From Lentisphaeria bacterium (GTDB taxonomy: Bacteria; Verrucomicrobiota; Lentisphaeria; Oligosphaerales; Oligosphaeraceae): 64,000 bases of DNA. Every line of letters starts with the position of its first letter. The stretch's first letter is position 1. The notes under the pieces are model-generated. The model was not told the origin of the DNA. It saw only the letters and a program-made list of their open reading frames with translations, and did not search any database. The stretch covers positions 1 through 64,000 of the forward strand of contig JAEEYQ010000024.1 of assembly GCA_016288215.1 (NCBI GenBank). The letters run 5' to 3'. Below, in pieces: positions 1 through 64,000 of this stretch. The position numbers and the translations under genes were made by a program.

Positions 1-2
1 GC

Positions 3-533
3 GCCATCCTGTTCATCAAGCCGAACTACTGGCTGATGTTCGATGTCATGTCGCCGGAAGATGAAAAGGAACATGAATACACGTCATGGTTCCATTTCAA
101 CACAGACCAGACGCTGAAACTGGACGCCTTCAATGGCTACATCAGCGCCGATGAAAATACTGCCAACTTGCTCATCGCGCCGTTGAATCCCAACGGGTTG
201 GATGCGCAGAACCTCTGCGGGCAGGAGAAACCGGAAGTACAAGGCTGGATTCCCGCAGGCGGTTACACATGCCGCCCTGTCGCGACACCGACCTTTGTCC
301 GCAAGGCGAAAGGAACCTTCGCCGAACCATATCTGTTGTATCCTGTCAAGAAAGGCGAAGAACTGCCTGTCAAGCAGATCAACTCATTGGGTGACAACAA
401 CTTCGAAATCCTGTTCAAGGATGGTTCAAAAGACATGGTCCAATTCACGCTCGGAAAACAGGTCATCAATTCATTGAAGTGGTCGTCGCTTGACGCGAAC
501 GGCGCTTTGAAATCAAATATTATTATCGAATAA
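3..533 (+). CDS. Heparinase II/III-like polysaccharide lyase, C-terminal end (partial)
   Basis: The reading frame is open from the left edge of the window to a TAA at 531-533, so only the last ~176 residues are present. The opening segment NYWLMFDVMSPEDEKEHEYT, followed by a FHF strand, resembles the all-beta C-terminal domain of heparinase II/III-type lyases (PL12/15/17/21 clan), where a 'yWvmvD...g.H.y...fhf' stretch is typical. The catalytic alpha/alpha-toroid would lie upstream, outside the window. Such enzymes cleave uronic-acid-containing polysaccharides by beta-elimination in the periplasm or outside the cell. The substrate cannot be read from this fragment. Family call from motif style only, moderate certainty. 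Confidence 0.55.
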   Translation, partial: AILFIKPNYWLMFDVMSPEDEKEHEYTSWFHFNTDQTLKLDAFNGYISADENTANLLIAPLNPNGLDAQNLCGQEKPEVQGWIPAGGYTCRPVATPTFVRKAKGTFAEPYLLYPVKKGEELPVKQINSLGDNNFEILFKDGSKDMVQFTLGKQVINSLKWSSLDANGALKSNIIIE

Positions 534-719
534 CTGCCTTATTCGCCTGGAAGGCAACATCTGAGGTAACCGTAGCATTCAGGCCGAGGGACACGAAAAC
601 GAACGAAAAATGTAACTATTCAGAACTCCACCCCATGTGAGGCCAACCAGTTGTTATACTTGTAGAATGGCTGGAATGACAGGAGGGTGGAGGACATGTT
701 TCATAAAGGAGAATTGGCC

Positions 720-1112
720 ATGAAAGAAAGAACGGCTCCGGAGCCCCGCTGCTGGCGTTACGATTTGGGGGACGGATGGATCGCGTTGGCGGGAAAGACG
801 GATGAAGACAATGACATCCTGTCCCTGCAGACGGCTCGTCCCGCTGACTTTTGGTTTCATGTCCATGGAATGCCCGGCAGTCATGTGGTCCTGCAGGGGC
901 CGGAGGGATGTGAGCCGAGCAAGGAGCTTCTGATGCGGGCGGCGGCCATCGCCGCATGGCACAGCAAGGCGCGCTCTGGAGGAATTTGTCCCGTGTCCTG
1001 CACCCAAGTCCGCCATGTCTCCAAACCTCGCGGGGTGCCTGCAGGAACGGTGTCCATCGACCATGAGCGCAAGCTGAAGGTCCGGCCTGCCCTTCCGGAG
1101 GGCATGGAATAA
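720..1112 (+). CDS. Stand-alone NFACT-R (DUF814) RNA-binding domain protein
   Basis: A 130-residue protein made almost entirely of an NFACT-R domain. The core DFWFHVHGMPGSHVVLQGP, then an AA-rich helix with 'AAAIAAWHSKAR' and 'V.Ct.VRHVSKPRGVPAGTVSI', matches the C-terminal domain of RqcH/NEMF/FbpA proteins. In full-length RqcH this domain helps bind tRNA and the obstructed 50S subunit during Ala-tailing. The N-terminal NFACT-N and coiled-coil parts are absent here, so it cannot be a complete RqcH. Solo NFACT-R proteins are known and are predicted to bind RNA. The ATG at 720 is preferred over the upstream GTG at 687 because AAAGGAG lies 8 nt before it. It stands alone between a lyase and a convergent yegP-like gene. 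Confidence 0.8.
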   Translation: MKERTAPEPRCWRYDLGDGWIALAGKTDEDNDILSLQTARPADFWFHVHGMPGSHVVLQGPEGCEPSKELLMRAAAIAAWHSKARSGGICPVSCTQVRHVSKPRGVPAGTVSIDHERKLKVRPALPEGME

Positions 1113-1230
1113 AGCTTTTGTGAATAGGTTTATTCTGAATAACAGAAATATATCTAAGTATATATATTGCAAATACTTACATAAACAAAGTTGCAGGTCA
1201 TGGAATTCTGCATACACGATGGCCAGAGAC

Positions 1231-1271
1231 AAAAAAGGAAGCGAAAAAGGCCATAGACCCCTTTCGCTTCC
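1231..1271 (-). terminator. Rho-independent terminator of the yegP-like gene
   Basis: On the minus strand a GGAAGCGAAAGG arm pairs with CCTTTTTCGCTTCC (2-nt bulge) and is followed directly by six T. It lies 26 nt past the stop of the minus-strand YegP-like gene, in the right orientation to end it. Confidence 0.8.
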
Positions 1272-1296
1272 CGTAGTCGGCTGTTTCGTTCAGACC

Positions 1297-1626
1297 TTAC
1301 GCCTCAACGATGGGGGCTTCCGGAGCATTCTTCTTGACAGAGGCGATGCCCTTTTCCAAAGCGGCCTTCGTCGGATAGGTTTCGCTCTTGCCGATGACCT
1401 GGGCATTGGCGGCTTTCAGCACGAAGTACTGCTTGCCTTTGGCGTCTTCGCGGACTTCAAAGCGCTTGTCCTCCAACGCGTTCTTCTTGACGGAAGCGAT
1501 GCCGCGTTTTGCATAGGCAATCGCCTTGTACTGCTGGCTGGTGAGGATGATTTCTCCATTTCCAGCCTTCAGATTGAACAGGTACTTGTTGTTTGCGGTC
1601 ACTTTCAGCTCGAATTTTGCTGCCAT
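1297..1626 (-). CDS. YegP/DUF1508 family protein (UPF0339)
   Basis: A 109-residue protein with two tandem DUF1508 repeats. The first begins MAAKFELKVTANNKYLFNLK and contains 'GNGEIILTSQQY....A..GIASVKKNA'. The second starts 'KRFEVREDAKGKQYFVLKAANAQVIG' and ends again in 'GIASVKKNAPEA'. This matches YegP, a small beta-rich protein of unknown biochemical role found widely in bacteria. The start at 1626 is chosen because AGGAG sits 8 nt upstream; the ATG six bases earlier would be only 2 nt from that site. It is monocistronic, with its own terminator downstream. Confidence 0.88.
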   Translation of the reverse strand: MAAKFELKVTANNKYLFNLKAGNGEIILTSQQYKAIAYAKRGIASVKKNALEDKRFEVREDAKGKQYFVLKAANAQVIGKSETYPTKAALEKGIASVKKNAPEAPIVEA

Positions 1627-1889
1627 GGTCATGTCTCCTGTCAAGCTCAGGTTGTTATTCGCCGCCTCACGCGAGACGGAACAGAGTCAACTATACAATG
1701 CCGATACCTCCATGTCAACTGCACAACTCCATATTGTTAGCCAATTTCAACATTTTTTCCCATGAAAAATGCGATGCATGCATATGGAAACGGCGGGAGG
1801 ATGCTATATTATTCTGTGACCATCGGGTCATCGGCTCTCGTTGGCGCTTCGGTCGAGAGGCGTCGCATATATGTAATAGGATATAAAGA

Positions 1890-4745
1890 ATGAAGTTTCC
1901 GTGGTTTTGTGCAAGAGTGGTCATCGGCCTCCTGCTGACGGCTCTTCCTCTGTTTTCATCGCTCCTAGACTCCGGTGATGTCTGGAACGTGCTGGACACG
2001 CAGGCGAAGGGCCTTCCCAAAGAGCGCATGACGTGGAACGCGGCGCAGGCTTTTCCCTACACGCCGTTGACCCAAGAGGAGGAGAGCCGGGGCTTTCGTC
2101 TGACGGCCATCGACATGAACTGCAACTGGCGGAAGGCCTTCGTCTGGCGGCAGCCGCAGCTTGAGCCATGCATGGAGCTGATCACCGCCCGCGGCGAATA
2201 CACGACAGGCTGCCTCGGCATCTTCTTCAGCCGCGACCTTCCCCGTGCAACGCTCTCCGCCTCAGAGCTTTCCGCAAACGACGGCAGCCGCATCGCCGCG
2301 TCGAACGTCCATTTCCTCCAGATTGCCCCCTATGGGAGCACACCGCGTTTTCAATATGCGCAACTCCTTTGGAATCCGGAACTTGAAGATATAAAAGCAG
2401 GCGACATGATGGGCATTGTCACGATGGTGCAGGTGCCGAAGGATGCCCGCGGCGGGCTCTATCACGGCACCCTCACGGTGACGGCCGACGGCCAGACGGC
2501 CACCCTCGATCTGGCACTGCGCGTGGCGGACTTCACTCTTCCCGACGTCGGCGTCTTCGGCTTCTATCTGTGCGGCAACCTCTACCGCGAGGGCTCCGCA
2601 TGGAACTGCAACCAGAAGGACTTCGCCAAAGGTGAAAGCCTCAACCGCTATTTCCGCTTCTACAGAACCCGCCGCTTCAATTCCGTCTCCCTCTACGACA
2701 ATCGTCCGGACCTCCGCTTTGTCAATGGAAAGGTCACAGGCTATTTTGAGGACGCCGCCGCCATCGCCCAGGCGATGAAGGCCGCCGGACTCCCCAACGC
2801 TCTCATCACCTATGACATGCGAGATGTGGGCTATTGGTGCAATGCCGTCGCCATCCGTCTGAAGGAACTGGGCGGCCAGGCGCCGCAGGGGGACATCGGC
2901 ATCACCATGGCCAACGAGAAGCCCGATGACAAGAATCCCTATTCGGAAAAGGCGAAGGAGCTCTACGCGGAGGCGCTGCGGCTACTTCTGAAACAGGCGG
3001 AGACGGAGCAGTGGCCAAGGCTCCTTGTCTTTGCGGATGAGGAACTTGGAAATCAGTTCCCGCTGAAGGTCAACAACTATGAAAGCTTCATGCCCGTCAT
3101 CATGGGCGTCTGCCCCGAAAAGGCCCTGGTCATTGACAACGGCATCGGCTGGGGCCGCACCACCGCCACGGAATACGCCCTGAGGGACGGCGTCCGCCAT
3201 CGTCAGTACAACAGCTGGACGGATGAATCGCTGGCGCTCGCCGCGCGGGACGGCGCGGAGGTCTATTCCTTCAACTACAGCGGCACGCGCTTCACCAATG
3301 GCTTCGTGCAAATCCGCCTCGGTTCTCTCGGTCATCATCAGTGGGCTGATTTGTGGGACGCCGACAACTATCAGTGGCAGTACAGCCGCCTCTCCGAAGC
3401 GGGGGTCGTCACCTCGCTGACCATGGAGAAAATGCATGAAGGCGGCGTGGACTATGCCGCCTGCCTCTACCTGAAACAGCTTGCGGAGGAAGCCGCCGTC
3501 AAAGGGGATGCCAAGTCGGCCGCGATGGCGGCGGCGGCGCTGCGGGACGTCAGCGGTGATCTTTCCGTCAACCACACGACCGCCCAAAATGAGTCCTTCC
3601 TCTTTTCAGACGCCAATCTGAACGCGCGCCGCTGGCATGTGTTCAACGCCATTGACGCCTTGCTGAAGACGAGGGGCGAGGCGGCTCCCGCCGCCGCTGC
3701 GGCTGGCCAGCCGTCCATCCATCTGCAGCCGGCCAGTCGGCCCGCGCTGCCCAACAACGACTATGTCCTGAAGCTTCAGAACCAGCGGGAGGGAACCATC
3801 ACGCAGGAGGCCGCCGCCACGGAGCCGTTCTGGGGCGACCTCATCGGGCCGCTGACCCACCTGACGGAATACGAGGCGCAGCTCCGTGCCTTCTGCAGCA
3901 GCGAAGACGAGTTCCGAAGCAAAAACGCGCCGAGCTACTCCGTCGCGCGGCTGGCCAGCCTTCCGGAGGGCCTTGCCATCAGCACCGCCGCCAACCATGC
4001 GATGCCGCAGTCGCCCTACCGCTATGAACGCAAGGACGATGACGGCGACATGTGGCAGGACGACAGCTGGGAATTCTTCTTCAATCTGCCGGAAGGCAAA
4101 GCCTGCCACCTGATGTACAACTCCGCCGGCGCCAAAGTCTTCCTGAACACAGGCGTCGTCATTCCCGCGAAGGACATCCAGAGCTATGTCAAATGGCCCT
4201 TCAATGCGTCAGGCGGCACCGTCAACAAGCTGCTGATTCCATGGAAATACTTCGGGCTGAACCGTCAACCGATGGGGGGAACCGTCTGGGAGTTCAATGT
4301 CGGCCGTGAAATGCACACGAACCGCACGGAAAAGGAGGCTCCCATGAGCTGGGCCCGCCTTGCCACGAGTTTTCATGAATCCGACAAATGGGGCCGCCTC
4401 GTGTTCACCGACGACGGTGCCGCCGTCGTGGACGTCCCTCCCTCTCTGCTTGTCCAGCCGAACATTGCGCGCCTTTTCACCAGCGGGCAGTCCATCCGCT
4501 TTGACATGGAGGCGCGGCCCGGCAGCGCGACGGCGCTGGCCTTCCGCGCTGTTCTCCGCCACCCCGCCACGGGCCGTGAAATCGCTCTTCCAGCGCAGCC
4601 GCTTCCTGTCGGAGCGGTGGAAATGATTCTTTTCACGGAGGGACTGGAATGCGGCGACTGGATGATGGAATGCACTATCGATGGGCAGAAGTCATTGGAG
4701 TCCAATATAATGCGATTCACGATTCTGCCCACGCCATGGCGGTAG
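1890..4745 (+). CDS. Secreted DUF4091/GH123-like glycosidase with CBM9-like domain
   Basis: A 951-residue protein with an N-terminal hydrophobic signal segment (residues ~8-28). A beta-rich N-terminal domain (~40-220, ending 'LRVADFTLPDVGVFGF') leads into a TIM-barrel region containing 'LLVFADEELGN' (near residue 380). The adjacent Asp-Glu pair is the kind used by GH123-type, substrate-assisted hexosaminidases and by DUF4091 proteins. The C-terminal part (~640-860) looks like a CBM9/DOMON-like carbohydrate-binding domain: 'DMWQDDSWEFFF', 'LLIPWKYFGL', 'VWEFNVGREMHTNR', 'FHESDKWGRLVF'. A terminal Ig-like strand set follows. Probable role is glycan hydrolysis in the periplasm or outside the cell; the substrate is unknown. 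It heads a tight run with the next three genes (gaps of 16 and 15 bp, then an overlap). Confidence 0.65.
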   Translation: MKFPWFCARVVIGLLLTALPLFSSLLDSGDVWNVLDTQAKGLPKERMTWNAAQAFPYTPLTQEEESRGFRLTAIDMNCNWRKAFVWRQPQLEPCMELITARGEYTTGCLGIFFSRDLPRATLSASELSANDGSRIAASNVHFLQIAPYGSTPRFQYAQLLWNPELEDIKAGDMMGIVTMVQVPKDARGGLYHGTLTVTADGQTATLDLALRVADFTLPDVGVFGFYLCGNLYREGSAWNCNQKDFAKGESLNRYFRFYRTRRFNSVSLYDNRPDLRFVNGKVTGYFEDAAAIAQAMKAAGLPNALITYDMRDVGYWCNAVAIRLKELGGQAPQGDIGITMANEKPDDKNPYSEKAKELYAEALRLLLKQAETEQWPRLLVFADEELGNQFPLKVNNYESFMPVIMGVCPEKALVIDNGIGWGRTTATEYALRDGVRHRQYNSWTDESLALAARDGAEVYSFNYSGTRFTNGFVQIRLGSLGHHQWADLWDADNYQWQYSRLSEAGVVTSLTMEKMHEGGVDYAACLYLKQLAEEAAVKGDAKSAAMAAAALRDVSGDLSVNHTTAQNESFLFSDANLNARRWHVFNAIDALLKTRGEAAPAAAAAGQPSIHLQPASRPALPNNDYVLKLQNQREGTITQEAAATEPFWGDLIGPLTHLTEYEAQLRAFCSSEDEFRSKNAPSYSVARLASLPEGLAISTAANHAMPQSPYRYERKDDDGDMWQDDSWEFFFNLPEGKACHLMYNSAGAKVFLNTGVVIPAKDIQSYVKWPFNASGGTVNKLLIPWKYFGLNRQPMGGTVWEFNVGREMHTNRTEKEAPMSWARLATSFHESDKWGRLVFTDDGAAVVDVPPSLLVQPNIARLFTSGQSIRFDMEARPGSATALAFRAVLRHPATGREIALPAQPLPVGAVEMILFTEGLECGDWMMECTIDGQKSLESNIMRFTILPTPWR

Positions 4746-4761
4746 GGAGGTCGCATCCACG

Positions 4762-5982
4762 ATGGATAACGGAATGGCTAACGTGAACTCAACATGCGGA
4801 CAGAACGGCGCCGGCCCTCAATGGCGGCTATCCCATGACGCCTACCCAAGGGGCGACAGGACACGACACATCGTTTCGATTGCCGTCATCATGGGGCTGG
4901 CCGTGGCCTGCCTTGAAGTTGTAATGGGTTGCAGGACAATGACTTGCAATGACGCCAAGCCTGCGTTGTCCGTTGCCGTCGCCTTTCCTGAAACAGCGGG
5001 AGGACGCATCGTCCTGCCATTGCCGGTGACCATTCAGCCGGAGGGTGGGGAGCCAGCGGCGGAACCGCCAGCCGATCATGAGGCGTTGCCTGTGGCGATC
5101 GCCAAACCGTTGGCTGACTATCTGGCCTATTGGAGAAAATTGGCTAATGCCCTGCTGGAGAATGATTTGGAGCATGCCACGCTGTTTGGGAAAATCACGG
5201 AGGAGCATTTTGCCGAATCCGGCATCTTTTTGGATGTTGCTCTGACGGAGGCACTTAAGGCAAATGCCTCGGAGCAAATTCGTAAACAATTGGAAATAAG
5301 GATGTTACAACATCAGTGCATGATGCGGCTCACCCAGGCTGTCGCCGGCCAAAAGGATATGGACAGCACGCCGACGGCCATGCGGCAAAGCATCCGCTCC
5401 AGCCGTCTGCTCCATGCCTGTCGCCAACATGCCAGCCAGGCTCTTGACCCCTTCCTTCCCGTCATGGACGCATGGGAGCGGGAAAGCCCCCAGCCGGATC
5501 CGGCTGGCATCCAATGGAGTCTCCTCTTTGAGCAGGCCACCGCCCTGCGTCCCGTGGCAGACAGCTGGCTGTGCCTTCGAACACACGATGACCTCAATTC
5601 CGAGCTTGCCGCCAGAACCTTGGACCAATGGCGGGAGGACAATCGGGTTAAGCCAGTGCTGTTCAGTCACTTGAATTTGGAACCTCCGGAAACGCTCTGG
5701 CTGGTGCAGGTTTTTCTTCCGCCGCCGGAGCTGGCCGACCCCGCGCCACTTTTCCTCAATTTTCATGATGTCTCGGCGTCCTGCCAAGTTTGGTTAGACG
5801 GAAAACCTTGCGGGGGAAAGACTTCGGAAAATCCGGAGTCCTTCCGGGTTCCGTTGGGGACCCTTTCGCCAAAGGAACCTCAAGAGCATCTTCTGTGTCT
5901 GAAAATCACGGTTTCCAATCCATCTCCATGTCCATTGCGCCGTCCTTGGCTCTCATCCGCCAGGCCTTCCGCGGCGCCCTAA
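4762..5982 (+). CDS. Unknown membrane-anchored or lipoprotein with GH2-like jelly-roll tail
   Basis: A 406-residue protein I do not recognise. Residues ~35-57 form one hydrophobic segment (HIVSIAVIMGLAVACLEVVMGC), which could be a TM anchor or, with VMGC, a weak lipobox. A Pro/Glu-rich linker follows, then a helical region (~95-265) rich in Leu, Ala and Gln. The last ~130 residues ('ETLWLVQVFLPPPELA...APLFLNFHDVSASCQVWLDGKPCG...') resemble the sugar-binding jelly roll of GH2 enzymes ('...vWvNGk..G...'). The protein lacks a catalytic barrel. GGGAGG lies about 11 nt before the chosen ATG. It sits 16 bp after the glycosidase-like gene and 15 bp before ddl, so it is probably cotranscribed. An envelope role is inference. 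Confidence 0.5.
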   Translation: MDNGMANVNSTCGQNGAGPQWRLSHDAYPRGDRTRHIVSIAVIMGLAVACLEVVMGCRTMTCNDAKPALSVAVAFPETAGGRIVLPLPVTIQPEGGEPAAEPPADHEALPVAIAKPLADYLAYWRKLANALLENDLEHATLFGKITEEHFAESGIFLDVALTEALKANASEQIRKQLEIRMLQHQCMMRLTQAVAGQKDMDSTPTAMRQSIRSSRLLHACRQHASQALDPFLPVMDAWERESPQPDPAGIQWSLLFEQATALRPVADSWLCLRTHDDLNSELAARTLDQWREDNRVKPVLFSHLNLEPPETLWLVQVFLPPPELADPAPLFLNFHDVSASCQVWLDGKPCGGKTSENPESFRVPLGTLSPKEPQEHLLCLKITVSNPSPCPLRRPWLSSARPSAAP

Positions 5983-5997
5983 CCCCCGGAGTCTGCC

Positions 5998-7071
5998 ATG
6001 TCCCTTCCCATTGTCTGCATCTTGTGCGGTGGCCAGTCCACGGAACATGAGGTGTCTCTCCTCTCCGCCATCAACGTCTTTTCGGCCATCAACCGCAGCC
6101 ATTACACCCCCATGATCGTGGGCGTGGACAAGGATGGGCTGTGGCGACTGTATCCCGATGGCGACTTCTGTCTGAACAGCGGTGACCCAAGTGCCATCTC
6201 ATTGAACCCCAATGGGTTGGATGTGTTTCCCGTCCATTCGGCAAAAGGCAATTATCTGATGGAGCTTCAAAGTGGAAAGACCCATCCCTTTGATGTCATC
6301 TTTCCGGTCATGCACGGCGCCAATGGCGAAGACGGTGCCATGCAGGGGCTTTGCCAGATTTTGAACAGCCCCTGCGTCGGCTGTGACATGTTCAGCTCCG
6401 CCGCCTGCATGGACAAGGACATCGCCAAACAGCTTCTCGCCTGCCAGGGCATCCGCGTGGCCCCCGGCCAGGTTCTGCACCGCACACGGCCATTGCCCAA
6501 TTTGCAGCAGCTGATTGATGAATACGGGCTTCCTATTTTTGTAAAGCCTTCTCGTGCAGGATCTTCCGTAGGCGTCTCCAAGGCGGGCAGTTTGGAGGAG
6601 CTGCAGGCCGCCATTGAAGAGGCCTTCCGATACGACAGCAAGGTGTTGGTGGAACGGCGCATCGTGGGGCGGGAAATTGAATGCGCCGTCCTGGGCAACC
6701 TGAACCCCTTTGCCGCCGTGCCCGGAGAAATCATCCCCAAGCGGGATTTCTACTCGTACGAGGCCAAATACATAGACGAAGACGGCGCCACCCTGTGCGC
6801 TCCCGCCCCTTTGACCGAAGACGAGACCGCCGCCGTGCAGAAGCTGGCGGTGGATGCCTTCCGCATCCTCGGCTGCCGCGGCATGGCCCGCGTGGATTTC
6901 TTCCTGCAGCCTGGCGGGACCTGGGTCCTCAACGAGCTGAACACCATCCCTGGCTTCACTCGCATCAGCATGTTCCCCCGCCTCATGCAGCTCTCCGGCC
7001 TCAGCTATGATGAATTGGTGGACAAGCTCATTGCATTGAGTCTGGAAGTCCCTGTGTCTCAATTCAAATGA
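5998..7071 (+). CDS. ddl: D-alanine--D-alanine ligase
   Basis: Joins two D-Ala with ATP to make the dipeptide used by MurF in peptidoglycan synthesis (cytosol). A 357-residue protein, normal family length. Visible hallmarks are 'ILCGGQSTEHEVSLLSAINV' at the N-terminus, 'PVMHGANGEDGAMQGL', the ATP-grasp 'LPIFVKPSRAGSSVGVSK', 'EREIECAVLG'-type strands, and 'RVDFFLQPGGTWVLNELNTIPGFT' with the metal-binding Glu/Asn. GGAG lies 6 nt before the ATG. The stop overlaps the start of the next gene (ATGA), so the two are translationally coupled. Confidence 0.95.
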   Translation: MSLPIVCILCGGQSTEHEVSLLSAINVFSAINRSHYTPMIVGVDKDGLWRLYPDGDFCLNSGDPSAISLNPNGLDVFPVHSAKGNYLMELQSGKTHPFDVIFPVMHGANGEDGAMQGLCQILNSPCVGCDMFSSAACMDKDIAKQLLACQGIRVAPGQVLHRTRPLPNLQQLIDEYGLPIFVKPSRAGSSVGVSKAGSLEELQAAIEEAFRYDSKVLVERRIVGREIECAVLGNLNPFAAVPGEIIPKRDFYSYEAKYIDEDGATLCAPAPLTEDETAAVQKLAVDAFRILGCRGMARVDFFLQPGGTWVLNELNTIPGFTRISMFPRLMQLSGLSYDELVDKLIALSLEVPVSQFK

Positions 7072-8156
7072 AGTCTGGCTTCTCTTTGCTTGTCAAGCCG
7101 GTTTCGTGGCATTGCAATCTGCGTTGCCGCTATTGCTTCTATCTTTCCCGAAGCGCCGTCTTCGGCCAGGCCTCCCGTCGGATGGACCTTCCGGTTCTGG
7201 AGGCCATGCTGCGGCGCTTTGCCGCCTCTAAAATGCCCTGTCACCGCATGGACTGGCAGGGCGGCGAACCCACTTTGGCCGGTCTGGACTTCTTCGAGGC
7301 CGTTTGCCGTCTCCAACGGCAGCTTTTCCCAGTCAGTTCGAATGTAGTCAACTCCTTGCAAACCAATGGGTTGCTTATCGATGACCAGTGGGCGGAGCTG
7401 CTTGCGCAAAAGCGGTTTTTGGTGGGCGTCAGCCTGGATGGGCCGGAGCCGTTCCATGATCAGTACCGACGGACCGAGGCGGGAGGCGGCAGCCACGCCC
7501 AGGTTCTGGCTGGGGTGAAGGCTCTCCTGCGTCATCAGGTCATGGTCAACGTTTTGACCGTGGTCTCCGCCGCCAATGTCCAGGAGCCGGAGACCCTTTT
7601 CCATCATTTTGGCGAACTGGGCCTTCATCATCAACAATACATTGAATGCGCTGACATGTCTTGCGATGGAAACCGTCTGCCATGGGCCATTTCGGCGGAG
7701 CAGTGGGGCGACTTCCTCTGCCGCCTCTTCGATGTCTGGTACATCCATGGTCGCGGAGAGATTCATATCCGCCTGTTCGATTCCATCCTCAGTCGTCTGG
7801 CCACTGGAATCCCCTCGCTTTGCGCCATGGGAGGGGATTGCCGTCACTATTTCGTCGTGGAGCAGGACGGCTCCGTCTACCCCTGCGATTTCCATGTGTC
7901 TACGGAATCCTGTCTTGGAAATGTCATGGAGCATGATTTCCGCACGCTGCAGCAGCAAAGGGCCTATGTGGACTTCGGCCGCCAGAAGGCTCCTGTCCAT
8001 GAGGACTGCCGTTCCTGCCGCTGGCTTCCCCTGTGCATGGGGGACTGTCCGCGGAACCGCGGCGTCCATGGCAAGTCTCGGCTTTGCACCGGCTGGAAGC
8101 AGTTCTACGGCCACACCATCGCCCGCTTCGAGCAGCTGGCCGACGCTGTGAAATGA
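7068..8156 (+). CDS. Anaerobic sulfatase-maturating enzyme (radical SAM/SPASM)
   Basis: Oxidises a Cys or Ser in type I sulfatases to formylglycine under anaerobic conditions. The N-terminus carries the radical SAM cluster motif C16-x3-C20-x2-C23 ('HCNLRCRYCFYL'), then 'MDWQGGEPTLAG'. The C-terminal half has the SPASM cysteines: 'CAMGGDCRHYFVVEQDGSVYPCD', 'CLGN' and 'CRSCRWLPLCMGDCPRNR', as in anSME/AslB proteins. The length of 362 residues is slightly short for the family (370-400). It overlaps ddl by 4 bp. No sulfatase gene is present in this window, so its clients must lie elsewhere. Sulfatase maturation is a frequent need in glycan-degrading Lentisphaerota. Confidence 0.88.
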   Translation: MKSGFSLLVKPVSWHCNLRCRYCFYLSRSAVFGQASRRMDLPVLEAMLRRFAASKMPCHRMDWQGGEPTLAGLDFFEAVCRLQRQLFPVSSNVVNSLQTNGLLIDDQWAELLAQKRFLVGVSLDGPEPFHDQYRRTEAGGGSHAQVLAGVKALLRHQVMVNVLTVVSAANVQEPETLFHHFGELGLHHQQYIECADMSCDGNRLPWAISAEQWGDFLCRLFDVWYIHGRGEIHIRLFDSILSRLATGIPSLCAMGGDCRHYFVVEQDGSVYPCDFHVSTESCLGNVMEHDFRTLQQQRAYVDFGRQKAPVHEDCRSCRWLPLCMGDCPRNRGVHGKSRLCTGWKQFYGHTIARFEQLADAVK

Positions 8157-8311
8157 ACATGCACGATGGCAATGTCAACGGATGCGCAGGAGCCCGTCTT
8201 TCCCTGCCAATCGCTGAGGGATTACCTGGAGAATTGCATTTTATGAAAAAAGATGGTCTGGCGGTTTGTAATCTGCGAAACGTAGATTAAGTTAAGTTCA
8301 TTGTTTTCGAT

Positions 8312-8398
8312 GCCGGAGTGGCGGAATTGGCAGACGCGCTGCGTTCAGGTCGCAGTGATCGCAAGGTCGTGGGGGTTCAAATCCCTTCTCCGGTACCA
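8312..8398 (+). tRNA. tRNA-Leu (anticodon CAG), copy 1
   Basis: An 87-nt class II tRNA with encoded CCA. The anticodon stem is CTGCG/CGCAG with loop TTCAGGT, giving CAG for codon CUG. A long variable arm (GATC-GCAA-GGTC, one T-G wobble) and the T arm GTGGGGGTTCAAATCCC (G-rich 5' side) are present. The acceptor GCCGGAG pairs with CTCCGGT, so the first pair is G-U. Confidence 0.95.
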
Positions 8399-8453
8399 TC
8401 ACCAACCTCCTGAACAGGGTTCATGGATGATGGCCGGTCAACGAAAACATACT

Positions 8454-8540
8454 GCCGGAGTGGCGGAATTGGCAGACGCGCTGCGTTCAGGTCGCAGTGA
8501 CCGCAAGGTCGTGGGGGTTCAAATCCCTTCTCCGGTACCA
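8454..8540 (+). tRNA. tRNA-Leu (anticodon CAG), copy 2
   Basis: Identical to the first copy except for one base in the variable arm (GACC instead of GATC), which turns a wobble into a Watson-Crick pair. The two genes are 55 nt apart and probably share a transcript that ends at the terminator just downstream. Confidence 0.95.
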
Positions 8541-8555
8541 TTGGGATTCTCCTTG

Positions 8556-8590
8556 AAGGCACATTCTTTTGAGTGTGCCTTTTGCTTTTT
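8556..8590 (+). terminator. Rho-independent terminator after the tRNA-Leu pair
   Basis: AAGGCACA...TGTGCCTT hairpin (arms 8556-8563 and ~8574-8581) followed by TTTTGCTTTTT, starting 16 nt after the second tRNA-Leu. Confidence 0.8.
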
Positions 8591-8824
8591 GGGGCATTGT
8601 TCAGCTCCCTGATGGACTGCGAAACCCGTTGCCATGGCATATGCTTCACAAGGCCCTGAAATGACGGCCATTCCCCTTTCTTCTGGCCATGGACAAGTTT
8701 TGCAGGCTGGCCATTTGCCAAGTGGTCATCATCAGATTATCTTACAGATTGCGTTCAAATGGAAGAAAACGAAACGGATAGGGCTTTCACGATAAATCTT
8801 CATTATCCATTCAGGAGCAAGGAC

Positions 8825-10129
8825 ATGATGAAATCTTTTTGCCAACTGTCACTCTGTCTGGCACTTGCCGCATCAGCGGCCAATGCGCAGCAAACCATCA
8901 TGGTGAACGAAAATCCGACCATCGGCATCATTGGCCCCTGGCAGATCGAAGTCGAGGGCGTCAAGATGGAAGTCCCTGTGCCGCAAACAGTTCGGGTGGT
9001 TGACGAACGCTATGACACCCTTCCCTTCTATCAAAAAGCCGGCGGCTGGAACGATGGAATCGCCCTGAATGGCGTGGCCGCCACCGGCTGCTCCCTTCCC
9101 ATGGCGTTGGACAGCTATTCGGTGGTTGTCCGCATGACAGACGGCACCCTGCTTCTGCGCGGGCAGGACTACGACTACAACGACCGCTGGGGCACCTTGG
9201 GACGGTTCGACAAGGGACGCATCAGCCAGAACACTCCTGTGCTGATCTCCTATCGCTACACGCCCATGCGGCTGGACAGCGTCATCCGCAACCCCCAGAC
9301 GGGCCTGCGACTGGAATGTGGCACCCCCGCTGCTTTCTGCCCGAAGGCCCCTGCGCTAGCCGAAGGGGAGACGCGAATCTGCAATATCCTCACCGATGCA
9401 CAGACTGATAAGTTGGTGCGGGAGAACATCTTCCCGATTCTGGAAACCGAATGCCCCAGCGAGTCTGCCTCCGCCCAGCAGGCCTTCATTCCCAAAACCA
9501 TGAAAAAGCTTCAGAATGGCGAAAAGATTCGGATTCTGGCCTGGGGGGACAGCGTGACGGAGTGCGGCTATATTCCAGACGAGTTCAAATGGCAGGAGCA
9601 GTTCGTCCGTCGGCTGCGGTCCCGCTTCCCCAACGCGGACATTGAGCTCATCAGCAACGGATGGGGCGGCCGGACCATTCCCGCGTTTTTGGGTGAGCCG
9701 GCCGGTTCCCAATACAATTTCGCGGAGACGGTTTTGGGCACCAACGCGGATTTGGTCATCTCTGAATTTGTGAACGACGCCGGCCTTCCCGCCAGTGAAT
9801 GGGAGCGCAGTTTCAACATTGTATTTAAGGCGTTCCAGGAGAAGGGGATGGAGTGGATTATCCTGACGCCCCACTATGTGCGTCCCGACTGGATGGGACT
9901 GACCAGCCAGAATGGCCCCGCCATTGAGCAGGATCCCCGCCCCTATGTGGCCTTCATCCGCAAATTCACCGCCGAACAAAAGGTCGCCCTGGCGGACGCC
10001 GCCAAACGCTACGGCCGCCTCTGGCGGCAGGGCATTCCCTATAACACCTTGATGACCAACACCATCAATCATCCTGACAAAGACGGCATGAAGATCTTCG
10101 CCGATGCCCTCATGAGCATCTTCGAATAG
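8825..10129 (+). CDS. Secreted SGNH/GDSL hydrolase
   Basis: A 434-residue protein with a clear signal peptide (MMKSFCQLSLCLALAASAANAQ). Residues ~20-210 form an N-terminal beta domain. The C-terminal half is an SGNH hydrolase: block I 'ILAWGDSVTECG' with the catalytic Ser, block II 'ISNGWGG' with Gly, block III 'ISEFVND' with Asn, and block V 'NHPDKDG' with the catalytic His. Likely an acyl esterase acting on esterified glycans in the periplasm, by analogy with carbohydrate esterases of this fold; the substrate is unknown. The start at 8825 has AGGAG 8 nt upstream, and the upstream in-frame extension lacks a ribosome-binding site and would bury the signal peptide. It is followed by a sialidase-like gene on the same strand. 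Confidence 0.8.
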   Translation: MMKSFCQLSLCLALAASAANAQQTIMVNENPTIGIIGPWQIEVEGVKMEVPVPQTVRVVDERYDTLPFYQKAGGWNDGIALNGVAATGCSLPMALDSYSVVVRMTDGTLLLRGQDYDYNDRWGTLGRFDKGRISQNTPVLISYRYTPMRLDSVIRNPQTGLRLECGTPAAFCPKAPALAEGETRICNILTDAQTDKLVRENIFPILETECPSESASAQQAFIPKTMKKLQNGEKIRILAWGDSVTECGYIPDEFKWQEQFVRRLRSRFPNADIELISNGWGGRTIPAFLGEPAGSQYNFAETVLGTNADLVISEFVNDAGLPASEWERSFNIVFKAFQEKGMEWIILTPHYVRPDWMGLTSQNGPAIEQDPRPYVAFIRKFTAEQKVALADAAKRYGRLWRQGIPYNTLMTNTINHPDKDGMKIFADALMSIFE

Positions 10130-10237
10130 AAGGGTTGTGGAAGATTAAGGCATAGCGGGTTTTACGCTGTGTGGGCAAAGGTGTCGGCATGGCGTTGCAA
10201 AGTCTATCATAGAATGAGGATAAGGGAGTTGCATGGG

Positions 10238-11443
10238 ATGAAAGTCATGAGTTGTCTGAAATTGTTATGTCTTGGCATGGGTTGTCTTGCCGCTGCAAGT
10301 CAGGCTCAAGTGCCCAAAAGCCCCATGTTGGTGCCGCTGGAGTTCAACAACTTCGGAAGAAATGACATGATGTGGTTCCATCCGGGCATGGCGGTGCTTC
10401 CCGATGGAAGCTGGCTGGGGACGGTTCAGGAGGTGTGCGGCAATGACCATTTCGGCAACCCGCACTTCGCCTTCAGCAAGGACAAGGGGCTGACCTGGAC
10501 TCCGCCGCAGGAGATTGAGGGATTCAAGGCCAAACCCTTCGAGGGCGACGCCAATTATCAGATTGCGGTGGCGGACATCCGGCCTTTCGTCTCCCCCAAC
10601 GACGGCACGGCCTTCGTCTTCGGCTGCACGGTCTTCTATTCCCCCAAAGGCAACGTGTCGTGGGAGAAGGGCGAGAAACCAGACTTCCCGCCGGAGCAGG
10701 GGCTTTACGTGACTTGGCGGCCGGAGACTGGCTGGTCCCCCATGAAAGTCCTCCCCCTGCCTGAGGTCAAGGGCAACTACCGCACCGCCTGCACCCAAAT
10801 CACCTTCATCGGCAACAACGAGGTGCTGATTCCCATCTATTTGGATCGGGACAAGACCACCTTCGGCGGCTATGACAGCGCCCGCTACGGCATTGTGGTC
10901 GGCCGCTATCGTCAGGTGGGCGAGGAGCTGCAGTTCATCTCCATGAGCCCCTACATCGACCATCCCGTGGGACGAGGGGCCATTGAACCCTCCATCATCC
11001 CGCTGCCGGAGGGCGGCTTCGCCCTGACCATCCGCGCGGAGGACAACAAAGGCTATGTCTGCTGCTCACAAGACGGCACCACCTGGTCCGACAAGATCTT
11101 CTGGCATTGGGAGGACGGCACGCCGCTGACCATGTCCACCACGCAACAGCATTGGATCCGCGTCGGCTCCAAAGTCTATCTGGTCTACACCCGCGATGAT
11201 GGCAGCAACACAAAGATCTTCCGGTTCCGCTCTCCGCTTTATATGGCGGAAGCCATTCCGTCCCAAGGTGTTCTGAAACGCGAAACCGAACAGGTGGTCT
11301 TCCCCCGCCAGCTTTTCGACGGCAAAGAGGCTCTCTACGGCAACTTCCATTGCACTCAGCTGACGGAAAACACCGCGCTGGTCATCGACTGCGCCGCCGC
11401 CGGCGGTCGATGCAAGGTCATGGTCACTGTCGTCGCGCCATGA
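10238..11443 (+). CDS. Secreted sialidase-like BNR-repeat beta-propeller protein
   Basis: A 401-residue protein with signal peptide (KVMSCLKLLCLGMGCLAAASQAQ). Two Asp-box-type motifs are visible, 'FSKDKGLTWTPP' and 'CSQDGTTWSDK', and the overall layout ('FHPGMAVLPDGSWLGTVQE', 'EPSIIPLPEGGFALTIRAE', 'YTRDDGSNTKIFRF') fits the BNR_2 exo-alpha-sialidase/neuraminidase superfamily. Proteins of this group include true sialidases and other propeller glycosidases, so the substrate is not settled by sequence. AAGGGAG lies 9 nt before the ATG at 10238, which also gives a proper signal peptide. The SGNH hydrolase lies 108 bp upstream; together they suggest removal of esters and terminal sugars from host-type glycans. 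Confidence 0.65.
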   Translation: MKVMSCLKLLCLGMGCLAAASQAQVPKSPMLVPLEFNNFGRNDMMWFHPGMAVLPDGSWLGTVQEVCGNDHFGNPHFAFSKDKGLTWTPPQEIEGFKAKPFEGDANYQIAVADIRPFVSPNDGTAFVFGCTVFYSPKGNVSWEKGEKPDFPPEQGLYVTWRPETGWSPMKVLPLPEVKGNYRTACTQITFIGNNEVLIPIYLDRDKTTFGGYDSARYGIVVGRYRQVGEELQFISMSPYIDHPVGRGAIEPSIIPLPEGGFALTIRAEDNKGYVCCSQDGTTWSDKIFWHWEDGTPLTMSTTQQHWIRVGSKVYLVYTRDDGSNTKIFRFRSPLYMAEAIPSQGVLKRETEQVVFPRQLFDGKEALYGNFHCTQLTENTALVIDCAAAGGRCKVMVTVVAP

Positions 11444-11587
11444 CGAAGGAGCATAAAGGATGATGTTATTCATAAAATGCATGGAAATGAATGCGTTTTA
11501 TGAATAATGAGAGCCTGCTCTGACACTAGGGAAAAATGGCGAAAATTGCGTCCGAAAGGGCGAAAAATGACCATGATTTTGGGGCAT

Positions 11588-11654
11588 GATGCCCGCTATG
11601 GCCCCTAACGGGCCCGCTGGCGCATTTTATGCTCAACCCTGTATATTAATACCT
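11588..11654 (-). repeat. Possible truncated third copy of the TATTAAT dispersed element
   Basis: Read on the minus strand, GGTATTAATATAC is followed by ATGCGCCAG, CGG and TAGGGGCCATAGCGG. The copies at 35.98 and 53.12 kb have ATGCGACAG, GCGG and CCCTAGCGGCCA in the same order and spacing. The distal half (TTGCAATAAATGCAA end) is missing. Weak alignment by eye. Confidence 0.4.
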
Positions 11655-11666
11655 CTCTTGCCCTAT

Positions 11667-11688
11667 GGGGCCTAGAATGGCCCCTTTT
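11667..11688 (+). terminator. GC-rich hairpin with T-run
   Basis: GGGGCC-TAGAAT-GGCCCC (11667-11684) followed by TTTT. Orientation suits transcripts from the sialidase-like gene, 220 bp away. Confidence 0.5.
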
Positions 11689-11746
11689 GCGGTTTTTGTC
11701 ATTATTGCATTTTGTTGCATTATTTGTAATAAGTGGCAAGTAAGTG

Positions 11747-11774
11747 AAGCCGCAGAGCTCTCTGCGGCTTTTGC
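11747..11774 (+). terminator. Long palindromic terminator-like hairpin
   Basis: Perfect palindrome AAGCCGCAGAG/CTCTGCGGCTT (11747-11770, minimal loop) followed by TT on the plus strand. It lies between converging genes, 76 bp from the stop of the minus-strand gene. The T-run favours the plus direction. Confidence 0.55.
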
Positions 11775-11848
11775 AATGGCAATCATTGAATTCGGCCCTC
11801 ATGGAGCCGCGATTGCCAACCCTGCCCAACGGCGTTAACGACTTATGG

Positions 11849-13609
11849 TCAATACCATTTAGACCAACCGAAGTGGTATTTTTCGATTGACCAGTCTGTG
11901 ATGTTGCCCTTAAGTAGGTCGCCGAACCACGGTGTCATGCCCAAGACCAGACTCTCGTAGAATTCCATCTCGTCCAGTCCCGCGGCGGTGCTGGCCTCGA
12001 TGTCCGCCTTGATGTCATAGTCCTTGGGACAGTTGAGCATCTCGCGGAAGACTCCAATCTTAATATCCTTTCCCCCAGTGATTTCCGGCGTGAAATAGTC
12101 GGAGAAGAACGGCGCGTTGTTGAAATTGGGGCCGATCATGAGGACGCCGTCGATGGAGCCGTCCTTGAAATACTGCTTGTAGAGCCATGGCAGGGGGCCG
12201 AAGGTGTTGTTGTAGCCAGGCTGGTCTTTTTTCTCAAGTGGCATGGGGCCAGAGAGATAGATGGGGCGGCCATGGGACTGGGCCTTGCAGTTCTTGAAGA
12301 ATTCGGCGATGGCCTCCGCCCGCAGCTGGAAGAGACCGGCCAGGTCTTCAGGGGTATCCTGAACATCATGGCCATAGCGTTGGCGGAACTTGGCCAGCAC
12401 CTCCGGATTGAAGCCGAACTGCTCCGGCTGATTGCGGGCGCTGTGGCAGCGGGTGTTGAACATGAATCCATCGAAATTATAGCGGGCCAGTTCGATGAAA
12501 CGGTCCACCTTGTGTTTCATGGCCTTGGGGACATTGAATTCGGCGACGCCGTAGTAGTACTTGTCCATCAGTCGGTTAGGAATAAGTCCGACTTTGAAGC
12601 CCACATTGCGGGTGCCATAGTCCCATGCCACGGAGGAACTGGGACTCGGCGTGGAGAAGCTGAAATTCAGCATGTTCTCAGGCCGTTCGGCGTAGCCCCA
12701 GACGCTGTCGACCAATTCCCCTTCCGTGTTGTAGATTTCCCCCTGGCCGCGTTCCTTGCTGAGAATGAGGGTGTAGCCCTCGTCCTTCGGCATGTTCTTC
12801 GGAATCAGGCGCACATAGGGATCCGTGATGTTTAACCCTCTGATTTCAAAGCGGTTGCGATTGTCTTCCGTCACGGAGTTGTGGATGGTGAAGGTGCCTT
12901 CGTATTTGACGTAGCTGCGGTTGTCCTTGCTGGTCATGATGTCCAGGTCGGCGGGGGATTTGATGCGGGACGGCGGGCGGTTGGCGCGATAGGCCGCATT
13001 GGTCAGGACGATGGAGGCGATGGGCAGGCGGGAGGCTTTCCGGTTGGCCTCTGCGATTTCGTCGTCGGAGATGAGGCGTTTGGGGTCGCGCATGGCAAAG
13101 GCGTCCATGTTGTCCAAGTACCACGGATCCAGCAGGGCCCAGCCGTCAAGTTTATCATAAATACCTTGGTATTCGGGAGTTACACCTGTCTCGCCGTATT
13201 TGACGCCGGCATCGTCGAAGAGGCTTTCCCATGCCCATACCTCCATGCCGTATTTGTGGCCCAGCCGGATGGTCTCCAGGCAGGGATTGTAGTAGCGGTA
13301 GGTCTCGATGAGGCGCTTGGACGATTCGGTGGCGTTCCAATGGAAGGCGTTCTCCCATCCATACTGCGCTGAGACGCATGATGGATAATGTGTTGTCCCG
13401 CAAACGTTTACGCGAAGATAAACCTTTTTGATGCCGTGGTCGGCCAGCTTTTTGAGTTCGGCTTCATAGACCTCCAGCGGGAAGTGGTTCTCCTTTCCTT
13501 GGTACATGAAGACATAGTCAAGGAAGTCGATGGTGGAGGAATACAGTGGGGCGGCGCTGGCCATGGTGGCCGTGCCCATGGCAATCAGAAGAGGCAGAAT
13601 GGATTTCAT
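11849..13609 (-). CDS. Secreted TIM-barrel glycosidase-like protein, paralogue family A, member 1
   Basis: A 586-residue protein with signal peptide MKSILPLLIAMGTATMASA. It reads as a TIM barrel of an uncharacterised family: 'STIDFLDYVFM' (strand 1), 'IKKVYLRVNVCGTTHYPS' (strand 2), 'CLETIRLGHKYGMEVWAWESL' (strand 3), an inserted beta domain (~200-330, 'IMTSKDNRSYVKYEG'), then 'YNFDGFMFNTRCHS', 'EQFGFNPEVLAKFRQRYGHDVQ', 'LRAEAIAEFFKNC' and 'GRPIYLSGPMP'. The protein at 57.75-59.5 kb shares every one of these blocks and the 43.6 kb protein shares several. The sequence suggests a GHL-type hydrolase (family 10/13-like barrel), but the catalytic residues are not proven. Start chosen with AAGGAAA upstream. 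Confidence 0.6.
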   Translation of the reverse strand: MKSILPLLIAMGTATMASAAPLYSSTIDFLDYVFMYQGKENHFPLEVYEAELKKLADHGIKKVYLRVNVCGTTHYPSCVSAQYGWENAFHWNATESSKRLIETYRYYNPCLETIRLGHKYGMEVWAWESLFDDAGVKYGETGVTPEYQGIYDKLDGWALLDPWYLDNMDAFAMRDPKRLISDDEIAEANRKASRLPIASIVLTNAAYRANRPPSRIKSPADLDIMTSKDNRSYVKYEGTFTIHNSVTEDNRNRFEIRGLNITDPYVRLIPKNMPKDEGYTLILSKERGQGEIYNTEGELVDSVWGYAERPENMLNFSFSTPSPSSSVAWDYGTRNVGFKVGLIPNRLMDKYYYGVAEFNVPKAMKHKVDRFIELARYNFDGFMFNTRCHSARNQPEQFGFNPEVLAKFRQRYGHDVQDTPEDLAGLFQLRAEAIAEFFKNCKAQSHGRPIYLSGPMPLEKKDQPGYNNTFGPLPWLYKQYFKDGSIDGVLMIGPNFNNAPFFSDYFTPEITGGKDIKIGVFREMLNCPKDYDIKADIEASTAAGLDEMEFYESLVLGMTPWFGDLLKGNITDWSIEKYHFGWSKWY

Positions 13610-13637
13610 GGTGTTTCCTTTCGTGCAAGAACTTATG

Positions 13638-13667
13638 GAAATTAGGAATTAGAAATTAGGAATTTTT
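13638..13667. repeat. AATTAGGAATT-type simple repeat
   Basis: AAATTAGGAATTAGAAATTAG-type direct repetition. Similar strings recur at 15670, 33240-33360 and 62578-62600. Confidence 0.6.
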
Positions 13668-13729
13668 CAACATATTGGCTATGAGTGGGTTAGAGCTTGA
13701 AATTGTGAAATTGCGCCTGTCATGTGGAG

Positions 13730-14530
13730 TCAGTCGTCCTCCTGCAGCTCCTGAAGGTTGCTTTCCACGCGGCGGTTGTGGTGGATGGTGTCCATGACGG
13801 CCTGCTCCAAGGAGTCGGACGGAACCGGCAGCGGGTTTCTGGCGGCGGCATAGGCGTTGAGAAAATGATGGGTCAACGACTGCCAGCGGGAGCGGGAGCG
13901 GATGCGGCCGGTCAAGGCCACGAATTGCGCTATATTCTTCAGTTGCAATGAGATGGGAACATTGTGGTAGTGGCGGACCTTGTCGCAGTCCACAATCAGC
14001 ACGGAAAAGGGCAGTTCGGGAAGACGCGCGTTGACGACGAAATTGGCGGCTTTGGCGTCCCCATGATACAGCCCTTTGTTGTGAAAGGCGGCCATGAGGC
14101 GGCCCGCCTCCGCCGCCAGCTGATCCACGTCGGGCCGCTGGAAATAGTCTCCTCGCCAGAAATTGCTGTCGCCGCAGTCGGGGAAGCAGACCAGCTCTCC
14201 ATGGCGGGCGGTGCGGAGGACGGCCAGACAGGGCGGCGTGAAGCCTGCCATCAAATCCGTGCAGCGCCACGTCCGCCGGGCATGACTGAAAAGGGGGCAG
14301 ATGGGCGTCTTTGTGAAATGCTTGATGATGAAGAACTTGCCGTTAGCGTTGACGCGGGAGACGCAACGCTTTCCATCGTTCTTCAAGCAAACGCCTTGCC
14401 GCCATTGAAGGAAATGGTTGGCGGCGGCTTGTTGCAGCAGGGGAAGGTAGGCAGAGTCCGCCCGCAGCCAACGGCCCGTGATGGTCTCGTTGAAGGGCGC
14501 GGGAAGTGCCGTGGAGAAGGCTATATTCAT
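13730..14530 (-). CDS. WaaP/Kdo-kinase-like LPS core kinase
   Basis: A 266-residue protein-kinase-like enzyme of the lipopolysaccharide kinase group (WaaP/RfaP/KdkA/InaA). Visible residues: K70 in 'KFFIIKHF' (ATP lysine), the catalytic loop 'GLYHGDAKAANFVV' with D158 and N163, and the metal-binding 'LIVDCDKVR' (D181/D183) replacing DFG. Such kinases phosphorylate heptose or Kdo in the inner core of LPS at the cytoplasmic face. Its start overlaps the stop of the upstream glycosyltransferase gene by 4 bp (ATGA), so the two are coupled and probably act on the same core oligosaccharide. Confidence 0.8.
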   Translation of the reverse strand: MNIAFSTALPAPFNETITGRWLRADSAYLPLLQQAAANHFLQWRQGVCLKNDGKRCVSRVNANGKFFIIKHFTKTPICPLFSHARRTWRCTDLMAGFTPPCLAVLRTARHGELVCFPDCGDSNFWRGDYFQRPDVDQLAAEAGRLMAAFHNKGLYHGDAKAANFVVNARLPELPFSVLIVDCDKVRHYHNVPISLQLKNIAQFVALTGRIRSRSRWQSLTHHFLNAYAAARNPLPVPSDSLEQAVMDTIHHNRRVESNLQELQEDD

Positions 14531-15657
14531 AACTCCATCTCCTGCAAGTGTTTACGTTCAAGCACATCGACGACGACTGCGGCGCGGCGGCAGAAATCCT
14601 GCGTTTTGGCGTAGGCGCGGGTTTGGGCGGTGGCTTCTGACAGATTTTGGAGCAGCTTCACGGACATGGCGTTGAAGGCCTCCTGTCGGAAAGGCTCATC
14701 CGTCACATAGCCGGCGGCCGCTTGGACGTAGGGGGCGAAGCCGCAGGCGGCGCTGCACAGCACGGGAATGCCCGCGGCGATGCCTTCCACAAGAACGGAG
14801 CCGGCGCCCTCCTCCCGTGCGGGATGGAGCATGGCGTCCGCTGCCAAGAGCCATTGGGGGACGTCATGGCGGGCGCCGGGCAGGATGAGTTGGTGTTCCA
14901 TATGGTGCGCCTTTGCGATGTCCCGCAATTTGGCGGCGGGGGCGTTGCCCACGATGGCGAGGCGGCAGCGGTTTCGTAATGGTGGGGGCAGGGCGGCGAC
15001 GGCGGCGATAGTGCGGTCCATTCCCTTGGCCTTTAGGCCGGAGCCCACTTGGATGAGCAGGAGCTGGTCGTCTTGCAGGCCCAATTGCCGCCGCAGAGTC
15101 TGACGGATGGAAGCGGCGGTGGCTTCTTCGTCCGGACGGCGGCAGGCAGGGTCCATGCCTGGCGGCAGCAGATGGAAACGGGACGCGTCAACGCCGTATT
15201 CGCGGATGTAGTCCGTTTTTTGCATGGGAGAGATGTGGAGAATCTGCGTCTTCGGACAGGTGATGGTTTCCCGCTCCATCGCCATGACGGCGTGATAGCG
15301 GGGCAGCAGGCGGAGCAGGGGCCATAGTCGCCGCCGCCTGTAGAAGGCCCGCATGCAGACGTCCCCCGCGAAGAAGAAGTCCGCCTCCGGCACTCGATTC
15401 ATGGCCAGGCTGACATCGACATCGCCGACCTCCAGCCGCCGCTTCCAGTCCTCGACAAAATGCCGCATGCGGGCGCAGTTGGTCATGCCGCGCACTGCCG
15501 TCTTCTCCACGTGGATGTCCTCCGGAGGATTGTCCCATTGGGTGCAGAAGACCGTCACCTGATGCCCGCGACGCAGGGCCTCGTCCATGATGCGGCGCGC
15601 ATCCAATTGGAGGCCTCCCCAGTCAAAATAGCGGTACAGGGCGATGAGAAGATGCAT
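14527..15657 (-). CDS. WaaG-like family 4 glycosyltransferase (LPS core)
   Basis: A 376-residue GT-B enzyme. The start 'MHLLIALYRYFDWGGLQLDARRIMDEALRRGHQVTVF' is like WaaG (UDP-glucose:heptosyl-LPS glucosyltransferase), with 'LLIQVGSGLKAKGMDRTIAAVA' (nucleotide-sugar domain) and 'HPAREEGAGSVLVEGIAAGIPVLCS', the E-x7-E motif of GT4. It adds a sugar to the LPS core on the cytosolic side. No clear Shine-Dalgarno precedes the ATG. It is translationally coupled to the WaaP-like kinase, which matches waaG-waaP neighbours in other Gram-negatives. Confidence 0.85.
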   Translation of the reverse strand: MHLLIALYRYFDWGGLQLDARRIMDEALRRGHQVTVFCTQWDNPPEDIHVEKTAVRGMTNCARMRHFVEDWKRRLEVGDVDVSLAMNRVPEADFFFAGDVCMRAFYRRRRLWPLLRLLPRYHAVMAMERETITCPKTQILHISPMQKTDYIREYGVDASRFHLLPPGMDPACRRPDEEATAASIRQTLRRQLGLQDDQLLLIQVGSGLKAKGMDRTIAAVAALPPPLRNRCRLAIVGNAPAAKLRDIAKAHHMEHQLILPGARHDVPQWLLAADAMLHPAREEGAGSVLVEGIAAGIPVLCSAACGFAPYVQAAAGYVTDEPFRQEAFNAMSVKLLQNLSEATAQTRAYAKTQDFCRRAAVVVDVLERKHLQEMEL

Positions 15658-15669
15658 TTAAACCGTTGA

Positions 15670-15720
15670 TAATTAGGAATTTTTCTAGAGCTTCTAGAGC
15701 ATCTAGAACTAGCTAGAAGA
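15670..15720. repeat. CTAG-rich intergenic repeat
   Basis: AATTAGGAATTTTT followed by five CTAG tetranucleotides in about 35 bp (TTCTAGAGCTTCTAGAGCAT and onwards). CTAG is usually rare in bacterial genomes. Comparable tracts lie at 33222-33250 and 62755-62820. Confidence 0.65.
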
Positions 15721-15739
15721 TGGTTATCCAAGCCCGGGG

Positions 15740-17728
15740 TTACAGTTCAACGGCGATGATCTGGGCCATGGTCAGTTTGGGCAGGGTGAAGCGGATGCGG
15801 CCCTCCTCGTAGGTGTAGGGCAATGGGGTCTGTTCCGGCACCGCCATGACAGTTTTCGGTTTGCTTGGCGCCGCCAACGTGACGGAAACATCGTGGAGGG
15901 GAACGATGTCCTCAATGACTTCCACGGAGCCCCGTTTGATGGGAGTCGCATAGAGCAGATGGACGAGAATCCGGTTCCTGGCGGGCTGCCGCGTCAGGTT
16001 CAGCCGTCCGCAGGAGGGCAGTTCTGCTGTGGCTAACTTATTGGTGTAAAGCAAGTTGATGCAATTGACAACCAAATCGCGATGGAGCTTCATGCCCTTG
16101 CTGTCGTAGAGACGGAACAGAGGATGAGATAGATAGACGATGGAACCCTTCCGAATGGCGGCCGGCGAGGGGACGCGGCATTGGGGCGGGGTGTTCCGAT
16201 GGGAGGTGAAATGGGCGTAGGTGCGGTTGAACATAGGTTTCCATGTTGATGCAAGTTCTTCTGCATCAATAACTTCCGAAACGATGCCGCTTTCATAGGC
16301 CAAGAAGGGGGAACGGACCAGATTGGCGGCCACGGTGTCTCCCGCCTCAATGTATTCCACATCGTTAGGGGACGGCCCTTTGCAGGTGGCGCCCATGTCC
16401 AAGGCAAAGTCCCATGAGTCCTTGGCGATGCCGCTTTCATAGGAGAGCAGCAGGCTGCCGCCAAAGGCGAGGAAGCGGTTCAGCTTGTCGCGGACGCCGT
16501 TGTCCAGCCGCCCCTGGTCGGGAAGGACGATGAGGCGATAGGGGGAGAAGTCCATGGTCTCGTCGATGACGGTATGGGGGATGTGGGCTTCCATCAGGAT
16601 CTTAGAGGCACCGGTCAGGGCCTGGGTCCCCAAGGAGGACGAGAACATCTCCATGGTGCCCAAAATGGCCACGTCCGCCAGAATCTCGGCGTCCTCCAGC
16701 CATTCCTGCCGCTTTTCCAAGTCGCTGAAGGCGGTGCCGATGATGCGGTAGGTCTCTGGATCGAGGCGGCCATTGGGGTGGAGCTGGTCGCCCACGTTGA
16801 CCAGGCAGCCCAGGCTGGCGACTTGGGCACATTCATAGCGAAGGGCGTCCGGGTTCTTGAAGCCGCCGAACTCGCCCCATTCGGTGTGGAATTTGCCGGT
16901 CATGCCGATGACCTGCCAGTCCTTGAGCATCTTGAAATAGCGGGCGTTCTGCGGAAAATGGTCATAGCCCCAGCCGCCGGTGGGCAGAGACTCGATTTCG
17001 ATGTGGGTGTCGTAGGGATAGATGTCGTGTCGGGTTCGAATGGAGGAACCGTTGTGGTAGATGGTCAGATTCGGGTCATAACCATGGATAAGGTCTTGAA
17101 TGGCTTTGAGATAGCGCTTATAGACCTTAAGGGAGAACATGGTGTGGTGCTCCGGGTTGGCGGGATCAAGTCCCATGGCCCGCATGTCGGCAAGGCACTT
17201 ATGGCAGTGGCAGAGGGTCTCTCCCGTGATGTCGAAGAAGAAGCCGTCGGGCTTATAGTGTTCCAACACATCTCGCGTCACATCAAGGACTTGCTGGAGA
17301 TAGTCGGTATTGAGGCACATTCGCTTCCAACCCCAAGGGCGGGGGGAGTCCGGATGCTTTTCCCCTGGGTAGTCCATGTAGTCGCCATTGGCGGTGCGGA
17401 CACACCATTCCGGATGTCGCGTTGCCGCCAAGTTGTTCCAGCCCACGGTGATATAGGCGACGGCGCGGATTCCGGCCCCATGGCAGGCGTCAATCATGCG
17501 GCCCAAAAGGTCGGTCTTGAGGTTGGGATGGGTCAGGTCATGGCAGGCGTTGGGATAGTAGCACCAGCCATGGTGACAGCAGGCGAAGATGTTGATGGAC
17601 TGCACGTGGGCCTTGGTCAGGGTTTCGGCGAATTCCGCTTCGGAGAAGTCGATGCCCAGGTCCTGGCAGTGCATGGAGGTGTGGAAATCCAGATGGACTT
17701 GGCGGTAGGGGAGTTGAGTGCGGGGCAT
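15740..17728 (-). CDS. GHL6-like / alpha-fucosidase-like TIM-barrel protein
   Basis: A 662-residue protein without signal peptide. The N-terminal barrel begins 'VHLDFHTSMHCQDLGIDFSEAEFAETLTKAHVQSINIFACCHHGWCYY', typical of 'hypothetical glycosyl hydrolase 6' (PF14871). It continues with 'AVAYITVGWNNLAATRHPEWCVR', 'PDGFFFDITGETLCHCHKC', and a second half with a GH42-trimerisation-like Rossmann domain ('YRLIVLPDQGRLDNGVRDKLNRFLAFGGSLLLSYES'). The C-terminal beta domain ends in 'FTLPKLTMAQIIAVEL'. It probably acts on oligosaccharides in the cytosol. It has the same architecture as the 55.7-57.7 kb protein. Substrate and catalytic residues are unknown. Confidence 0.65.
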   Translation of the reverse strand: MPRTQLPYRQVHLDFHTSMHCQDLGIDFSEAEFAETLTKAHVQSINIFACCHHGWCYYPNACHDLTHPNLKTDLLGRMIDACHGAGIRAVAYITVGWNNLAATRHPEWCVRTANGDYMDYPGEKHPDSPRPWGWKRMCLNTDYLQQVLDVTRDVLEHYKPDGFFFDITGETLCHCHKCLADMRAMGLDPANPEHHTMFSLKVYKRYLKAIQDLIHGYDPNLTIYHNGSSIRTRHDIYPYDTHIEIESLPTGGWGYDHFPQNARYFKMLKDWQVIGMTGKFHTEWGEFGGFKNPDALRYECAQVASLGCLVNVGDQLHPNGRLDPETYRIIGTAFSDLEKRQEWLEDAEILADVAILGTMEMFSSSLGTQALTGASKILMEAHIPHTVIDETMDFSPYRLIVLPDQGRLDNGVRDKLNRFLAFGGSLLLSYESGIAKDSWDFALDMGATCKGPSPNDVEYIEAGDTVAANLVRSPFLAYESGIVSEVIDAEELASTWKPMFNRTYAHFTSHRNTPPQCRVPSPAAIRKGSIVYLSHPLFRLYDSKGMKLHRDLVVNCINLLYTNKLATAELPSCGRLNLTRQPARNRILVHLLYATPIKRGSVEVIEDIVPLHDVSVTLAAPSKPKTVMAVPEQTPLPYTYEEGRIRFTLPKLTMAQIIAVEL

Positions 17729-17870
17729 GGGAAGAATCTGCTCTTTTGAATATGTATATGGGATTAATAATTTAGGGATAGGAGTTTATCGCATTGGGGC
17801 AAGGCCGTGGTTGGGCGAAGTGACCTTGCCGTCAGCCTCGAAGAGGCGGCAGAACACAGCGAGCGGGAAG

Positions 17871-19775
17871 CTAGTTGAGGGTGATGCGCAGAATGCCGTT
17901 TTCTGGTGTAAGAGTCAGATGGACATTGCCTTGCGTGGTCTCAACAGGCTTTTCGGGCCGTTGGGGCAGGAAGAACGGGATGCTTCGAATGGCGCCGTTC
18001 TGTTCAAGACTCAAGATATAGTCGCCGGCGAAGATGTCGCCGAAAAAGGCCTTCCCCTCCGCGTCCAAATCCATGGACCGTTTTGTAAGCCATTCTTCCC
18101 CAATGAGTTGCGTTAGCATTTTCGCGGCGGGCCTGGGGGAGAAGTCTCCGTTGACGCAGGCCTGGAGGGCGTTGATCTGAGCCGGAGCCCATTGCTCCGC
18201 GAGACAGACGCTGGCCACGGCGGGGTGGGAGTAGAACAGGAGGAGATAGTCCTTCAGCATGTCGGCCTGCACATGGGAATCTTCCGCATTGACGGCCAGA
18301 GAGGAGATGTGGATGGGAAGCTGAAGGGCGGCGCTGATGCGGTTGAGGCGCTTCTCCATGCTTTGGGGAGCCACGTCCAGACGCCGCATCTCCGCGCAGA
18401 GGGTGACGCCATCCACCTGAACGCCGCTGCGCCGCACCCAGTCCACCAGCTCGATGAAGCTTTCCATGGGCGCCTCGGAGATGTCCCGCAGGGCTTGAGT
18501 GTCCCCTAAAAGCAACGTGGCGTTGGGCGAGATGGCGCGGGCGGTCTTGAAGACCTCCGTCAGGCTGTCCAGTCCAATGAAATTGTAGATTTCCTTATAG
18601 AGAAGGGCTTCATGGACGGCGTCCCATTCGGTGATGGTGTCCTTGTGGCGGGTGACGATGGTGCTCACATGCTCCAGCAGGGCCTGTCGAAGGGCGTCCT
18701 TGTCCATGTTGCGGCACATGGGCGGGGCGAACATGTAGGCGGGAATGTAGAGGGCGTAGCCGTGAACCTGCTTGCCGGCCTGCAGAACGGCGGCCACGGC
18801 GGCCTCGTCGATCTTTTTGCCCCATGCGAAATTCTCCTTCCAGACCAAGGCGTCCGAGAAGGTGACGAAATCGGTGATGGGGGAGTGGAGAACCATGTCC
18901 CGATAGGCGGGCAGGCTTTGGCGATAGGGCAAAATGGTCCGGAATGTATCTCTAAGTTCTTGTTGCCCAATGAGTTCTGTGGTAAACAGGGCGGCTTTCG
19001 CCTCAACGCCGAACTGGCAGGTGCGCCGCTTCTGGGTCAAGGTGGCCGTGGCGCCTTTCATGGGCTTGCCGTCCTTCAGCACTTCGATGCTGACGGGGAC
19101 TTTGCGGAGATGGTTGAGCCGTTCAAGGGTCTGGGAGCGCCAGTCATTGTCGTAGAAGTCACCGCCGAAGACGGGGCTGACGTTGACCACCAAATTGTCG
19201 CAGGGGGTGCCCTTTGGAATCAGAATGGCGGACATGTTGCGCAGCTGGAGAACGCCGGTCCGCTCCGCCAGATGGAAGGAGAATGCGGTGTTCTGGGCGC
19301 TGTAGCTTTCGTGGACGGGAGCCAGCATGTGGATTCGGTGCCATGTGTCCACGGGAGCCGTCACATGGAGGGAAAGCAGCTTGGGCCATGGGGCGACCTC
19401 CTGCTGCCAATAGAAGTTGAAGCTGTAGCCGGGGGTCATCTTGTAGTCGAAGCTGATGTAGAGGTGGGCGTCCTTTTCGATGACGGCGTCCACCTGCTGA
19501 TTGAGCTCCATGCTCCAAGGGCGGGGAGAGGCGCTGTTGACCTTGATGGTCAGGACGCCGCTGGAGCCGGGTTCTGGCGGCGGCGCGACCTCGAAGGTCC
19601 CCAAGCCCCCGGCACGAGGGGACCAGAACTCCAGCGGGTTCTCCGGCTCGATGAAGAAACCGTTGCGGAGGAGGGACTGGCCGTTGGGCAGATCCTCCAC
19701 GGCGAGGGAACAGGCGCAGCAGGCGACAAGGAAGAGCGCTGTCAGAGACAGCCATGGGCGATTTGGTTTTTGCAT
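17871..19775 (-). CDS. Secreted GH10-like protein with degenerate active site
   Basis: A 634-residue protein with signal peptide (SLTALFLVACCACSLAV). An N-terminal CBM4/9-like jelly roll (~30-190, 'LLRNGFF....FWSPRAGG') and a linker strand domain (~225-255) precede a GH10 barrel (~255-560). The acid/base region is 'ITEWDAVHEAL' (E389; the usual Asn before Glu is His). The nucleophile strand, normally 'hiTElDv', reads 'PIHISSLAVNA', so Glu is replaced by Ser492 and Asp by Ala. The usual 'GlQgH' strand is 'GVTLCAE'. A retaining xylanase mechanism is therefore unlikely; it may bind glycans only or use another chemistry. AGGAG precedes the ATG. It follows tonB by 33 bp on the same strand. Confidence 0.7.
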   Translation of the reverse strand: MQKPNRPWLSLTALFLVACCACSLAVEDLPNGQSLLRNGFFIEPENPLEFWSPRAGGLGTFEVAPPPEPGSSGVLTIKVNSASPRPWSMELNQQVDAVIEKDAHLYISFDYKMTPGYSFNFYWQQEVAPWPKLLSLHVTAPVDTWHRIHMLAPVHESYSAQNTAFSFHLAERTGVLQLRNMSAILIPKGTPCDNLVVNVSPVFGGDFYDNDWRSQTLERLNHLRKVPVSIEVLKDGKPMKGATATLTQKRRTCQFGVEAKAALFTTELIGQQELRDTFRTILPYRQSLPAYRDMVLHSPITDFVTFSDALVWKENFAWGKKIDEAAVAAVLQAGKQVHGYALYIPAYMFAPPMCRNMDKDALRQALLEHVSTIVTRHKDTITEWDAVHEALLYKEIYNFIGLDSLTEVFKTARAISPNATLLLGDTQALRDISEAPMESFIELVDWVRRSGVQVDGVTLCAEMRRLDVAPQSMEKRLNRISAALQLPIHISSLAVNAEDSHVQADMLKDYLLLFYSHPAVASVCLAEQWAPAQINALQACVNGDFSPRPAAKMLTQLIGEEWLTKRSMDLDAEGKAFFGDIFAGDYILSLEQNGAIRSIPFFLPQRPEKPVETTQGNVHLTLTPENGILRITLN

Positions 19776-19808
19776 CTCGTGTTCTCCTTGAATCGGGTCT
19801 TGCGCGGC

Positions 19809-20738
19809 TCAATCCTGCAGTTTCATCGTCACCGTGAGGGTGAGGAAGGTGTCCTGCACGCCGGCTTTGCTGAAAGGTTCCAGACGAATTCCATTCTGTT
19901 GGATGGCGGCGATCAGAGTCTGGACGGAACGGTTCATGAGTTCGGAATTGGAAGTCTGGCTGATGGAGATGTTGGTGATTCTTCCGTCAGCGGAGACGGT
20001 CAGTCGGATGACGACGGAGCTGGGGCGCTGGCCATTGAGCTGCGCCTTGTTAGGGGGCGTCCAATGGTCATAGAGGACGGGTTTGGCATAGCGCTCCGCA
20101 TAGTCGCCGGCATCCCGTTGGCGGGAGCGGGTCAGTGAGGAGCTACTGCTGGCGGGTTTGTCGGAGGGAATGCCTTTCGTGAACTGTTTGGACAGATCGG
20201 CGGCGGAGCGCGTCGGCGTCTTCGGTGGTGGCGTCGGCTGAGGCTTTGGCGTTTCGGTTTTGATGACCTTGGCGTTCTTCAGCCGTTCTTGAAGGCTCTT
20301 GATTTTAGTCTCCTTCGGCTCCGGCTTAGGGGGTTCCGGCTTAGGGGGCTCCGGCTTAGGGGGCTCCGGCTTAGGGGGCTCCGGCTCGGGAACTGGCTCT
20401 GGAACGGGCTCGGGCTCCGGCTCTGGCTTAGGCGGTTCGGGCTCTGGCTCCGGTTCTGGCTTTGGCGGTTCTGGCTCCGGCTCTGGCTTAGGCGGTTCGG
20501 GCTCCGGCTCCGGTTTGGGGGGCTCCGGCTCCGGCTGCGGAGGAGACACCACCGGCTCGGGCGCCGACGCGGGAGCGGGCGCGAGCTCCACTATGTCGTC
20601 TATGTCAATGTATTCTTCCTCAGGGACTTCGGGATTCACGGCAATGGCGGAAAGCGCCCAGAAGGCCGCCATGTGCACGGCAAGGCTGAAAATCCATGTC
20701 AGGACAAGGGAGCCACGATGATGCGGGGTTTCTTCCAT
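19809..20738 (-). CDS. tonB: TonB-like energy transducer with long Pro-Glu-Lys spacer
   Basis: Couples inner-membrane proton flow to outer-membrane transporters. A 309-residue protein with a short cytosolic N-terminus, one TM helix (residues ~10-33, 'LVLTWIFSLAVHMAAFWAL'), an acidic stretch, and then a periplasmic spacer of PEPEPPKPEP-type repeats (~65-140). A basic region follows, and then a C-terminal TonB-type domain (~225-309, 'SSVVIRLTVSADGRITNISISQTS'). A TolA-like role is an alternative, since exbB/exbD and tolQ/tolR are hard to tell apart by eye. The gene is 2 bp after exbD. The spacer DNA consists of near-identical CCG/CTC/GGC repeats and may vary in length. Confidence 0.8.
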   Translation of the reverse strand: MEETPHHRGSLVLTWIFSLAVHMAAFWALSAIAVNPEVPEEEYIDIDDIVELAPAPASAPEPVVSPPQPEPEPPKPEPEPEPPKPEPEPEPPKPEPEPEPEPPKPEPEPEPVPEPVPEPEPPKPEPPKPEPPKPEPPKPEPKETKIKSLQERLKNAKVIKTETPKPQPTPPPKTPTRSAADLSKQFTKGIPSDKPASSSSSLTRSRQRDAGDYAERYAKPVLYDHWTPPNKAQLNGQRPSSVVIRLTVSADGRITNISISQTSNSELMNRSVQTLIAAIQQNGIRLEPFSKAGVQDTFLTLTVTMKLQD

Positions 20739-20740
20739 GG

Positions 20741-21184
20741 CTACGGCTCCTTTCCTTTGGGGGCGGCACTCTCCGCTTGGGTGACCAGCGAGATGTTCTG
20801 CACGCCCGCGTGTTTGGCGACCCGCATGATGGCGATGACCTCCTCATAGCTGCGTTTGGCGTCCGCCCGTATCCACAAAGTCATGTCCGGCTGGACATCG
20901 CGCACGGTGGCCAAGGTGTCCTGAAGGGTTTCCAACGAGGTCAGTCCGTCTTGGAAATAGATTTTCCCCTCTTCGTCCAGCTGGACGGTGTAGAGGCTGT
21001 CTTTTTTGATTTCCTGCTTCTTGGGGTTGTTCATTTCAGGGATGACGGAACGGATGTCCGTGTTGTATTCCAAAACGGGGACGGTGATGACGAATATGAT
21101 CAGGAGCATAAACGTCAGGTCCATCAACGGCGTAATGTCGATGGAGTTTTTGATGGCCTGTCGTCTTGCCCGTGAATAACGCAT
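20741..21184 (-). CDS. exbD: ExbD/TolR-like biopolymer transport protein
   Basis: A 147-residue protein with one TM helix near the N-terminus, 'IDITPLMDLTFMLLIIFVITVPVL', including the conserved Asp needed for proton conduction. The periplasmic domain 'MTLWIRADAKRSYEEVIAIMRVAKHAGVQNISLVTQ' is the classic ExbD/TolR fold. It works with the ExbB-like protein encoded 28 bp upstream and the TonB-like protein encoded 2 bp downstream. Confidence 0.9.
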   Translation of the reverse strand: MRYSRARRQAIKNSIDITPLMDLTFMLLIIFVITVPVLEYNTDIRSVIPEMNNPKKQEIKKDSLYTVQLDEEGKIYFQDGLTSLETLQDTLATVRDVQPDMTLWIRADAKRSYEEVIAIMRVAKHAGVQNISLVTQAESAAPKGKEP

Positions 21185-21212
21185 ATAACGTATTGATTAT
21201 CAGTAGGTTATG

Positions 21213-22019
21213 TTATTGGATATAAGGTGATTGGGCACCGCTTTGAGGGGGATAGGCAATGGGTTGCTGCTGAACGGGATTGATGCGGAGGCGGTTCTGC
21301 GTTGTCTGTTGGGGCGCGGTGTCCTCCAGTTGGAGACTGGCGATGAAATCGTCCGTAAAGTCCTCCATTTCAATGCATAGACTCTGGACGCTGGTGTTGA
21401 TGTAATTGCAGCCGATCAGGGAGGGGATGGCGACAATGAGGCCGGCCACGGTGGTGAGCAGGGCCCCACTGATGCCAGGCGCGATGGCGGAAAGTTCGGG
21501 CCGTCCCTGCTGGGCAATGCCGATGAAGGTGGCCATGACGCCCCACACCGTGCCGAACAGGCCAAGGAAGGGGGCCAGCGAGACGATGGTGCCCAGCCCG
21601 TTCAGGCTGTTCTCAAGGACTTGGGCCTCTTTGTTCATGGCACGGACCATGCTGCTGCGAATCTTGTCCAGCTCCGGCTGAGTCAGGGGGCGGGGTAGCT
21701 GGCCTTGACGGAAGAACAGCTCCTTCCGCTCCGGAGAGATGTCCAAAATTCGGAGAAGCTGTTTGATGCCGTCCTGACAGATGACCTGCAGGGGTCCTGT
21801 GTTGTCCTCCAGCCGGGAGCCCATCATGACGGGAGAGGAAATGCGGCTGTAGTCCCGCATGAACTTTTTGTTGCCGCCCCGCGTCTGGATGATCTGCAGC
21901 AGTTTGCTTCCCATGATGCTCCAGGCCCAGGAGCTGAACACGGCAAGGACCCAAATGACGGCCTGACCTGCCGCATCACTTTTGGCATAGGCATATAACA
22001 CAATCTGAAGAAAGCTCAT
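21213..22019 (-). CDS. exbB: ExbB/TolQ-like proton channel protein
   Basis: A 268-residue member of the MotA/TolQ/ExbB family. TM1 lies at residues ~10-30 ('VIWVLAVFSSWAWSIMGSKL'). Two further TM helices follow in the second half, including 'GLGTIVSLAPFLGLFGTVWGVMATF' and 'GISGALLTTVAGLIVAIPSLIGCNYI', which carry the family signature. The start at 22019 (MSFLQIVLYAY) has AAGGAG 5 nt upstream; the longer upstream frame lacks such support. First gene of exbB-exbD-tonB. Confidence 0.88.
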   Translation of the reverse strand: MSFLQIVLYAYAKSDAAGQAVIWVLAVFSSWAWSIMGSKLLQIIQTRGGNKKFMRDYSRISSPVMMGSRLEDNTGPLQVICQDGIKQLLRILDISPERKELFFRQGQLPRPLTQPELDKIRSSMVRAMNKEAQVLENSLNGLGTIVSLAPFLGLFGTVWGVMATFIGIAQQGRPELSAIAPGISGALLTTVAGLIVAIPSLIGCNYINTSVQSLCIEMEDFTDDFIASLQLEDTAPQQTTQNRLRINPVQQQPIAYPPQSGAQSPYIQ

Positions 22020-22146
22020 GGCAACTCCTTGACAATAGAGAGAAAACGTCGTCTTGCCAATATAATGCCAAATAATCAATAAATAAAAGGCCTGTGGTGA
22101 AAATTATGTGGCAAATCTCCAATTTCAGCGTTTTTTTGTGGTGAAT

Positions 22147-22983
22147 TTAGTGTTGTGCAAGGTGGTCGAGGCAGGTGGCCAGCGCCCTGTATTGGCCAGG
22201 CGACAGATTTTCAGCCCGCAGACCCTCGTCCAGGCCGATTTGTGTAAATGCTTGATGGAGAATATGTTCTGAATATATGCGTTTTAGAAGGCCGAAGGTC
22301 TTCTTTCGCCGTTGGGCGAAGGCCTCTGCCGCGATGCGGGACGCCAGACGATATTCGTTCGGCGAGGCGGGGTCGGAGATGGGCTCCAGCCGCACATAGG
22401 CGGAATGGACTTCCGGCGGCGGAAAGAACACGTTTGGCGGGATGACGCGGACGATGGTGGCTCGATAGCGCATGGCCAGCCGGACAGTCAGCACGCCGTA
22501 GTCTTTGGTTCCTGTGGCGGCGGAGAGGCGGTCGGCCATCTCTTTCTGCAGGAGCACATGGAAATCCTGCGGTGGATTGGCCCCTTCCATTATATGTATA
22601 AGGAAAGGGGAGCTGCAGGAGTAGGGCAGATTGGCGATGCAGCGGAAGGGGGCCGGTCCCATCAGGGCGTCGTAGTCCTGTTTGCAGGCGTCCCCCTGAA
22701 TGAGGCGGAAGGGGGTGGAAGGGGTTTCATAGGTTTTGCGGATGAAAGCGGCCAGCCGATGGTCCAGCTCCACGGCGGTCACGTCCCCTCCCGCCGCCAG
22801 AAGGCGTTGCGTGAGGGCGCCAGTGCCGGGGCCGATTTCCAAAATGCGCTGGCCGGGATGGATGTCCGCCTCCCGCACCATGGCGTCCAGCAGGTTGGGA
22901 TCCAATAGGAAATTCTGTCCTAATTTCCTGCTGGGGTGGATGTTAAGGGAATTGAGCAGGGTGCAGAGTTCTGCTTTGTTCAT
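22147..22983 (-). CDS. rsmA: 16S rRNA (A1518/A1519) dimethyltransferase RsmA
   Basis: Dimethylates two adjacent adenines in the 3' hairpin of 16S rRNA with SAM. A 278-residue protein with 'RKLGQNFLLDPNLLDAMV' at the N-terminus, the SAM site 'ILEIGPGTGALTQRLL', acidic 'TAVELDHRLAAF', 'IQGDACKQDYDAL' and the catalytic 'IANLPYSCSSPFLIHIM' (family NLPYniS). A C-terminal helical domain is present. The start overlaps the tsaD stop by 4 bp. Confidence 0.95.
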   Translation of the reverse strand: MNKAELCTLLNSLNIHPSRKLGQNFLLDPNLLDAMVREADIHPGQRILEIGPGTGALTQRLLAAGGDVTAVELDHRLAAFIRKTYETPSTPFRLIQGDACKQDYDALMGPAPFRCIANLPYSCSSPFLIHIMEGANPPQDFHVLLQKEMADRLSAATGTKDYGVLTVRLAMRYRATIVRVIPPNVFFPPPEVHSAYVRLEPISDPASPNEYRLASRIAAEAFAQRRKKTFGLLKRIYSEHILHQAFTQIGLDEGLRAENLSPGQYRALATCLDHLAQH

Positions 22984-24062
22984 AGAGGCCGCCTGTCCAC
23001 GTTTGGAGCGAAGGGAAGGATGCCCAGCTCGGGATTGAGCCTGGCGTTGACGGGCATGGCCAGACCGTCGGAAAGGCCTCGCCGCAGATAGTGCCAGCCA
23101 AGCCCTCCGACCATGGCCGCATTATCCGTGCAGTATTTTGGCGGCGCGAGCAGCAGACGCCGTCCGCTTTTTTCGGCCCGTGTGGTCAACATGCTGCGCA
23201 GCAAGCTGTTGCAGGCGACGCCGCCACAGAGGCAAAGGGTGGGGGCGTGGGTGGCTTCGGCGGCCTGCATGGCCTTGTTGACCAGCACGTCCATGACGGC
23301 GGCCTGATAGCTGGCCACCACGTCCGCCAGCTCCTGATCGTTGAGCTGACGGTCTTTAACGGCATAGAGCAAGGAGGTTTTGACGCCACTGAAGCTGAAG
23401 TCGTAGCGGTGCTCCGGCTTCAGCGGCTTGCCAGCCGCGCCTGTGAGACTGCGGGGAAAATCGTAGGCTTTCGGGTTGCCGGATTTGGCCAGACGGTCGA
23501 TGATGGCCCCTCCCGGATAGCCCAAATCGAGAATTTTGGCCGCCTTGTCCAACGCCTCCCCCGCCGCGTCGTCCAATGTGCTGCCGAGGATGCGGGCATG
23601 GCCGTCCGCCGGAATCCACACGATGGCGGTGTGGCCGCCGGAGACCACCAGCGCGAGGACGGGAAAGCAGGAGGGGTCGTTGAGGCACTCTGGATGCTCC
23701 AGAAAGGCGCCGTAGATGTGGGCAAGAAAGTGGTTGACGCCTACGAGGGGCTTCTGCAGGGCGGCCGCCAGTCCTTTGGCATAGGCGGTGCCCACAAGCA
23801 GGGCGGGAATGAGGCCGGGGCGGTTGGTGACGGCGATTCCGTCAATGTCCTCCAACGTGGCGTTGGCCTGCTCCAGAGCTTGCCCTATGACTGGAGAAAT
23901 ATTCTTAAGATGTTCGCGTGCAGCAAGTTCTGGAATCACGCCGCCATAGCCTGCATGAAGGGCGATTTGGGAGGAGATGACGCTGGAGCGGACTTGATGG
24001 CCGTCGTTGACCAGGGAGGCGGCGGTTTCGTCGCAGCTGCTTTCGATACCAAGAATGAGCAT
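22980..24062 (-). CDS. tsaD: tRNA t6A synthesis protein TsaD (Kae1/YgjD)
   Basis: Transfers the threonylcarbamoyl group to A37 of ANN-decoding tRNAs. A 360-residue protein with 'ILGIESSCDETAASLV', the metal-binding 'GVNHFLAHIYGAFL' (H-x3-H), 'LVVSGGHTAIV' and 'GGVACNSLLRSML' in the C-terminal ASKHA lobe, and 'CTDNAAMVGGLG' with the conserved Asp. AGGA upstream of the ATG. Follows the EboF-like gene by 24 bp and overlaps rsmA. Confidence 0.95.
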   Translation of the reverse strand: MLILGIESSCDETAASLVNDGHQVRSSVISSQIALHAGYGGVIPELAAREHLKNISPVIGQALEQANATLEDIDGIAVTNRPGLIPALLVGTAYAKGLAAALQKPLVGVNHFLAHIYGAFLEHPECLNDPSCFPVLALVVSGGHTAIVWIPADGHARILGSTLDDAAGEALDKAAKILDLGYPGGAIIDRLAKSGNPKAYDFPRSLTGAAGKPLKPEHRYDFSFSGVKTSLLYAVKDRQLNDQELADVVASYQAAVMDVLVNKAMQAAEATHAPTLCLCGGVACNSLLRSMLTTRAEKSGRRLLLAPPKYCTDNAAMVGGLGWHYLRRGLSDGLAMPVNARLNPELGILPFAPNVDRRPL

Positions 24063-24086
24063 GGGGGAATCCTATTTCGCTTTGAA

Positions 24087-25391
24087 TCAGTCGGCGTGGG
24101 ATTCTGATAGGAGATCCCGCAGGCCTTCTGCCAGTTCGAGGTGGGAGGTGGCTTTTCGCAGCTCCCGCAGCCCTTCTGTGGTGCCAAGGGCCACGGGGCT
24201 GTCCGCCCGTCCGAAGGTGCCTTGGGGGCGGGAGCTGTCCGTACAGACTTTGAGGCGGGGGAGCTGCCAGAGCAGTTCGCAGGGGTCGGAGCCGAGTTTA
24301 TGTTGTAAATCTATGTGTCCCAAATAGTTAGGAGCTTCCTGGCGGTTTTTCCACCACGGATAGGCGAACCAATAGCCGCTTTTGGCGGCCAAAACGATGT
24401 CTCCGCAGAAGGGATGTTGCATGTCGAGGGATTGGGGGGAATGGACGCTGAAATGGCCGTCGCTGGCGATGTTGAGGACGGTGGAGACCAAGGGGATGTC
24501 TGCTTTGCAAGGCACATAGACGTGGGCGATCTGGTGGTCGGTGACGGCGAAGGCACGGGAGCCGAAGAGGTCGGGCTGGCAGATGTCCCCTGTCTTGCGG
24601 CACTTAAGGAGATTGGCCTCCCGCAGCAGCAGGTTGGGCATGATGACGCCACGAACCGCCGTGACGGCGTGGTCACCCCAAACCAGCACCTCATAGCCCA
24701 TGCGGTCGGCGGCTGTGGTCAGCTGTTCCAGCATGCTCCCCAGCAGAGCGGTTTGTCTGCAGAGTGCGGTGTGGTTGTTGGGGCCGTGGCGCTGCAGGCA
24801 GAAGTCTAGGTGGGGGAGGCAGGTCATGACAAAATCCGGCTCCCGGTCCCGCATGAGGGCCAAGGTGGCTTCCGCAATCCATTGGGAGGAGGCATGATTG
24901 GCCTGCGGGCCCCAATAGTTGCCGCCGGGGAAGGGGCGTTGGAGCTTCAGTCCCATGAGCAGCTCGATGTCCTCCGGCTGTCCGCACAGGCTGTAGACGA
25001 TTTTGCCACGGCTGGCCTGCAGGGGAAGAGGGGCCAACATCATGTCAGCCCGCTCGCCGAAGCTGTGCTGCTGAAACAGCAGGGCGACGGTTCCTCCCTT
25101 GGCCTGCAGGGTTTCCCAAATGCGGGGGCCTTGAATCAAATGGGCGGAGGGATTCTCCAGGTTGACTTGGCAGGACAGGCGGTCAAAATAGCCGCTGCTG
25201 ACGATGCCGTGTCTGCCGGGGGGCAGCGCTGTCCGCATGGTGGCCTGTACTGTGGCCGTGACCGCAGGGAACACGGGCCGGATGGCCTGAAAGGTCATTC
25301 GGCAGCTTTGTCCGATGACGGGATGCTCTTTGGCAAGCTCATGGCCAAGTCCCGCGCATTGGATGGAAAGGATTTTCCGTTTTGCGGGCAT
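24087..25391 (-). CDS. EboF-like alkaline phosphatase/nucleotide pyrophosphatase-family protein
   Basis: A 434-residue protein of the type I phosphodiesterase superfamily. It matches the layout of the phosphodiesterase-like proteins that accompany ebo genes: 'FPAVTATVQATMRTALPPGRHGIVSSGYFDR' with the Thr nucleophile, 'GGNYWGPQANHASSQWIAEA', 'FVMTCLPHLDFCLQRHGPN', 'VWGDHAVT' and 'LFGSRAFAVTDHQIAHVYV'. The usual first metal-binding Asp near the N-terminus appears as 'LSIQCAGLG' here, so metal site 1 may be altered. It sits 7 bp downstream of an EboC-like UbiA protein. The Ebo system is linked to membrane or periplasmic export of small precursors in cyanobacteria and other phyla; the role here is unknown. 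Confidence 0.65.
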   Translation of the reverse strand: MPAKRKILSIQCAGLGHELAKEHPVIGQSCRMTFQAIRPVFPAVTATVQATMRTALPPGRHGIVSSGYFDRLSCQVNLENPSAHLIQGPRIWETLQAKGGTVALLFQQHSFGERADMMLAPLPLQASRGKIVYSLCGQPEDIELLMGLKLQRPFPGGNYWGPQANHASSQWIAEATLALMRDREPDFVMTCLPHLDFCLQRHGPNNHTALCRQTALLGSMLEQLTTAADRMGYEVLVWGDHAVTAVRGVIMPNLLLREANLLKCRKTGDICQPDLFGSRAFAVTDHQIAHVYVPCKADIPLVSTVLNIASDGHFSVHSPQSLDMQHPFCGDIVLAAKSGYWFAYPWWKNRQEAPNYLGHIDLQHKLGSDPCELLWQLPRLKVCTDSSRPQGTFGRADSPVALGTTEGLRELRKATSHLELAEGLRDLLSESHAD

Positions 25392-25398
25392 GGCGTTA

Positions 25399-26370
25399 CT
25401 AGTTGAACGTGAAGATCATGCGCGTAAAGATGCCGATGAGCCAAAGGATAACGAGGCCAAGCGCCAGGGGAAGCACAAGGGGATGGATGGGCTGCCCGTA
25501 GGCGACGAGAAGCCACGTGGCCTGCCAGGGCATCAGGCAGCGCATGCATGCCGCCAGCATGCTCTGCATCTCCCCTGTGGAGACGAAGCGGTTCGCATAG
25601 CCGTTGACGGTGAAGAACAGAATGGCGCAGAGCATCAGCATGAGAAGGGCGCTCATGGCCAGGCCGAGATAGCCGTTCAGCGGAAGGAAGAGCAGCCCGA
25701 TCAGCCAGCCGAAGAAGAGGGGAATCATCGTCGAGAAGAGGGAGGATTGAGAGAGGCGGGTGCGGGAGGCGTTGAAATGCAGCCAGAAGATGAACCCCAC
25801 ATAGATGGAGACGGCCACCATTGGCAGCAGCGCCGCGCCGGTCAGCTGGACGGACACGGCCCCCAACAGGAAATTGAACCCCTGAATCAGCCCCAAGGCG
25901 ACGGCGGCGGAGGCGGGTTTGCCGTGGAGCCGCAGATTGTAGGCGTTGATGAGCAGAAATTGACAAAGGGCGCAGAGAAAGGCGGTTCGGCCAAGACAGA
26001 GGCTCAGGGCCAACGCAGCGGCGGCGGCCACGATGGCGGCCAGCGCACCGTGCATGGGATGGATGTCCCCTTTGGCCAAAGGACGCTCCGGATGCCGCCG
26101 CTGGTCCTGCTGCAGGTCATGCCAGTCGTTCTGCGCGCAGCCGAAGATGTACATGAGCAGAGGGCAGAGGGTCAGGCAGAGGAGACGGGTTCCCGACAGG
26201 GTGGCTCCCGTGAGCAGGGCGCTGTAGACGGCTCCCGCCCATGCGTCCCCCGGCACGGTCAGCAAGTTGGTCGGCCGGAATAAGCGGAACCATGGCAGAA
26301 GGGCGTCCCATGCGCCGCTGAAAAAACGGCGGCGGGGGCGAGCAGTAGGCGTTGTTTTGGTCGTTGACAT
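25399..26370 (-). CDS. EboC-like UbiA-family prenyltransferase
   Basis: A 323-residue polytopic membrane protein with about 8-9 hydrophobic segments. The first aspartate-rich loop is 'CAQNDWHDLQQDQRRHPERPLAKGDI' (N81-D82-x2-D85-x3-D89), the UbiA diphosphate/Mg site, with the 'ERP.P.G' ending seen in EboC. The N-terminal 'LFRPTNLLTVPGDAWAGA' also fits EboC ('RPaNlvTa..D...G'). The second Asp motif usual in UbiA is not obvious ('FNASRTRLSQS'), as in EboC. It probably prenylates or flips a small lipid-linked precursor; the substrate is unknown. It is followed 7 bp later by the EboF-like gene. No other ebo genes (eboA, B, D, E) are in the window. Confidence 0.65.
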   Translation of the reverse strand: MSTTKTTPTARPRRRFFSGAWDALLPWFRLFRPTNLLTVPGDAWAGAVYSALLTGATLSGTRLLCLTLCPLLMYIFGCAQNDWHDLQQDQRRHPERPLAKGDIHPMHGALAAIVAAAAALALSLCLGRTAFLCALCQFLLINAYNLRLHGKPASAAVALGLIQGFNFLLGAVSVQLTGAALLPMVAVSIYVGFIFWLHFNASRTRLSQSSLFSTMIPLFFGWLIGLLFLPLNGYLGLAMSALLMLMLCAILFFTVNGYANRFVSTGEMQSMLAACMRCLMPWQATWLLVAYGQPIHPLVLPLALGLVILWLIGIFTRMIFTFN

Positions 26371-26387
26371 GGTTGTTCAAAATAGGG

Positions 26388-26819
26388 CTAAGGGGCTGCG
26401 TTCCACAAGGTTTCAACTACTTTCCACGACTCCGGCGAACGGAACTGGACCGTTTCGACGGACAGGAGGGCGAAATTCGGCGCGTTCAGGGTCATCAGGG
26501 TGGCGATGACGGCGGGGTCCGTCAAGAAGCTGTCTTCCTCTAATCCATCTCGTTGATAGACAACATGATAGGCGTTCTCCTGCGGAGGGCGCAACGGTCG
26601 CAGTTCAGGCGGCGCGGCACCTGGTTCCCCTTTGGCCGCCTCGGCAGACGGCTTACGGCGAATGCGATGGCGGGAGGGCAGGTCGGGTGGCGGGGGGAAT
26701 GGGTACGCGGACAGGCCGAGGAGATGGCGTATCTCCTCTTCGCAGGACCAGATGCGGACAAATTCCTCCTCACGGAGTCGCAACAGGTCCAATATGGCGA
26801 TGTCCTGACGGGGTTCCAT
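26388..26819 (-). CDS. Unknown small protein with proline-rich centre
   Basis: A 143-residue protein, not recognised. It begins MEPRQDIAILDLLRLREEEF, an amphipathic acidic helix, then 'PFPPPPDLPSRHRIRRKPS' and a more ordered C-terminus ('NAYHVVYQRDGLEEDSFLTDPAVIATLMTLNAPNFALLSVE'). The open frame continues upstream to ~27170, but that part is an out-of-frame reading of the neighbouring 115-residue gene with Ser/Pro/Arg-rich composition, so the ATG at 26819 is taken. No clear Shine-Dalgarno. Likely cotranscribed with the LRV protein and EboC-like genes on either side. Confidence 0.6.
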   Translation of the reverse strand: MEPRQDIAILDLLRLREEEFVRIWSCEEEIRHLLGLSAYPFPPPPDLPSRHRIRRKPSAEAAKGEPGAAPPELRPLRPPQENAYHVVYQRDGLEEDSFLTDPAVIATLMTLNAPNFALLSVETVQFRSPESWKVVETLWNAAP

Positions 26820-26859
26820 GTGCAAAACGGGACGAATGGAAAACGATGATGGGGTGGGG

Positions 26860-27207
26860 CTAATTGTCGCCGTCGCTGGCGGCGTCAGCGCGTTTGGGCT
26901 CTTCGGCGTCGAGGCTCTTGGGCTGCGGTTTGGGCGCGGCGGGCTTTTTGGGGGCGACGGGAGCGGCTTTGCTGAAGCCGGCCACGGGGCAGGGGGGATC
27001 TGGGAAGATGAAGACGCCGGGTTCGCCCATAATCTCATCCACCTGAGTCTCCAGTTCAGCGATGCGGCGGTAGGCCGCCTCTCGCTCCGCGAGCAGACCG
27101 TCCACCTTGACGCGGGCCTCGTAGGCCGCCTTGATGGTCTCTGCATCCGCCCGCATGACAATCTCCACAAAACTCAGTGGAGTGTTCGGGAATCCGTTCT
27201 TGGCCAT
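26860..27207 (-). CDS. Unknown small coiled-coil protein with Ala/Pro/Lys-rich tail
   Basis: A 115-residue protein, not recognised. Residues ~18-60 ('MRADAETIKAAYEARVKVDGLLAEREAAYRRIAELETQ', in two parts) predict a strong coiled coil. A short 'GVFIFPDPPCPVAGF' and a low-complexity tail rich in Ala, Pro and Lys (~78-115) follow. AGGACAAC precedes the ATG. It lies 63 bp after the LRV-repeat gene and 40 bp before the 143-residue gene, suggesting a three-gene unit of unknown purpose. Confidence 0.65.
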   Translation of the reverse strand: MAKNGFPNTPLSFVEIVMRADAETIKAAYEARVKVDGLLAEREAAYRRIAELETQVDEIMGEPGVFIFPDPPCPVAGFSKAAPVAPKKPAAPKPQPKSLDAEEPKRADAASDGDN

Positions 27208-27270
27208 GTTGTGTTGTCCTTTCTGCTATGAAAAGCCGGCGGGTCAGGCCCTTTCCGGCGGTTTGATGTC

Positions 27271-28779
27271 TTATCGGGTCACTTTGCGGAGCAGCCGCTT
27301 CAGGATGCCCCCTTGTCGGCGGGAGGGCGTCTCCTCTTGCTCTTCTGTCTTATCTTCCTCAGGGACAGGGGGATGCGCATTGTCATCATCCGTCGTTTGC
27401 CCTTCAGGAGAATGATGAGGCGCCTGCCGCCGTGCCTCCAACCGCTGTCGCGCGGCCTGCTGGACAGCCGGCTCTTCGTCCAGACACAGCAGATTCAGCA
27501 GGGATTCGGGAAGGTCCGGATGGGCCACAAGAGCCATTCGTATGGCGGGAAGCGGATCCCGCAGCAGTCGGTTCATCAGAATCAATGGGAGGTTGGTCGC
27601 CTGAACCGCCAGCATGCGCAACGACGGCAGAGATGCCTCCGCCAGACGGTGCAGCACGGCGGGCGGCGGCGTGGTGCCAATGTGCCCACGGTTGGCCAGC
27701 AGATACAGGAGGGATTCGTCCCCCTGTTCCATGATGGCGGAAAGCACCGCTTCCGGCAACTGCTCCCGCGTGGCCATCATGCGGTTCAGATGAGCGTCTT
27801 CCAGCCGACTCAGTTCCAGCAGCACGTCTTCCGTCGCCGCGGGGTTGAGGGCCAACGCCTCCTGCAACGCGGTCTGTCCATGGGCAAGAAGCCGCGTCAT
27901 GGCCGCCGCCGACAGGGTGGGGTTCTGGGCCAGAGCCAACAGAACGCCGTTGTCCGCATCGTCCGCCAACAGCAGCTGGACTTCCGGCTGGTTGGCGCGT
28001 TGGGCGACGCGAAGACGGACAAGGGGATCGTCCGATTGGGCGAAGCCAAACTGCTCGTCTGCCTTAAGTTCCTTTCGCTCAATGGCTTGCATTTGTATGA
28101 AATGATGAGAGCTCAAGCTGAGGGAGCCGAGGACCTCCTCTGGAAGGTTTTTGCGTTTGAGAATGACGGCTTGGGCGAGGGCTTCGTCGCTGTCCGCCGC
28201 GTTCATGAGGATTTCGGGGGAGGTGCGGCCATTGAGCAGAACGGAGGCTTGGACGCAGAAGTCACAGTCGTCCAACAAGGCGCGGCGGACTTCGTCATCC
28301 AGTCGGTTGATGTTCAGCAGCGCCGTGCGCACAAAGGGCACGGGGTCCTCGCTGAGCTTGACTTGAACGCGGGGAGTGATGAAGGCGTTTCCCGCCAGGG
28401 TTTCGCGGATGTTGGGGTCGGGGTCGTCCGCCAGAACCAACGCGGTCTGTGGGCTGATGCCCTTGCTGCGGGCCACCACGCCGCGGATGGCGGGGTTCTC
28501 GTGGCGGGCCAGCTGCAGCAGAACCTGCTTTGGGGTGCGTGGGTTTTCCGCAAGGCGGGAGAGGATGTCCAGGTCCTCGCATTCGGAAAGCTCCTCCAAA
28601 ATGCGGCTTGGGGTGTCGGGATACGCCGCAAGGAAGAGCCGGACAGGGGCGTCCGTCTCGGCGGCCATGTCTCGAAGGGTCTGCGGGGGAATGCTTCCGG
28701 CGTGATAGGCACGGAGGGCCGCCAGAGGATTCTCCCGAATCGCTCTCAACAGCGCTGTCTTGTCCGTTTCCGCAACCAT
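27271..28779 (-). CDS. LRV/HEAT-like repeat protein
   Basis: A 502-residue all-helical repeat protein without signal peptide. About 14 repeats of 22-26 residues carry a pattern like 'NPRTPKQVLLQLARHENPAIRGVVARS' and 'DPDPNIRETLAGNAFITPRVQVKLSEDPVPFVRTALL' (two examples, shown in parts). This resembles leucine-rich-repeat-variant (LRV) and DUF2336-type solenoids, where 'dp...vR..lA.N...p...l..La' recurs. Such solenoids act as protein-binding scaffolds. The C-terminus (~435-502) is charged and disordered ('EEDKTEEQEE') and ends in a basic patch 'GGILKRLLRKVTR'. The ATG at 28779 is chosen (GGTGG upstream); a heptamer satellite lies just beyond its promoter region. First gene of a long minus-strand series. 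Confidence 0.7.
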   Translation of the reverse strand: MVAETDKTALLRAIRENPLAALRAYHAGSIPPQTLRDMAAETDAPVRLFLAAYPDTPSRILEELSECEDLDILSRLAENPRTPKQVLLQLARHENPAIRGVVARSKGISPQTALVLADDPDPNIRETLAGNAFITPRVQVKLSEDPVPFVRTALLNINRLDDEVRRALLDDCDFCVQASVLLNGRTSPEILMNAADSDEALAQAVILKRKNLPEEVLGSLSLSSHHFIQMQAIERKELKADEQFGFAQSDDPLVRLRVAQRANQPEVQLLLADDADNGVLLALAQNPTLSAAAMTRLLAHGQTALQEALALNPAATEDVLLELSRLEDAHLNRMMATREQLPEAVLSAIMEQGDESLLYLLANRGHIGTTPPPAVLHRLAEASLPSLRMLAVQATNLPLILMNRLLRDPLPAIRMALVAHPDLPESLLNLLCLDEEPAVQQAARQRLEARRQAPHHSPEGQTTDDDNAHPPVPEEDKTEEQEETPSRRQGGILKRLLRKVTR

Positions 28780-28908
28780 GTGTCCACCCGTCCTTTGTCT
28801 TCCGCCGCAACCTTGCATGCGCACTTGCTTTACTATAGCCTCAAAATGTCGGAAAACAAAGCGCGGCCTCCTCAGATTTCACAGCTGGAGGAGAAGCATG
28901 AAAAGGGA

Positions 28909-29174
28909 AAAGTGAAAAGTGAAGAGTGAAAAGAGGAGAGTGAAGCGTGAAAAGTGAAAGGTGAAAAGTGAAAGGTGAAAAGTGAAAGGTGAAAAGTGAA
29001 GAGTGAAAAGTGAAAGGTGAAAAGTGAAGCGTGAAAAGTGAAAGGTGAAAAGTGAAGCGTGAAAAGAGGAGAGTCAAAAGTGAAAGGTGAAAAGTGAAGA
29101 GTGAAAAGTGAAGCGTGAAAAGTGAAAGGTGAAAAGTGAAGAGTGAAAAGTGAAGAGTGAAAAGAGGAGAGTGA
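28909..29174. repeat. Heptamer satellite, about 38 units of (A/G/C)GTGAA(A/G)
   Basis: The whole tract resolves into 7-bp units in one register: AGTGAAA, GGTGAAA, AGTGAAG and CGTGAAA, with three AGAGGAG units and one AGTCAAA. Larger blocks (for example CGTGAAA-AGTGAAA-GGTGAAA-AGTGAAG) recur, which indicates duplication of multi-unit blocks. The minus strand is open in more than one frame, giving LFTLHFS-like heptads, but this follows from composition and is not taken as coding. The rest of the gene-free stretch 28780-29418 holds a short AT-rich part and the inverted repeat at 29261. Confidence 0.95.
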
Positions 29175-29260
29175 CACGCTATTGCATTAGGAAAGATTGT
29201 GATTTTTCGAATTGACATTGCAGCTTGCGGGGAAGCCGCATAGCGGCGATAAGAACATAG

Positions 29261-29289
29261 CCGTGGGTGGAGCGAAGCGAAACCCATGG
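29261..29289. repeat. CCGTGGGT/ACCCATGG inverted repeat
   Basis: CCGTGGGTGGAGCGA...GCGAAACCCATGG forms a stem-loop. An expanded version with the same arms and flanks (CCGTGGGTGGAGCGA...GCGAAACCCACGG) is at 62627-62691, so this is a dispersed intergenic element. Confidence 0.65.
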
Positions 29290-29418
29290 ACAGGCGTAAA
29301 TCCAGTTTCCTTGCGCCATGCCGCGCAGCAAAGCGGAGCGGCACGGCGCTATATGAGTCCCATTATATGTCAATAAATCACAACCCAAACAAGTATACAT
29401 ATCAATTGCAGAGAGAAT

Positions 29419-30702
29419 TCATGACGGCGACTGACGGGACGGGCAAAGCAGCGCGGCGGTCACCCAAATGACGCGTTTGGAGAGGATGTCGTCCCAAAGG
29501 CAGCAGCACAGCAGGGCGATGACGAAGCAGGCCATGGCCGCAGGATGAGGGGAGGCGTTGGGCAGGCTGAGCCAAAACAACAACAGCAGCAGGGCGGCGG
29601 GAAGGCCGAAAAGCACGAGCTGGTTCAGAAATTCGTTGTGGGGGTCCATGAAGGTGATGAAGTCCGTGTAGCTGGCCATGGCGTTGTACTGCTCCAATGT
29701 CCCTTTGACCACATCTTGTTGAACATGAGCAGGATACGCTGTCTCGGCGGCATGGACGCCCATGCCCCAAAACCATGCCGTCGAAGTGGCCTTGAGCATA
29801 CGGACATAGGTGGACTGATGGAGGCGGTACATGCCGCAGTCCGTGTTGAGGTACGGCGCCTCGCGTTTCAGGGGGAAGGTGACGAACAGCACGGTGATTT
29901 CAAACACGGCGGCGATGGCCAGCAGCGGTGCGGTTCGCAGGAGTCGCGCGAGTGTCTTCGGCAGGGAGAGGAGGGAGGCGAGCCAGCTAAGCAGAATGGC
30001 CAACGTCAGCAGGCCGTGTTTGCTGGCACTGGAGGCCAGCGGCAGCAGCGCGGCCCCCATGGCGGGCAGCAGGAGCAGACGGCGGGAGAGGGGATGCCGT
30101 CGCCAGTCGTGGCCAAAGACGAAGGGGGTCATCATGGCGAAGGGAAGGGGATAGAAGACGCCAAACAGATTGGGGTTGCCCATGGTGAAGGCGAAACGCC
30201 TCTGCAGCAAGGACATGGAAGTGGTCTCCATTTGCGGCGACGTGAAGCAGAAGGCAGGGGGGAGATGCAGGGCCGGCGCCGCCATGGCATAGACGAAGGC
30301 CGCCATCACCATGGCCAGAAGGACCAGTCCTCCCCATGCCAGATGCCGTTCATTCCATTGGAGCTGGCGGTAAAACAAAAACAGCACGGCCATGTAGACA
30401 AAGACGCTCCATTCGTAAATCTCTCCAACGAAGGGGCTTCCGTGCAACAGGGTGCAGATGAGCCCAAGGGCCAAAAAGGCGAAAAGCCAACGGAGGGGCC
30501 CTGTGAGAAGCGCCTTCATGTCCGCAAGGCGTCGATACCGCCACAGCAGGGCCACCGCCATGAAAGGAAGCAGAATGTCGCTCAAACTGGCCCGCCATGG
30601 AAGGGCCACGGGAAACACCGTCAGGACAAGGTACAGGATGGCCAGTCCGTGGCAGGCGAGTCGGTCAAACGGCGCATGTTGGGTTGGAAGGGAAAAAGGC
30701 AT
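29419..30702 (-). CDS. O-antigen ligase/polymerase-like membrane protein
   Basis: A 427-residue polytopic membrane protein with 10 or more hydrophobic segments and a large periplasmic loop (~290-370, 'LNTDCGMYRLHQSTYVRMLKATSTAWFWGMGVHAAE...YTDFITFMDPHNEFLNQLVLFGLPAALLLLLF', in parts). The 'FMDPHNEFLNQLVLFGL' motif is the conserved H-N region of the Wzy_C/WaaL family. It either polymerises O units or ligates glycan to lipid A-core at the periplasmic face. The ATG at 30702 is preferred to the TTG six codons earlier. It follows a GT4 gene on the same strand, but a terminator separates them. Confidence 0.85.
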   Translation of the reverse strand: MPFSLPTQHAPFDRLACHGLAILYLVLTVFPVALPWRASLSDILLPFMAVALLWRYRRLADMKALLTGPLRWLFAFLALGLICTLLHGSPFVGEIYEWSVFVYMAVLFLFYRQLQWNERHLAWGGLVLLAMVMAAFVYAMAAPALHLPPAFCFTSPQMETTSMSLLQRRFAFTMGNPNLFGVFYPLPFAMMTPFVFGHDWRRHPLSRRLLLLPAMGAALLPLASSASKHGLLTLAILLSWLASLLSLPKTLARLLRTAPLLAIAAVFEITVLFVTFPLKREAPYLNTDCGMYRLHQSTYVRMLKATSTAWFWGMGVHAAETAYPAHVQQDVVKGTLEQYNAMASYTDFITFMDPHNEFLNQLVLFGLPAALLLLLFWLSLPNASPHPAAMACFVIALLCCCLWDDILSKRVIWVTAALLCPSRQSPS

Positions 30703-30743
30703 CTTTTTTTCAATTGGCAATTTATTCAGAGTGTTTTGTGGAT

Positions 30744-30774
30744 AAAAAGCCTATATAATATATATGGTATAGGC
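30744..30774 (-). terminator. Terminator between GT4 and O-antigen ligase genes
   Basis: On the minus strand GCCTATA...TATAGGC (arms 30768-30774 and 30749-30755) is followed by TTTTTA. It lies 37 nt after the GT4 stop. Confidence 0.65.
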
Positions 30775-30810
30775 GAAGATATGGGTGCAATAAAATGCAA
30801 TCAAAAAAAT

Positions 30811-31956
30811 TCATTTCATGTCCTTGGAAATGCCAAGAATGCGGTGGTACAGGCGGATATGGGAGGCGAGGGTCTCTTCGTTTGGAAAGCGCTTTGGAGG
30901 AACCATCGTGAACTGGCCGGCTAGCGCGGACTCCATGGCGTTGGCCAATGCGTCCACGTCCCGAGGCGGCACCAGCAGGACCTTGCCGGAGACGACCTCC
31001 GGAAGGGAGGCGTTGTCCGTGGCGATGACGGGCCGCTCCAGAGCGCAGGCCTCCGCGGCGGCGAAGCCGAAGCCTTCGGAGAGGGAGGGGACGACCACGG
31101 TGTCCGCGCACATCACATATCCAGGCAGGTCGCCGTAGGGAACGGGCGGGTGGATGAGCACCTTCTCCGCGATGTTCAGCTCCTGAATCAGTCGCTGTGC
31201 ATCCGCCAGCCCTTTGGCGACGGCGGCGTTGTTGCTGAGTATCGTCAATAGCCGCGCCTCCGGATGGCGTTTGGCCACCGCCGCGAAGGCGCGCAGCAGG
31301 GTGGGAAGGCCTTTGGAACGGCCGGGGCGTCCACTGAAGAAGAAGACAAAATGGTCTTGGAGTCCGAGGTCTTGGCGTCGCTTGTCACGGATTTGACCAT
31401 CGGGCTTCCAGTGGGAGTTGTCGATTCCATTGTAGATGGTGGTGATGCGGTCGGCGGGGGTTCCGATGGCCTTCAGGGCTCGCTCCGTGGCATGGGAGAC
31501 CGTGATATAATTCTGGTAATCAAATAGATAGATGATGCGCTCAAGGAGTCCGTTGATTCCGTTGGCAAGCGGGGACGCATCGGAGAAGAGCGACCATTTG
31601 CCCACCCAGACTTCGTGGACGGTCAGCGCCAGCGGCTTGCGCCGCCATTTGGCCACGAGCCAGGAGGGCAATGTGGAGGCGAAGGTGGTGCAGTGAATCA
31701 GATCCGCGCGGCCGGCGGCCTTGAAAAGCGTCGGCAGGACCAGAAGGGGAAACAGATGGCGTATGCCCCCCGTGGCAATGCGGCGGATGTGAACGTTGTT
31801 TCTAACCTCTTCCGCCTGAGCATCTTTCACCATTTGGGTGATGACCTCCACCTCCCATCCCGCGCGGGCAAGCCCCTCGGCCAGGTTGCGGAAAAGGATT
31901 TCCGCGCCGCCGATGTGGGGAGGATAGAAGTCCAGACAGAAGAGGATGCGGGGCAT
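30811..31956 (-). CDS. Family 4 glycosyltransferase
   Basis: A 381-residue GT-B enzyme with 'ILFCLDFYPPHIGGAEILFRNLAEGLARAGWEVEVIT' (acceptor domain with the typical GGAE motif), 'FFFSGRPGRSKGLPTLLRAFA' (donor domain), and 'VVVPSLSEGFGFAAAEACALERPVIAT' with the E-x7-E signature. Probably builds surface polysaccharide or O-antigen, given the O-antigen ligase-like gene next to it. Donor and acceptor sugars cannot be told. Confidence 0.88.
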   Translation of the reverse strand: MPRILFCLDFYPPHIGGAEILFRNLAEGLARAGWEVEVITQMVKDAQAEEVRNNVHIRRIATGGIRHLFPLLVLPTLFKAAGRADLIHCTTFASTLPSWLVAKWRRKPLALTVHEVWVGKWSLFSDASPLANGINGLLERIIYLFDYQNYITVSHATERALKAIGTPADRITTIYNGIDNSHWKPDGQIRDKRRQDLGLQDHFVFFFSGRPGRSKGLPTLLRAFAAVAKRHPEARLLTILSNNAAVAKGLADAQRLIQELNIAEKVLIHPPVPYGDLPGYVMCADTVVVPSLSEGFGFAAAEACALERPVIATDNASLPEVVSGKVLLVPPRDVDALANAMESALAGQFTMVPPKRFPNEETLASHIRLYHRILGISKDMK

Positions 31957-32022
31957 GGCTAACTCGTAAATATTTGGAATATAATGATTTGTGTTTAAAG
32001 AGGCGGCGAGGCGGGGACCGCG

Positions 32023-32535
32023 TCACACGGATTTTGGCACATCCACCTCCATGACATAGTCGTTCATGTAGAAGCCGTTGCCGATGGGGTTGTCCACCGT
32101 CTCCACGGTTTGAAAACCATTGCGGACATAGGCCTTGATGGCCTTGTGGTTGTTGCGGTTCACGTTGAGGCGCAGGTGTTTATAGCCTGCCGTCGCCGCC
32201 AGCGCCATGGCCTCCTGCAGCATGCGGCTACCAATGCCCTTGCCGTGATACTCCGAAAGCAGATAGCATTTGTGCAGTTTCATGGTCTCAGCTTTGCCCG
32301 CATAGGGCCCCATGGTGAAATAGCCGATGGGGCGGGCGGCGTCGAAGACTCCATGGAACGCGACGCCCTCATCGAACTCCTTGGCCATGACCGCTGGAGC
32401 GTACATCATCTCCATCATATACGCAACTTGTTCAGGGGAAAGGATTTCCAGAAAGGTTTCCGGCCAGACCACGTCCGCGACCTGACGCACGAGTGCCAGT
32501 TCATCCTTTGAAAGACGACGTGTTGTGATTTCCAT
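32023..32535 (-). CDS. GNAT family N-acetyltransferase
   Basis: A 170-residue GCN5-type acetyltransferase: 'RPIGYFTMGPY', then 'KLHKCYLLSEYHGKGIGSRMLQEAMALAA' with the acetyl-CoA Q/R-x-x-G-x-G/A loop (HGKGIGSRML) and 'LRLNVNRNNHKAIKAYVRNGFQTVETVDNPIGNGFYMNDYVM' (two parts), the usual C-terminal strands. The acceptor is unknown. AGGAAAC upstream of the start. A second GNAT protein is encoded 70 bp upstream on the same strand. Confidence 0.88.
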   Translation of the reverse strand: MEITTRRLSKDELALVRQVADVVWPETFLEILSPEQVAYMMEMMYAPAVMAKEFDEGVAFHGVFDAARPIGYFTMGPYAGKAETMKLHKCYLLSEYHGKGIGSRMLQEAMALAATAGYKHLRLNVNRNNHKAIKAYVRNGFQTVETVDNPIGNGFYMNDYVMEVDVPKSV

Positions 32536-32605
32536 GGTGTTTCCTATGTCATGGGAGACAGAAGTTCAAGCTTGCCTGTATGGAAATTAATATAGCATCG
32601 GCTCT

Positions 32606-33169
32606 TCACACGTCCATGTTCATGCTGTGTCGAAGAGGTTCGTGGCGGGACAGGATGTCCGCCAAATCACCGACCATAGGGTGGAAGAGGAGCCCGTTCT
32701 CAATGACGGGAGCGCCTATGAGTCGAAATCCAACATGCTTGTAGAAAGCAACTTGCGCATCTATGGCGGAGATGAGGAGCCGCTCCATGCCCTGCCGTGA
32801 CAGCTCTTCCATGATGGCGATGCCCAGACGGACGGCCAGAGAACCGCCGCGGTTTTCTCTTCGCAGTGCCAGTAGCCGAATCTCCGCCGTCTTTTGGGGA
32901 ATGATGTATGGCTCCATGACGGCGCCGAATTTCTGCACAGCGGAAAAGGGCGCCTGCCAATGGGCGCTGAGCATGCCCAAGACATGGTGGCCATCCCATG
33001 CAATGCGGTAGATGTTCTTGCCGTGGAACTTATCGATGAGAAGACTGTTGGGGGCGGTCGGATGCTGCGGATACTCTTCGGCAAACACCTCGTGATTCAG
33101 CCGCCATAGGGAGCGAAACTCCGCTTCCGCTTCCGGCGTCTTGATGACATAGGACAAGGGCATGGTCAT
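32606..33169 (-). CDS. GNAT-fold acyltransferase, possibly FeeM/N-acyl amino acid synthase-like
   Basis: A 187-residue protein starting MTMPLSYVIKTPEAEAEF. 'RSLWRLNHEVFAEEYPQHP' and 'LIDKFHGKNIYRIAWDGHHVLGMLSAHW' are typical of the acyl-homoserine-lactone-synthase/FeeM branch of GNAT proteins ('R...F..E...'). 'AEIRLLALRRENRGGSLAVRLGIAIMEEL' and 'AFYKHVGFRLIGAP' are ordinary GNAT features. It may use an acyl-ACP or acyl-CoA donor; this is inference. The start at 33169 is taken because upstream codons read through a basic, non-conserved stretch. Confidence 0.65.
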   Translation of the reverse strand: MTMPLSYVIKTPEAEAEFRSLWRLNHEVFAEEYPQHPTAPNSLLIDKFHGKNIYRIAWDGHHVLGMLSAHWQAPFSAVQKFGAVMEPYIIPQKTAEIRLLALRRENRGGSLAVRLGIAIMEELSRQGMERLLISAIDAQVAFYKHVGFRLIGAPVIENGLLFHPMVGDLADILSRHEPLRHSMNMDV

Positions 33170-33221
33170 GGTCTTTTCTTTGCAAGATTTCCTCTGTTGA
33201 GCCGCGCGAATCCCCCGCAAA

Positions 33222-33360
33222 CTGCTAGCTAGCCCTAGAAGCCCTAGGAAAATTTCTAATTCCTAATTATCAACCACTTCTAACAGCTAACTAAATTCCT
33301 AATTCCTAATTTCTAATTCCTAATTCCAAATTATCAACCACTTCTAACTTCTAACTAAAT
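33222..33360. repeat. CTAG-rich tract and duplicated CTAATTCCTAATT / ATCAACCACTTCTAAC repeats
   Basis: Starts with GCTAGCTAGCCCTAGAAGCC, then two copies of a block containing (TTCCTAATTCCTAATT)n followed by ATTATCAACCACTTCTAAC and AACTAAAT. The block period is roughly 75 bp. Related strings are found at 13638, 15670 and 62578. Confidence 0.75.
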
Positions 33361-33370
33361 ACCTGATTCT

Positions 33371-33817
33371 TTAAATGCAATAGTCAAAGATGCCGTCCTT
33401 CGCGTTCTGGCGGTAGCAGGCTTCCAAGATGTCCGCCAATGTGATCTTGCCCATCAGCCCCCGAATGCCCTCGTTCAGCTGCAGCCAGATTCCGCGGGCG
33501 GCGCAGTGGGCGTTGCGTTTGCATTTGCTTGGCGCCGTCACGCAGTCCACGATGGAGATGGGCCCCTCCATGGCCTCCAGAATATCCAACAAAGTGACAT
33601 CCTGCGGCTTTTTGCCCAAATGGAATCCGCCATTGACGCCCCGAATGGAACGGACTAGTCCTTTTCGTCGTAAGTCAATGACCAGACGGCTGATGTACTT
33701 TTCAGAAATCTGCTGGGACATGGCAATGTCCCGAAGCAGCCTGGGTTTTGGGGACTCGTTCATCGCCAAATCGATCAAAATCCTCAGCCCATAACGGCCT
33801 TTGGTGGAAATCTTCAT
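33371..33817 (-). CDS. Rrf2/IscR-like transcription regulator
   Basis: A 148-residue winged-helix regulator beginning MKISTKGRYGLRILIDLAM, the Rrf2 signature. Helix-turn-helix 'RDIAMSQQISEKYISRLVIDLRRKGLVRSIRGVNGGFHLGK' (in parts), then three cysteines C92-x6-C99-x5-C105 ('DCVTAPSKCKRNAHC') that fit an Fe-S sensing IscR/NsrR-type protein. It may sense iron-sulfur status, NO or redox; the target genes are not identifiable here, since no isc/suf or cysteine genes are adjacent. The ATG at 33817 is used (AAAGGCGAGG upstream) rather than the longer frame. Confidence 0.88.
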   Translation of the reverse strand: MKISTKGRYGLRILIDLAMNESPKPRLLRDIAMSQQISEKYISRLVIDLRRKGLVRSIRGVNGGFHLGKKPQDVTLLDILEAMEGPISIVDCVTAPSKCKRNAHCAARGIWLQLNEGIRGLMGKITLADILEACYRQNAKDGIFDYCI

Positions 33818-34513
33818 GCCTCGCCTTTCATCGCGTTCTTTTGCATCTTCTTGAATTGACGGCAAATCCGACCTGTCAGAGGGAAGGGAATGCGGATTCA
33901 ACCATGACAGGATGTATTATGCCATCGGACACGGGAAAGTCAAGCCGCTTCGCCATAAAAAGCTGACATAGTCAGTAGCTTTTCAATAATCCCCTGCGAT
34001 GGAATGGAGATATCGTGTCACGTTTCAGGTTTTCATGTTCCATGTCCTGTATCATATCTGCCTACAGTAAAGGAAGTTGTGCCGTGAGACAAGAATGTGA
34101 AAAGAAAAGTCCACCGTAACCATTCAGAACCGATTTGTATAAGTTTTAGTCTGAACCATTCATTTTAGGGTGACCTATCCCATGCTTGTTTACGCACAAC
34201 TGATGGGACAACCTAATTAGGGAGACCCTAATCTCCACTTATTTTATATTCGGTCATCTGTCCTGCACACTAAATATAGCGTGTCGGCCAGATGGCGGAA
34301 TACTAAATAAGAGGCATGTGATGTATTGAAGATAGGTCACATGCCCTTATTTGAGTTCAAAAAAATGGATATGGAACCCTAAAAAGAATGGTTCAGTTTA
34401 AACATCCTTGTCCAGCCAAGGGTCTCAGCGATGATGGTCTTGTCCTGTGCGCATGAAAGTTTATAAAACATTACGTTCCATTAAGGATTGGCGAGACCAG
34501 ACAACAGGAATGG
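33818..34513. other. Gene-free stretch holding a MITE-like element
   Basis: No convincing ORF in ~700 bp. It is more AT-rich than the flanks. It contains the structured element 34151-34396 and, just to its left at 34116-34130, GTAACCATTCAGAAC, which matches GTAACTATTCAGAAC at 612-626 in 14 of 15 positions. Confidence 0.6.
34151..34396. mobile_element. MITE-like non-coding element with nested inverted repeats
   Basis: Terminal inverted repeats CTGAACCATTCATTTTAGGG (34151-34170) and the complement of 34377-34396 match in 19 of 20 bases. Directly inside, GTGACCTATC (34170-34179) is exactly complementary to GATAGGTCAC (34331-34340). Two further hairpins are inside: ATTAGGG/CCCTAAT (34216-34232), and AATAAG-A-GGCATGTGA against TCACATGCCCTTATT (34306-34351). 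No ORF of useful size. No clear target-site duplication was found. Fits a MITE or a folded small-RNA/REP-like element; no cognate transposase is in the window. Confidence 0.65.
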
Positions 34514-35950
34514 TTATTGTGTCAAAGGTACATAACCAGATGCTTTAACGATGAGTTGCCCGGCTGTGGTTGTTAGGAAATCATATATTATTCGTGTCGG
34601 GGCGTCTGGCGGGGTGTTTTTGGGAATGACCGCGTAGATTGGAGCCCTCAAAGGATAACTGCCGTTTGCAATGGTTTCGTATGAGGCACTTACACCATTG
34701 ACGGCGATTTGCTTGACATAGATACGGGGGGCGATGCGATGTTCATAGAAATGAAATGAGAATCCAATGACGTTTGGCTTTCGCATCATTTCAATGACAC
34801 CTAACATTGACATGATGACCTCGTTGTTTTCTGCATTCTTTGGTTTGGGCAGAACTCCACCGAATATCTTGTCAGCCATGAGGATTCCGGTTCCTGAACT
34901 TGCATTTCGCCAAATCGGAATGATCTTGCCTTTCATTTTGTTGTCCGTAAGGTTATCCCAAACCGAGAGTTTTCCATGGTAAATATTCTTAATTTCGTCA
35001 ATCGTGAGACTTTGGCATGGATTTCCGATATTTGTAAGAGGTACCAATGCATCGTATCCGATGATTTTCCATTCATAGTACTCTGGATGAATGACTGTCC
35101 AATCAGGATTGTATTTGTGTGTCAAGTCTGGTGGGACGGCATTGATAACCAATGTCGAAGGACCACTTGGATTATTGAAAGCATTAGTCAATTCGACATA
35201 AGAGCCAATTGACTGATTGTTTTGAACAATGCCATTCTTCTCGCTGTTAATGAGCACCGTAGCCCATTTGCGACGCCTTCCAGCGTCGGTTCTTAGGGAA
35301 ACTCGTGGGAAGGCTATATTATCGTCGACTCTGCAACTCCATTGGCATGGAAGTTCGAACATGGTGGCCGCCAATGCGATTCGCAATGGCTTCGTAGAGG
35401 TCGATCCATCAAGCCATGGAAAATCCTCAAGTGCGATTTCAGGAAATCCAACATCATGGATTTTCGGCAATGTCATAAACTTAGATGAATCGATGAAACC
35501 ATAGTTGAAATAGACCTTCTTGGTAAAATCGTCCTCAGGATTGAAGCATGTGTTCGTCCTAAAGAACAGGGTGTTTGCAATGTTATTCTCAAGATACTGG
35601 ATGTTCTTCCATTTGAGTGATGAAAGTCGGCTGTTACTGCAAATCTTATATTCATCTGCCTTGCCAGGGTGCTTGCTGATAACTACTTCGTTACGCATAT
35701 CCCCTAAATCCTCACCCTTGTTATAGGCATCAAGATAAATGACACCCAAAATTCGAATCATATCCTCTCTGGTCCATTCAGAATAATGGTTGGTGCTGTA
35801 ATAAACACTTGTGCTAATATCCTCTTTTTCAAATATTTGAATCAATTGTTCATCAGATAATGTGCGAAGATTCGTCTGGCAATGTGCGTCTTGAAAAAAG
35901 ATATTGCCTACTGCTATCAACAAAAGCAAATGAAACAAAAGTTTTTTCAT
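34514..35950 (-). CDS. Secreted PstS-like periplasmic phosphate-binding-family protein
   Basis: A 478-residue protein with signal peptide MKKLLFHLLLLIAVGNIFFQDAHC. The N-terminal third (~25-165) is unrecognised. From ~170 it is a type II periplasmic-binding fold: 'WLDGSTSTKPLRIALAATM' (family 'DGSTSt.Pl', a phosphate loop), 'EWKIIGYDALVPLTNIGNPCQSLTIDEIKNIYHGKLSVWDNL' (in parts; typical PstS), 'IPIWRNASSGTGILM' (second phosphate loop) and 'NGVSASYETIANGSYPLRAPIYAV'. No pstCAB genes are near. The gene is noticeably AT-richer than its neighbours and is flanked by a MITE-like element and a dispersed repeat, which suggests recent arrival. Start: first Met of the signal peptide, no Shine-Dalgarno visible. 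Confidence 0.75.
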   Translation of the reverse strand: MKKLLFHLLLLIAVGNIFFQDAHCQTNLRTLSDEQLIQIFEKEDISTSVYYSTNHYSEWTREDMIRILGVIYLDAYNKGEDLGDMRNEVVISKHPGKADEYKICSNSRLSSLKWKNIQYLENNIANTLFFRTNTCFNPEDDFTKKVYFNYGFIDSSKFMTLPKIHDVGFPEIALEDFPWLDGSTSTKPLRIALAATMFELPCQWSCRVDDNIAFPRVSLRTDAGRRRKWATVLINSEKNGIVQNNQSIGSYVELTNAFNNPSGPSTLVINAVPPDLTHKYNPDWTVIHPEYYEWKIIGYDALVPLTNIGNPCQSLTIDEIKNIYHGKLSVWDNLTDNKMKGKIIPIWRNASSGTGILMADKIFGGVLPKPKNAENNEVIMSMLGVIEMMRKPNVIGFSFHFYEHRIAPRIYVKQIAVNGVSASYETIANGSYPLRAPIYAVIPKNTPPDAPTRIIYDFLTTTAGQLIVKASGYVPLTQ

Positions 35951-35978
35951 AAGACGTAAATTCTGTTTTGAATGTATG

Positions 35979-36155
35979 AATATTAATGTACCTATAGACA
36001 TGCCCAATGCGACAGAGGCGAAATGTGGGGCCCTGGCGGCCATTGTCCCTTTGAAAAAGGGGTGGACGAAGGTCGTTGGCGGCGAGTTCTTGCCGTTGCC
36101 GCGCAAGGGCCGCCACAGGGGCAACAACACTTCATGGATATTGCAATAAATGCAA
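35979..36155. repeat. Dispersed TATTAAT...TTGCAATAAATGCAA element, copy 1
   Basis: Runs from TATTAATGTACC through GCCCAATGCGACAGAGGCG, GGGGCCCTGGCGGCCAT and AAAAAGGGGTGGACGAAGG to TTGCAATAAATGCAA. The same ordered blocks, inverted, are at 53124-53300. It lies directly upstream of the PstS-like gene, whose frame stays open through the repeat and gives a false N-terminal extension containing VHPFFKG. Confidence 0.75.
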
Positions 36156-36178
36156 GTTTTGCATAGGCGAAGGACGCG

Positions 36179-38719
36179 TCAGTAGCGGATTTGGATTTCA
36201 GGCCAGAGGATGTGGAGGGGAGCCTGCTCGGCGGGGGCGTCCGTGGAATAGACCATGCGGATGACGTTCTCCCCCAGCCACAGCAGATCCGGCGGCACCG
36301 CCAGCGTGTGCATGCCCTTCTTCCACCAGTCGGGGACCATCAGGTCCGTCTCCCGTTTGGGCAGGCCGAAGGAGGAGGTGGCGTCACCGCCTTCGGCGTC
36401 CCCCACATGGGTGCCCAGAAGATGTCCGTTCAGATACACCTCCAGCTTCTCATGGGGGGTGAGGGCGCGGAAGTTCAATATCAGGGACACGTTGGGCTCC
36501 AGGGACTTGCGTCTGGCGGCGGCGATGTCGTCCGCCACGCGCAGCCGGGTCAGCTGGGTTTCCGTGAAGAAATGGGAGTCCGCGGAGCGCTTCGGCTCGA
36601 TGGGGGTCAAGGGGAGGAAGGGACCTGCGATGTAGTTCTTCGGGGCGAACTCCACATTGGCGGGGTCCCCAATCTTGAGGAAGAAGTCCCTGTGGTTCAC
36701 GAAATAGGAGCTGACCGCCTGATTGAAGACCACGCCGTCCGCTCCGGAGCGCATGAACATCAGCACCTGCGCGTTGATTTCGTGTTCGCTCTTGCCCCTT
36801 GAATAGCGGGGAATCCCGTCCGGATCGTCATCTCGATTGAAGATGCGGAGGCTTTGGTCTAGGCCACCGTAGATCTTGCAGCCGCCTTTTTTGCGCTTCC
36901 GCAGGAAGGGCTCCACCCGCACGTCGAACTCGTAGCGGTTCTCATTGATGGGGACGGCGGTGGGCACGAGCACGTCCACGAGCCCCTCCGCCAGCCAGGT
37001 CTGCCAGTCCAGCCCGTACTTGTCCTGATGCTGCGAGGGAATGGCCACCTGCAGCGCGATACGTTTGCCCTGCTTTTCGCCCTCCTCATCCAGCATTTTA
37101 CGGACATCTCGTATGAAGCCGTTCATGATTTCCGCATTCGGTTCCGTGAAATACGGCGGATAGACGGCCAAATCCACGGAAATGCCATCCACGCCGGAGG
37201 CGGCCAACTCCCGCAGGATGGCCAGCTTGAAGTCTCGCACCTCTTTGAAGGAGAAGTCCAGGTTGGCATTGCCCTTGATGCGGTATTCCGGATGCCGCTT
37301 GTTGAGCTCGCCCACGAAGCCGATCCACATCCACGAATCGGAGTCCACCGGCCCGTATTCATGATTCATCTCCAAGCGGCTGAAGATCTTATGGTTATGC
37401 TTATGAGCCAGTTCCGCCATCAGGGCCATGGGGTCAATCCCCTGCTCGATGAGGCGCTGGATGTTGTCACGGACGTTTTTGTCTCCGGGCGTGAATTTCG
37501 TCTTCCACTGCTCCTCCTTGACGGCATAGCCGAACAGTTCGCCGACTTGGGTTCTATGGGTGAAGGTGCTTCCGGGGCCCGTGCCCCAGATCAGATACTG
37601 CATCCCGCTGCCATCAAAAGGCGTAATATGCTTTTGCTCAAGGACTTCTGGAGTCGCCTCCTTCAGCTCCCACCATGGGGTGTAGCCATCGCTTCTCCAG
37701 GCAAGTTCTAACTTGTTCAATGGCAATGGCTTCCAGAAATAGTCCTCCAGATGGCTCTCCCCCAGCCCGAAGATCTCCGTGATGAGAGCCCCGTAGACGG
37801 CGTTGACCACATACAGGCCGGCGGACACGCTCAGCGCCTCGGACACCGTGCCGTAGCGGTAGCGGGCCGCGTCCGCCAGTGAATAGTATTCGAAGCCGTT
37901 AATTTCCTGCGGCGCGAAGAACTTCTCGCGGCAGCGCTGGGCCCGCTCTTCCCACGTGTAGACACCGCCGATGTCCGCCTTGACGGTCTCCGGCTGGTTC
38001 AAAGTCAGGTCGGGGTTCTGCATCAGCTCCCAGAGGGAGGCCATGCGGCCGTCCTCCTTAAGGAAATAGACGCCGAAGCGGGGGTCGCAGTAGCCCCAAT
38101 GGCCATCCGTGAAGGCCTCCGCAGTGATGTGTCCGCCGATGTCGTGCATGATGATGCGGGCGGGGATTCCGGCCACCTCGCAGAGGGCGGTGAAGAGGCG
38201 GCCAAGGGTCTCGCAGAGGTCCTCCCCCTTGTCGATGAGCGTCTCCTCCGTGCCGCCGTAGAACCAGTCCCTGTGGCCGGGGCCGGGGAGGCCCTTCTTC
38301 TTCAGGTCGCGGCAGAAGCGCATGATGGCGAGGGCCCTCTCCTGTTCGGACGCCTTCCCCTCCGTCAGCTCCGCCACGATCCGCTCCAGGCGGGGGCGGC
38401 TGCCCTTCGCGTAGCGGGGCGCGGGGACGCCTTCCCTCCCGTAGAGGAACGCCTGCGTCTGGGGGGTCAGGATGACCTGCTCCCGCCGCAGCTGGAACTC
38501 CACGTTGTCGCCGTAGTTCACCCCAAGCTGCTCATGGTTGCAGACATACGCCTTTTTGCGCAGGTCGCCGACGACGTGGTCGACCGCCGCCATGCCGCGG
38601 TAGCTCTCCAGCTGCTCCATGCGGGTGACCACGTCCCCCTCGAAGTAGGCCGTGGCGGCCATGCACAGGCAGGACATGCAACTATTGAATGCAAACTGAA
38701 AACACGTGGACCATTTCAT
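36179..38719 (-). CDS. Transglutaminase-core protein fused to a TIM-barrel glycosidase-like domain
   Basis: An 846-residue protein with a short hydrophobic N-terminus (likely signal). Residues ~110-215 are a transglutaminase-like core: 'GEDLCETLGRLFTALCEVAGIPARIIMHDIGGHITAEAF' (in parts) with Cys169, His197, and 'HWGYCDPRFG' with Asp212, i.e. an intact Cys-His-Asp triad plus the 'GIPAR' mark. A TIM-barrel region follows (~420-700: 'PMALMAELAHKHNHKIFSRLEMNHE', 'ELAASGVDGISVDLAVYPPYF', 'LVDVLVPTAVPINENRYEF', 'RSGADGVVFNQAVSSYFV') like GHL10/DUF4015-type glycosidases. A C-terminal jelly roll closes the protein ('KLEVYLNGHLLGTHVGD'). GGAGG sits 6 nt before the ATG. It may cleave or cross-link peptide-bearing glycans such as glycoproteins or peptidoglycan; this is inference. 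Confidence 0.7.
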   Translation of the reverse strand: MKWSTCFQFAFNSCMSCLCMAATAYFEGDVVTRMEQLESYRGMAAVDHVVGDLRKKAYVCNHEQLGVNYGDNVEFQLRREQVILTPQTQAFLYGREGVPAPRYAKGSRPRLERIVAELTEGKASEQERALAIMRFCRDLKKKGLPGPGHRDWFYGGTEETLIDKGEDLCETLGRLFTALCEVAGIPARIIMHDIGGHITAEAFTDGHWGYCDPRFGVYFLKEDGRMASLWELMQNPDLTLNQPETVKADIGGVYTWEERAQRCREKFFAPQEINGFEYYSLADAARYRYGTVSEALSVSAGLYVVNAVYGALITEIFGLGESHLEDYFWKPLPLNKLELAWRSDGYTPWWELKEATPEVLEQKHITPFDGSGMQYLIWGTGPGSTFTHRTQVGELFGYAVKEEQWKTKFTPGDKNVRDNIQRLIEQGIDPMALMAELAHKHNHKIFSRLEMNHEYGPVDSDSWMWIGFVGELNKRHPEYRIKGNANLDFSFKEVRDFKLAILRELAASGVDGISVDLAVYPPYFTEPNAEIMNGFIRDVRKMLDEEGEKQGKRIALQVAIPSQHQDKYGLDWQTWLAEGLVDVLVPTAVPINENRYEFDVRVEPFLRKRKKGGCKIYGGLDQSLRIFNRDDDPDGIPRYSRGKSEHEINAQVLMFMRSGADGVVFNQAVSSYFVNHRDFFLKIGDPANVEFAPKNYIAGPFLPLTPIEPKRSADSHFFTETQLTRLRVADDIAAARRKSLEPNVSLILNFRALTPHEKLEVYLNGHLLGTHVGDAEGGDATSSFGLPKRETDLMVPDWWKKGMHTLAVPPDLLWLGENVIRMVYSTDAPAEQAPLHILWPEIQIRY

Positions 38720-38824
38720 GAAAGTCCTCCGTACCTATTCAATCTCTGCAAAATCTACAACCTACACAGAATAAACACGTTCTGTGTGTTTTGTGGACAA
38801 CTTCTGAATTGTTTCCGTCCTGGG

Positions 38825-39694
38825 TTATTTGCCTTCGGGCAGGCCGTTGGCGAAGGTGACAACCCGCTGCGGGAACGGAATGTTCAGGCCCGCGCTCTCC
38901 AGCGCATTCTTCAGCTGGCCCTTGATCTGCCAATAGACCGTCCAATAGTCCTGCGTCGTGGACCAGAAGCGGAGGGTCAGGTTGACCGAGCTGTCCGCCA
39001 AATCCGCCACGAGCACCGTCGGCGCGGGGTCCTTGATAATCAAGGGGTTGGAGTTCATCAGCTCCATCAGCACCTTGATGCCCTCGGCCAGGTTGTCCGT
39101 GTAGGAGATGCCCACGGTGATGTCCGCCCGACGCAGGGGATTGCGGGAATAGTTTTTGACGGGGTTGCCGAAGAGGACGCTGTTGGGGGCGGCGACGAAC
39201 AGGCCGTCCACCGTCTGCAGGGTGGTGGTGAACAGACCGGGTTCCTTGATGGTTCCGCTGATGGAGCCGCAGTCAATGTAATCTCCTGCCTTGTAAGGAT
39301 GTAGAATCAGCAGCATGATGCCGGCGGCGATGTTGCTGAGGGAGTCCTTCATGGCCAGGCCGATGGCCAGTCCCGCCGCGCCCAAAATGGTGAGGATGCT
39401 GGAGGTGTTGAAGCCGAAGAGATCCAGGGCGATGAGTCCCGCGATGATCCAGATGATGGTTTTGGCGATGGTGTAGATGACATGGCCGATGGCCTCGTCC
39501 ATGCCGTCAATCTTCTTAATGGTCTTCATGATGAGCTTGTGGGCCACCACGGCGGCCAATTTCGCCAAAATGACCACCAGAAGGCACAGCAGCAGAATTC
39601 GGCCCAGCCGGAAGATGTCCTGTTGATGAGCCTGCCAGAAACTTGGCGTGAAGAATTCGTTGATTTGCGCAACGTGTTTGATTTCATTGTCCAT
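38825..39694 (-). CDS. MscS-type mechanosensitive channel
   Basis: A 289-residue small-conductance channel. Three TM helices at ~25-130. The pore helix TM3 is 'ILTILGAAGLAIGLAMKDSLSNIAAGIMLLI' (Gly/Ala-rich). Then the beta domain 'HPYKAGDYIDCGSISGTIKEPGLFTTTLQTVDGLFVAAPNSVLFGNPVKNYSRNPLRRADITVGISY' (in parts) and a C-terminal alpha/beta domain ending 'IPFPQRVVTFANG'. It releases solutes on hypo-osmotic shock (inner membrane). Start at 39694 with AAAGGAG 8 nt upstream; the longer open frame above it is non-coding. Confidence 0.93.
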   Translation of the reverse strand: MDNEIKHVAQINEFFTPSFWQAHQQDIFRLGRILLLCLLVVILAKLAAVVAHKLIMKTIKKIDGMDEAIGHVIYTIAKTIIWIIAGLIALDLFGFNTSSILTILGAAGLAIGLAMKDSLSNIAAGIMLLILHPYKAGDYIDCGSISGTIKEPGLFTTTLQTVDGLFVAAPNSVLFGNPVKNYSRNPLRRADITVGISYTDNLAEGIKVLMELMNSNPLIIKDPAPTVLVADLADSSVNLTLRFWSTTQDYWTVYWQIKGQLKNALESAGLNIPFPQRVVTFANGLPEGK

Positions 39695-39994
39695 AATGAT
39701 TGCTCCTTTGTTGTTGAAGTGCTTTTTGCCATGTGCATGGTCAATAACGTACATTGCTTTAGCCTGAAAACAAGTTGTCTTCCCGCCAATTCTCCCTTTG
39801 GGGCCGACGGCGGGGCTCCCTCCGCGGCTGACATGTCGCGTCATTCCTCTCATTTCACTTTTCATGGGATGCGGACCGCGCCAATTCTCGCCAAAAAACG
39901 CAATGGCGGTTTGCATGGTCTCATGGAGAGATTACGTTAAACGGCATGGCTTCTGCCATCCATTTCACGAGACACACAACCCAAAGGGAGAGAC
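39695..39994. promoter_or_regulatory. Divergent promoter region between mscS and the ABM gene
   Basis: A 300-bp stretch with no ORF that I believe. The two flanking genes diverge from it, so both promoters should lie here; I could not pick -35/-10 boxes with confidence. Confidence 0.45.
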
Positions 39995-40303
39995 ATGATT
40001 ACCGTCATCGCCACATCTGTTTTGAAACCAGGCTGCCGAGAGAAATTCATTGAACTGACCAAGGCCAACTATGCCAACGTGCTGGCCGAAAAGGGATGCA
40101 TTTCCTACGTCCTGAACGAAAACATGCCCTCCGACATGGCCGCCCAAAGCCAATTGTCGGCGGACACCTTGGTCTTCGTGGAGTGCTGGGAGAGCCTGGA
40201 GGCCCTCAAGGCCCATCTCGCCGCGCCGCATATGGCGGTCTTTCGGGAGGCCGTGACGCCCATGCGGCTCTCCTCCGAGCTGCGGATTGTCACGCCCGTA
40301 TAG
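39995..40303 (+). CDS. ABM-domain monooxygenase-like protein (YgiN-like)
   Basis: A 102-residue dimeric alpha/beta barrel-type protein: 'MITVIATSVLKPGCREKFIELTKANYANVLAEKGCISYVLNE' (in parts) and 'TLVFVECWESLEALKAHLAAPHMAVFREAVTP'. This is the antibiotic-biosynthesis-monooxygenase fold, as in YgiN/LsrG. Family members act on quinones or signalling molecules, and many have no known substrate. AGGGAG precedes the ATG. Confidence 0.9.
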   Translation: MITVIATSVLKPGCREKFIELTKANYANVLAEKGCISYVLNENMPSDMAAQSQLSADTLVFVECWESLEALKAHLAAPHMAVFREAVTPMRLSSELRIVTPV

Positions 40304-40372
40304 CAAAAAAAGAATATATTTGAATGCACAATCATGCAATAAATGCATATATTAAGGAAGCAAGAGGGACTT

Positions 40373-42262
40373 ATGGAATTGGACGTTTTAGCGTTATCCG
40401 ACCATTCGGCGGTTCAGCTGGCGAAATCGGAACTGCTGCAGTGCCTTTCTCTGGCTTGCGGCGAAGAAGTGCGTTCCACAGGGGCCAGCACGTTGACCTT
40501 GGCTGTCGAGGCGGCGGCCAACAATGGTGCTTCGGATGGCTATCATATTGACGTGGAATGGGTTGGACATTCCAATCGGGTCACGGGCACCAACCCGCGC
40601 TCCGTGCTGTTTGGCGTCTATGCGCTGCTGCGGGCGTTAGGCTTCCGCTGGATTCGGCCCGGAAAGGACGGCGAACTGGTGCCCTGCCTGAAGGCGGCCG
40701 CGCTGCGACCTGTGCACATGGCCGAGCAGGCGGGGTATCCCTTCCGCGGCATCTGCATCGAGGGGGCCGTCTCCCGTGAGAATGTGCTGGACACCGTTGA
40801 ATGGATGAGCCGCCACGGCATGAACGCCTATTTCATCCAGTTCCGCGACGCCTTCACCTTCTTTGACCGCTGGTACTCCCACGCGGACAATCCCCTGCTG
40901 GAGAAGGAGCGCTTCGACGCGGAGGCCATCACCCAGACGGTGCGGCAGGAGGTGAAGCGCCGCGGCATGGAGCTGCAGATGGTGGGCCATGGCTGGACCT
41001 GCGAGCCCTTTGGCATCCAAGGCAAGGGATGGTACGTGCACAAGGACCCTGTGCCGCCGTCGGTCACGAAATTCTTCGCCGAGGTCAATGGCAAGCGGGA
41101 GCTGTGGGGAGGCATTGCCCTGAACACGAGTTTGTGCTACGGCAACCCGGAAGTCCGCGCCATCATGACCGACGCCATCGTGAAATATGCGCAGGAGAAT
41201 CCGGATGTGGACGTCATCCACTTCTGGCTGGCGGACGGCACGAACAACAACTGCGAATGCTCTCTGTGCGCACAGAAGCGTCCCAGCGACTGGTACGTGG
41301 ACATGCTCAACGAGCTGGATGAAAAGCTGACGAAGGCCAATCTTCCAGTCCGCATCGTCTTTTTGGTCTATGTGGATTTGCTGTGGCAGCCGCTTCAGTC
41401 ACGGCTGAAGCCGTCCTCCCGTTTCATTCTGATGTTCGCGCCCATCACCCGAACCTACTCCAAACCCTTCCTTCCCGAACAGCCGTGGAAGACGCCCCTT
41501 CCCGACTATGTGCGCAATCGGCTGACCATGCCCACGGATCCGGCGGAGAATCTGGCCTTCCTCGAAAAGTGGTTTGAGCAGTTTGACGGGCCGTCCTTTG
41601 ACTTCGACTACCATTTCATGTGGGCTCATCAGACGGACCCCGGCTATTATCACATCGCCAAAATCCTCCAGCAGGACTGCAGCAATCTGGCCAATCTCCA
41701 CATGCAGGGCATGATCAGCTGCCAAAACCAGCGTGTGTTCTTCCCCAACGGCTTGGGCATGAACGCCATGGCAAGAACCCTCTGGAACCCCAAACTCAGC
41801 TTTGAGCAAGTGGCGCAGGACTTCTTCCGCGACGCCTATGGGCTTGATGCCTACGACGCCCAGGTCTATTTTGAGGGGACCTCCAACCTTTTCCAGATCG
41901 CGTTACTTCGTGGGGAGAAGCCACTGGCGGAGCGTCAACAGGCGGCTAAGACTCTGCAGAAGGACTTCGAGGCGCTGGTCGCCGCCGTGCAGCCCGCTCT
42001 GACCGCCGGAAGGGCCTCCGTTGTCTCCTGCTGGAAGGAGTCATGGGAACAACTGGCTCTGCACATCGAGAGGAATCGTCTGCTGGCGCAGCTGCTGGTC
42101 ACGCTGTGGACGCAGGGGAAGCAGGCCGCCATTCCCAAGGCGGAGCTTCTCTATCAGTGGGCGCAGGCGCATGAACGGCGGCTGCAGTCCTGCTTCGACG
42201 TGTTTGAATACATCAGCACAATCCGTCGTGAAATCATGAACGCCCCAGGTTTGTTGGAGTGA
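40373..42262 (+). CDS. DUF4838 glycosidase-like protein
   Basis: A 629-residue protein without signal peptide. The N-terminal domain (~1-115) resembles the GH67/GH20-type alpha+beta domain ('GYHIDVEWVGHSNRVTGTNPRSVLFGVYALLRALGFRWIRPG' in parts). The central region carries the DUF4838 hallmark 'IHFWLADGTNNNCECSLCAQKRPSDWYVDMLNELDEKL' (in parts), with the C-x-C-x2-C cluster. The barrel continues to ~470 and a helical C-terminus follows. DUF4838 proteins occur in glycan-utilisation clusters of Bacteroidetes and Lentisphaerota; the reaction is not established. GAGGG precedes the ATG. A strong terminator follows the gene. Confidence 0.78.
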   Translation: MELDVLALSDHSAVQLAKSELLQCLSLACGEEVRSTGASTLTLAVEAAANNGASDGYHIDVEWVGHSNRVTGTNPRSVLFGVYALLRALGFRWIRPGKDGELVPCLKAAALRPVHMAEQAGYPFRGICIEGAVSRENVLDTVEWMSRHGMNAYFIQFRDAFTFFDRWYSHADNPLLEKERFDAEAITQTVRQEVKRRGMELQMVGHGWTCEPFGIQGKGWYVHKDPVPPSVTKFFAEVNGKRELWGGIALNTSLCYGNPEVRAIMTDAIVKYAQENPDVDVIHFWLADGTNNNCECSLCAQKRPSDWYVDMLNELDEKLTKANLPVRIVFLVYVDLLWQPLQSRLKPSSRFILMFAPITRTYSKPFLPEQPWKTPLPDYVRNRLTMPTDPAENLAFLEKWFEQFDGPSFDFDYHFMWAHQTDPGYYHIAKILQQDCSNLANLHMQGMISCQNQRVFFPNGLGMNAMARTLWNPKLSFEQVAQDFFRDAYGLDAYDAQVYFEGTSNLFQIALLRGEKPLAERQQAAKTLQKDFEALVAAVQPALTAGRASVVSCWKESWEQLALHIERNRLLAQLLVTLWTQGKQAAIPKAELLYQWAQAHERRLQSCFDVFEYISTIRREIMNAPGLLE

Positions 42263-42297
42263 CTAAAGTCCACAGAATCCACAGAATAAACAGAAAC

Positions 42298-42323
42298 GTT
42301 CAGCCGCGTTACTGCGGCTGAAC
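42298..42323 (+). terminator. Terminator after the DUF4838 gene
   Basis: Perfect 10-bp stem GTTCAGCCGC/GCGGCTGAAC with loop GTTACT, then GCGAAGTTTTATTCTTTTTG. Confidence 0.75.
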
Positions 42324-42372
42324 GCGAAGTTTTATTCTTTTTGAATCTTGTAAAGAACCATGCCGTAGGGGG

Positions 42373-43335
42373 TTAGTCCGCTGTCGGGGGGGCTTGCAGC
42401 TGGCGGGCAAAATCGTCCACATAGAGATCCAGATAGCTTTCCGCGATGGCGGATGCATGGGGCATCAGCCAGAGCCGGGGGCATTTGCGCAGGAAGGAGT
42501 CATCGGGAAGTGGTTCGGTCTGAAAGACATCCAGACAGGCTCCCGCGATGCGGCCGGCACGGAGGGCGGCGCAGAGGGACATTTCATCTAAGGCGTTGCC
42601 TCGTCCGATGTTGCAGAGAGTGGCGTGGCGGTTCAGCAGATTGATGCGATGGGCGTTGAAGAAGTCGTCCGTCTCCGGAAGGCGGGGGAGGGCGAGGACC
42701 ACGTGGTCCGCCTCGGGCAGGACGGCATCCAGCTCATCAGTGGACAGGATTCTGTCTTCTTCTGTAAACCATTGAGGCAGAGGAATATCCACATTTCGCT
42801 TCACACCGGTTATTCGGACGCCGAAAGGCTTCAGCATGGCGCCAATGGCCGTGCCGATGTGTCCGAAGCCCACAATGACCACATGGCTGCCCCGCAGGGG
42901 CCGTTGCACGGCGGCCAGCTCCTCCCGTGGCCAGGGCAGGGACGCATAGGTGGTCGCCGCCTGCAGAATGCCGCGGCTCATGCCCAGCAGCATGCCCACC
43001 ACGGTCTCGCCGATGATGGTGCCGTGGAACTGGCCATACATGAGGCGGAGCCCATGGGGCGTCGTCAGCTGAAAATAGTCCTTTCCGGCGGCGGGGGTGG
43101 ACAGAATGCGCAGCTTGGGGGCCTCCGCCAGCCACAGCTGCTGGAAGACCCACACCATGGCGCAGTCCGCCTCCGGCAGCGTCTCCAGAAACTGCTCCTT
43201 GTTTTCGCAGACCGTGACTTGAGTCTGGGGAAGCAATGCCATGAGCCGTTTTTTGTGCCTGTCTTGGAAGTTCCAGCATGGCACATGCTTATGACGCAAA
43301 TAGACGGCAATGTGTTCCGGTTTGTTCGTATTCAT
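42373..43335 (-). CDS. D-2-hydroxyacid dehydrogenase
   Basis: A 320-residue NAD(P)-dependent oxidoreductase of the D-isomer-specific family. Rossmann motif 'VVIVGFGHIGTAIGAML' and 'LCNIGRGNALDEMSLCAALRAGRIAGACLDVFQTEPL' (in parts), with catalytic Arg (IGRG), Glu (QTEP) and His ('LWLMPHASA'). Likely reduces a 2-keto acid or oxidises a 2-hydroxyacid (glyoxylate/hydroxypyruvate-type), in the cytosol. Substrate not predictable. Converges with the DUF4838 gene across the terminator. Confidence 0.88.
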   Translation of the reverse strand: MNTNKPEHIAVYLRHKHVPCWNFQDRHKKRLMALLPQTQVTVCENKEQFLETLPEADCAMVWVFQQLWLAEAPKLRILSTPAAGKDYFQLTTPHGLRLMYGQFHGTIIGETVVGMLLGMSRGILQAATTYASLPWPREELAAVQRPLRGSHVVIVGFGHIGTAIGAMLKPFGVRITGVKRNVDIPLPQWFTEEDRILSTDELDAVLPEADHVVLALPRLPETDDFFNAHRINLLNRHATLCNIGRGNALDEMSLCAALRAGRIAGACLDVFQTEPLPDDSFLRKCPRLWLMPHASAIAESYLDLYVDDFARQLQAPPTAD

Positions 43336-43568
43336 CTTTCCATGCCTTCCGTTTTGGGGAAATCCATGCGCTTTTTAATATGGATGGTCTTTGGGAAACG
43401 TCAAGTTCTCATGAGAATGGCAGGAGGCAGGAGTGAAAGTTGAAAGGTGAAAGCAGGGAGCAAGTGTGGATTTTCAGCCTCATGAGTATGCAAGGCGGGG
43501 GAATCATGCTACATTAAATAGTGAAATCACGGTAAATTTTGTTGAAAGCGATGGATAGAGGGATTTTC

Positions 43569-45206
43569 ATGATTGCAACTGAACACCATGCTGCCTCGTT
43601 TTGGTTTTTCACGGCCTTGGCCACTCTTTGCCTCCATGCGGCTGAGCCCCTTCCCCTGAATTGGGAGGCCCTGCGCCTTGTGGGCGGCCACGGCAAGGTG
43701 GTTCGCCAAGAGGACAGACTGACGCTGACGCGGGAGACCGATGCCTCCTCGACGGTTGTGGCGGTGCTGCCGAACATCGCGGCGGCGGGGGACAGCGCCT
43801 ATTTGCTGCGCACCAAGGTCCGCCTGCTGTCCGATGACGGCGAGGCATCCTTTTCCGTGGTCGCGCGGACGTCGGACAAGCGGTGGATTCGGGATTGGAA
43901 AAGTCCGTGTTTCTCCAAAGGGACGGTTCAGGACGTCGTCATGCCCCTTTGCACCAACGCCGACACCGCCGCTCTGGAGCTGACCTTCTCCGTTGAAAGG
44001 GGTGCCGCCGAATTCGCCGCCGTCTCCTTGACGCCGACCTCGTTTCTGGCGGACGATGGTCGTCGGCTGCCTGACATGGAGATGTGGCTGAACATGGACT
44101 ATCTGGACAATGTGGAGTATTGCAGCAACTTAGGCCTGGAGAACTACGACGAGCCGGCCATCGTCGCCTATTTCGCCACCTGCAAACGACGGAATGTGAC
44201 CGGCGTGTTGTGGCGCGTGTCCGCCCTGGGCAATTTCGTCTATCCGACGAAGGTGGGGACGATATTTCCACAAGTCATTGATGGACAAGAATTTACAGAA
44301 GGAGAAAAGCGAATGGCGGGCAATCTGGAGCGCTTCGATCCGCTGGCCGTCGCCATCCGCGAGGCGAAGCGAAACGGAGTGCAGCTCTACATCTGGATGA
44401 CTCTTTCCGATGAGGCGTACAACGACCAGAGCCGCGGCATGACCCACTTCAGCCAGTTCCAGAAGGAGCATCCTGAAACCGTCCAGCTCAATCGAAAAGG
44501 CGAACCGCTGTATGGCACCATGTGCTACAGTGAACCAGCCGCCCGCAAGTATCGGCTGGACATCATCCGCGAACTGCTCGCCTATGGAGCCGACGGCCTC
44601 TACCTCTGCACCCGCAGCCACTCCTTCTCCTTCGGAGAGGACAAGGGCGATGAATATGGCTTCAATCCCACCATCGTGAAACAGTACAAGGAACGGTATG
44701 GGGTGGACATCCTGACGGAGGACTTTGACATCCAGAAGTGGCGGGAGCTGAAGGCGGAGGGGCTCGACCAGCTCATTCGGGAGGCGGCGGATTTGGTTCA
44801 TGCTGCGGGACAGAAACTTATGTTCGGCACCAGCTTCTGGGGACTGTCGGACAGCTTGACCGGCAATTGGGGCAAGATGCCCGTGGACGTGAAAAAATAT
44901 CTGCGAAACGGCTGGGTGGACAGCGTGGTCAGCGGCCAGTTCCATGTGGGGCCGTTTTTCGCGAGCATACAGCAGGCCGCCTTTGCGCAGGCCGCCCGTC
45001 CGGAGCAGAAGCTGTATTTTTGGGCCCAGATTTACGATTATGGCCAGAAGCGAACCCATACCAGCCAGGAGCTGCTGGAGCAGGCCGCCTTCTTCCGCTT
45101 CCTCGGTGCCAACGGCGGCATGTACCATGAGTCCGTGAATCTGGAGGAACGGGACAACCCTGAAATCCTCTGGACGCCTTTGGAGCAGTTCTACCGCAAA
45201 TACTAA
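43569..45206 (+). CDS. TIM-barrel glycosidase-like protein, paralogue family A, member 2
   Basis: A 545-residue protein, start MIATEHHAASFWFFTALATL (signal-like), chosen because AGAGGGA sits 5 nt upstream. An N-terminal jelly-roll-like domain (~20-165) precedes a TIM barrel. It shares blocks with the proteins at 11.8 and 57.8 kb: 'NVTGVLWRVSALGNFVYPTKVG' against 'KKVYLRVNVCGTTHYPS', and 'EYGFNPTIVKQYKERYGVDI' against 'EQFGFNPEVLAKFRQRYGHD'. It differs in having the jelly roll in front and no insert in the barrel. Probable secreted glycan hydrolase with unknown substrate. A DUF4886 gene follows on the same strand. Confidence 0.6.
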   Translation: MIATEHHAASFWFFTALATLCLHAAEPLPLNWEALRLVGGHGKVVRQEDRLTLTRETDASSTVVAVLPNIAAAGDSAYLLRTKVRLLSDDGEASFSVVARTSDKRWIRDWKSPCFSKGTVQDVVMPLCTNADTAALELTFSVERGAAEFAAVSLTPTSFLADDGRRLPDMEMWLNMDYLDNVEYCSNLGLENYDEPAIVAYFATCKRRNVTGVLWRVSALGNFVYPTKVGTIFPQVIDGQEFTEGEKRMAGNLERFDPLAVAIREAKRNGVQLYIWMTLSDEAYNDQSRGMTHFSQFQKEHPETVQLNRKGEPLYGTMCYSEPAARKYRLDIIRELLAYGADGLYLCTRSHSFSFGEDKGDEYGFNPTIVKQYKERYGVDILTEDFDIQKWRELKAEGLDQLIREAADLVHAAGQKLMFGTSFWGLSDSLTGNWGKMPVDVKKYLRNGWVDSVVSGQFHVGPFFASIQQAAFAQAARPEQKLYFWAQIYDYGQKRTHTSQELLEQAAFFRFLGANGGMYHESVNLEERDNPEILWTPLEQFYRKY

Positions 45207-45236
45207 CGCATTTTCTTATACAATATATTATATATA

Positions 45237-45265
45237 GCACGGTTCATTCCGTTGAGTGAACGTGC
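45237..45265 (+). promoter_or_regulatory. Stem-loop in the 5' leader of the DUF4886 gene
   Basis: GCACG-G-TTCA pairs with TGAACGTGC (one bulged G), ending 23 nt before the ATG and just after an AT-rich TTATACAATATATTATATA segment that may contain the -10 box. Could affect mRNA stability or translation; function not known. Confidence 0.4.
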
Positions 45266-45288
45266 CATGCAACCGAAAGGCCTCAATC

Positions 45289-46239
45289 ATGAAAAAGCAA
45301 TTCGCCCTTGCCACCACTCTGTTGTTCTCCGCTGCGGCTTTTGCCCAAGAGGCGGCGCCTGCCGTGAAACCGCTGCGGGTTCTGATGATTGGCAACAGCT
45401 TCTCCTTGAGTGTGTTGCCCTTCCTGCCGCCCATCGCGGCGGCGGATCCGTCCGTCAAGCTGATCATCCGCAACCTGTACATCGGCGGCTGCAGCATCCA
45501 GCGGCATCTGAAGGAGTATGACACCACGGCGCAGAATCCAGAGCATCGCCCCTATCTCACCAACCTTCCTGTGGAGGGCATTGAAGGGAACAAGATCAGC
45601 CTGCAGGAGGGGCTGAAGGCGGACACCTATGACATCGTCTCCATCCAGCAGGCCTCGCGGGACAGCTGGAGGCCGGAAAGCTATGGAGAGGATGCCAAGC
45701 GGCTTGTCGCGATTGTCCGCGAATATCAGCCGCAGGCGGAGATTGTGGCCCATCAGACGTGGGCATACCGCGCCGACAGCGGGGCGATCCTGCCTGGAGG
45801 CAGCTTCAACATGACGCAGCTGGAGATGCACAACGGCATTGTCAAGTGCTTCAAGGCCTTGCAGAAGGAATATGGATTCCGCGTCATTCCCGTGGGCAAC
45901 GCCGTCCAGATTTTCCGTGAACGGGTTCCGAATCCCTATACGGCGGCCGATGTGCCCAAGGAGCCCGTCGCCGTCACCTATCCCACGCTGCCTCCCGTCC
46001 CCAACGACGTGGTCGGCATGACCTCTTGGTGGAAGAATCCGGAGACTGGCGAATACAAGCTCCATGTGGACTGCAATCATCTCAACAAGCGGGGCGAATA
46101 CCTCCAAGCCTGCGTGTGGTACATGTTCCTCTTCAACAAAAAGGCCAAGGACGTGAAGTTCATTCCGCCCCAAATCGAAGAGGCTGACGCCAAGTTCCTC
46201 GCCGCCTGCGCCGAAGAGGCCATCCGGTCGTGGAAATGA
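45289..46239 (+). CDS. Secreted DUF4886 (SGNH-like) protein
   Basis: A 316-residue protein with signal peptide MKKQFALATTLLFSAAAFAQ. 'LRVLMIGNSFSLSVLPFLPPIAAA' is the DUF4886 opening (GNSFS with nucleophile Ser), 'YDIVSIQQASRDSW' is the third block, and 'HVDCNHLNKRGEYLQACVWY' carries the C-terminal Asp-x-x-His. Members are SGNH-type hydrolases, probably esterases on glycans, in the periplasm. AAAGG lies 9 nt before the chosen ATG. Converges with trpA over 33 bp. Confidence 0.85.
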   Translation: MKKQFALATTLLFSAAAFAQEAAPAVKPLRVLMIGNSFSLSVLPFLPPIAAADPSVKLIIRNLYIGGCSIQRHLKEYDTTAQNPEHRPYLTNLPVEGIEGNKISLQEGLKADTYDIVSIQQASRDSWRPESYGEDAKRLVAIVREYQPQAEIVAHQTWAYRADSGAILPGGSFNMTQLEMHNGIVKCFKALQKEYGFRVIPVGNAVQIFRERVPNPYTAADVPKEPVAVTYPTLPPVPNDVVGMTSWWKNPETGEYKLHVDCNHLNKRGEYLQACVWYMFLFNKKAKDVKFIPPQIEEADAKFLAACAEEAIRSWK

Positions 46240-46272
46240 TGGACGACCGGCATGGCCAAAGGAGCCATGTGG

Positions 46273-47040
46273 TCAGCGTCCCATGCCGCGCAGAAGCTCT
46301 GCCGTGAAGTCGGCGGCGCTTTCAGTGGATTGGGAGCATGCCTTCACGAAGCCACTGCCGGAGATGACGCCATCGGCGACCTCCGCCGCGGCATGGGCCG
46401 CCTCTGCGGAGGCAATTCCAAATCCCGCTGCCACAGGCAGAGCGGTATGGCGTTTGATGATGGCGATGTGCTCCCCGATGTTGGGGGGCAGGGCGGCGCG
46501 TTCTCCTGTCACACCTGCGACGTTGATGTAGTAGACGAATCCGCTCATGTCCTTGACAATGCGGATGATACGCTCTTCCGGAGTGAGCGGAGAGACAAGG
46601 GGGATGATGTGGAGACCGTGGGAGCGGGCGGGTTCAAGCAGCTCGTCTCGCTCCTCTAATGGAAGGTCGACGGGCAGGATTGCATCCACTCCAGCCTCTG
46701 CAAGCAGGGTGCATGTGTGGTCGTAACCGAGATGCAGAAGCGGATTCATGTAGCTGAAAAGGACGAGTCCCGTTTTGGGATGGCGCGAGCGGATTCTGGC
46801 GGCGAAGGCGATGACCTTGTGGACGTTCATGCCGGCGGCGATGGCGGTCTGTGAGGCGGCGGAAATGACCGGTCCATCCGCCATGGGGTCGGAGAAGGGG
46901 ACGCCCAGCTCAATGATGTCCGCGCCTTTTTCGATTGCGGCGCAGACGGCGTCCTCGCATCGACTCTCGGTTGGGTATCCGACGCTGGTAAAGATGATAA
47001 GCGGTTTTCGCGCCGCGAAAATGTCAGCGATTCTGTCCAT
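46273..47040 (-). CDS. trpA: Tryptophan synthase alpha subunit
   Basis: Cleaves indole-3-glycerol phosphate to indole and glyceraldehyde-3-phosphate. A 255-residue protein with '[18 protein letters not shown]' (catalytic Glu in ELGVPFSDP), '[15 protein letters not shown]', '[15 protein letters not shown]' with the catalytic Asp region, and '[13 protein letters not shown]' for the phosphate. Start [21 protein letters not shown] at 47040; the longer open frame upstream is the trpB 3' end in another frame. It overlaps trpB by 17 bp, so it is coupled. Last gene of the operon. Confidence 0.95.
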
Positions 47041-48208
47041 GTTTCTCCTTGTATTGTCTGATGTTTTCCATGTCTTTGTCGCCACGGCCTGAAAGATTGA
47101 CGACGATGATGTGGTCGTGGCCGTGCCGTGGCGCCTCGCGGATCGCAAAGGCCAGGGCATGAGAGCTTTCGAGAGCCGGAATGATGCCTTCATAGCGGCA
47201 CAGCATGTCAAAGGCGGCGACAGCCTCGTCGTCGTTGGCGACTTCGTAGAAGGCGCGTCCTTCGTCGGCGAGAAGACAGTGTTCGGGGCCGACGCCTGGA
47301 TAGTCAAGGCCTGCGGAAACGGAGTAGGTGTCCCGCATCTGTCCGTCGGTGTCCTGAAGGAAATATGCCTTCATGCCATGGAGGATTCCCACCTTGCCGC
47401 CGTTGATGGATGCGGCATGCTGTCCCGTTTGTATTCCCATGCCACCGGCCTCGACGCCGATGCGTCGCACGTTCGGCGTATCTTCAAAACCGGCGAACAT
47501 GCCGATGGCGTTGGAGCCGCCGCCGACGCAGGCGACAACCTGGTCAGGAAGGCGTCCGCACATCTCCAGGCACTGCCGTCGCGTCTCCTTTCCAATGACG
47601 GACTGGAAGTCCTTCACTAGCATGGGGTAGGGATAGGGGCCGGCGGCGGTTCCTATGACATAAAACGTTGTGTCGCTGCAGGAGGCCCATTCTCGGAGGG
47701 CCGCGTTCATGGCGTCCTTCAGCGTGGCGCCGCCATCCGTTATGGAACGGACGTGGGCGCCTAGGGCGTGCATCCGGTCCACGTTCGGAGCCTGCCGTGC
47801 CACGTCGACGGCGCCCATGAACACCTCGCACTCCATGCCGAATAGGGCGGCGACAGTGGCGGTGGCGACGCCGTGCATGCCCGCGCCAGTCTCCGCGATG
47901 ACGCGTTTCTTGCCCATGCGTCGAGCGAGCAGGGCCTGTCCCAAGGTGTTGTTGACTTTGTGGGCGCCTGTGTGGTTCAAATCTTCGCGTTTGAGATAGA
48001 TGCGGGAGCCGCCAAGGTGTTCGGAGAGGCGTTTTGCATAATAGAGCGGCGATTCCCGTCCGACGTAATGCTTCAGAAGGTCGTCGAGCTCCCCGTGGAA
48101 GGCGGGGTCGTCCTTTGCCTCCAGATATGTCTGTTCGAGCTCACGAAGGGCTCCCGTAAGGGTTTCAGGGACATACTGTCCCCCATAGATGCCGTAATGC
48201 ATATTCAT
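47024..48208 (-). CDS. trpB: Tryptophan synthase beta subunit
   Basis: Condenses indole with serine using PLP. A 394-residue protein with '[13 protein letters not shown]', '[19 protein letters not shown]' (PLP lysine in HxGxHK), '[14 protein letters not shown]' (catalytic Glu), '[11 protein letters not shown]' (PLP phosphate) and '[10 protein letters not shown]'. Start at 48208 with AAAGGAA 6 nt upstream; an in-frame ATG 6 bp later is also possible. Confidence 0.96.
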
Positions 48209-48236
48209 GGATGATGTTCCTTTTGTTGTCATTTCT

Positions 48237-48854
48237 TCAGTGTTGCCGTTGGGGCTTTTGGCTATTCATGCGCGAGATGGCCTCCGCGAGGTTCTTGAGC
48301 TTGATGGGGGCTTTGATGCCTGGAGCGCTTTCGACGCCGCTGGAGACGTCGATTCCGTCTGGCTGGACAGCGTCAATGGCCTCCTGAACGTTTTTGGCGT
48401 CGATGCCCCCTGCAAGAAGGATTTTGCGGCGTCGCGCCAAGGCGGCGGCCATCTGCCAGTCGCAGGGGGTGCCTGTTCCGCCGCCGGAGTCGGCGACGAT
48501 GAATTCGGCGGGAAAGGCCGTGGCGGCGTTCAGGTCAAAGGGACTGTTGAGGTTGAATGCCTTCCAGACGTTCGTGTGTCGGATGGCGGTGGCGTAGTCC
48601 GCGCTTTCTCCGCCATGCAACTGCACGGCATGGGGATGTAGACGGTCAATGATGCACTGCAGCTCCGCGAGCGGCATGTCCCGCGTCACCAACACGTTTC
48701 GAACTGGCGACATGGCGAAAATTCGCTCTGCCTGCTCAAGGGAGACATGTCGTTTTGACGATGGCACCAGAATGACGCCGATGAAGTCAGCGCCTGCCTG
48801 AGCGGCGGCGATGGCATCGTCCACATGGGAGATTCCGCAGATTTTCAGCAGCAT
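48237..48854 (-). CDS. trpF: Phosphoribosylanthranilate isomerase
   Basis: Amadori rearrangement of PRA to CdRP. A 205-residue TIM barrel: '[28 protein letters not shown]' with the catalytic Cys, 'VQLHGGES', and '[15 protein letters not shown]' with the catalytic Asp and phosphate site. It overlaps the trpC end by 10 bp. Separate from trpC, unlike the fused E. coli enzyme. Confidence 0.94.
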
Positions 48855-49618
48855 TGCAGAAGCTCCTTAAGCGTGTGCCCTGGATGTTCGGCTCGCATGA
48901 GCGTCTCACCGATGAGAAAGCCTTGGGCGCCAGCGTCTTGCAGCATTTTTAGATCGGCATGGGTTTTGACGGCGCTTTCAGCAATGGAAATGTGGCTGGC
49001 GGGAATCCTCTTGAGGAGGGCGGCAGAACGTTCGAGAGAAGTGTTGAATGTGTGGAGGTCCCTTGCGTTGACTCCGATAAGGTCGGCTGCCATGGCGGTT
49101 TCAAGCTCCTCTTCGGTGTGCGCCTCTCCAAGGACGTCAAGCCCTATGGAATGGGCGAACTCCAGAAGCTGGATGAAACGGCGGGCAGGAAGCATGGCGG
49201 CGATCAGCAGGATGCATGAGGCGCCGAATCGTTTTGCCTCTACGATTTGATATTCGTCGAAGATGAAATCCTTTCGGAGCAGGGGAATGGAGACGACGGC
49301 GGCGGCCAGCTCCAGATTGGATTCATCGCCGAGAAAGTAATGGGGCTCGGTCAGGATGGATAGGGCGGCGGCGCCGGCGCCCTCAAGTTCCAGGGCCAGA
49401 GACGGCACATCGATGTCCTTGCGGATGAGTCCTTTGGAGGGAGAGGCGCGCTTGATTTCCGCGATGACGTGAATTCCGTTCCCACGGAAGGCGGACTTGA
49501 AATCTCTTCGAGGCGGAAGAACAAGTGTCTGCTCCAGCAGCCGTTCCATGGGAATCATGCGTTTTCGGTTCTCAAGGCGTGGACGGAGCTTGTCAACGAT
49601 GTCGTTCAGAATGCTCAT
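48845..49618 (-). CDS. trpC: Indole-3-glycerol phosphate synthase
   Basis: Closes the indole ring from CdRP. A 257-residue TIM barrel with 'VIAEIKRASPSKGLIRKD' (catalytic Lys), 'AALSILTEPHYFLG', 'LLRKDFIFDEYQI', 'IGVNARDLHTF' and 'IAESAVKTHADL'. The ATG overlaps the trpD stop (ATGA). Confidence 0.95.
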   Translation of the reverse strand: MSILNDIVDKLRPRLENRKRMIPMERLLEQTLVLPPRRDFKSAFRGNGIHVIAEIKRASPSKGLIRKDIDVPSLALELEGAGAAALSILTEPHYFLGDESNLELAAAVVSIPLLRKDFIFDEYQIVEAKRFGASCILLIAAMLPARRFIQLLEFAHSIGLDVLGEAHTEEELETAMAADLIGVNARDLHTFNTSLERSAALLKRIPASHISIAESAVKTHADLKMLQDAGAQGFLIGETLMRAEHPGHTLKELLQCC

Positions 49619-50619
49619 GCGTGGCTTGCCTCCAGGAGAATCTCCAGTTTGCGGAGCGCGGCGCCGGAATCAATGGAACGTTCGGCGAGAATGACGCAAT
49701 CGTGCAGGTTGGAGCCCAAGCCGGCGACCAAGCAGGTGGCGGCGGCGTTAAGCACGACCATGCCGCGCCGTGCGCTGATGTCATGCCCCTCAAGAATCTG
49801 GCGGAGGATGACGGCGTTTTCCTCCGGTGTCCCGCCAGAGGTGGTTCCAATGGTCTCGTTGGGCGGGAGGTATTCCAATGGCTCAATGATGGAGTAGCGG
49901 ATGCTTTCGTGGTCAAGGATGGCACAGTCGGTGGAGGCGGTCGCTGAGATTTCGTCCATGCCGTCTTGGCTGTGGATGACCATGGCGCGCTTCATGCCAA
50001 GGCCGTGAAGGGCTTCCGCGAAGAGCGGGAGCAGTTTGGCGTCCCATACACCCAGGACGATGCCTTCGGCGTTGGCGGGATTCGACAGGGGCCCCAGCAG
50101 GTTGAAGATGGTATGGACACCAAGTGCCTTGCGAAGCGGAGCGACCTTTCCCATGACAGGATGGAGCGTTTTCGCGAAGAGGAAGCCGATTCCATTCTCC
50201 CGTATGGTGTTGGCGACGGCCTCATGGGGCATGTCAAGGTTGTATCCGAGGGCGGCCAGCACATCAGCGGCGCCGCTTTTGCCGGAAACTGCTCGGTTGC
50301 CGTGCTTTGCGACTGTTGCGCCAGCTCCTGCCGCAACGAAGGCGGCGGTGGTGGAGACGTTGAACGAGACTCCGCCGTCTCCGCCGGTTCCCACCACGTC
50401 GACGCAGGGTTTGCCGACATGGATGGCGTGGGCGTGCGCCTTGAGGTAGCGGGCGGCCCCGATGAGCTCCGAGACGCTTTCCCCTTTCATCTCAAGGGCG
50501 CCGAGGAGGGCGCCTGCCTGCGCAAAGTTGTCGGTTGATGCCATGAGGTCCAGCATTCTGGCGGCTTCCTCCTCGGTAAGGTCAATTCCGTTCATGATGT
50601 TTTGCAATAGCTCTTTCAT
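49615..50619 (-). CDS. trpD: Anthranilate phosphoribosyltransferase
   Basis: Adds the phosphoribosyl group of PRPP to anthranilate. A 334-residue protein with 'DVVGTGGDGGVSFNVST' (PRPP loop), 'VAKHGNRAVSGKSGAADVLAALG' and 'HPVMGKVAPLRKALGVHTIFNLLGPLSNP' (in parts). Start MKELLQNIMNG at 50619 with CAGGAG 9 nt upstream. Lies 32 bp after trpG. Confidence 0.95.
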   Translation of the reverse strand: MKELLQNIMNGIDLTEEEAARMLDLMASTDNFAQAGALLGALEMKGESVSELIGAARYLKAHAHAIHVGKPCVDVVGTGGDGGVSFNVSTTAAFVAAGAGATVAKHGNRAVSGKSGAADVLAALGYNLDMPHEAVANTIRENGIGFLFAKTLHPVMGKVAPLRKALGVHTIFNLLGPLSNPANAEGIVLGVWDAKLLPLFAEALHGLGMKRAMVIHSQDGMDEISATASTDCAILDHESIRYSIIEPLEYLPPNETIGTTSGGTPEENAVILRQILEGHDISARRGMVVLNAAATCLVAGLGSNLHDCVILAERSIDSGAALRKLEILLEASHA

Positions 50620-50651
50620 GGTTGTTTTCTCCTGTTGAATAGAGGTGAAAA

Positions 50652-51227
50652 TCATTCTCCTCGGCACATTTCAAGGAAGTTCATGAGGTGCTGACGTCCA
50701 AATTCTGTCATGATGGACTCAGGATGGTACTGAATTCCCTCAATTGGAAGGGATTTGTGGCGAATGCCCATGATTTCACCATCTTCGGAACGGGCGGTTA
50801 CTTCCAGACAGTCTGGAATGGACTGTTGCTCAAGCGCTAGCGAATGGTAGCGGACGGCTTTGAAATTCTGCGGAATCCCCTTGAAAAGCCCTTTGCCGTC
50901 ATGGGTGATGGCGGAGAGCTTGCCGTGCATGATGCGTGTGGCGGAGACGACCTTGGCACCGAAGGCCTGTCCAATTGCCTGATGGCCAAGGCATACGCCC
51001 ATCATGGGAAGCTTGCCTGCGGCGGCGTCGATAAGCGCGAGCATGCAGCCTGCGTTTTCAGGGCGGCTGGGGCCAGGCGAGAGCAGGATGCCTTCGGGAC
51101 GCATGGCCATGATCGCCGCCACGGAGGTCTCGCGGTTGCGCTCCACGACGAGTTCCACTCCTAAGGAACCCAGAAGGTGCACAAGATTGTAGGTAAAGGA
51201 GTCGTAGTTGTCAAGAACAAAGATCAT
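50652..51227 (-). CDS. trpG: Anthranilate synthase component II (glutamine amidotransferase)
   Basis: Supplies ammonia from glutamine to TrpE. A 191-residue class I amidotransferase with 'ILLSPGPSRPENAG', 'GVCLGHQAIGQAFGA' (nucleophile Cys) and 'IQYHPESIMTEFG' (His-x-Glu). Overlaps trpE by 4 bp (ATGA). It could also serve p-aminobenzoate synthesis, as in other bacteria with a single TrpG. Confidence 0.95.
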   Translation of the reverse strand: MIFVLDNYDSFTYNLVHLLGSLGVELVVERNRETSVAAIMAMRPEGILLSPGPSRPENAGCMLALIDAAAGKLPMMGVCLGHQAIGQAFGAKVVSATRIMHGKLSAITHDGKGLFKGIPQNFKAVRYHSLALEQQSIPDCLEVTARSEDGEIMGIRHKSLPIEGIQYHPESIMTEFGRQHLMNFLEMCRGE

Positions 51228-52702
51228 TTGAGGTTCCTCCCTGCGAATTCAATGCTTTTGAATAGAGCTGCGGCCTTGTTGATGGTTTCCTGATATTCGT
51301 TTGCAGGCACGGAATCATAGACGATTCCAGCTCCTGCCTGGACGCGGATCTTCCCGTTTCTGGCTTCGATGGTGCGGATGGTGATGGCCATGTCCATGTT
51401 GCCGTCGTAGCTGATGTAGCCCACGCAACCGCCATATGCCCCCCGTGGAGCGGGCTCAAGTTCGTTGATGATCTCCATCGCGCGGATTTTGGGGGCTCCG
51501 GAGAGGGTGCCTGCGGGGAAGGCGGTGGCGAGCAGGTCAATGGCGTCGTATTTTGAGTCGAGAATGCCTTCGACATCGCTCACGATATGCATGACATGGG
51601 AGTACTTTTCGACGTTCATGAAGGATTTGACCTGCACACTGCCATTGACGGCGGTTCTGCCCACGTCGTTCCGCGCCAAGTCCACAAGCATCAGATGCTC
51701 TGCGCACTCCTTCTCGTCATGGAGCAGTTCGTCCATGAGATGTCGGTCGTCTGCGGGCGTAGCGCCGCGTTGTCGGGTCCCTGCGATGGGGCGCACCGTG
51801 CTGTGGCCGTTCTCCAGTTTCACAAGCGTTTCTGGCGAAGAGCCCACAAGGGTCTCATCGCCAAGTTTGAGGAAAAACATGTATGGAGAGGGGTTGACGA
51901 GACGCAAGGCACGGTACATGAGGAAGGGAGGAATGGCTGTTTCTGATGTAAAGCATTGCGATGGAACAACTTGTATTATCTCTCCTTCGGTGATGTACTG
52001 TTTGGCCTTCTCAACCATGCTCTCGAAGTTCTCCCGCGTCATTTCCGGTTTCAGGACGACGGCCTCCTCCTTCATGACGGAGATGTGGCTATTGACTGGC
52101 GTCTCGATGCGCTCGACAAGCGCACGAAGTTCTTTTTCGCCTGCGTTGAAGGCGGCGCGCTTGCTACTGTAGTTGTCGATGTTGACATTGACAATGACCA
52201 TCATGGTGTGGCGCATGTTGTCAAAGGCGATGATTTCATCCGCTAGCATGAAGGCGCAGAGGGGCGTGGCGTCTCCCGGCTTTGGTGGAGGAAGCTTCTC
52301 GAACATGCCAGCCGCCTCGTAGCTGCAATAGCCGATGGCGCCGCCGGGAAGCGGGGGTAGAAGCGGATCGTGCACGATTTTTCGGCTGGACAGGAGCGGA
52401 CGCAGCGCGTCAAGGGGGAATTTGTCGTATTTCAGCTTCAGTCTCTGACCGGACACAATCACGTAGGGGTCGTTGTCTATGACCGCGAACATCCCTTTGG
52501 GATTGACGCCGAGGAAGGAGTATCGTCCGAATTTCTCGCTGTTTTCGACGCTTTCCATCAGACAGACGTTTTCGTCATCGGCAAATCGCTCAAGGACGGA
52601 GACCGGGGTCTCCATGTCAGCGGGAAGCTCCTGGAAGATGGGGACGATGGCTCCCTTCTCGGCAAACTTCTCGAATCTCTCAAAATCGGTTTTCTTCATC
52701 AT
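51224..52702 (-). CDS. trpE: Anthranilate synthase component I
   Basis: Makes anthranilate from chorismate with TrpG. A 492-residue protein. The N-terminal feedback site shows 'VCLMESVENSEKFGRYSFLG' (LLES-type tryptophan-binding motif). The chorismate-binding half has 'PSPYMFFLKLGDETLVGSSPETLV', 'RPIAGTRQRG', 'VDLARNDVGRTA' and 'GAPKIRAMEIINELEP'. The first of two adjacent ATGs is used, with GGAG 7 nt upstream. First structural gene of trpEGDCFBA and directly preceded by the attenuator leader. Confidence 0.96.
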   Translation of the reverse strand: MMKKTDFERFEKFAEKGAIVPIFQELPADMETPVSVLERFADDENVCLMESVENSEKFGRYSFLGVNPKGMFAVIDNDPYVIVSGQRLKLKYDKFPLDALRPLLSSRKIVHDPLLPPLPGGAIGYCSYEAAGMFEKLPPPKPGDATPLCAFMLADEIIAFDNMRHTMMVIVNVNIDNYSSKRAAFNAGEKELRALVERIETPVNSHISVMKEEAVVLKPEMTRENFESMVEKAKQYITEGEIIQVVPSQCFTSETAIPPFLMYRALRLVNPSPYMFFLKLGDETLVGSSPETLVKLENGHSTVRPIAGTRQRGATPADDRHLMDELLHDEKECAEHLMLVDLARNDVGRTAVNGSVQVKSFMNVEKYSHVMHIVSDVEGILDSKYDAIDLLATAFPAGTLSGAPKIRAMEIINELEPAPRGAYGGCVGYISYDGNMDMAITIRTIEARNGKIRVQAGAGIVYDSVPANEYQETINKAAALFKSIEFAGRNLK

Positions 52703-52776
52703 GGGAATTCTCCAGTGCGGTGGTCAATGGTGGTCAATGGGGGATAGAAAATGCGAAGGATGGTCAGATTCAGGCA

Positions 52777-52810
52777 CAAAAAAAGACGGACCGGCATGGC
52801 CAGTCCGTCT
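52777..52810 (-). terminator. Rho-independent terminator in the trp leader
   Basis: AGACGGACTGGC-CAT-GCCGGTCCGTCT (12-bp stem, one G-U) followed by a run of seven T, ending 75 nt before the trpE start. There is no gene between the leader and trpE, so its purpose is premature termination. Confidence 0.92.
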
Positions 52811-52883
52811 CTATTCAATCCGTTGTCTCTTCAGGGGATGCCCCCTGTCAAATCAAAGCACAAGGTATCGTGACGGTGGCCAT
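52777..52883 (-). promoter_or_regulatory. trp operon transcription attenuator
   Basis: On the minus strand, the segment AUGGCCACCGUC (52883-52872) can pair with GACGGACUGGCCAU (52809-52796): 12 pairs with a 2-nt bulge. That pairing would destroy the terminator stem at 52784-52810. The upstream half of this antiterminator begins ~12 nt past the second Trp codon of a short leader ORF, so a ribosome stalled there leaves it free, whereas a ribosome that reaches the leader stop covers it. A separate small hairpin CAGGGG-GCAT-CCCCTG (52832-52847) lies between. This is the layout of ribosome-mediated attenuation, deduced from sequence only. Confidence 0.75.
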
Positions 52884-52936
52884 ATTGACCTCCGCCAGCA
52901 CCAAGCCTGAGCTTTGACTGTACAATTCGGATTCAT
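52853..52936 (-). CDS. trpL: Putative trp leader peptide (three Trp codons)
   Basis: A 27-codon ORF (ATG at 52936, TGA at 52853-52855), too short for ordinary gene finding. It encodes Trp at positions 12, 14 and 19 in the stretch AWCWRRSIW. Trp is the rarest codon, and three within eight codons directly ahead of a terminator and trpE is hard to explain by chance. No Shine-Dalgarno is visible before this ATG, so translation could be leaderless or weak. A rival 11-codon ORF (ATG at 52883, with GGAGG 5 nt upstream, no Trp) overlaps it in another frame. Confidence 0.6.
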   Translation of the reverse strand: MNPNCTVKAQAWCWRRSIWPPSRYLVL

Positions 52937-53123
52937 GGATAATCTATGTTTTCGACAGCAGATTTTGAAACTTATATCAAATATGATGGCTCTTTTCTAA
53001 AATGCAAATCAACATGTGAAAAAAAGTCGGAACACAGGAAGACGCAGATCCGTGCCGCCAAAGCCATGGTTGAATCAAGTCCCCACCATGGCGAATGCTG
53101 CTTTGGAGTTCAGATGGCAAATG

Positions 53124-53300
53124 TTGCATTTATTGCAATGTCAATGGAGCTTTGCGATGTGCAGGCGGGGCCTTTGCCATCGGGGCTGCAATTTGCCGTT
53201 TCAGGGCTTCGTTCACCCCTTTTTTGAGAGGATGTTGGCCGCTAGGGGGCCTGTATGCCGCTTCTGTCGCATCGGACATGCTTTTGGGTATATTAATACC
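53124..53300. repeat. Dispersed TATTAAT...TTGCAATAAATGCAA element, copy 2 (inverted)
   Basis: Inverted relative to copy 1 at 35979. Ordered matches include TTGCATTTATTGCAAT, TTCGT(T)CACCCCTTTTTT, TGGCCGC, CGCTTCTGTCGCATCGG, GACATG and GTATATTAATACC. The rest of the gap 52937-53647 contains a GGCCC/GGGCC hairpin at 53312-53330, a tRNA terminator and no believable gene. Confidence 0.75.
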
Positions 53301-53596
53301 TAAAATAAACAAGGCCCCTCCTAGGGCCCTTAAAACGCGTTTCTGAATCCCCTCTCTTTGGATAAAAGGCGTCCGTTCGGAGGATTTAATGTTGCTAAGG
53401 ATGCAAGTTTTTGGAATGGGTGACTTATCTGCGTTGCTCTATGTCTTGTCCCATTGGCTGTCGCATCCTCCAGATGATTAGACATATTGTGGACTACGGG
53501 AGAAGTTGGAGACCGACGGCTGTGAGAGGTCCGTCATTGTGGACAAGCGCATTAATGGGAGTATTGTTGTGGAGGAAGCAAGAGGGGTTGCGGCAG

Positions 53597-53633
53597 AAAA
53601 AACGGCAGATGATATTTATAACTTCATCTGCCG
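53597..53633 (-). terminator. Terminator of tRNA-Ser
   Basis: On the minus strand CGGCAGATGA...TCATCTGCCG (perfect 10-bp stem, 11-nt loop) is followed by TTTTTT. It starts 14 nt after the tRNA 3' end. Confidence 0.85.
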
Positions 53634-53647
53634 CAATAAGTTATGCA

Positions 53648-53737
53648 TGGCGGAGAGAGTGGGATTCGAACCCACGGTAGGCATAGACCTACGGCGGTTT
53701 TCAAGACCGCTTCCTTAGACCGCTCAGACATCTCTCC
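53648..53737 (-). tRNA. tRNA-Ser (anticodon TGA)
   Basis: A 90-nt class II tRNA on the minus strand with encoded GCCA end. Acceptor GGAGAGA/TCTCTCC; anticodon stem GCGGT/ACCGC with loop CTTGAAA, giving TGA (UCA codons); long variable arm CGTAGG...CCTACC; T arm GTGGGTTCGAATCCCAC. Confidence 0.96.
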
Positions 53738-53839
53738 GAAAACAAAAGATTACTGTAGTCCCTCTGGCTGAAATTGCAAATTCATGATGCCCTCAGAGGT
53801 GCACTTGCTTCATTTGACGTAACGCCTCAGCATGACCTG

Positions 53840-54214
53840 TCATGTCAGGTCGAAAAAGGGCAGATTCTGCGGAGTGGGGGAGCTTAAAAGCCGGATGTCC
53901 TCCGGATGGCTTTCTTTGAGGACACGCAGGATGATGGGGAACAGGTAGCTGGCGCCAAATCCGCCAAGACAACTCGGTCCCTTGAGGAACTTGCCTTTCT
54001 GAAGCTGCTCCATGGCTTTGCGATAGGCTTGCATCACGGTGGCCACGGTGACGGATTTCTCCTTCCGATTGAAGAAGACCTCGTTCCCCTGTACAGAGAA
54101 GGTGTATTTCAGCCCCCGTCGTGTGGTGAATTCCGTTCCCATCAAAGCACAGAAGCGTCTCCAGAAGTCTTGTTCTTCCGGAGAAAAGGATGAGGTATTT
54201 GCGAATCTGCCCAT
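53840..54214 (-). CDS. Small conserved-looking protein of unknown function
   Basis: A 124-residue protein I do not recognise. It starts MGRFANTSSFSPEEQDFWRR and has a strand-rich middle ('RRGLKYTFSVQGNEVFFNRKEKSVTVATVMQAYRKA') and a Gly/aromatic motif 'LKGPSCLGGFGASYLFPIIL'. No signal peptide or TM helix. Its ATG shares one base with the stop of the MTHFR gene (TAATG), so it is translationally coupled to it. A methyl-folate link is only a guess from context. Confidence 0.7.
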   Translation of the reverse strand: MGRFANTSSFSPEEQDFWRRFCALMGTEFTTRRGLKYTFSVQGNEVFFNRKEKSVTVATVMQAYRKAMEQLQKGKFLKGPSCLGGFGASYLFPIILRVLKESHPEDIRLLSSPTPQNLPFFDLT

Positions 54215-55665
54215 TATTTGCTAACTTCCTGTTGTGGAGCATCTTCCAAAAGCTGAATGGCATTAGTGGCGTTGGCGAGCTGAGCCACGCGATGGAAGAA
54301 GCAGGGGAATTCGCCGGCTTCGCAGCAGCCGTCGGGCCGGGAGCCGCCGCAGGGTCCCAGATGGAGGTGTTTGGGGCAGGCGTCGTTGTCCAGCCCGAAG
54401 CAGTCTCCGTGGGCCTGCGCCGTTTTCGTCGCCTGTTTCAGGGTCTTTTGGAGGAGTTTGGGGAGGAAAGAGGCGGGTTCTTTGGCGGCGAGGGCCAGTT
54501 TGAGTCGGTCGGCGGGGGTTGGCGGGGCAATGGAGCTGCCGGAAGTGAGGGCGGTCTCCGCCATGTACATGGGTTTGTCTGGCATCATCAGGTCCCGATA
54601 GAGGTAATGGGGGCTGCCGCCGTAGTGGGTGGTCAGAATAGGGGCCAAGTTCAGGTCGTTGTAGAGCTTGGTCCATTTTTCCAGCCAGGCGTTGTAGCTG
54701 TTCAGTTCCTGTAGCCGCTCCTGAATTCGGCCGAAAAGCTGCTGCAGAATGGCGGCACTCTGGATTCCGCAGAATTGTACACCGCTGAATCCCAAGTAGT
54801 TGTATCCGACAACCTGCATGGAGATGCGGTCGATTTGGTCATCGTAGTAGGGGGCGGCGCCCTCTTTGGCCCGGCGGGAGATGAGTCCGCCGAGATGGAG
54901 GGGCAGCTGGATGCCGGGGAGCTGGCGTTCATCCAGATGGAGCGCCTGTTCGCGGGGGAAGAGGGCGATACGCGCAAGGACGGGCGTGTTCTGTTCCCGC
55001 ATCTGCAGATACCATTGGAGCTCCTGCGCCTTTTTCATGTCCCATCCAATCTGTGAGATGAGGAAGCTGGCCCCGCAGTTGATTTTCCGCATCATCTTCG
55101 CATATTGGAGGCATTGGTCCTCTGGCGTGTATTTGTAGCAGTTGACGGTGGCGCCGAGACAGCCGTCGGGATTGATGCGGGAGAGGGCCTGCAGCAGTTC
55201 CACGCTGTCGCAGTAGCCAGGCGGATAGGGGGGGAAGGGGGGATGGGGCTCCGTGATGACATGCTGACGGGACAGGTCGCCTGTCACCGCAAGGATGTTG
55301 GGGAGCCGTTTGCCACGGGCGACAGCGGCCAGCTCGCGCAGACGGGCCAGGGAGGAGCCTTTGCCGGAAAGGGTGATGACAAGAATCTTGTCCGTCAGCC
55401 GCTGAAGCATCTCCGCATAGCTGACCGGGTCGTGGGCGTCCTCCTGATGCAGGTGGTCCGTGACGGTGAATCCATCAACCTCCGGCTGGGCGTCCGCCGC
55501 CTTGATGAACTCCTGCATTTGGGAGATGGCGTCAGGAAGGGGCAGGTCGCCGGCGGGAGGATTCAGCTCCAGACTGTAGATGAAATGGCCGTCATGGAGG
55601 GCGTTCTTCAGTCGGGAGTCCGTATCGAAATTGATGTCAAGTTGTTGAGGGGAAGAGGCTTTCAT
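54214..55665 (-). CDS. metF: Methylenetetrahydrofolate reductase with fused MTHFR_C cysteine domain
   Basis: Reduces 5,10-methylene-THF to 5-methyl-THF (methionine synthesis or the acetyl-CoA pathway). A 483-residue protein, longer than E. coli MetF (~300). The N-terminal TIM barrel (~20-320) has 'YSLELNPPAGDLPLPDAI', 'VDGFTVTDHLHQEDAHDPVSYAEML' (in parts), 'NILAVTGDLSRQ' and 'CGASFLISQIGWDMKKAQEL'. The C-terminal ~80 residues carry 'CFGLDNDACPKHLHLGPCGG', then GCC and 'FPCFFHRV', the MTHFR_C (PF12225/MetV-like) cysteine motif. That domain is usually a separate partner in Rnf/Hdr-linked or corrinoid pathways; here it is fused. Confidence 0.85.
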   Translation of the reverse strand: MKASSPQQLDINFDTDSRLKNALHDGHFIYSLELNPPAGDLPLPDAISQMQEFIKAADAQPEVDGFTVTDHLHQEDAHDPVSYAEMLQRLTDKILVITLSGKGSSLARLRELAAVARGKRLPNILAVTGDLSRQHVITEPHPPFPPYPPGYCDSVELLQALSRINPDGCLGATVNCYKYTPEDQCLQYAKMMRKINCGASFLISQIGWDMKKAQELQWYLQMREQNTPVLARIALFPREQALHLDERQLPGIQLPLHLGGLISRRAKEGAAPYYDDQIDRISMQVVGYNYLGFSGVQFCGIQSAAILQQLFGRIQERLQELNSYNAWLEKWTKLYNDLNLAPILTTHYGGSPHYLYRDLMMPDKPMYMAETALTSGSSIAPPTPADRLKLALAAKEPASFLPKLLQKTLKQATKTAQAHGDCFGLDNDACPKHLHLGPCGGSRPDGCCEAGEFPCFFHRVAQLANATNAIQLLEDAPQQEVSK

Positions 55666-55736
55666 GGATAATCCGAATGACGTTGTATCCTGCGGTACGT
55701 TGGGGCGGGCGGTTGCGGCGAAGACGACGACGATGG

Positions 55737-57701
55737 TTATGATTCAAGCTCCAAGTCTATGTAGCTGTGGATCTTAAGAAACGGGACTGTGAGGATGTGG
55801 CGACCTGTCGTCTCATCGGTCTTGATGCCCATCGGCGTATTTTCCGGCTGCAGCATGGCAGACCGGAAGCGGATGGACGGATCGATGGAGACGGTCAGCG
55901 GGCCGATGGACGGAATTTCATCGTAGCTGCGAACGGGCTGGACATTGTGTTCCCCCGCCACATTGATGAGATTAATGAGGAGCCGATTGTTCTTTTCCGT
56001 GATGGTCACGTCTGCAAAGCGGCTTCCGGTCACCTCCACGGTGGGGGTGTAGCCTAGATTGGTCTTCAGGAGCCGGCGGAGGGCGTTGCGGATGGTAGTG
56101 GATTGATTGTCCCGATAGAAGACGGCCATGTCGAAGGCGAGAGCGGCGACGTTGCCTTGACCGATGGCGGCGACCATGGCGGCGGGCCGATGGGGCGACT
56201 CCATGAAATTGTCGTCAAAGAGCTGGCCGACAGGTTGGGCAATCCCATTGGGAGTCAGATTCCGGCAAATGGTTTCGCCGGCGGCCAACGCGCCATCGCC
56301 TTCCACGAAGATCAATTGCCTTTCGGGCGTGCCATCGCCGCGGAAGCCAGCAAAACCCGCGAAGAGGGGGGCGGCTGGGCTGTCCACAAGCAAGCTTCCG
56401 CCGTTGCGTACGAAGGTCTCCAGTTTCGCCATGACAGTAGATTCCGTGGCCGCCATTGCGGGGACGACGATGACCTTGTAGCGGCTCAAATCCTCTTCGG
56501 AGAGCTGGCTTTCAAAGAGGACTTTGGTGGAGAACTGGCAGTCTTGGAGGAGATCCATCCAGCTGCTGAGAGCGTCCAGACAGCAGGAGTCGTAGAGACC
56601 GCCTCTGTCAGCGCCGTTGCGCACCATGGGAAGCAGGACGCCCAGTTCGGGGCGGATGCGGGATTTGAAGCAGGCCTGCCGCTGACGGCAGAATTCGGCG
56701 ACCTTCCCCCAGGTGGGAATCATCCAGCGTTGGAGAATGCCGCCGTGTCCGTAATGGATGTTGAAGAACTGGAAGGCGCCGCCCATGGCAATGACCATGG
56801 CGGCCTCCTGACAGTACTGTGCAAGCTCTTTGGTGCTGCGGTTGTGGGTCTTCCAGCTGCAGGGGATGGCATTGTGGCCCCATGCCATCAGATCCCATGT
56901 CATGTGCCGCCCCTCGATGACACGGCCATGGGTGCGGGCACTCAGCACGGAATTGGTGGGGGCGTAGTCGCCGCTGAGGAAGTCCACGGGCACATCCACC
57001 TTCTCCGGCATGGTTCCTGAAAAGATCCAGTTGCTGGTGATCTGGAAATTGGGAAACTCGCGGTGAATGACCTCCACATAACGGCGGACGTAGGCGCGGA
57101 AGCCTTCGCGGCAGAATTCCTTGTATTCCAAATAGTTGGCATCTTTTGGACGGGGCGGCTCCGCATTGTTGTGGGTGGCTTTGTAGGCGGCGACGGCCCA
57201 TGGGCCATAGTCCACCTGAGCGGCCCAGTTCTCACCGTCGACCCATGCGCCGTCCAAGTTGTAAATGCCTGCCAGTTCCCGCAGTTGCGGAATCAGTACC
57301 TGGTCAACGTAGGGGCCGAAGACGGACATGAAATCCGTGCTTGTGGAGCCATCGGCATTGACGACGGCCCATTCGGGGTGACGTTGTGCGCAGCATTGGT
57401 CGAAAATGCCGGAGTGATGGCCGTAGAGGGCGATGCCCCGTTTGGCTGTGGCGTCCCGCATGGTTCGCAGAATGTCAATGCCGTCCACAAGGTCGGCGCG
57501 GTTCCCCGCGGTGGTCGGATAGGAGGAGAGCCCCGCGTGGCCTTTCGTGTCACATTGGACAAAATCCGGCCTGACCGCGTCCAGCATGGCCTCATAGACT
57601 TCTGGCTGGAAGAGGGAGGGGACTTTTTCGCCGGGCATGGCATGGAAATCGAAATGGATGCCCAGGAAGGAGTGGGTTCTGGATTTTGTCGGTTTATTCA
57701 T
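55737..57701 (-). CDS. GHL6-like TIM-barrel protein, second copy
   Basis: A 654-residue protein without signal peptide, with the same plan as the 15.7-17.7 kb gene. Barrel start 'LGIHFDFHAMPGEKVPSLFQPEVYEAMLDAVRPDFVQCDTKGHAG' (in parts), 'GIALYGHHSGIFDQCCAQRHPEWAVVNADG', 'YNLDGAWVDGENWAAQVDYG', then a Rossmann/trimerisation-like domain 'YKVIVVPAMAATESTVMAKLETFVRNGGSLLVDSPA' and a beta C-terminus ending 'FLKIHSYIDLELES'. Likely a cytosolic or peripheral glycosidase, perhaps fucosidase-like; substrate unknown. No clear Shine-Dalgarno. Confidence 0.65.
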   Translation of the reverse strand: MNKPTKSRTHSFLGIHFDFHAMPGEKVPSLFQPEVYEAMLDAVRPDFVQCDTKGHAGLSSYPTTAGNRADLVDGIDILRTMRDATAKRGIALYGHHSGIFDQCCAQRHPEWAVVNADGSTSTDFMSVFGPYVDQVLIPQLRELAGIYNLDGAWVDGENWAAQVDYGPWAVAAYKATHNNAEPPRPKDANYLEYKEFCREGFRAYVRRYVEVIHREFPNFQITSNWIFSGTMPEKVDVPVDFLSGDYAPTNSVLSARTHGRVIEGRHMTWDLMAWGHNAIPCSWKTHNRSTKELAQYCQEAAMVIAMGGAFQFFNIHYGHGGILQRWMIPTWGKVAEFCRQRQACFKSRIRPELGVLLPMVRNGADRGGLYDSCCLDALSSWMDLLQDCQFSTKVLFESQLSEEDLSRYKVIVVPAMAATESTVMAKLETFVRNGGSLLVDSPAAPLFAGFAGFRGDGTPERQLIFVEGDGALAAGETICRNLTPNGIAQPVGQLFDDNFMESPHRPAAMVAAIGQGNVAALAFDMAVFYRDNQSTTIRNALRRLLKTNLGYTPTVEVTGSRFADVTITEKNNRLLINLINVAGEHNVQPVRSYDEIPSIGPLTVSIDPSIRFRSAMLQPENTPMGIKTDETTGRHILTVPFLKIHSYIDLELES

Positions 57702-57751
57702 ATAACATATTGCAAGACAACGTCTTGCAACTTCAAGACAAGGTGATGGCC

Positions 57752-59515
57752 CTATTTTTTGATTTCCTCGAACATTTCGGGATGGAAGGAGAGAATCATG
57801 GTCTCATAAAGTTCCACTTCGTTCAGTCCCATGTCCTTGCGCAGATTCTCCAGATCGCTCTTGTAGTCGTAGCCTTTGGGCGGGAATCCCATTTCGCGGA
57901 AGACGCCCAGTTTGATTTTGCGGCCCTGCAGCACGTCGGGGGTGAATTCGTCGCGGAAGTCGCAGCCCATCATGATGACGCCGTCGATGGAGCCGTCGGC
58001 AAAATAGCGTTTATACAACCAGTTGATGGAGCCGTAGTCGCGTTGGTAGTGCTGGATGGCCTTCTCCCTGTTTTCCGGCTTGTTGGGCAGGCCGGAGATG
58101 TAGAGCGGGCGGTCGCCGATGAGCTGTTTGCAGCCTTTGAGATAGTCTGCGATGGCCTCCGCGCGGATCTGCCGAAGGACTTCCTTTGCAGAATCATCCG
58201 TGACGGGATTCTTGCCGCAGCGCTTGATGGTGGCCTGGATGACTTCCGGATTGTAGCCGTAATCATCGGCGTCAATGGTATGGCTGTGTGTGCGGAGGTT
58301 CATCATGTAGCCGTCGAAGGGATAGTCGGCCAATTCCTTGAATTTCCTCAGCCTGTATGCCATGGCGGCAGGCACGGCGAATTCGACGACGCCCTCATAG
58401 TAGAGTTGGTCTTCCAGGGGTTCGCCGACGATGAATCCTACTTGGTAATGGCCATAGTCCCACGCGGCTGACTCAAAGCGGTTGAAATTGAAGGAGCTGG
58501 TCTCTTTCGGCACGTCTCCATGGACGATGCTGCACCAGACAGCGTTGATTTCCTCCCCGTGCGTGTTGTAGACGCTGCAGCAATTGCGGCGCTCGCGGAC
58601 GGCGATGCCCCACTTCTTGTCCGTATAGGTGGGATGGGCCAGTTTCACGTAGTTCGCCGAAATGTTCAGGCCGGAGATTTCATAGCAGATGTAGCCAGTG
58701 CCTTCCTCCTGATAGGGGCGGCATTGGAAGGGGGCGGTGTAGCGGGTGTAGGTCTTGTTGTCCATGGACGTGTAGATTTCCACTTCCGAGGGCTTTATGC
58801 GGATTTCCTGCCCTTTGGTGACCTTGTCCCGTATGATGATTTTCGATATGGGATATTTCCTTGCTTCTGCGTTGATTTCGGCAATTTTCTCCGGCGGGAT
58901 GATCTTTGCGGGATTTCTCATGGCCTGCCATTCGGGATGCTCTTCATAGTTCGGCTCCATGAGCGGCATGCCCCTGTGGCGGGCGATGCTGTCTTCGTAG
59001 CCAGGCTCATCGGCGGGCAGGCATGGGCCGCCGCATTCGTCGCGGAGGCTCTCCCAACACCACACCTCCATGCCATATTTGTGGCCGAGGCGGATGGTTT
59101 CCACGCAGGGGTCATAGCGCTGCAGCGTGGCGGCGAAACGCCTGGCGTTCTCAAGAAGGTTCCAGTGGAGCCGCCCGTCTTCTCCGTACATCACGGTGAC
59201 TTTGGATGGATAATTGGCTATACCGCAAGCATTTACGCGCAGATTGATGCGCTTGATGCCGCTGGCGGCCATCTCGCGGATGCGTTTTTCGTAACTATCC
59301 AAGTCATAGAATTTCTCGGAGCCGATCTTGTCGAAAAAAGCGTAGTCCAGAAAGTCTATCGTGGTGGCGACGAGCAGCTTCTCACCTTCCTGACGGCCCA
59401 GTTGTACGGGAGTTGGAGCCGGCGGCGGCACGGAGACGCCCTTGTCCTTCAGTGCACAGCTTCCAGAGAGAAAGAGTAGAGAGGTGAACATGTAAAGGCC
59501 AATGCATTTTCTCAT
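57752..59515 (-). CDS. Lipoprotein TIM-barrel glycosidase-like protein, paralogue family A, member 3
   Basis: A 587-residue protein with a lipoprotein-like signal (FTSLLFLSGSC, Cys near residue 21). Co-linear with the 11.8-13.6 kb protein over the full length: 'TTIDFLDYAFFDKIG', 'IKRINLRVNACGIANYPS', 'CVETIRLGHKYGMEVWCWESL', inserted beta domain with 'EIYTSMDNKTYTRYTAPF', 'YPFDGYMMNLRTHSH', 'DDYGYNPEVIQATIKRCG', 'IRAEAIADYLKGC', 'DRPLYISGLP', 'WLYKRYFADGSIDGVIMMG'. Both carry the 'GSIDGV(L/I)MIG' strand that should sit at the barrel mouth. Probably surface- or periplasm-anchored glycan hydrolase; catalytic residues unproven. AAAGGAC precedes the ATG. Confidence 0.62.
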   Translation of the reverse strand: MRKCIGLYMFTSLLFLSGSCALKDKGVSVPPPAPTPVQLGRQEGEKLLVATTIDFLDYAFFDKIGSEKFYDLDSYEKRIREMAASGIKRINLRVNACGIANYPSKVTVMYGEDGRLHWNLLENARRFAATLQRYDPCVETIRLGHKYGMEVWCWESLRDECGGPCLPADEPGYEDSIARHRGMPLMEPNYEEHPEWQAMRNPAKIIPPEKIAEINAEARKYPISKIIIRDKVTKGQEIRIKPSEVEIYTSMDNKTYTRYTAPFQCRPYQEEGTGYICYEISGLNISANYVKLAHPTYTDKKWGIAVRERRNCCSVYNTHGEEINAVWCSIVHGDVPKETSSFNFNRFESAAWDYGHYQVGFIVGEPLEDQLYYEGVVEFAVPAAMAYRLRKFKELADYPFDGYMMNLRTHSHTIDADDYGYNPEVIQATIKRCGKNPVTDDSAKEVLRQIRAEAIADYLKGCKQLIGDRPLYISGLPNKPENREKAIQHYQRDYGSINWLYKRYFADGSIDGVIMMGCDFRDEFTPDVLQGRKIKLGVFREMGFPPKGYDYKSDLENLRKDMGLNEVELYETMILSFHPEMFEEIKK

Positions 59516-60133
59516 TTTTATAAGTCCTTTGTTATTATATAGTTAAAAATTTTAACTCGCAAAAGGAACCCATTCCGTCGGCGGACGGCATGGGGTCATG
59601 CAATAAAATGGATAACAGTAAAAAATAACCGTGGATTAGTCCAATGCAAGCGGACAATTTCCAATTCATGGGCGCGGAGGTTTTTTTTCGGTGCCCTCAG
59701 CGATGAACGGGGTGGATTTGCGAGAAGGATTGGAAGGAGACGCTTTTGGCCCAAAAACTCAGCTAAAACATCACCATTATATCTAATATTCTAAATATAA
59801 ATAGGTTATGCAAATCTGCTATTCGCCGAGCGGACGAATGACAAATGTTTGTCACAGCAAAAATCGGATTTGGACGCCACTTTATGGTTTATAAACATAA
59901 CATTCACATCTTCAGTATGTTAAACATGCGATATTTGTGCTACGCATGTCCCCGACTGGGTTCCTTTCGTTGTTCATGCGGCTTGTTTGGGTCGGGAGGG
60001 CGCAAGGGCAGACAATGTAGCCACAACGGGTGGCAAAACAAGTTTGCGCCATTATCTTAAGAAACTCTTGAGAAACTCATAGAGGGTGAGATTCTGAAAT
60101 AGTTACAAGAATTCCAGATGAACTGAAACCGTC
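59516..60133. promoter_or_regulatory. Divergent AT-rich intergenic region with several palindromes
   Basis: No believable gene. Perfect or near-perfect palindromes: AGTTAAAAATTTTAACT (59541-59557, 26 nt before the start of the minus-strand gene), TGACAAA-TG-TTTGTCA (59839-59854), GTTTATAAAC (59887-59896) and ATGTTAAACAT (59917-59927). These look like operator sites for dimeric regulators of the two diverging glycan genes; no regulator gene is adjacent. Confidence 0.5.
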
Positions 60134-62534
60134 ATGAAACACATTTCCTTTTATACTATATTATTGTTCGCTGTTGGTTTTGCCTCCGGCGTCTCCGTGG
60201 AAGCCGTCCAGAAGGTGATCGACGACGCATTGCAAGTCAAGCCGGGGCTTTCGGGCACGGTCACGGATGAGACAGGAAAGCCACTGGCGGGCGTCCGCGT
60301 GAGCGACGGCTTCACGGTGGCTCTCACCAGCGAGGAACAGAACATACACGCTGCCGCTCCACGCTCGCCAGACGACGGTCTCCGTGGTGGTGCCCGCTGA
60401 GCGACAGGCAGAACCCTTCTGGCTTCCAGTGGAGACAGGACGAAATGGTGGCTACGACTTCCGTCTGGCTTTGCGACCGAAGCGCGAGAGTTTCTCATTC
60501 CTGCAGATGAGCGACTTGGAGACAAGTGAATGGAGCCTGAAGGACATCTACGAGCAATACCGTAATTTGATGCAGGCCCAGAAAGACGCGGCCTTCGTGG
60601 TCTTTTCTGGCGACATTTGCCGCGAGGCCGGCATGCGGACCACCGCGCAGGAGTTCACCCGCGAGACCTTCGGGGGACTGCCGGCCTACATCAGCCTTGG
60701 CAACCACGATCTTGTGCCGGAGCACGAGCGCGGAGAGGCGGTCTATGAGGAACTTTTCGGGCCGACACGCTACGCTTTCGTGGAGGGAAATGTCCTCTTC
60801 ATCGTGCTCCCGATGATGTACGGCGACGCCCAGCCCAGTTATTCTCTGGAGGAAATCGCGGGTTATGTACGGTGCCTGCTCGACAGTTGGCTGAAGGGCG
60901 CTCCTGTCTTCTTCATCACCCACTACTACTATCCGTATTTCGACCGCACAGCCTTCTTCGCGCCTGACACGGATTATGCCTTCGACCTCTCGCCATGGAA
61001 AATCAGTGGCATGGCCTACGGCCACACGCATTACTATCTTTGCCTTCCGGATCTCCCTGTGCCCTTCTACAACGACGGGCAGTCCAGGTGTGGCGGCGGA
61101 GGGAACATGCCGGGGGCAACACGGCTTTTCCATGTGGACGCCGACGGGAACATCACCACCGAACTGGTCGAGAGCGGGGTGACTGAAAGCCACAACGGAC
61201 CGGTTCTTCATGCACTCTGCGACGGTGCGGGCCGCCTCACCGTCACCGCTTTCGATTCCGATGGGCTCTGCGAGGCGGTTTCCGCTGAAGTGGCGGACGG
61301 ACAGGCACTTTCGCTGAAGCGTATCAACACCTGGCTCTGGAAGGCAGACATCGATACCGCGCCGACAACTCCGTTCAAGATAGCTGCGCATTTCCACCAC
61401 GGTCTGGAGGCAAGGGAACTTGCTACGGAATGTGTGCCGCGAGCAGAATCGGTTTTGCTGAAGTTGGAGAAGGCAATCTGCCTGCCGGGCAACAAGGCCC
61501 TTTTCGGCACGCCGACAGTGGAGGGAAAACGCGTCTATGTCGCCTTGGCCGATGAGGACAACTCACGCCTCGGCGGCGTCTGCGCGGTGGACGCCGAAGA
61601 CGGCGAAATCCTGTGGAAATTCACCACAGGTCTCAGCGTGCGCAACTCCGTGGCAATCGACCACGGGATGCTCTATTTCGTCGATGCGGACAACACACTC
61701 TACAAATTGAATGCGGTGGACGGGGCGCTCGTCTGGAGGAATCCATGTCCCTCGGATGACTTGGCGATGACCTGCCATAACTCAATTGCTCTTGGCGAGG
61801 GGAAGGTCTTCACTGGCTGCAGTTCCCTGCTGCGGGCGGTGGACCAGCAGACCGGTGAGACCGTCTGGACCTTCCGCAAGAGCATGGAGGAATTCGGCAC
61901 TACCCAGGCGCCGCTTTACCACGATGGACGAGTCTTCTTCGACGCCAACTGGGGCTTCGGACTCTTCGCCTTGAATGCAAAGGACGGCAAAGAACTGTGG
62001 GATTCCCGACCACAGGAGACCGGCGGCTTCCATTTCCAACCCACGTTCTCCATCCTGCCGGACGGAAACGTGCTGCGCGCCGAAGGCGAGCGCGGTCTCA
62101 CCATATTCAATGCGATGACGGGTGAAATCCTGAAGCAGATGGAGAAGCCAGAACGACTCTTTACCTCCTCGGCACCACTGGTTTGCAACGGGATGGCCTA
62201 CTGCGGGGCGGACCTTTGCGGCGTGCTGGCGGTGGATTTGGCGACTCTTGAACGCAAGTGGGATGCGAAGAATCATGTCCGAAAGGCGCTGGTGGGCACT
62301 GTACAATACCGTGGGCAGATGACGACCGCTGAGGCCTCGCCAATCATGGTGGGGGACAAGTTGCTGGCCGCTGCCTGCGACGGCTTCCTGTACTTCTTTG
62401 ACCCGCAGTCCGGCACATGCCTAGATTCCTTTGAGGTCGGCTCGCCCCTGCTGGGCAGCCCGAAATACGCTGGCGGGAAGATCTATGTCACCGACTACGC
62501 CGGACGACTGCTAATCTTCCAGATGAAGGAATGA
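60134..62534 (+). pseudogene. Calcineurin-like phosphoesterase with PQQ beta-propeller, frameshifted
   Basis: Two frames together encode one ~800-residue protein. Frame 1 (from 60134) gives a signal peptide and 'LSGTVTDETGKPLAGVRVSDGFTVALTSEE', the metallophosphatase N-terminal domain. At about 60338 the sense continues one base later as 'TYTLPLHARQTTVSVVVPAERQAEPFW', then 'FLQMSDLETSEW', 'FVVFSGDICREAG', 'ISLGNHDLVPEH' (GNHD) and 'FITHYYYPYFDR', 'GMAYGHTHYY' (GHTH), i.e. the metal ligands. The C-terminal ~370 residues are PQQ_2 repeats ('GGVCAVDAEDGEILWKFTTG', 'LYKLNAVDGALVWRN'). An extra C at ~60338 explains the shift. Either a real mutation or a sequence error; the downstream frame is intact and not decayed. 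Confidence 0.75.
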
Positions 62535-62889
62535 CAGCAAACGAAACGGATGTAGCGACGGCATTCCGCCGTCGGCAAAATTAGAAATTAGAAATTTAGA
62601 TCTGCGTAGCAGTGACAGGAGTCCAGCCGTGGGTGGAGCGACTTGTCGCGCCGTAGCGCGAAAGCGTGAAGGCGGAAAGCGAAACCCACGGAAGCGACGG
62701 CGTCTCGCCGTCGGCCACCGAATTCACGTAATTGCCTGATAAGGCGATAGTTGATTAGCTTCTAGCTTCTCTAGCTGTGCTAGATTTGCTAGTCTTTCTA
62801 GAAGAGCTAGCGGAATAGCTTTTTTTGCCGTGCTTGGGCACGGCGTGTAGGGCGCGAAGTCGCAGAGGACTGCGACCCTCCCCTACGGC
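62535..62889. repeat. Repeat-filled intergenic stretch
   Basis: No gene. It contains two hairpins with identical arms, CGACGGC-n5-GCCGTCG (62556-62574 and 62695-62713). Between them is the CCGTGGGT...ACCCACGG element (62627-62691, expanded copy of 29261). Also present are an AAATTAGAAATTAG tract (62578-62600), a CTAG-rich tract (62755-62820, eight CTAG) and a GCCGTGC/GCACGGC hairpin (62828-62845). Confidence 0.75.
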
Positions 62890-64000
62890 CTATGGCGCGG
62901 CAAAAAGCACATCGGAAACGACGGAGTCTGCATCAAGTTCAAAACAGCCGGGGCGAAGCTGCCGCAGAGTTCCGAATGTGGATTTCCATTGAAGCTGCGG
63001 GGCCAGTTCAAGACGCGCATGAGCCTTTCCGCCGGTGGCGACGACGATGACGGCATGATGGCCGTTTTCATCCATAAATTCCCGTGCATGGACATTTTCC
63101 GTGGCTTCGGCAAGGGGCGTCTTTGGCGTTTGGCGGTCGCTAAGCAGGTACGGCGCAAGACGATGCAAAATGGCGGTCGTCGGTTTCATCCGTTCCAGAT
63201 TTTTCGCACCTTCCCCGGGAACAAGTGCTTCGACGGCGTTGTACCAATCCAGATAGGCGAAGAAGACAAAGCCCTTGGCGCCGTGGATGGCCGCCAAAAG
63301 CGACATGGCGCGAAGCTCCTCCGCATTGGGGGCGCGGCTGCGCTGCCATGTGTCCTTGTCCCATTTTGGCTCCTTGTGCCGTCCCCAGTTGAACATTTGG
63401 GGCACAAACCAAACGGGCAGACCGGCGGTTGACGCGGCTTGCGTGGCGATGGCGACGCTGCTGATATGCTGATTGTCGCCGCCAAGATGGTCGATGGGAT
63501 AGGAGGAGATTCCGACGATGTCTCCTGAAATTCCATAGTACGGGAAGTCTGCGGCATGGCAGGTTGCGGTCCATGTGGGATGAATGGCGTCCAGCTGGCT
63601 GATTGTGTTGCGAAGTGCGAGAATCTGCGGCACGTTGACGCGGATGACTTCGTCGCTGACATACCAAGCCAACAGGGACGGATGCTGCTTTACGCCATTG
63701 ACCAGCGTGGGCACGCTCGCGAGCTTGTCGGCGTCCTTTTCGCAAGGCAGTAGATCCTTGAGGGAGAAGATGATGCGCAGGCCGTGGGATTGAATCAAAT
63801 CCAAACGCTTGCGGATGAGGGAAACGTCTGTGCTGGTGCTGTCCCATTGATCATAGATGTCATAGTTCATGATGCAGTTGAAGCCTGTGTCGACGGTGCG
63901 CTGCAGATCGTCGTCATTGCAGGGGACGGCGTAGGCACCGATTGGCATAAATGGTTTTCCATCAACGATTAGCCTCCCTGATTTGTCCATTGGAAGAGGG
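62890..64000 (-). CDS. GH5/GH2-type TIM-barrel glycosidase-like protein (partial, runs off right edge)
   Basis: Open from the right edge to a stop at 62890-62892, ~370 residues visible. The start of the visible part, 'DKSGRLIVDGKPFMPIGAYAVP', is the usual entry strand of GH2/GH5-like barrels, and the frame stays open above it, so the true N-terminus lies outside. 'TGFNCIMNYDIYD', 'LAWYVSDEVIRVN' (candidate acid/base Glu in SDE), 'GDIVGISSYPIDHLGG' and 'HGAKGFVFFAYLDWYN' mark successive strands. The C-terminal ~80 residues form a small beta domain. Secreted or cytosolic location cannot be judged; substrate unknown. Confidence 0.65.
   Translation of the reverse strand, partial: PLPMDKSGRLIVDGKPFMPIGAYAVPCNDDDLQRTVDTGFNCIMNYDIYDQWDSTSTDVSLIRKRLDLIQSHGLRIIFSLKDLLPCEKDADKLASVPTLVNGVKQHPSLLAWYVSDEVIRVNVPQILALRNTISQLDAIHPTWTATCHAADFPYYGISGDIVGISSYPIDHLGGDNQHISSVAIATQAASTAGLPVWFVPQMFNWGRHKEPKWDKDTWQRSRAPNAEELRAMSLLAAIHGAKGFVFFAYLDWYNAVEALVPGEGAKNLERMKPTTAILHRLAPYLLSDRQTPKTPLAEATENVHAREFMDENGHHAVIVVATGGKAHARLELAPQLQWKSTFGTLRQLRPGCFELDADSVVSDVLFAAP

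Follow-up and report, generated by a model that had tools for sequence, protein, structure and literature searches.

A probable ribosome-mediated trp attenuator in Lentisphaeria, with candidate serial-terminator and trpB2-linked forms among its relatives

A 2010 survey placed all leader peptide systems known until then in Proteobacteria and Actinobacteria, and added a His leader from Firmicutes (PMC2965389). In E. coli, a short trpL ORF with clustered Trp codons and an intrinsic terminator precede trpE, and the leader RNA can form 1:2, 2:3 and 3:4 pairings. The trpL of Sinorhizobium and other alphaproteobacteria, which encodes peTrpL, is likewise short, precedes trpE and has Trp codons in a row, and in S. 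meliloti it is leaderless, with the start codon at the 5' end of the transcript (PMC7298713). The candidate trp attenuators of the actinobacteria Corynebacterium and Streptomyces are of the classical type, with double or triple UGG codons and GC-rich terminators (PMC1262725). More than one attenuation unit can occupy a single leader, as in Salmonella mgtCBR, where tandem attenuators sense different signals, ATP and proline (PMC3641672).

Here we analyse a 64,000-nucleotide stretch of a Lentisphaeria bacterium genome (the window). Read directly from the sequence, its minus strand at 52936-52778, ahead of trpEGDCFBA, carries a leader ORF, an antiterminator and a terminator (Table 1). The alternative pairings and their logic are those of E. 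coli, and an intrinsic terminator precedes trpE in both. There is, however, no recognisable sequence relation to E. coli trpL (no Rfam match), nor does the window leader have a Shine-Dalgarno sequence. In the window and its close relatives the ORF continues for 13 codons past the last clustered Trp, so that segment 2 lies inside it, whereas the E. coli trpL stop falls between segments 1 and 2. The leader is also unrelated in sequence to Sinorhizobium trpL, from which it differs further in a predicted 5' UTR of ~35-40 nt and, in many relatives, in two serial terminators. It resembles the Corynebacterium and Streptomyces attenuators in being of the classical type, in a different phylum. From its sequence features, the element very probably regulates trpEGDCFBA by ribosome-mediated transcription attenuation in response to charged tRNA-Trp.

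Pfam and NCBIfam confirm the gene order trpE-trpG-trpD-trpC-trpF-trpB-trpA, first proposed from the letters alone. Assignment of the host to Lentisphaerota is supported, because 'Victivallales bacterium' MAGs from ruminants, whose TrpE is 80-83% identical, are the closest named relatives. We define the near clade as the window plus five genomes (L002-L006) at that level of TrpE identity.

Table 1. Positions of the leader elements and trp genes in the window, and of the trpB2 gene on contig C46 of the same genome.
Feature	Position	Strand	Remarks
Predicted sigma-70-like promoter, TTGCAT-N16-CATATT	52980..53007	(-)	By eye, by analogy with L005/L006
Leader peptide ORF, MNPNCTVKAQAWCWRRSIWPPSRYLVL then stop	52853..52936	(-)	27 codons; homologous ORFs of 25-27 aa in L002-L006
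Trp codon 12, regulatory (predicted)	52901..52903	(-)	WxW common to all six near-clade members
Trp codon 14, regulatory (predicted), overlaps segment 1	52895..52897	(-)	WxW common to all six near-clade members
Trp codon 19, inside segment 2	52880..52882	(-)	Arg instead in L002
Segment 1, GGCGGAGGUC, 5' arm of the 1:2 anti-antiterminator hairpin	52887..52896	(-)	Hairpin folding
Segment 2, AUGGCCACCGUC, alternative partners segment 1 or segment 3	52872..52883	(-)	
Segment 3, GACGGACUGGCCAU, forms the antiterminator with segment 2 or the terminator with segment 4	52796..52809	(-)	
Intrinsic terminator	52778..52812	(-)	12-14 bp stem, 3-nt loop, 7-U tract
trpE, first gene of the operon	51224..52702	(-)	TIGR00564 trpE_most, 545.9 bits, above cut-off
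trpG-trpD-trpC-trpF-trpB-trpA, tightly packed	46273..51227	(-)	Pfam and NCBIfam
trpB2 gene match, after leader L307	contig C46 6824-8074		

The leader ORF is present as the sequence-only reading described it, with Trp at codons 12, 14 and 19, and its reading frame is conserved in the five relatives. The regulatory cluster in the window is WCW (codons 12-14) plus W19. No Shine-Dalgarno sequence is visible before the window ATG. In L002-L006 an ORF of 25-27 codons occupies the same place, has the WxW motif (WWW or WYW) and a conserved C-terminal end, and is followed by a terminator with U7. Loss of the Trp codons in close relatives, which would have spoken against attenuation, was not seen, as WxW is kept in six of six near-clade members. 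Trp codon 19 is not strictly conserved, because Arg replaces it in L002, and it is probably dispensable for regulation. The promoter call is modelled on L005 and L006, where TATATT lies 38-39 nt 5' of the leader ATG; the window sequence is a weak match and is absent from the output of a consensus promoter scan. By this analogy, transcription would start ~35-40 nt 5' of the leader ATG; across the near clade, ~36-43 nt separate the -10 box from the ATG. A transcription start downstream of 52880 would be incompatible with attenuation; the predicted promoter instead lies upstream of the ORF.

The antiterminator, formed by segments 2 and 3, is a 12-bp pairing with an AC bulge. Its coordinates and pairing agree with the earlier description, and segment 2 begins 11 nt beyond Trp codon 14. 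The terminator hairpin, AGACGGACUGGC-CAU-GCCGGUCCGUCU, lies at 52810-52784 and is followed by seven T at 52784-52778; it was recovered independently by a terminator scan, with a folding energy of -21 to -23 kcal/mol. The proposed 12-bp stem and seven U stand, but not its placement just before trpE, from which it is separated by ~80 nt. Antiterminator and terminator are mutually exclusive as claimed, since segment 3 is shared by the 2:3 and 3:4 pairings. An additional hairpin, which the sequence-only reading had not noticed, forms between segments 1 and 2 (GGCGGAGGUC-AAUAU-GGCCACCGUC, 52896-52872, -12.3 kcal/mol) and overlaps Trp codon 14. Both it and the antiterminator use segment 2 and are thus mutually exclusive, and it completes the E. 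coli-type set of three structures.

The minimum-energy fold of the full leader is always the terminator, even with a ribosome mask over the ORF. Such insensitivity is expected at equilibrium, and we therefore replaced full-leader folding by prefix (nascent) RNA folding with defined ribosome positions. The nascent fold with a stalled ribosome gave the antiterminator. In the window, segment 3 was sequestered at 0.70 with the ribosome stalled on Trp, against 0.00 without a ribosome and 0.09 with the ribosome at the stop codon. The best duplex between spacer and terminator arm has an energy of -19.4 kcal/mol, a value that 5 in 1000 shuffles reach. Taken by itself, sequestration of the terminator arm is a weak statistic: with a stalled ribosome it exceeds that of shuffles only modestly (0.71 versus 0.56 for the first terminator at all loci), and 23 of 200 shuffles match the value for the window.

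In the six near-clade sequences the 2:3 pairing is kept in 87.5% of cells, compared with 6-37% when the partner is slid, so that loss of the antiterminator in close relatives was not seen either. The 1:2 pairing is kept in 81.5% of cells versus 28-56% when slid (six relatives). Nascent folding with a stall at the first Trp codon gave the antiterminator in six of six, and the complete RNA gave the terminator. For L005 and L006, whose 1:2 hairpin is weak, folding predicts the antiterminator even when the ribosome has reached the stop codon. The six nearest sequences are too conserved to contain two-sided compensatory changes in segment 2:3, and evidence of covariation therefore rests on more distant relatives.

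With its Trp-cluster ORF, terminator, reachable and mutually exclusive antiterminator, and 1:2 hairpin, the locus has the make-up of a trp-type attenuator. RNA polymerase would start upstream of 52936, with a ribosome following on the leader ORF. When Trp is ample, the ribosome would clear codons 12 and 14, the 1:2 hairpin or the ribosome would occupy segment 2, and segment 3 would pair with segment 4 to form the terminator that halts transcription. When Trp-tRNA is scarce, the ribosome would stall at Trp codon 12 or 14 and cover segment 1, leaving segment 2 free to pair with segment 3; no terminator would form and the operon would be read. We infer translation of the leader ORF, stalling of ribosomes on it and Trp-responsive read-through from the arrangement of these elements. 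Classical ribosome-mediated trp attenuation, as first suggested for this locus, is the best reading, given an order and spacing of elements as expected and the class-wide occurrence of Trp-specific leaders. That the window holds a genuine trp attenuator, a known mechanism in a new lineage, is well supported; the two-terminator arrangement and the trpB2 connection, both predicted from comparison of relatives, are the more novel parts.

We searched for TrpE in 198 genomes of the class, found it in 131, and took the trpE upstream regions of all loci with a usable start. These regions were scanned for ATG-initiated ORFs of 8-45 codons with clustered Trp, using dinucleotide shuffles and the reverse strand as controls. 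Of 92 trpE loci, 72 have an upstream ORF with clustered Trp, whereas shuffles yield 1.9 and the reverse strand 3; for clusters of at least three Trp the corresponding numbers are 48, 0.3 and 0. Among the other amino acids none reaches a comparable enrichment in ORFs 5' of trpE at these loci, demonstrating that the leaders are specific to Trp across the class. A Trp leader together with a terminator is present at 78 trpE loci in five families: 21/21 in f1 (the family of the window), 33/34 in f14, 20/21 in f24, 2/2 in f23 and 2/3 in f8. The predicted attenuator is far more widespread than the window genome alone. At one f14 locus (L068) the trpE terminator is present and the leader is apparently degraded (MNRQTTTTWRTMTMRINP, with a single Trp). 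Families f2, f5, f9 and f10 keep the Trp leader ORF and lack a U-tract terminator; the GC-rich loci L028, L029, L075, L079, L080 and L084 have a Trp-cluster ORF 5' of trpE without such a terminator. These GC-rich relatives possibly use another form of termination. No leader was found in the outer families f11, f12, f15, f16, f17 and f19 (14 loci sampled). Within 1.5 kb upstream, a range that misses distant operon starts, the relatives show no His leader before hisG (30 loci) and no Leu/Ile/Val leader before leuA (23 loci).

A predicted -10 box lies 9-10 nt before the leader ATG in 24 leaders, often as CATYATG, and the mRNAs of these leader peptides are therefore predicted to be nearly leaderless, resembling S. 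meliloti trpL. Close -10 boxes of this kind were noted at L031-L035, L037-L044, L045, L047, L056, L059, L063, L064, L066 and L069.

Could the leader ORF have arisen by chance beside an ordinary unregulated terminator, for instance one insulating the operon from upstream transcription? The missing Shine-Dalgarno sequence, the commonness of intrinsic terminators and the frequency with which shuffles sequester the terminator by chance would all fit. Trp-cluster ORFs at 72 of 92 trpE loci, where chance gives about 2, and at 36 of 49 trpB2 loci against 0.6, together with the fixed order of leader, segment 2 and terminator, make this very improbable. Devices of other kinds do sense Trp, and T-box and TRAP are regulators of trp operons in Firmicutes. 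That a T-box, TRAP or an unknown riboswitch does so here, with the ORF incidental, is still less probable: it leaves the clustering of Trp codons in one frame unexplained, and in the window and 15 relatives no Rfam model gave a match, including Trp_leader (RF00513, at the gathering score) and the T-box covariance models. The predicted working of the leader is that of trp leaders, but it falls outside the Rfam family of that name. At gathering and permissive thresholds, Rfam returned only chance matches in the leader region. Repeats of the TRAP type amount to about four (G/U)AG triplets in 52936-52778, against the eleven or so of TRAP targets.

The leader might instead act mainly after transcription, through its RNA or peptide in trans (as rnTrpL and peTrpL) or through translational coupling between the ORF and trpE. 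In S. meliloti both the terminated trpL RNA and the peptide have trans functions (PMC7298713), and the retention of a Trp ORF without a U-tract terminator in some GC-rich relatives (f2, f5, f9 and f10) would suit such a role. The window and 78 trpE loci, however, have strong terminators with alternative pairing, and direct coupling is unlikely because ~150 nt separate the leader stop from trpE. A trans role would, moreover, add to attenuation in cis rather than replace it, and we consider a mainly post-transcriptional role highly unlikely. Attenuation by a translating ribosome remains the preferred reading.

At no fewer than 30 trpE loci, one Trp leader is followed by two serial terminators, the first ~45-55 nt and the second ~85-115 nt from the leader stop. 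Loci of this form include L008, L012-L014, L016-L018, L020, L031-L034, L038, L041-L044, L048, L056, L060, L063-L065, L069 and others. Many of these leaders end right at the Trp cluster (WWRWW, FSWRWR and FWSWSWR, each followed by the stop codon). A segment 2a with the sequence CCGYC, 2-4 nt past the leader stop, can base-pair with the GRCGG at the start of terminator 1. Its variable base and partner are C-G at 22 loci, U-A at 11, U.G at 2 and mispaired at none, counts for which the search pattern itself limits the letters allowed; a switch occurs within one genus. The 5' arm of terminator 2 finds its partner in segment 2b (GRCCGGGU, GCUGGAU, CCGGAA, GCACUCCGG and others). For terminator 1, own pairs are more stable than pairs swapped between genera (-13.4 versus -12.1 kcal/mol, p=0.003, 18 genera or groups), as they are for terminator 2 (-16.2 versus -14.0 kcal/mol, p=0.0006, 17 genera or groups). 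This co-variation of both pairings between genera suggests a bipartite antiterminator, in which segment 2a would disarm terminator 1 and segment 2b (e.g., GRCCGGGU) terminator 2. The two pairings cross, because the order is 2a, 2b, terminator 1, terminator 2, and the antiterminated RNA would adopt a pseudoknot or hand over sequentially as the polymerase passes.

On balance we favour, with some reserve, the reading that a single Trp leader peptide governs both serial terminators via a bipartite segment 2 in many Lentisphaeria, and that the same kind of leader controls trpB2. The serial-terminator form looks like a new variant of the attenuator: the open-access literature searched gave no description of a single leader peptide acting on two intrinsic terminators, and the text searched on actinobacterial attenuators no two-terminator form. 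If true, it would be a new means of making termination tighter with a single sensor. At eight further trpE loci (L009, L010, L022, L024, L052, L057, L091 and L092; probably also L026), whole leader-plus-terminator units are repeated in tandem. This resembles mgtCBR in placing more than one attenuation unit in a leader; the mgtCBR units, however, lack intrinsic terminators, whereas here both units have Trp leaders, or one leader serves two intrinsic terminators.

The link to trpB2 emerged from a blind scan of the 198 genomes with a DNA pattern made of the leader end and segment 2, which gave 15 matches, ten of them trpE leaders. Two of the other five are Trp leaders followed by terminators and then a TrpB-like gene: MKTLDHNMFFGWWCWR followed by stop and a terminator in genome G191, and a leader ending in AITWSWRSSVAAGLHV and stop with two terminators in G141, a genome in which TrpE gave no match. 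We then identified TrpB-like genes with TIGR01415 and took 70 upstream regions, 28 of which contain a leader plus a terminator. In the families with trpE leaders, a Trp-cluster ORF precedes trpB2 at the 36 of 49 loci mentioned above, compared with 0.6 in shuffles and none on the reverse strand. The window organism has its own trpB2 leader, MAHFENAYWRWRRFHSVAADGCLVL and stop (L307, genome G000, contig C46 6521-6598), followed by a terminator, with a second terminator visible by eye. A DNA similarity search for a further copy of the window leader within the same genome returned none; the trpB2 leader is too divergent and came to light via the pattern search and trpB2 itself. If the same device controls trpB2, this gene would be part of the Trp-starvation response. 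The Trp leader also makes the debated role of the TrpB-like enzyme testable, since it predicts induction of trpB2 by Trp shortage, including in G141.

The earlier remark that such attenuation had not been described in this phylum agrees with the open-access literature searched and with Rfam, neither of which gave a match; among the papers covered, none linked Lentisphaera to attenuation and leader peptides, or Victivallales to trpE. The attenuator predicted here would extend leader-peptide attenuation to a lineage of the PVC group without examples in the literature searched, and the ~78 comparative examples constitute a natural data set on attenuator evolution, with single, serial-terminator, tandem and apparently leaderless forms. 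Trp-rich or aromatic-rich leaders with terminators also precede trpE in Latescibacterota, Neomarinimicrobiota, Armatimonadetes, Desulfobacterales and one Bacteroidetes MAG. Their presence in several other phyla implies that being first in this phylum reflects sampling more than rare invention, and that leader-peptide trp attenuation is probably widespread and under-recorded. These leaders were seen at L150, L173 and L179 (Latescibacterota), at L153, L159, L178, L180 and L191 (Neomarinimicrobiota), and at L164, L144, L143 and L147. Their peptides include FWYFWRR...YYYYRR and YYSWYWFFS, and in some of them codons for Phe, Trp and Tyr occur together, as if all aromatic amino acids were sensed.

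Elsewhere in the window, on the plus strand, two tRNA genes at 8312-8395 and 8454-8537 have identical Rfam scores and are possibly a recent tandem duplication.
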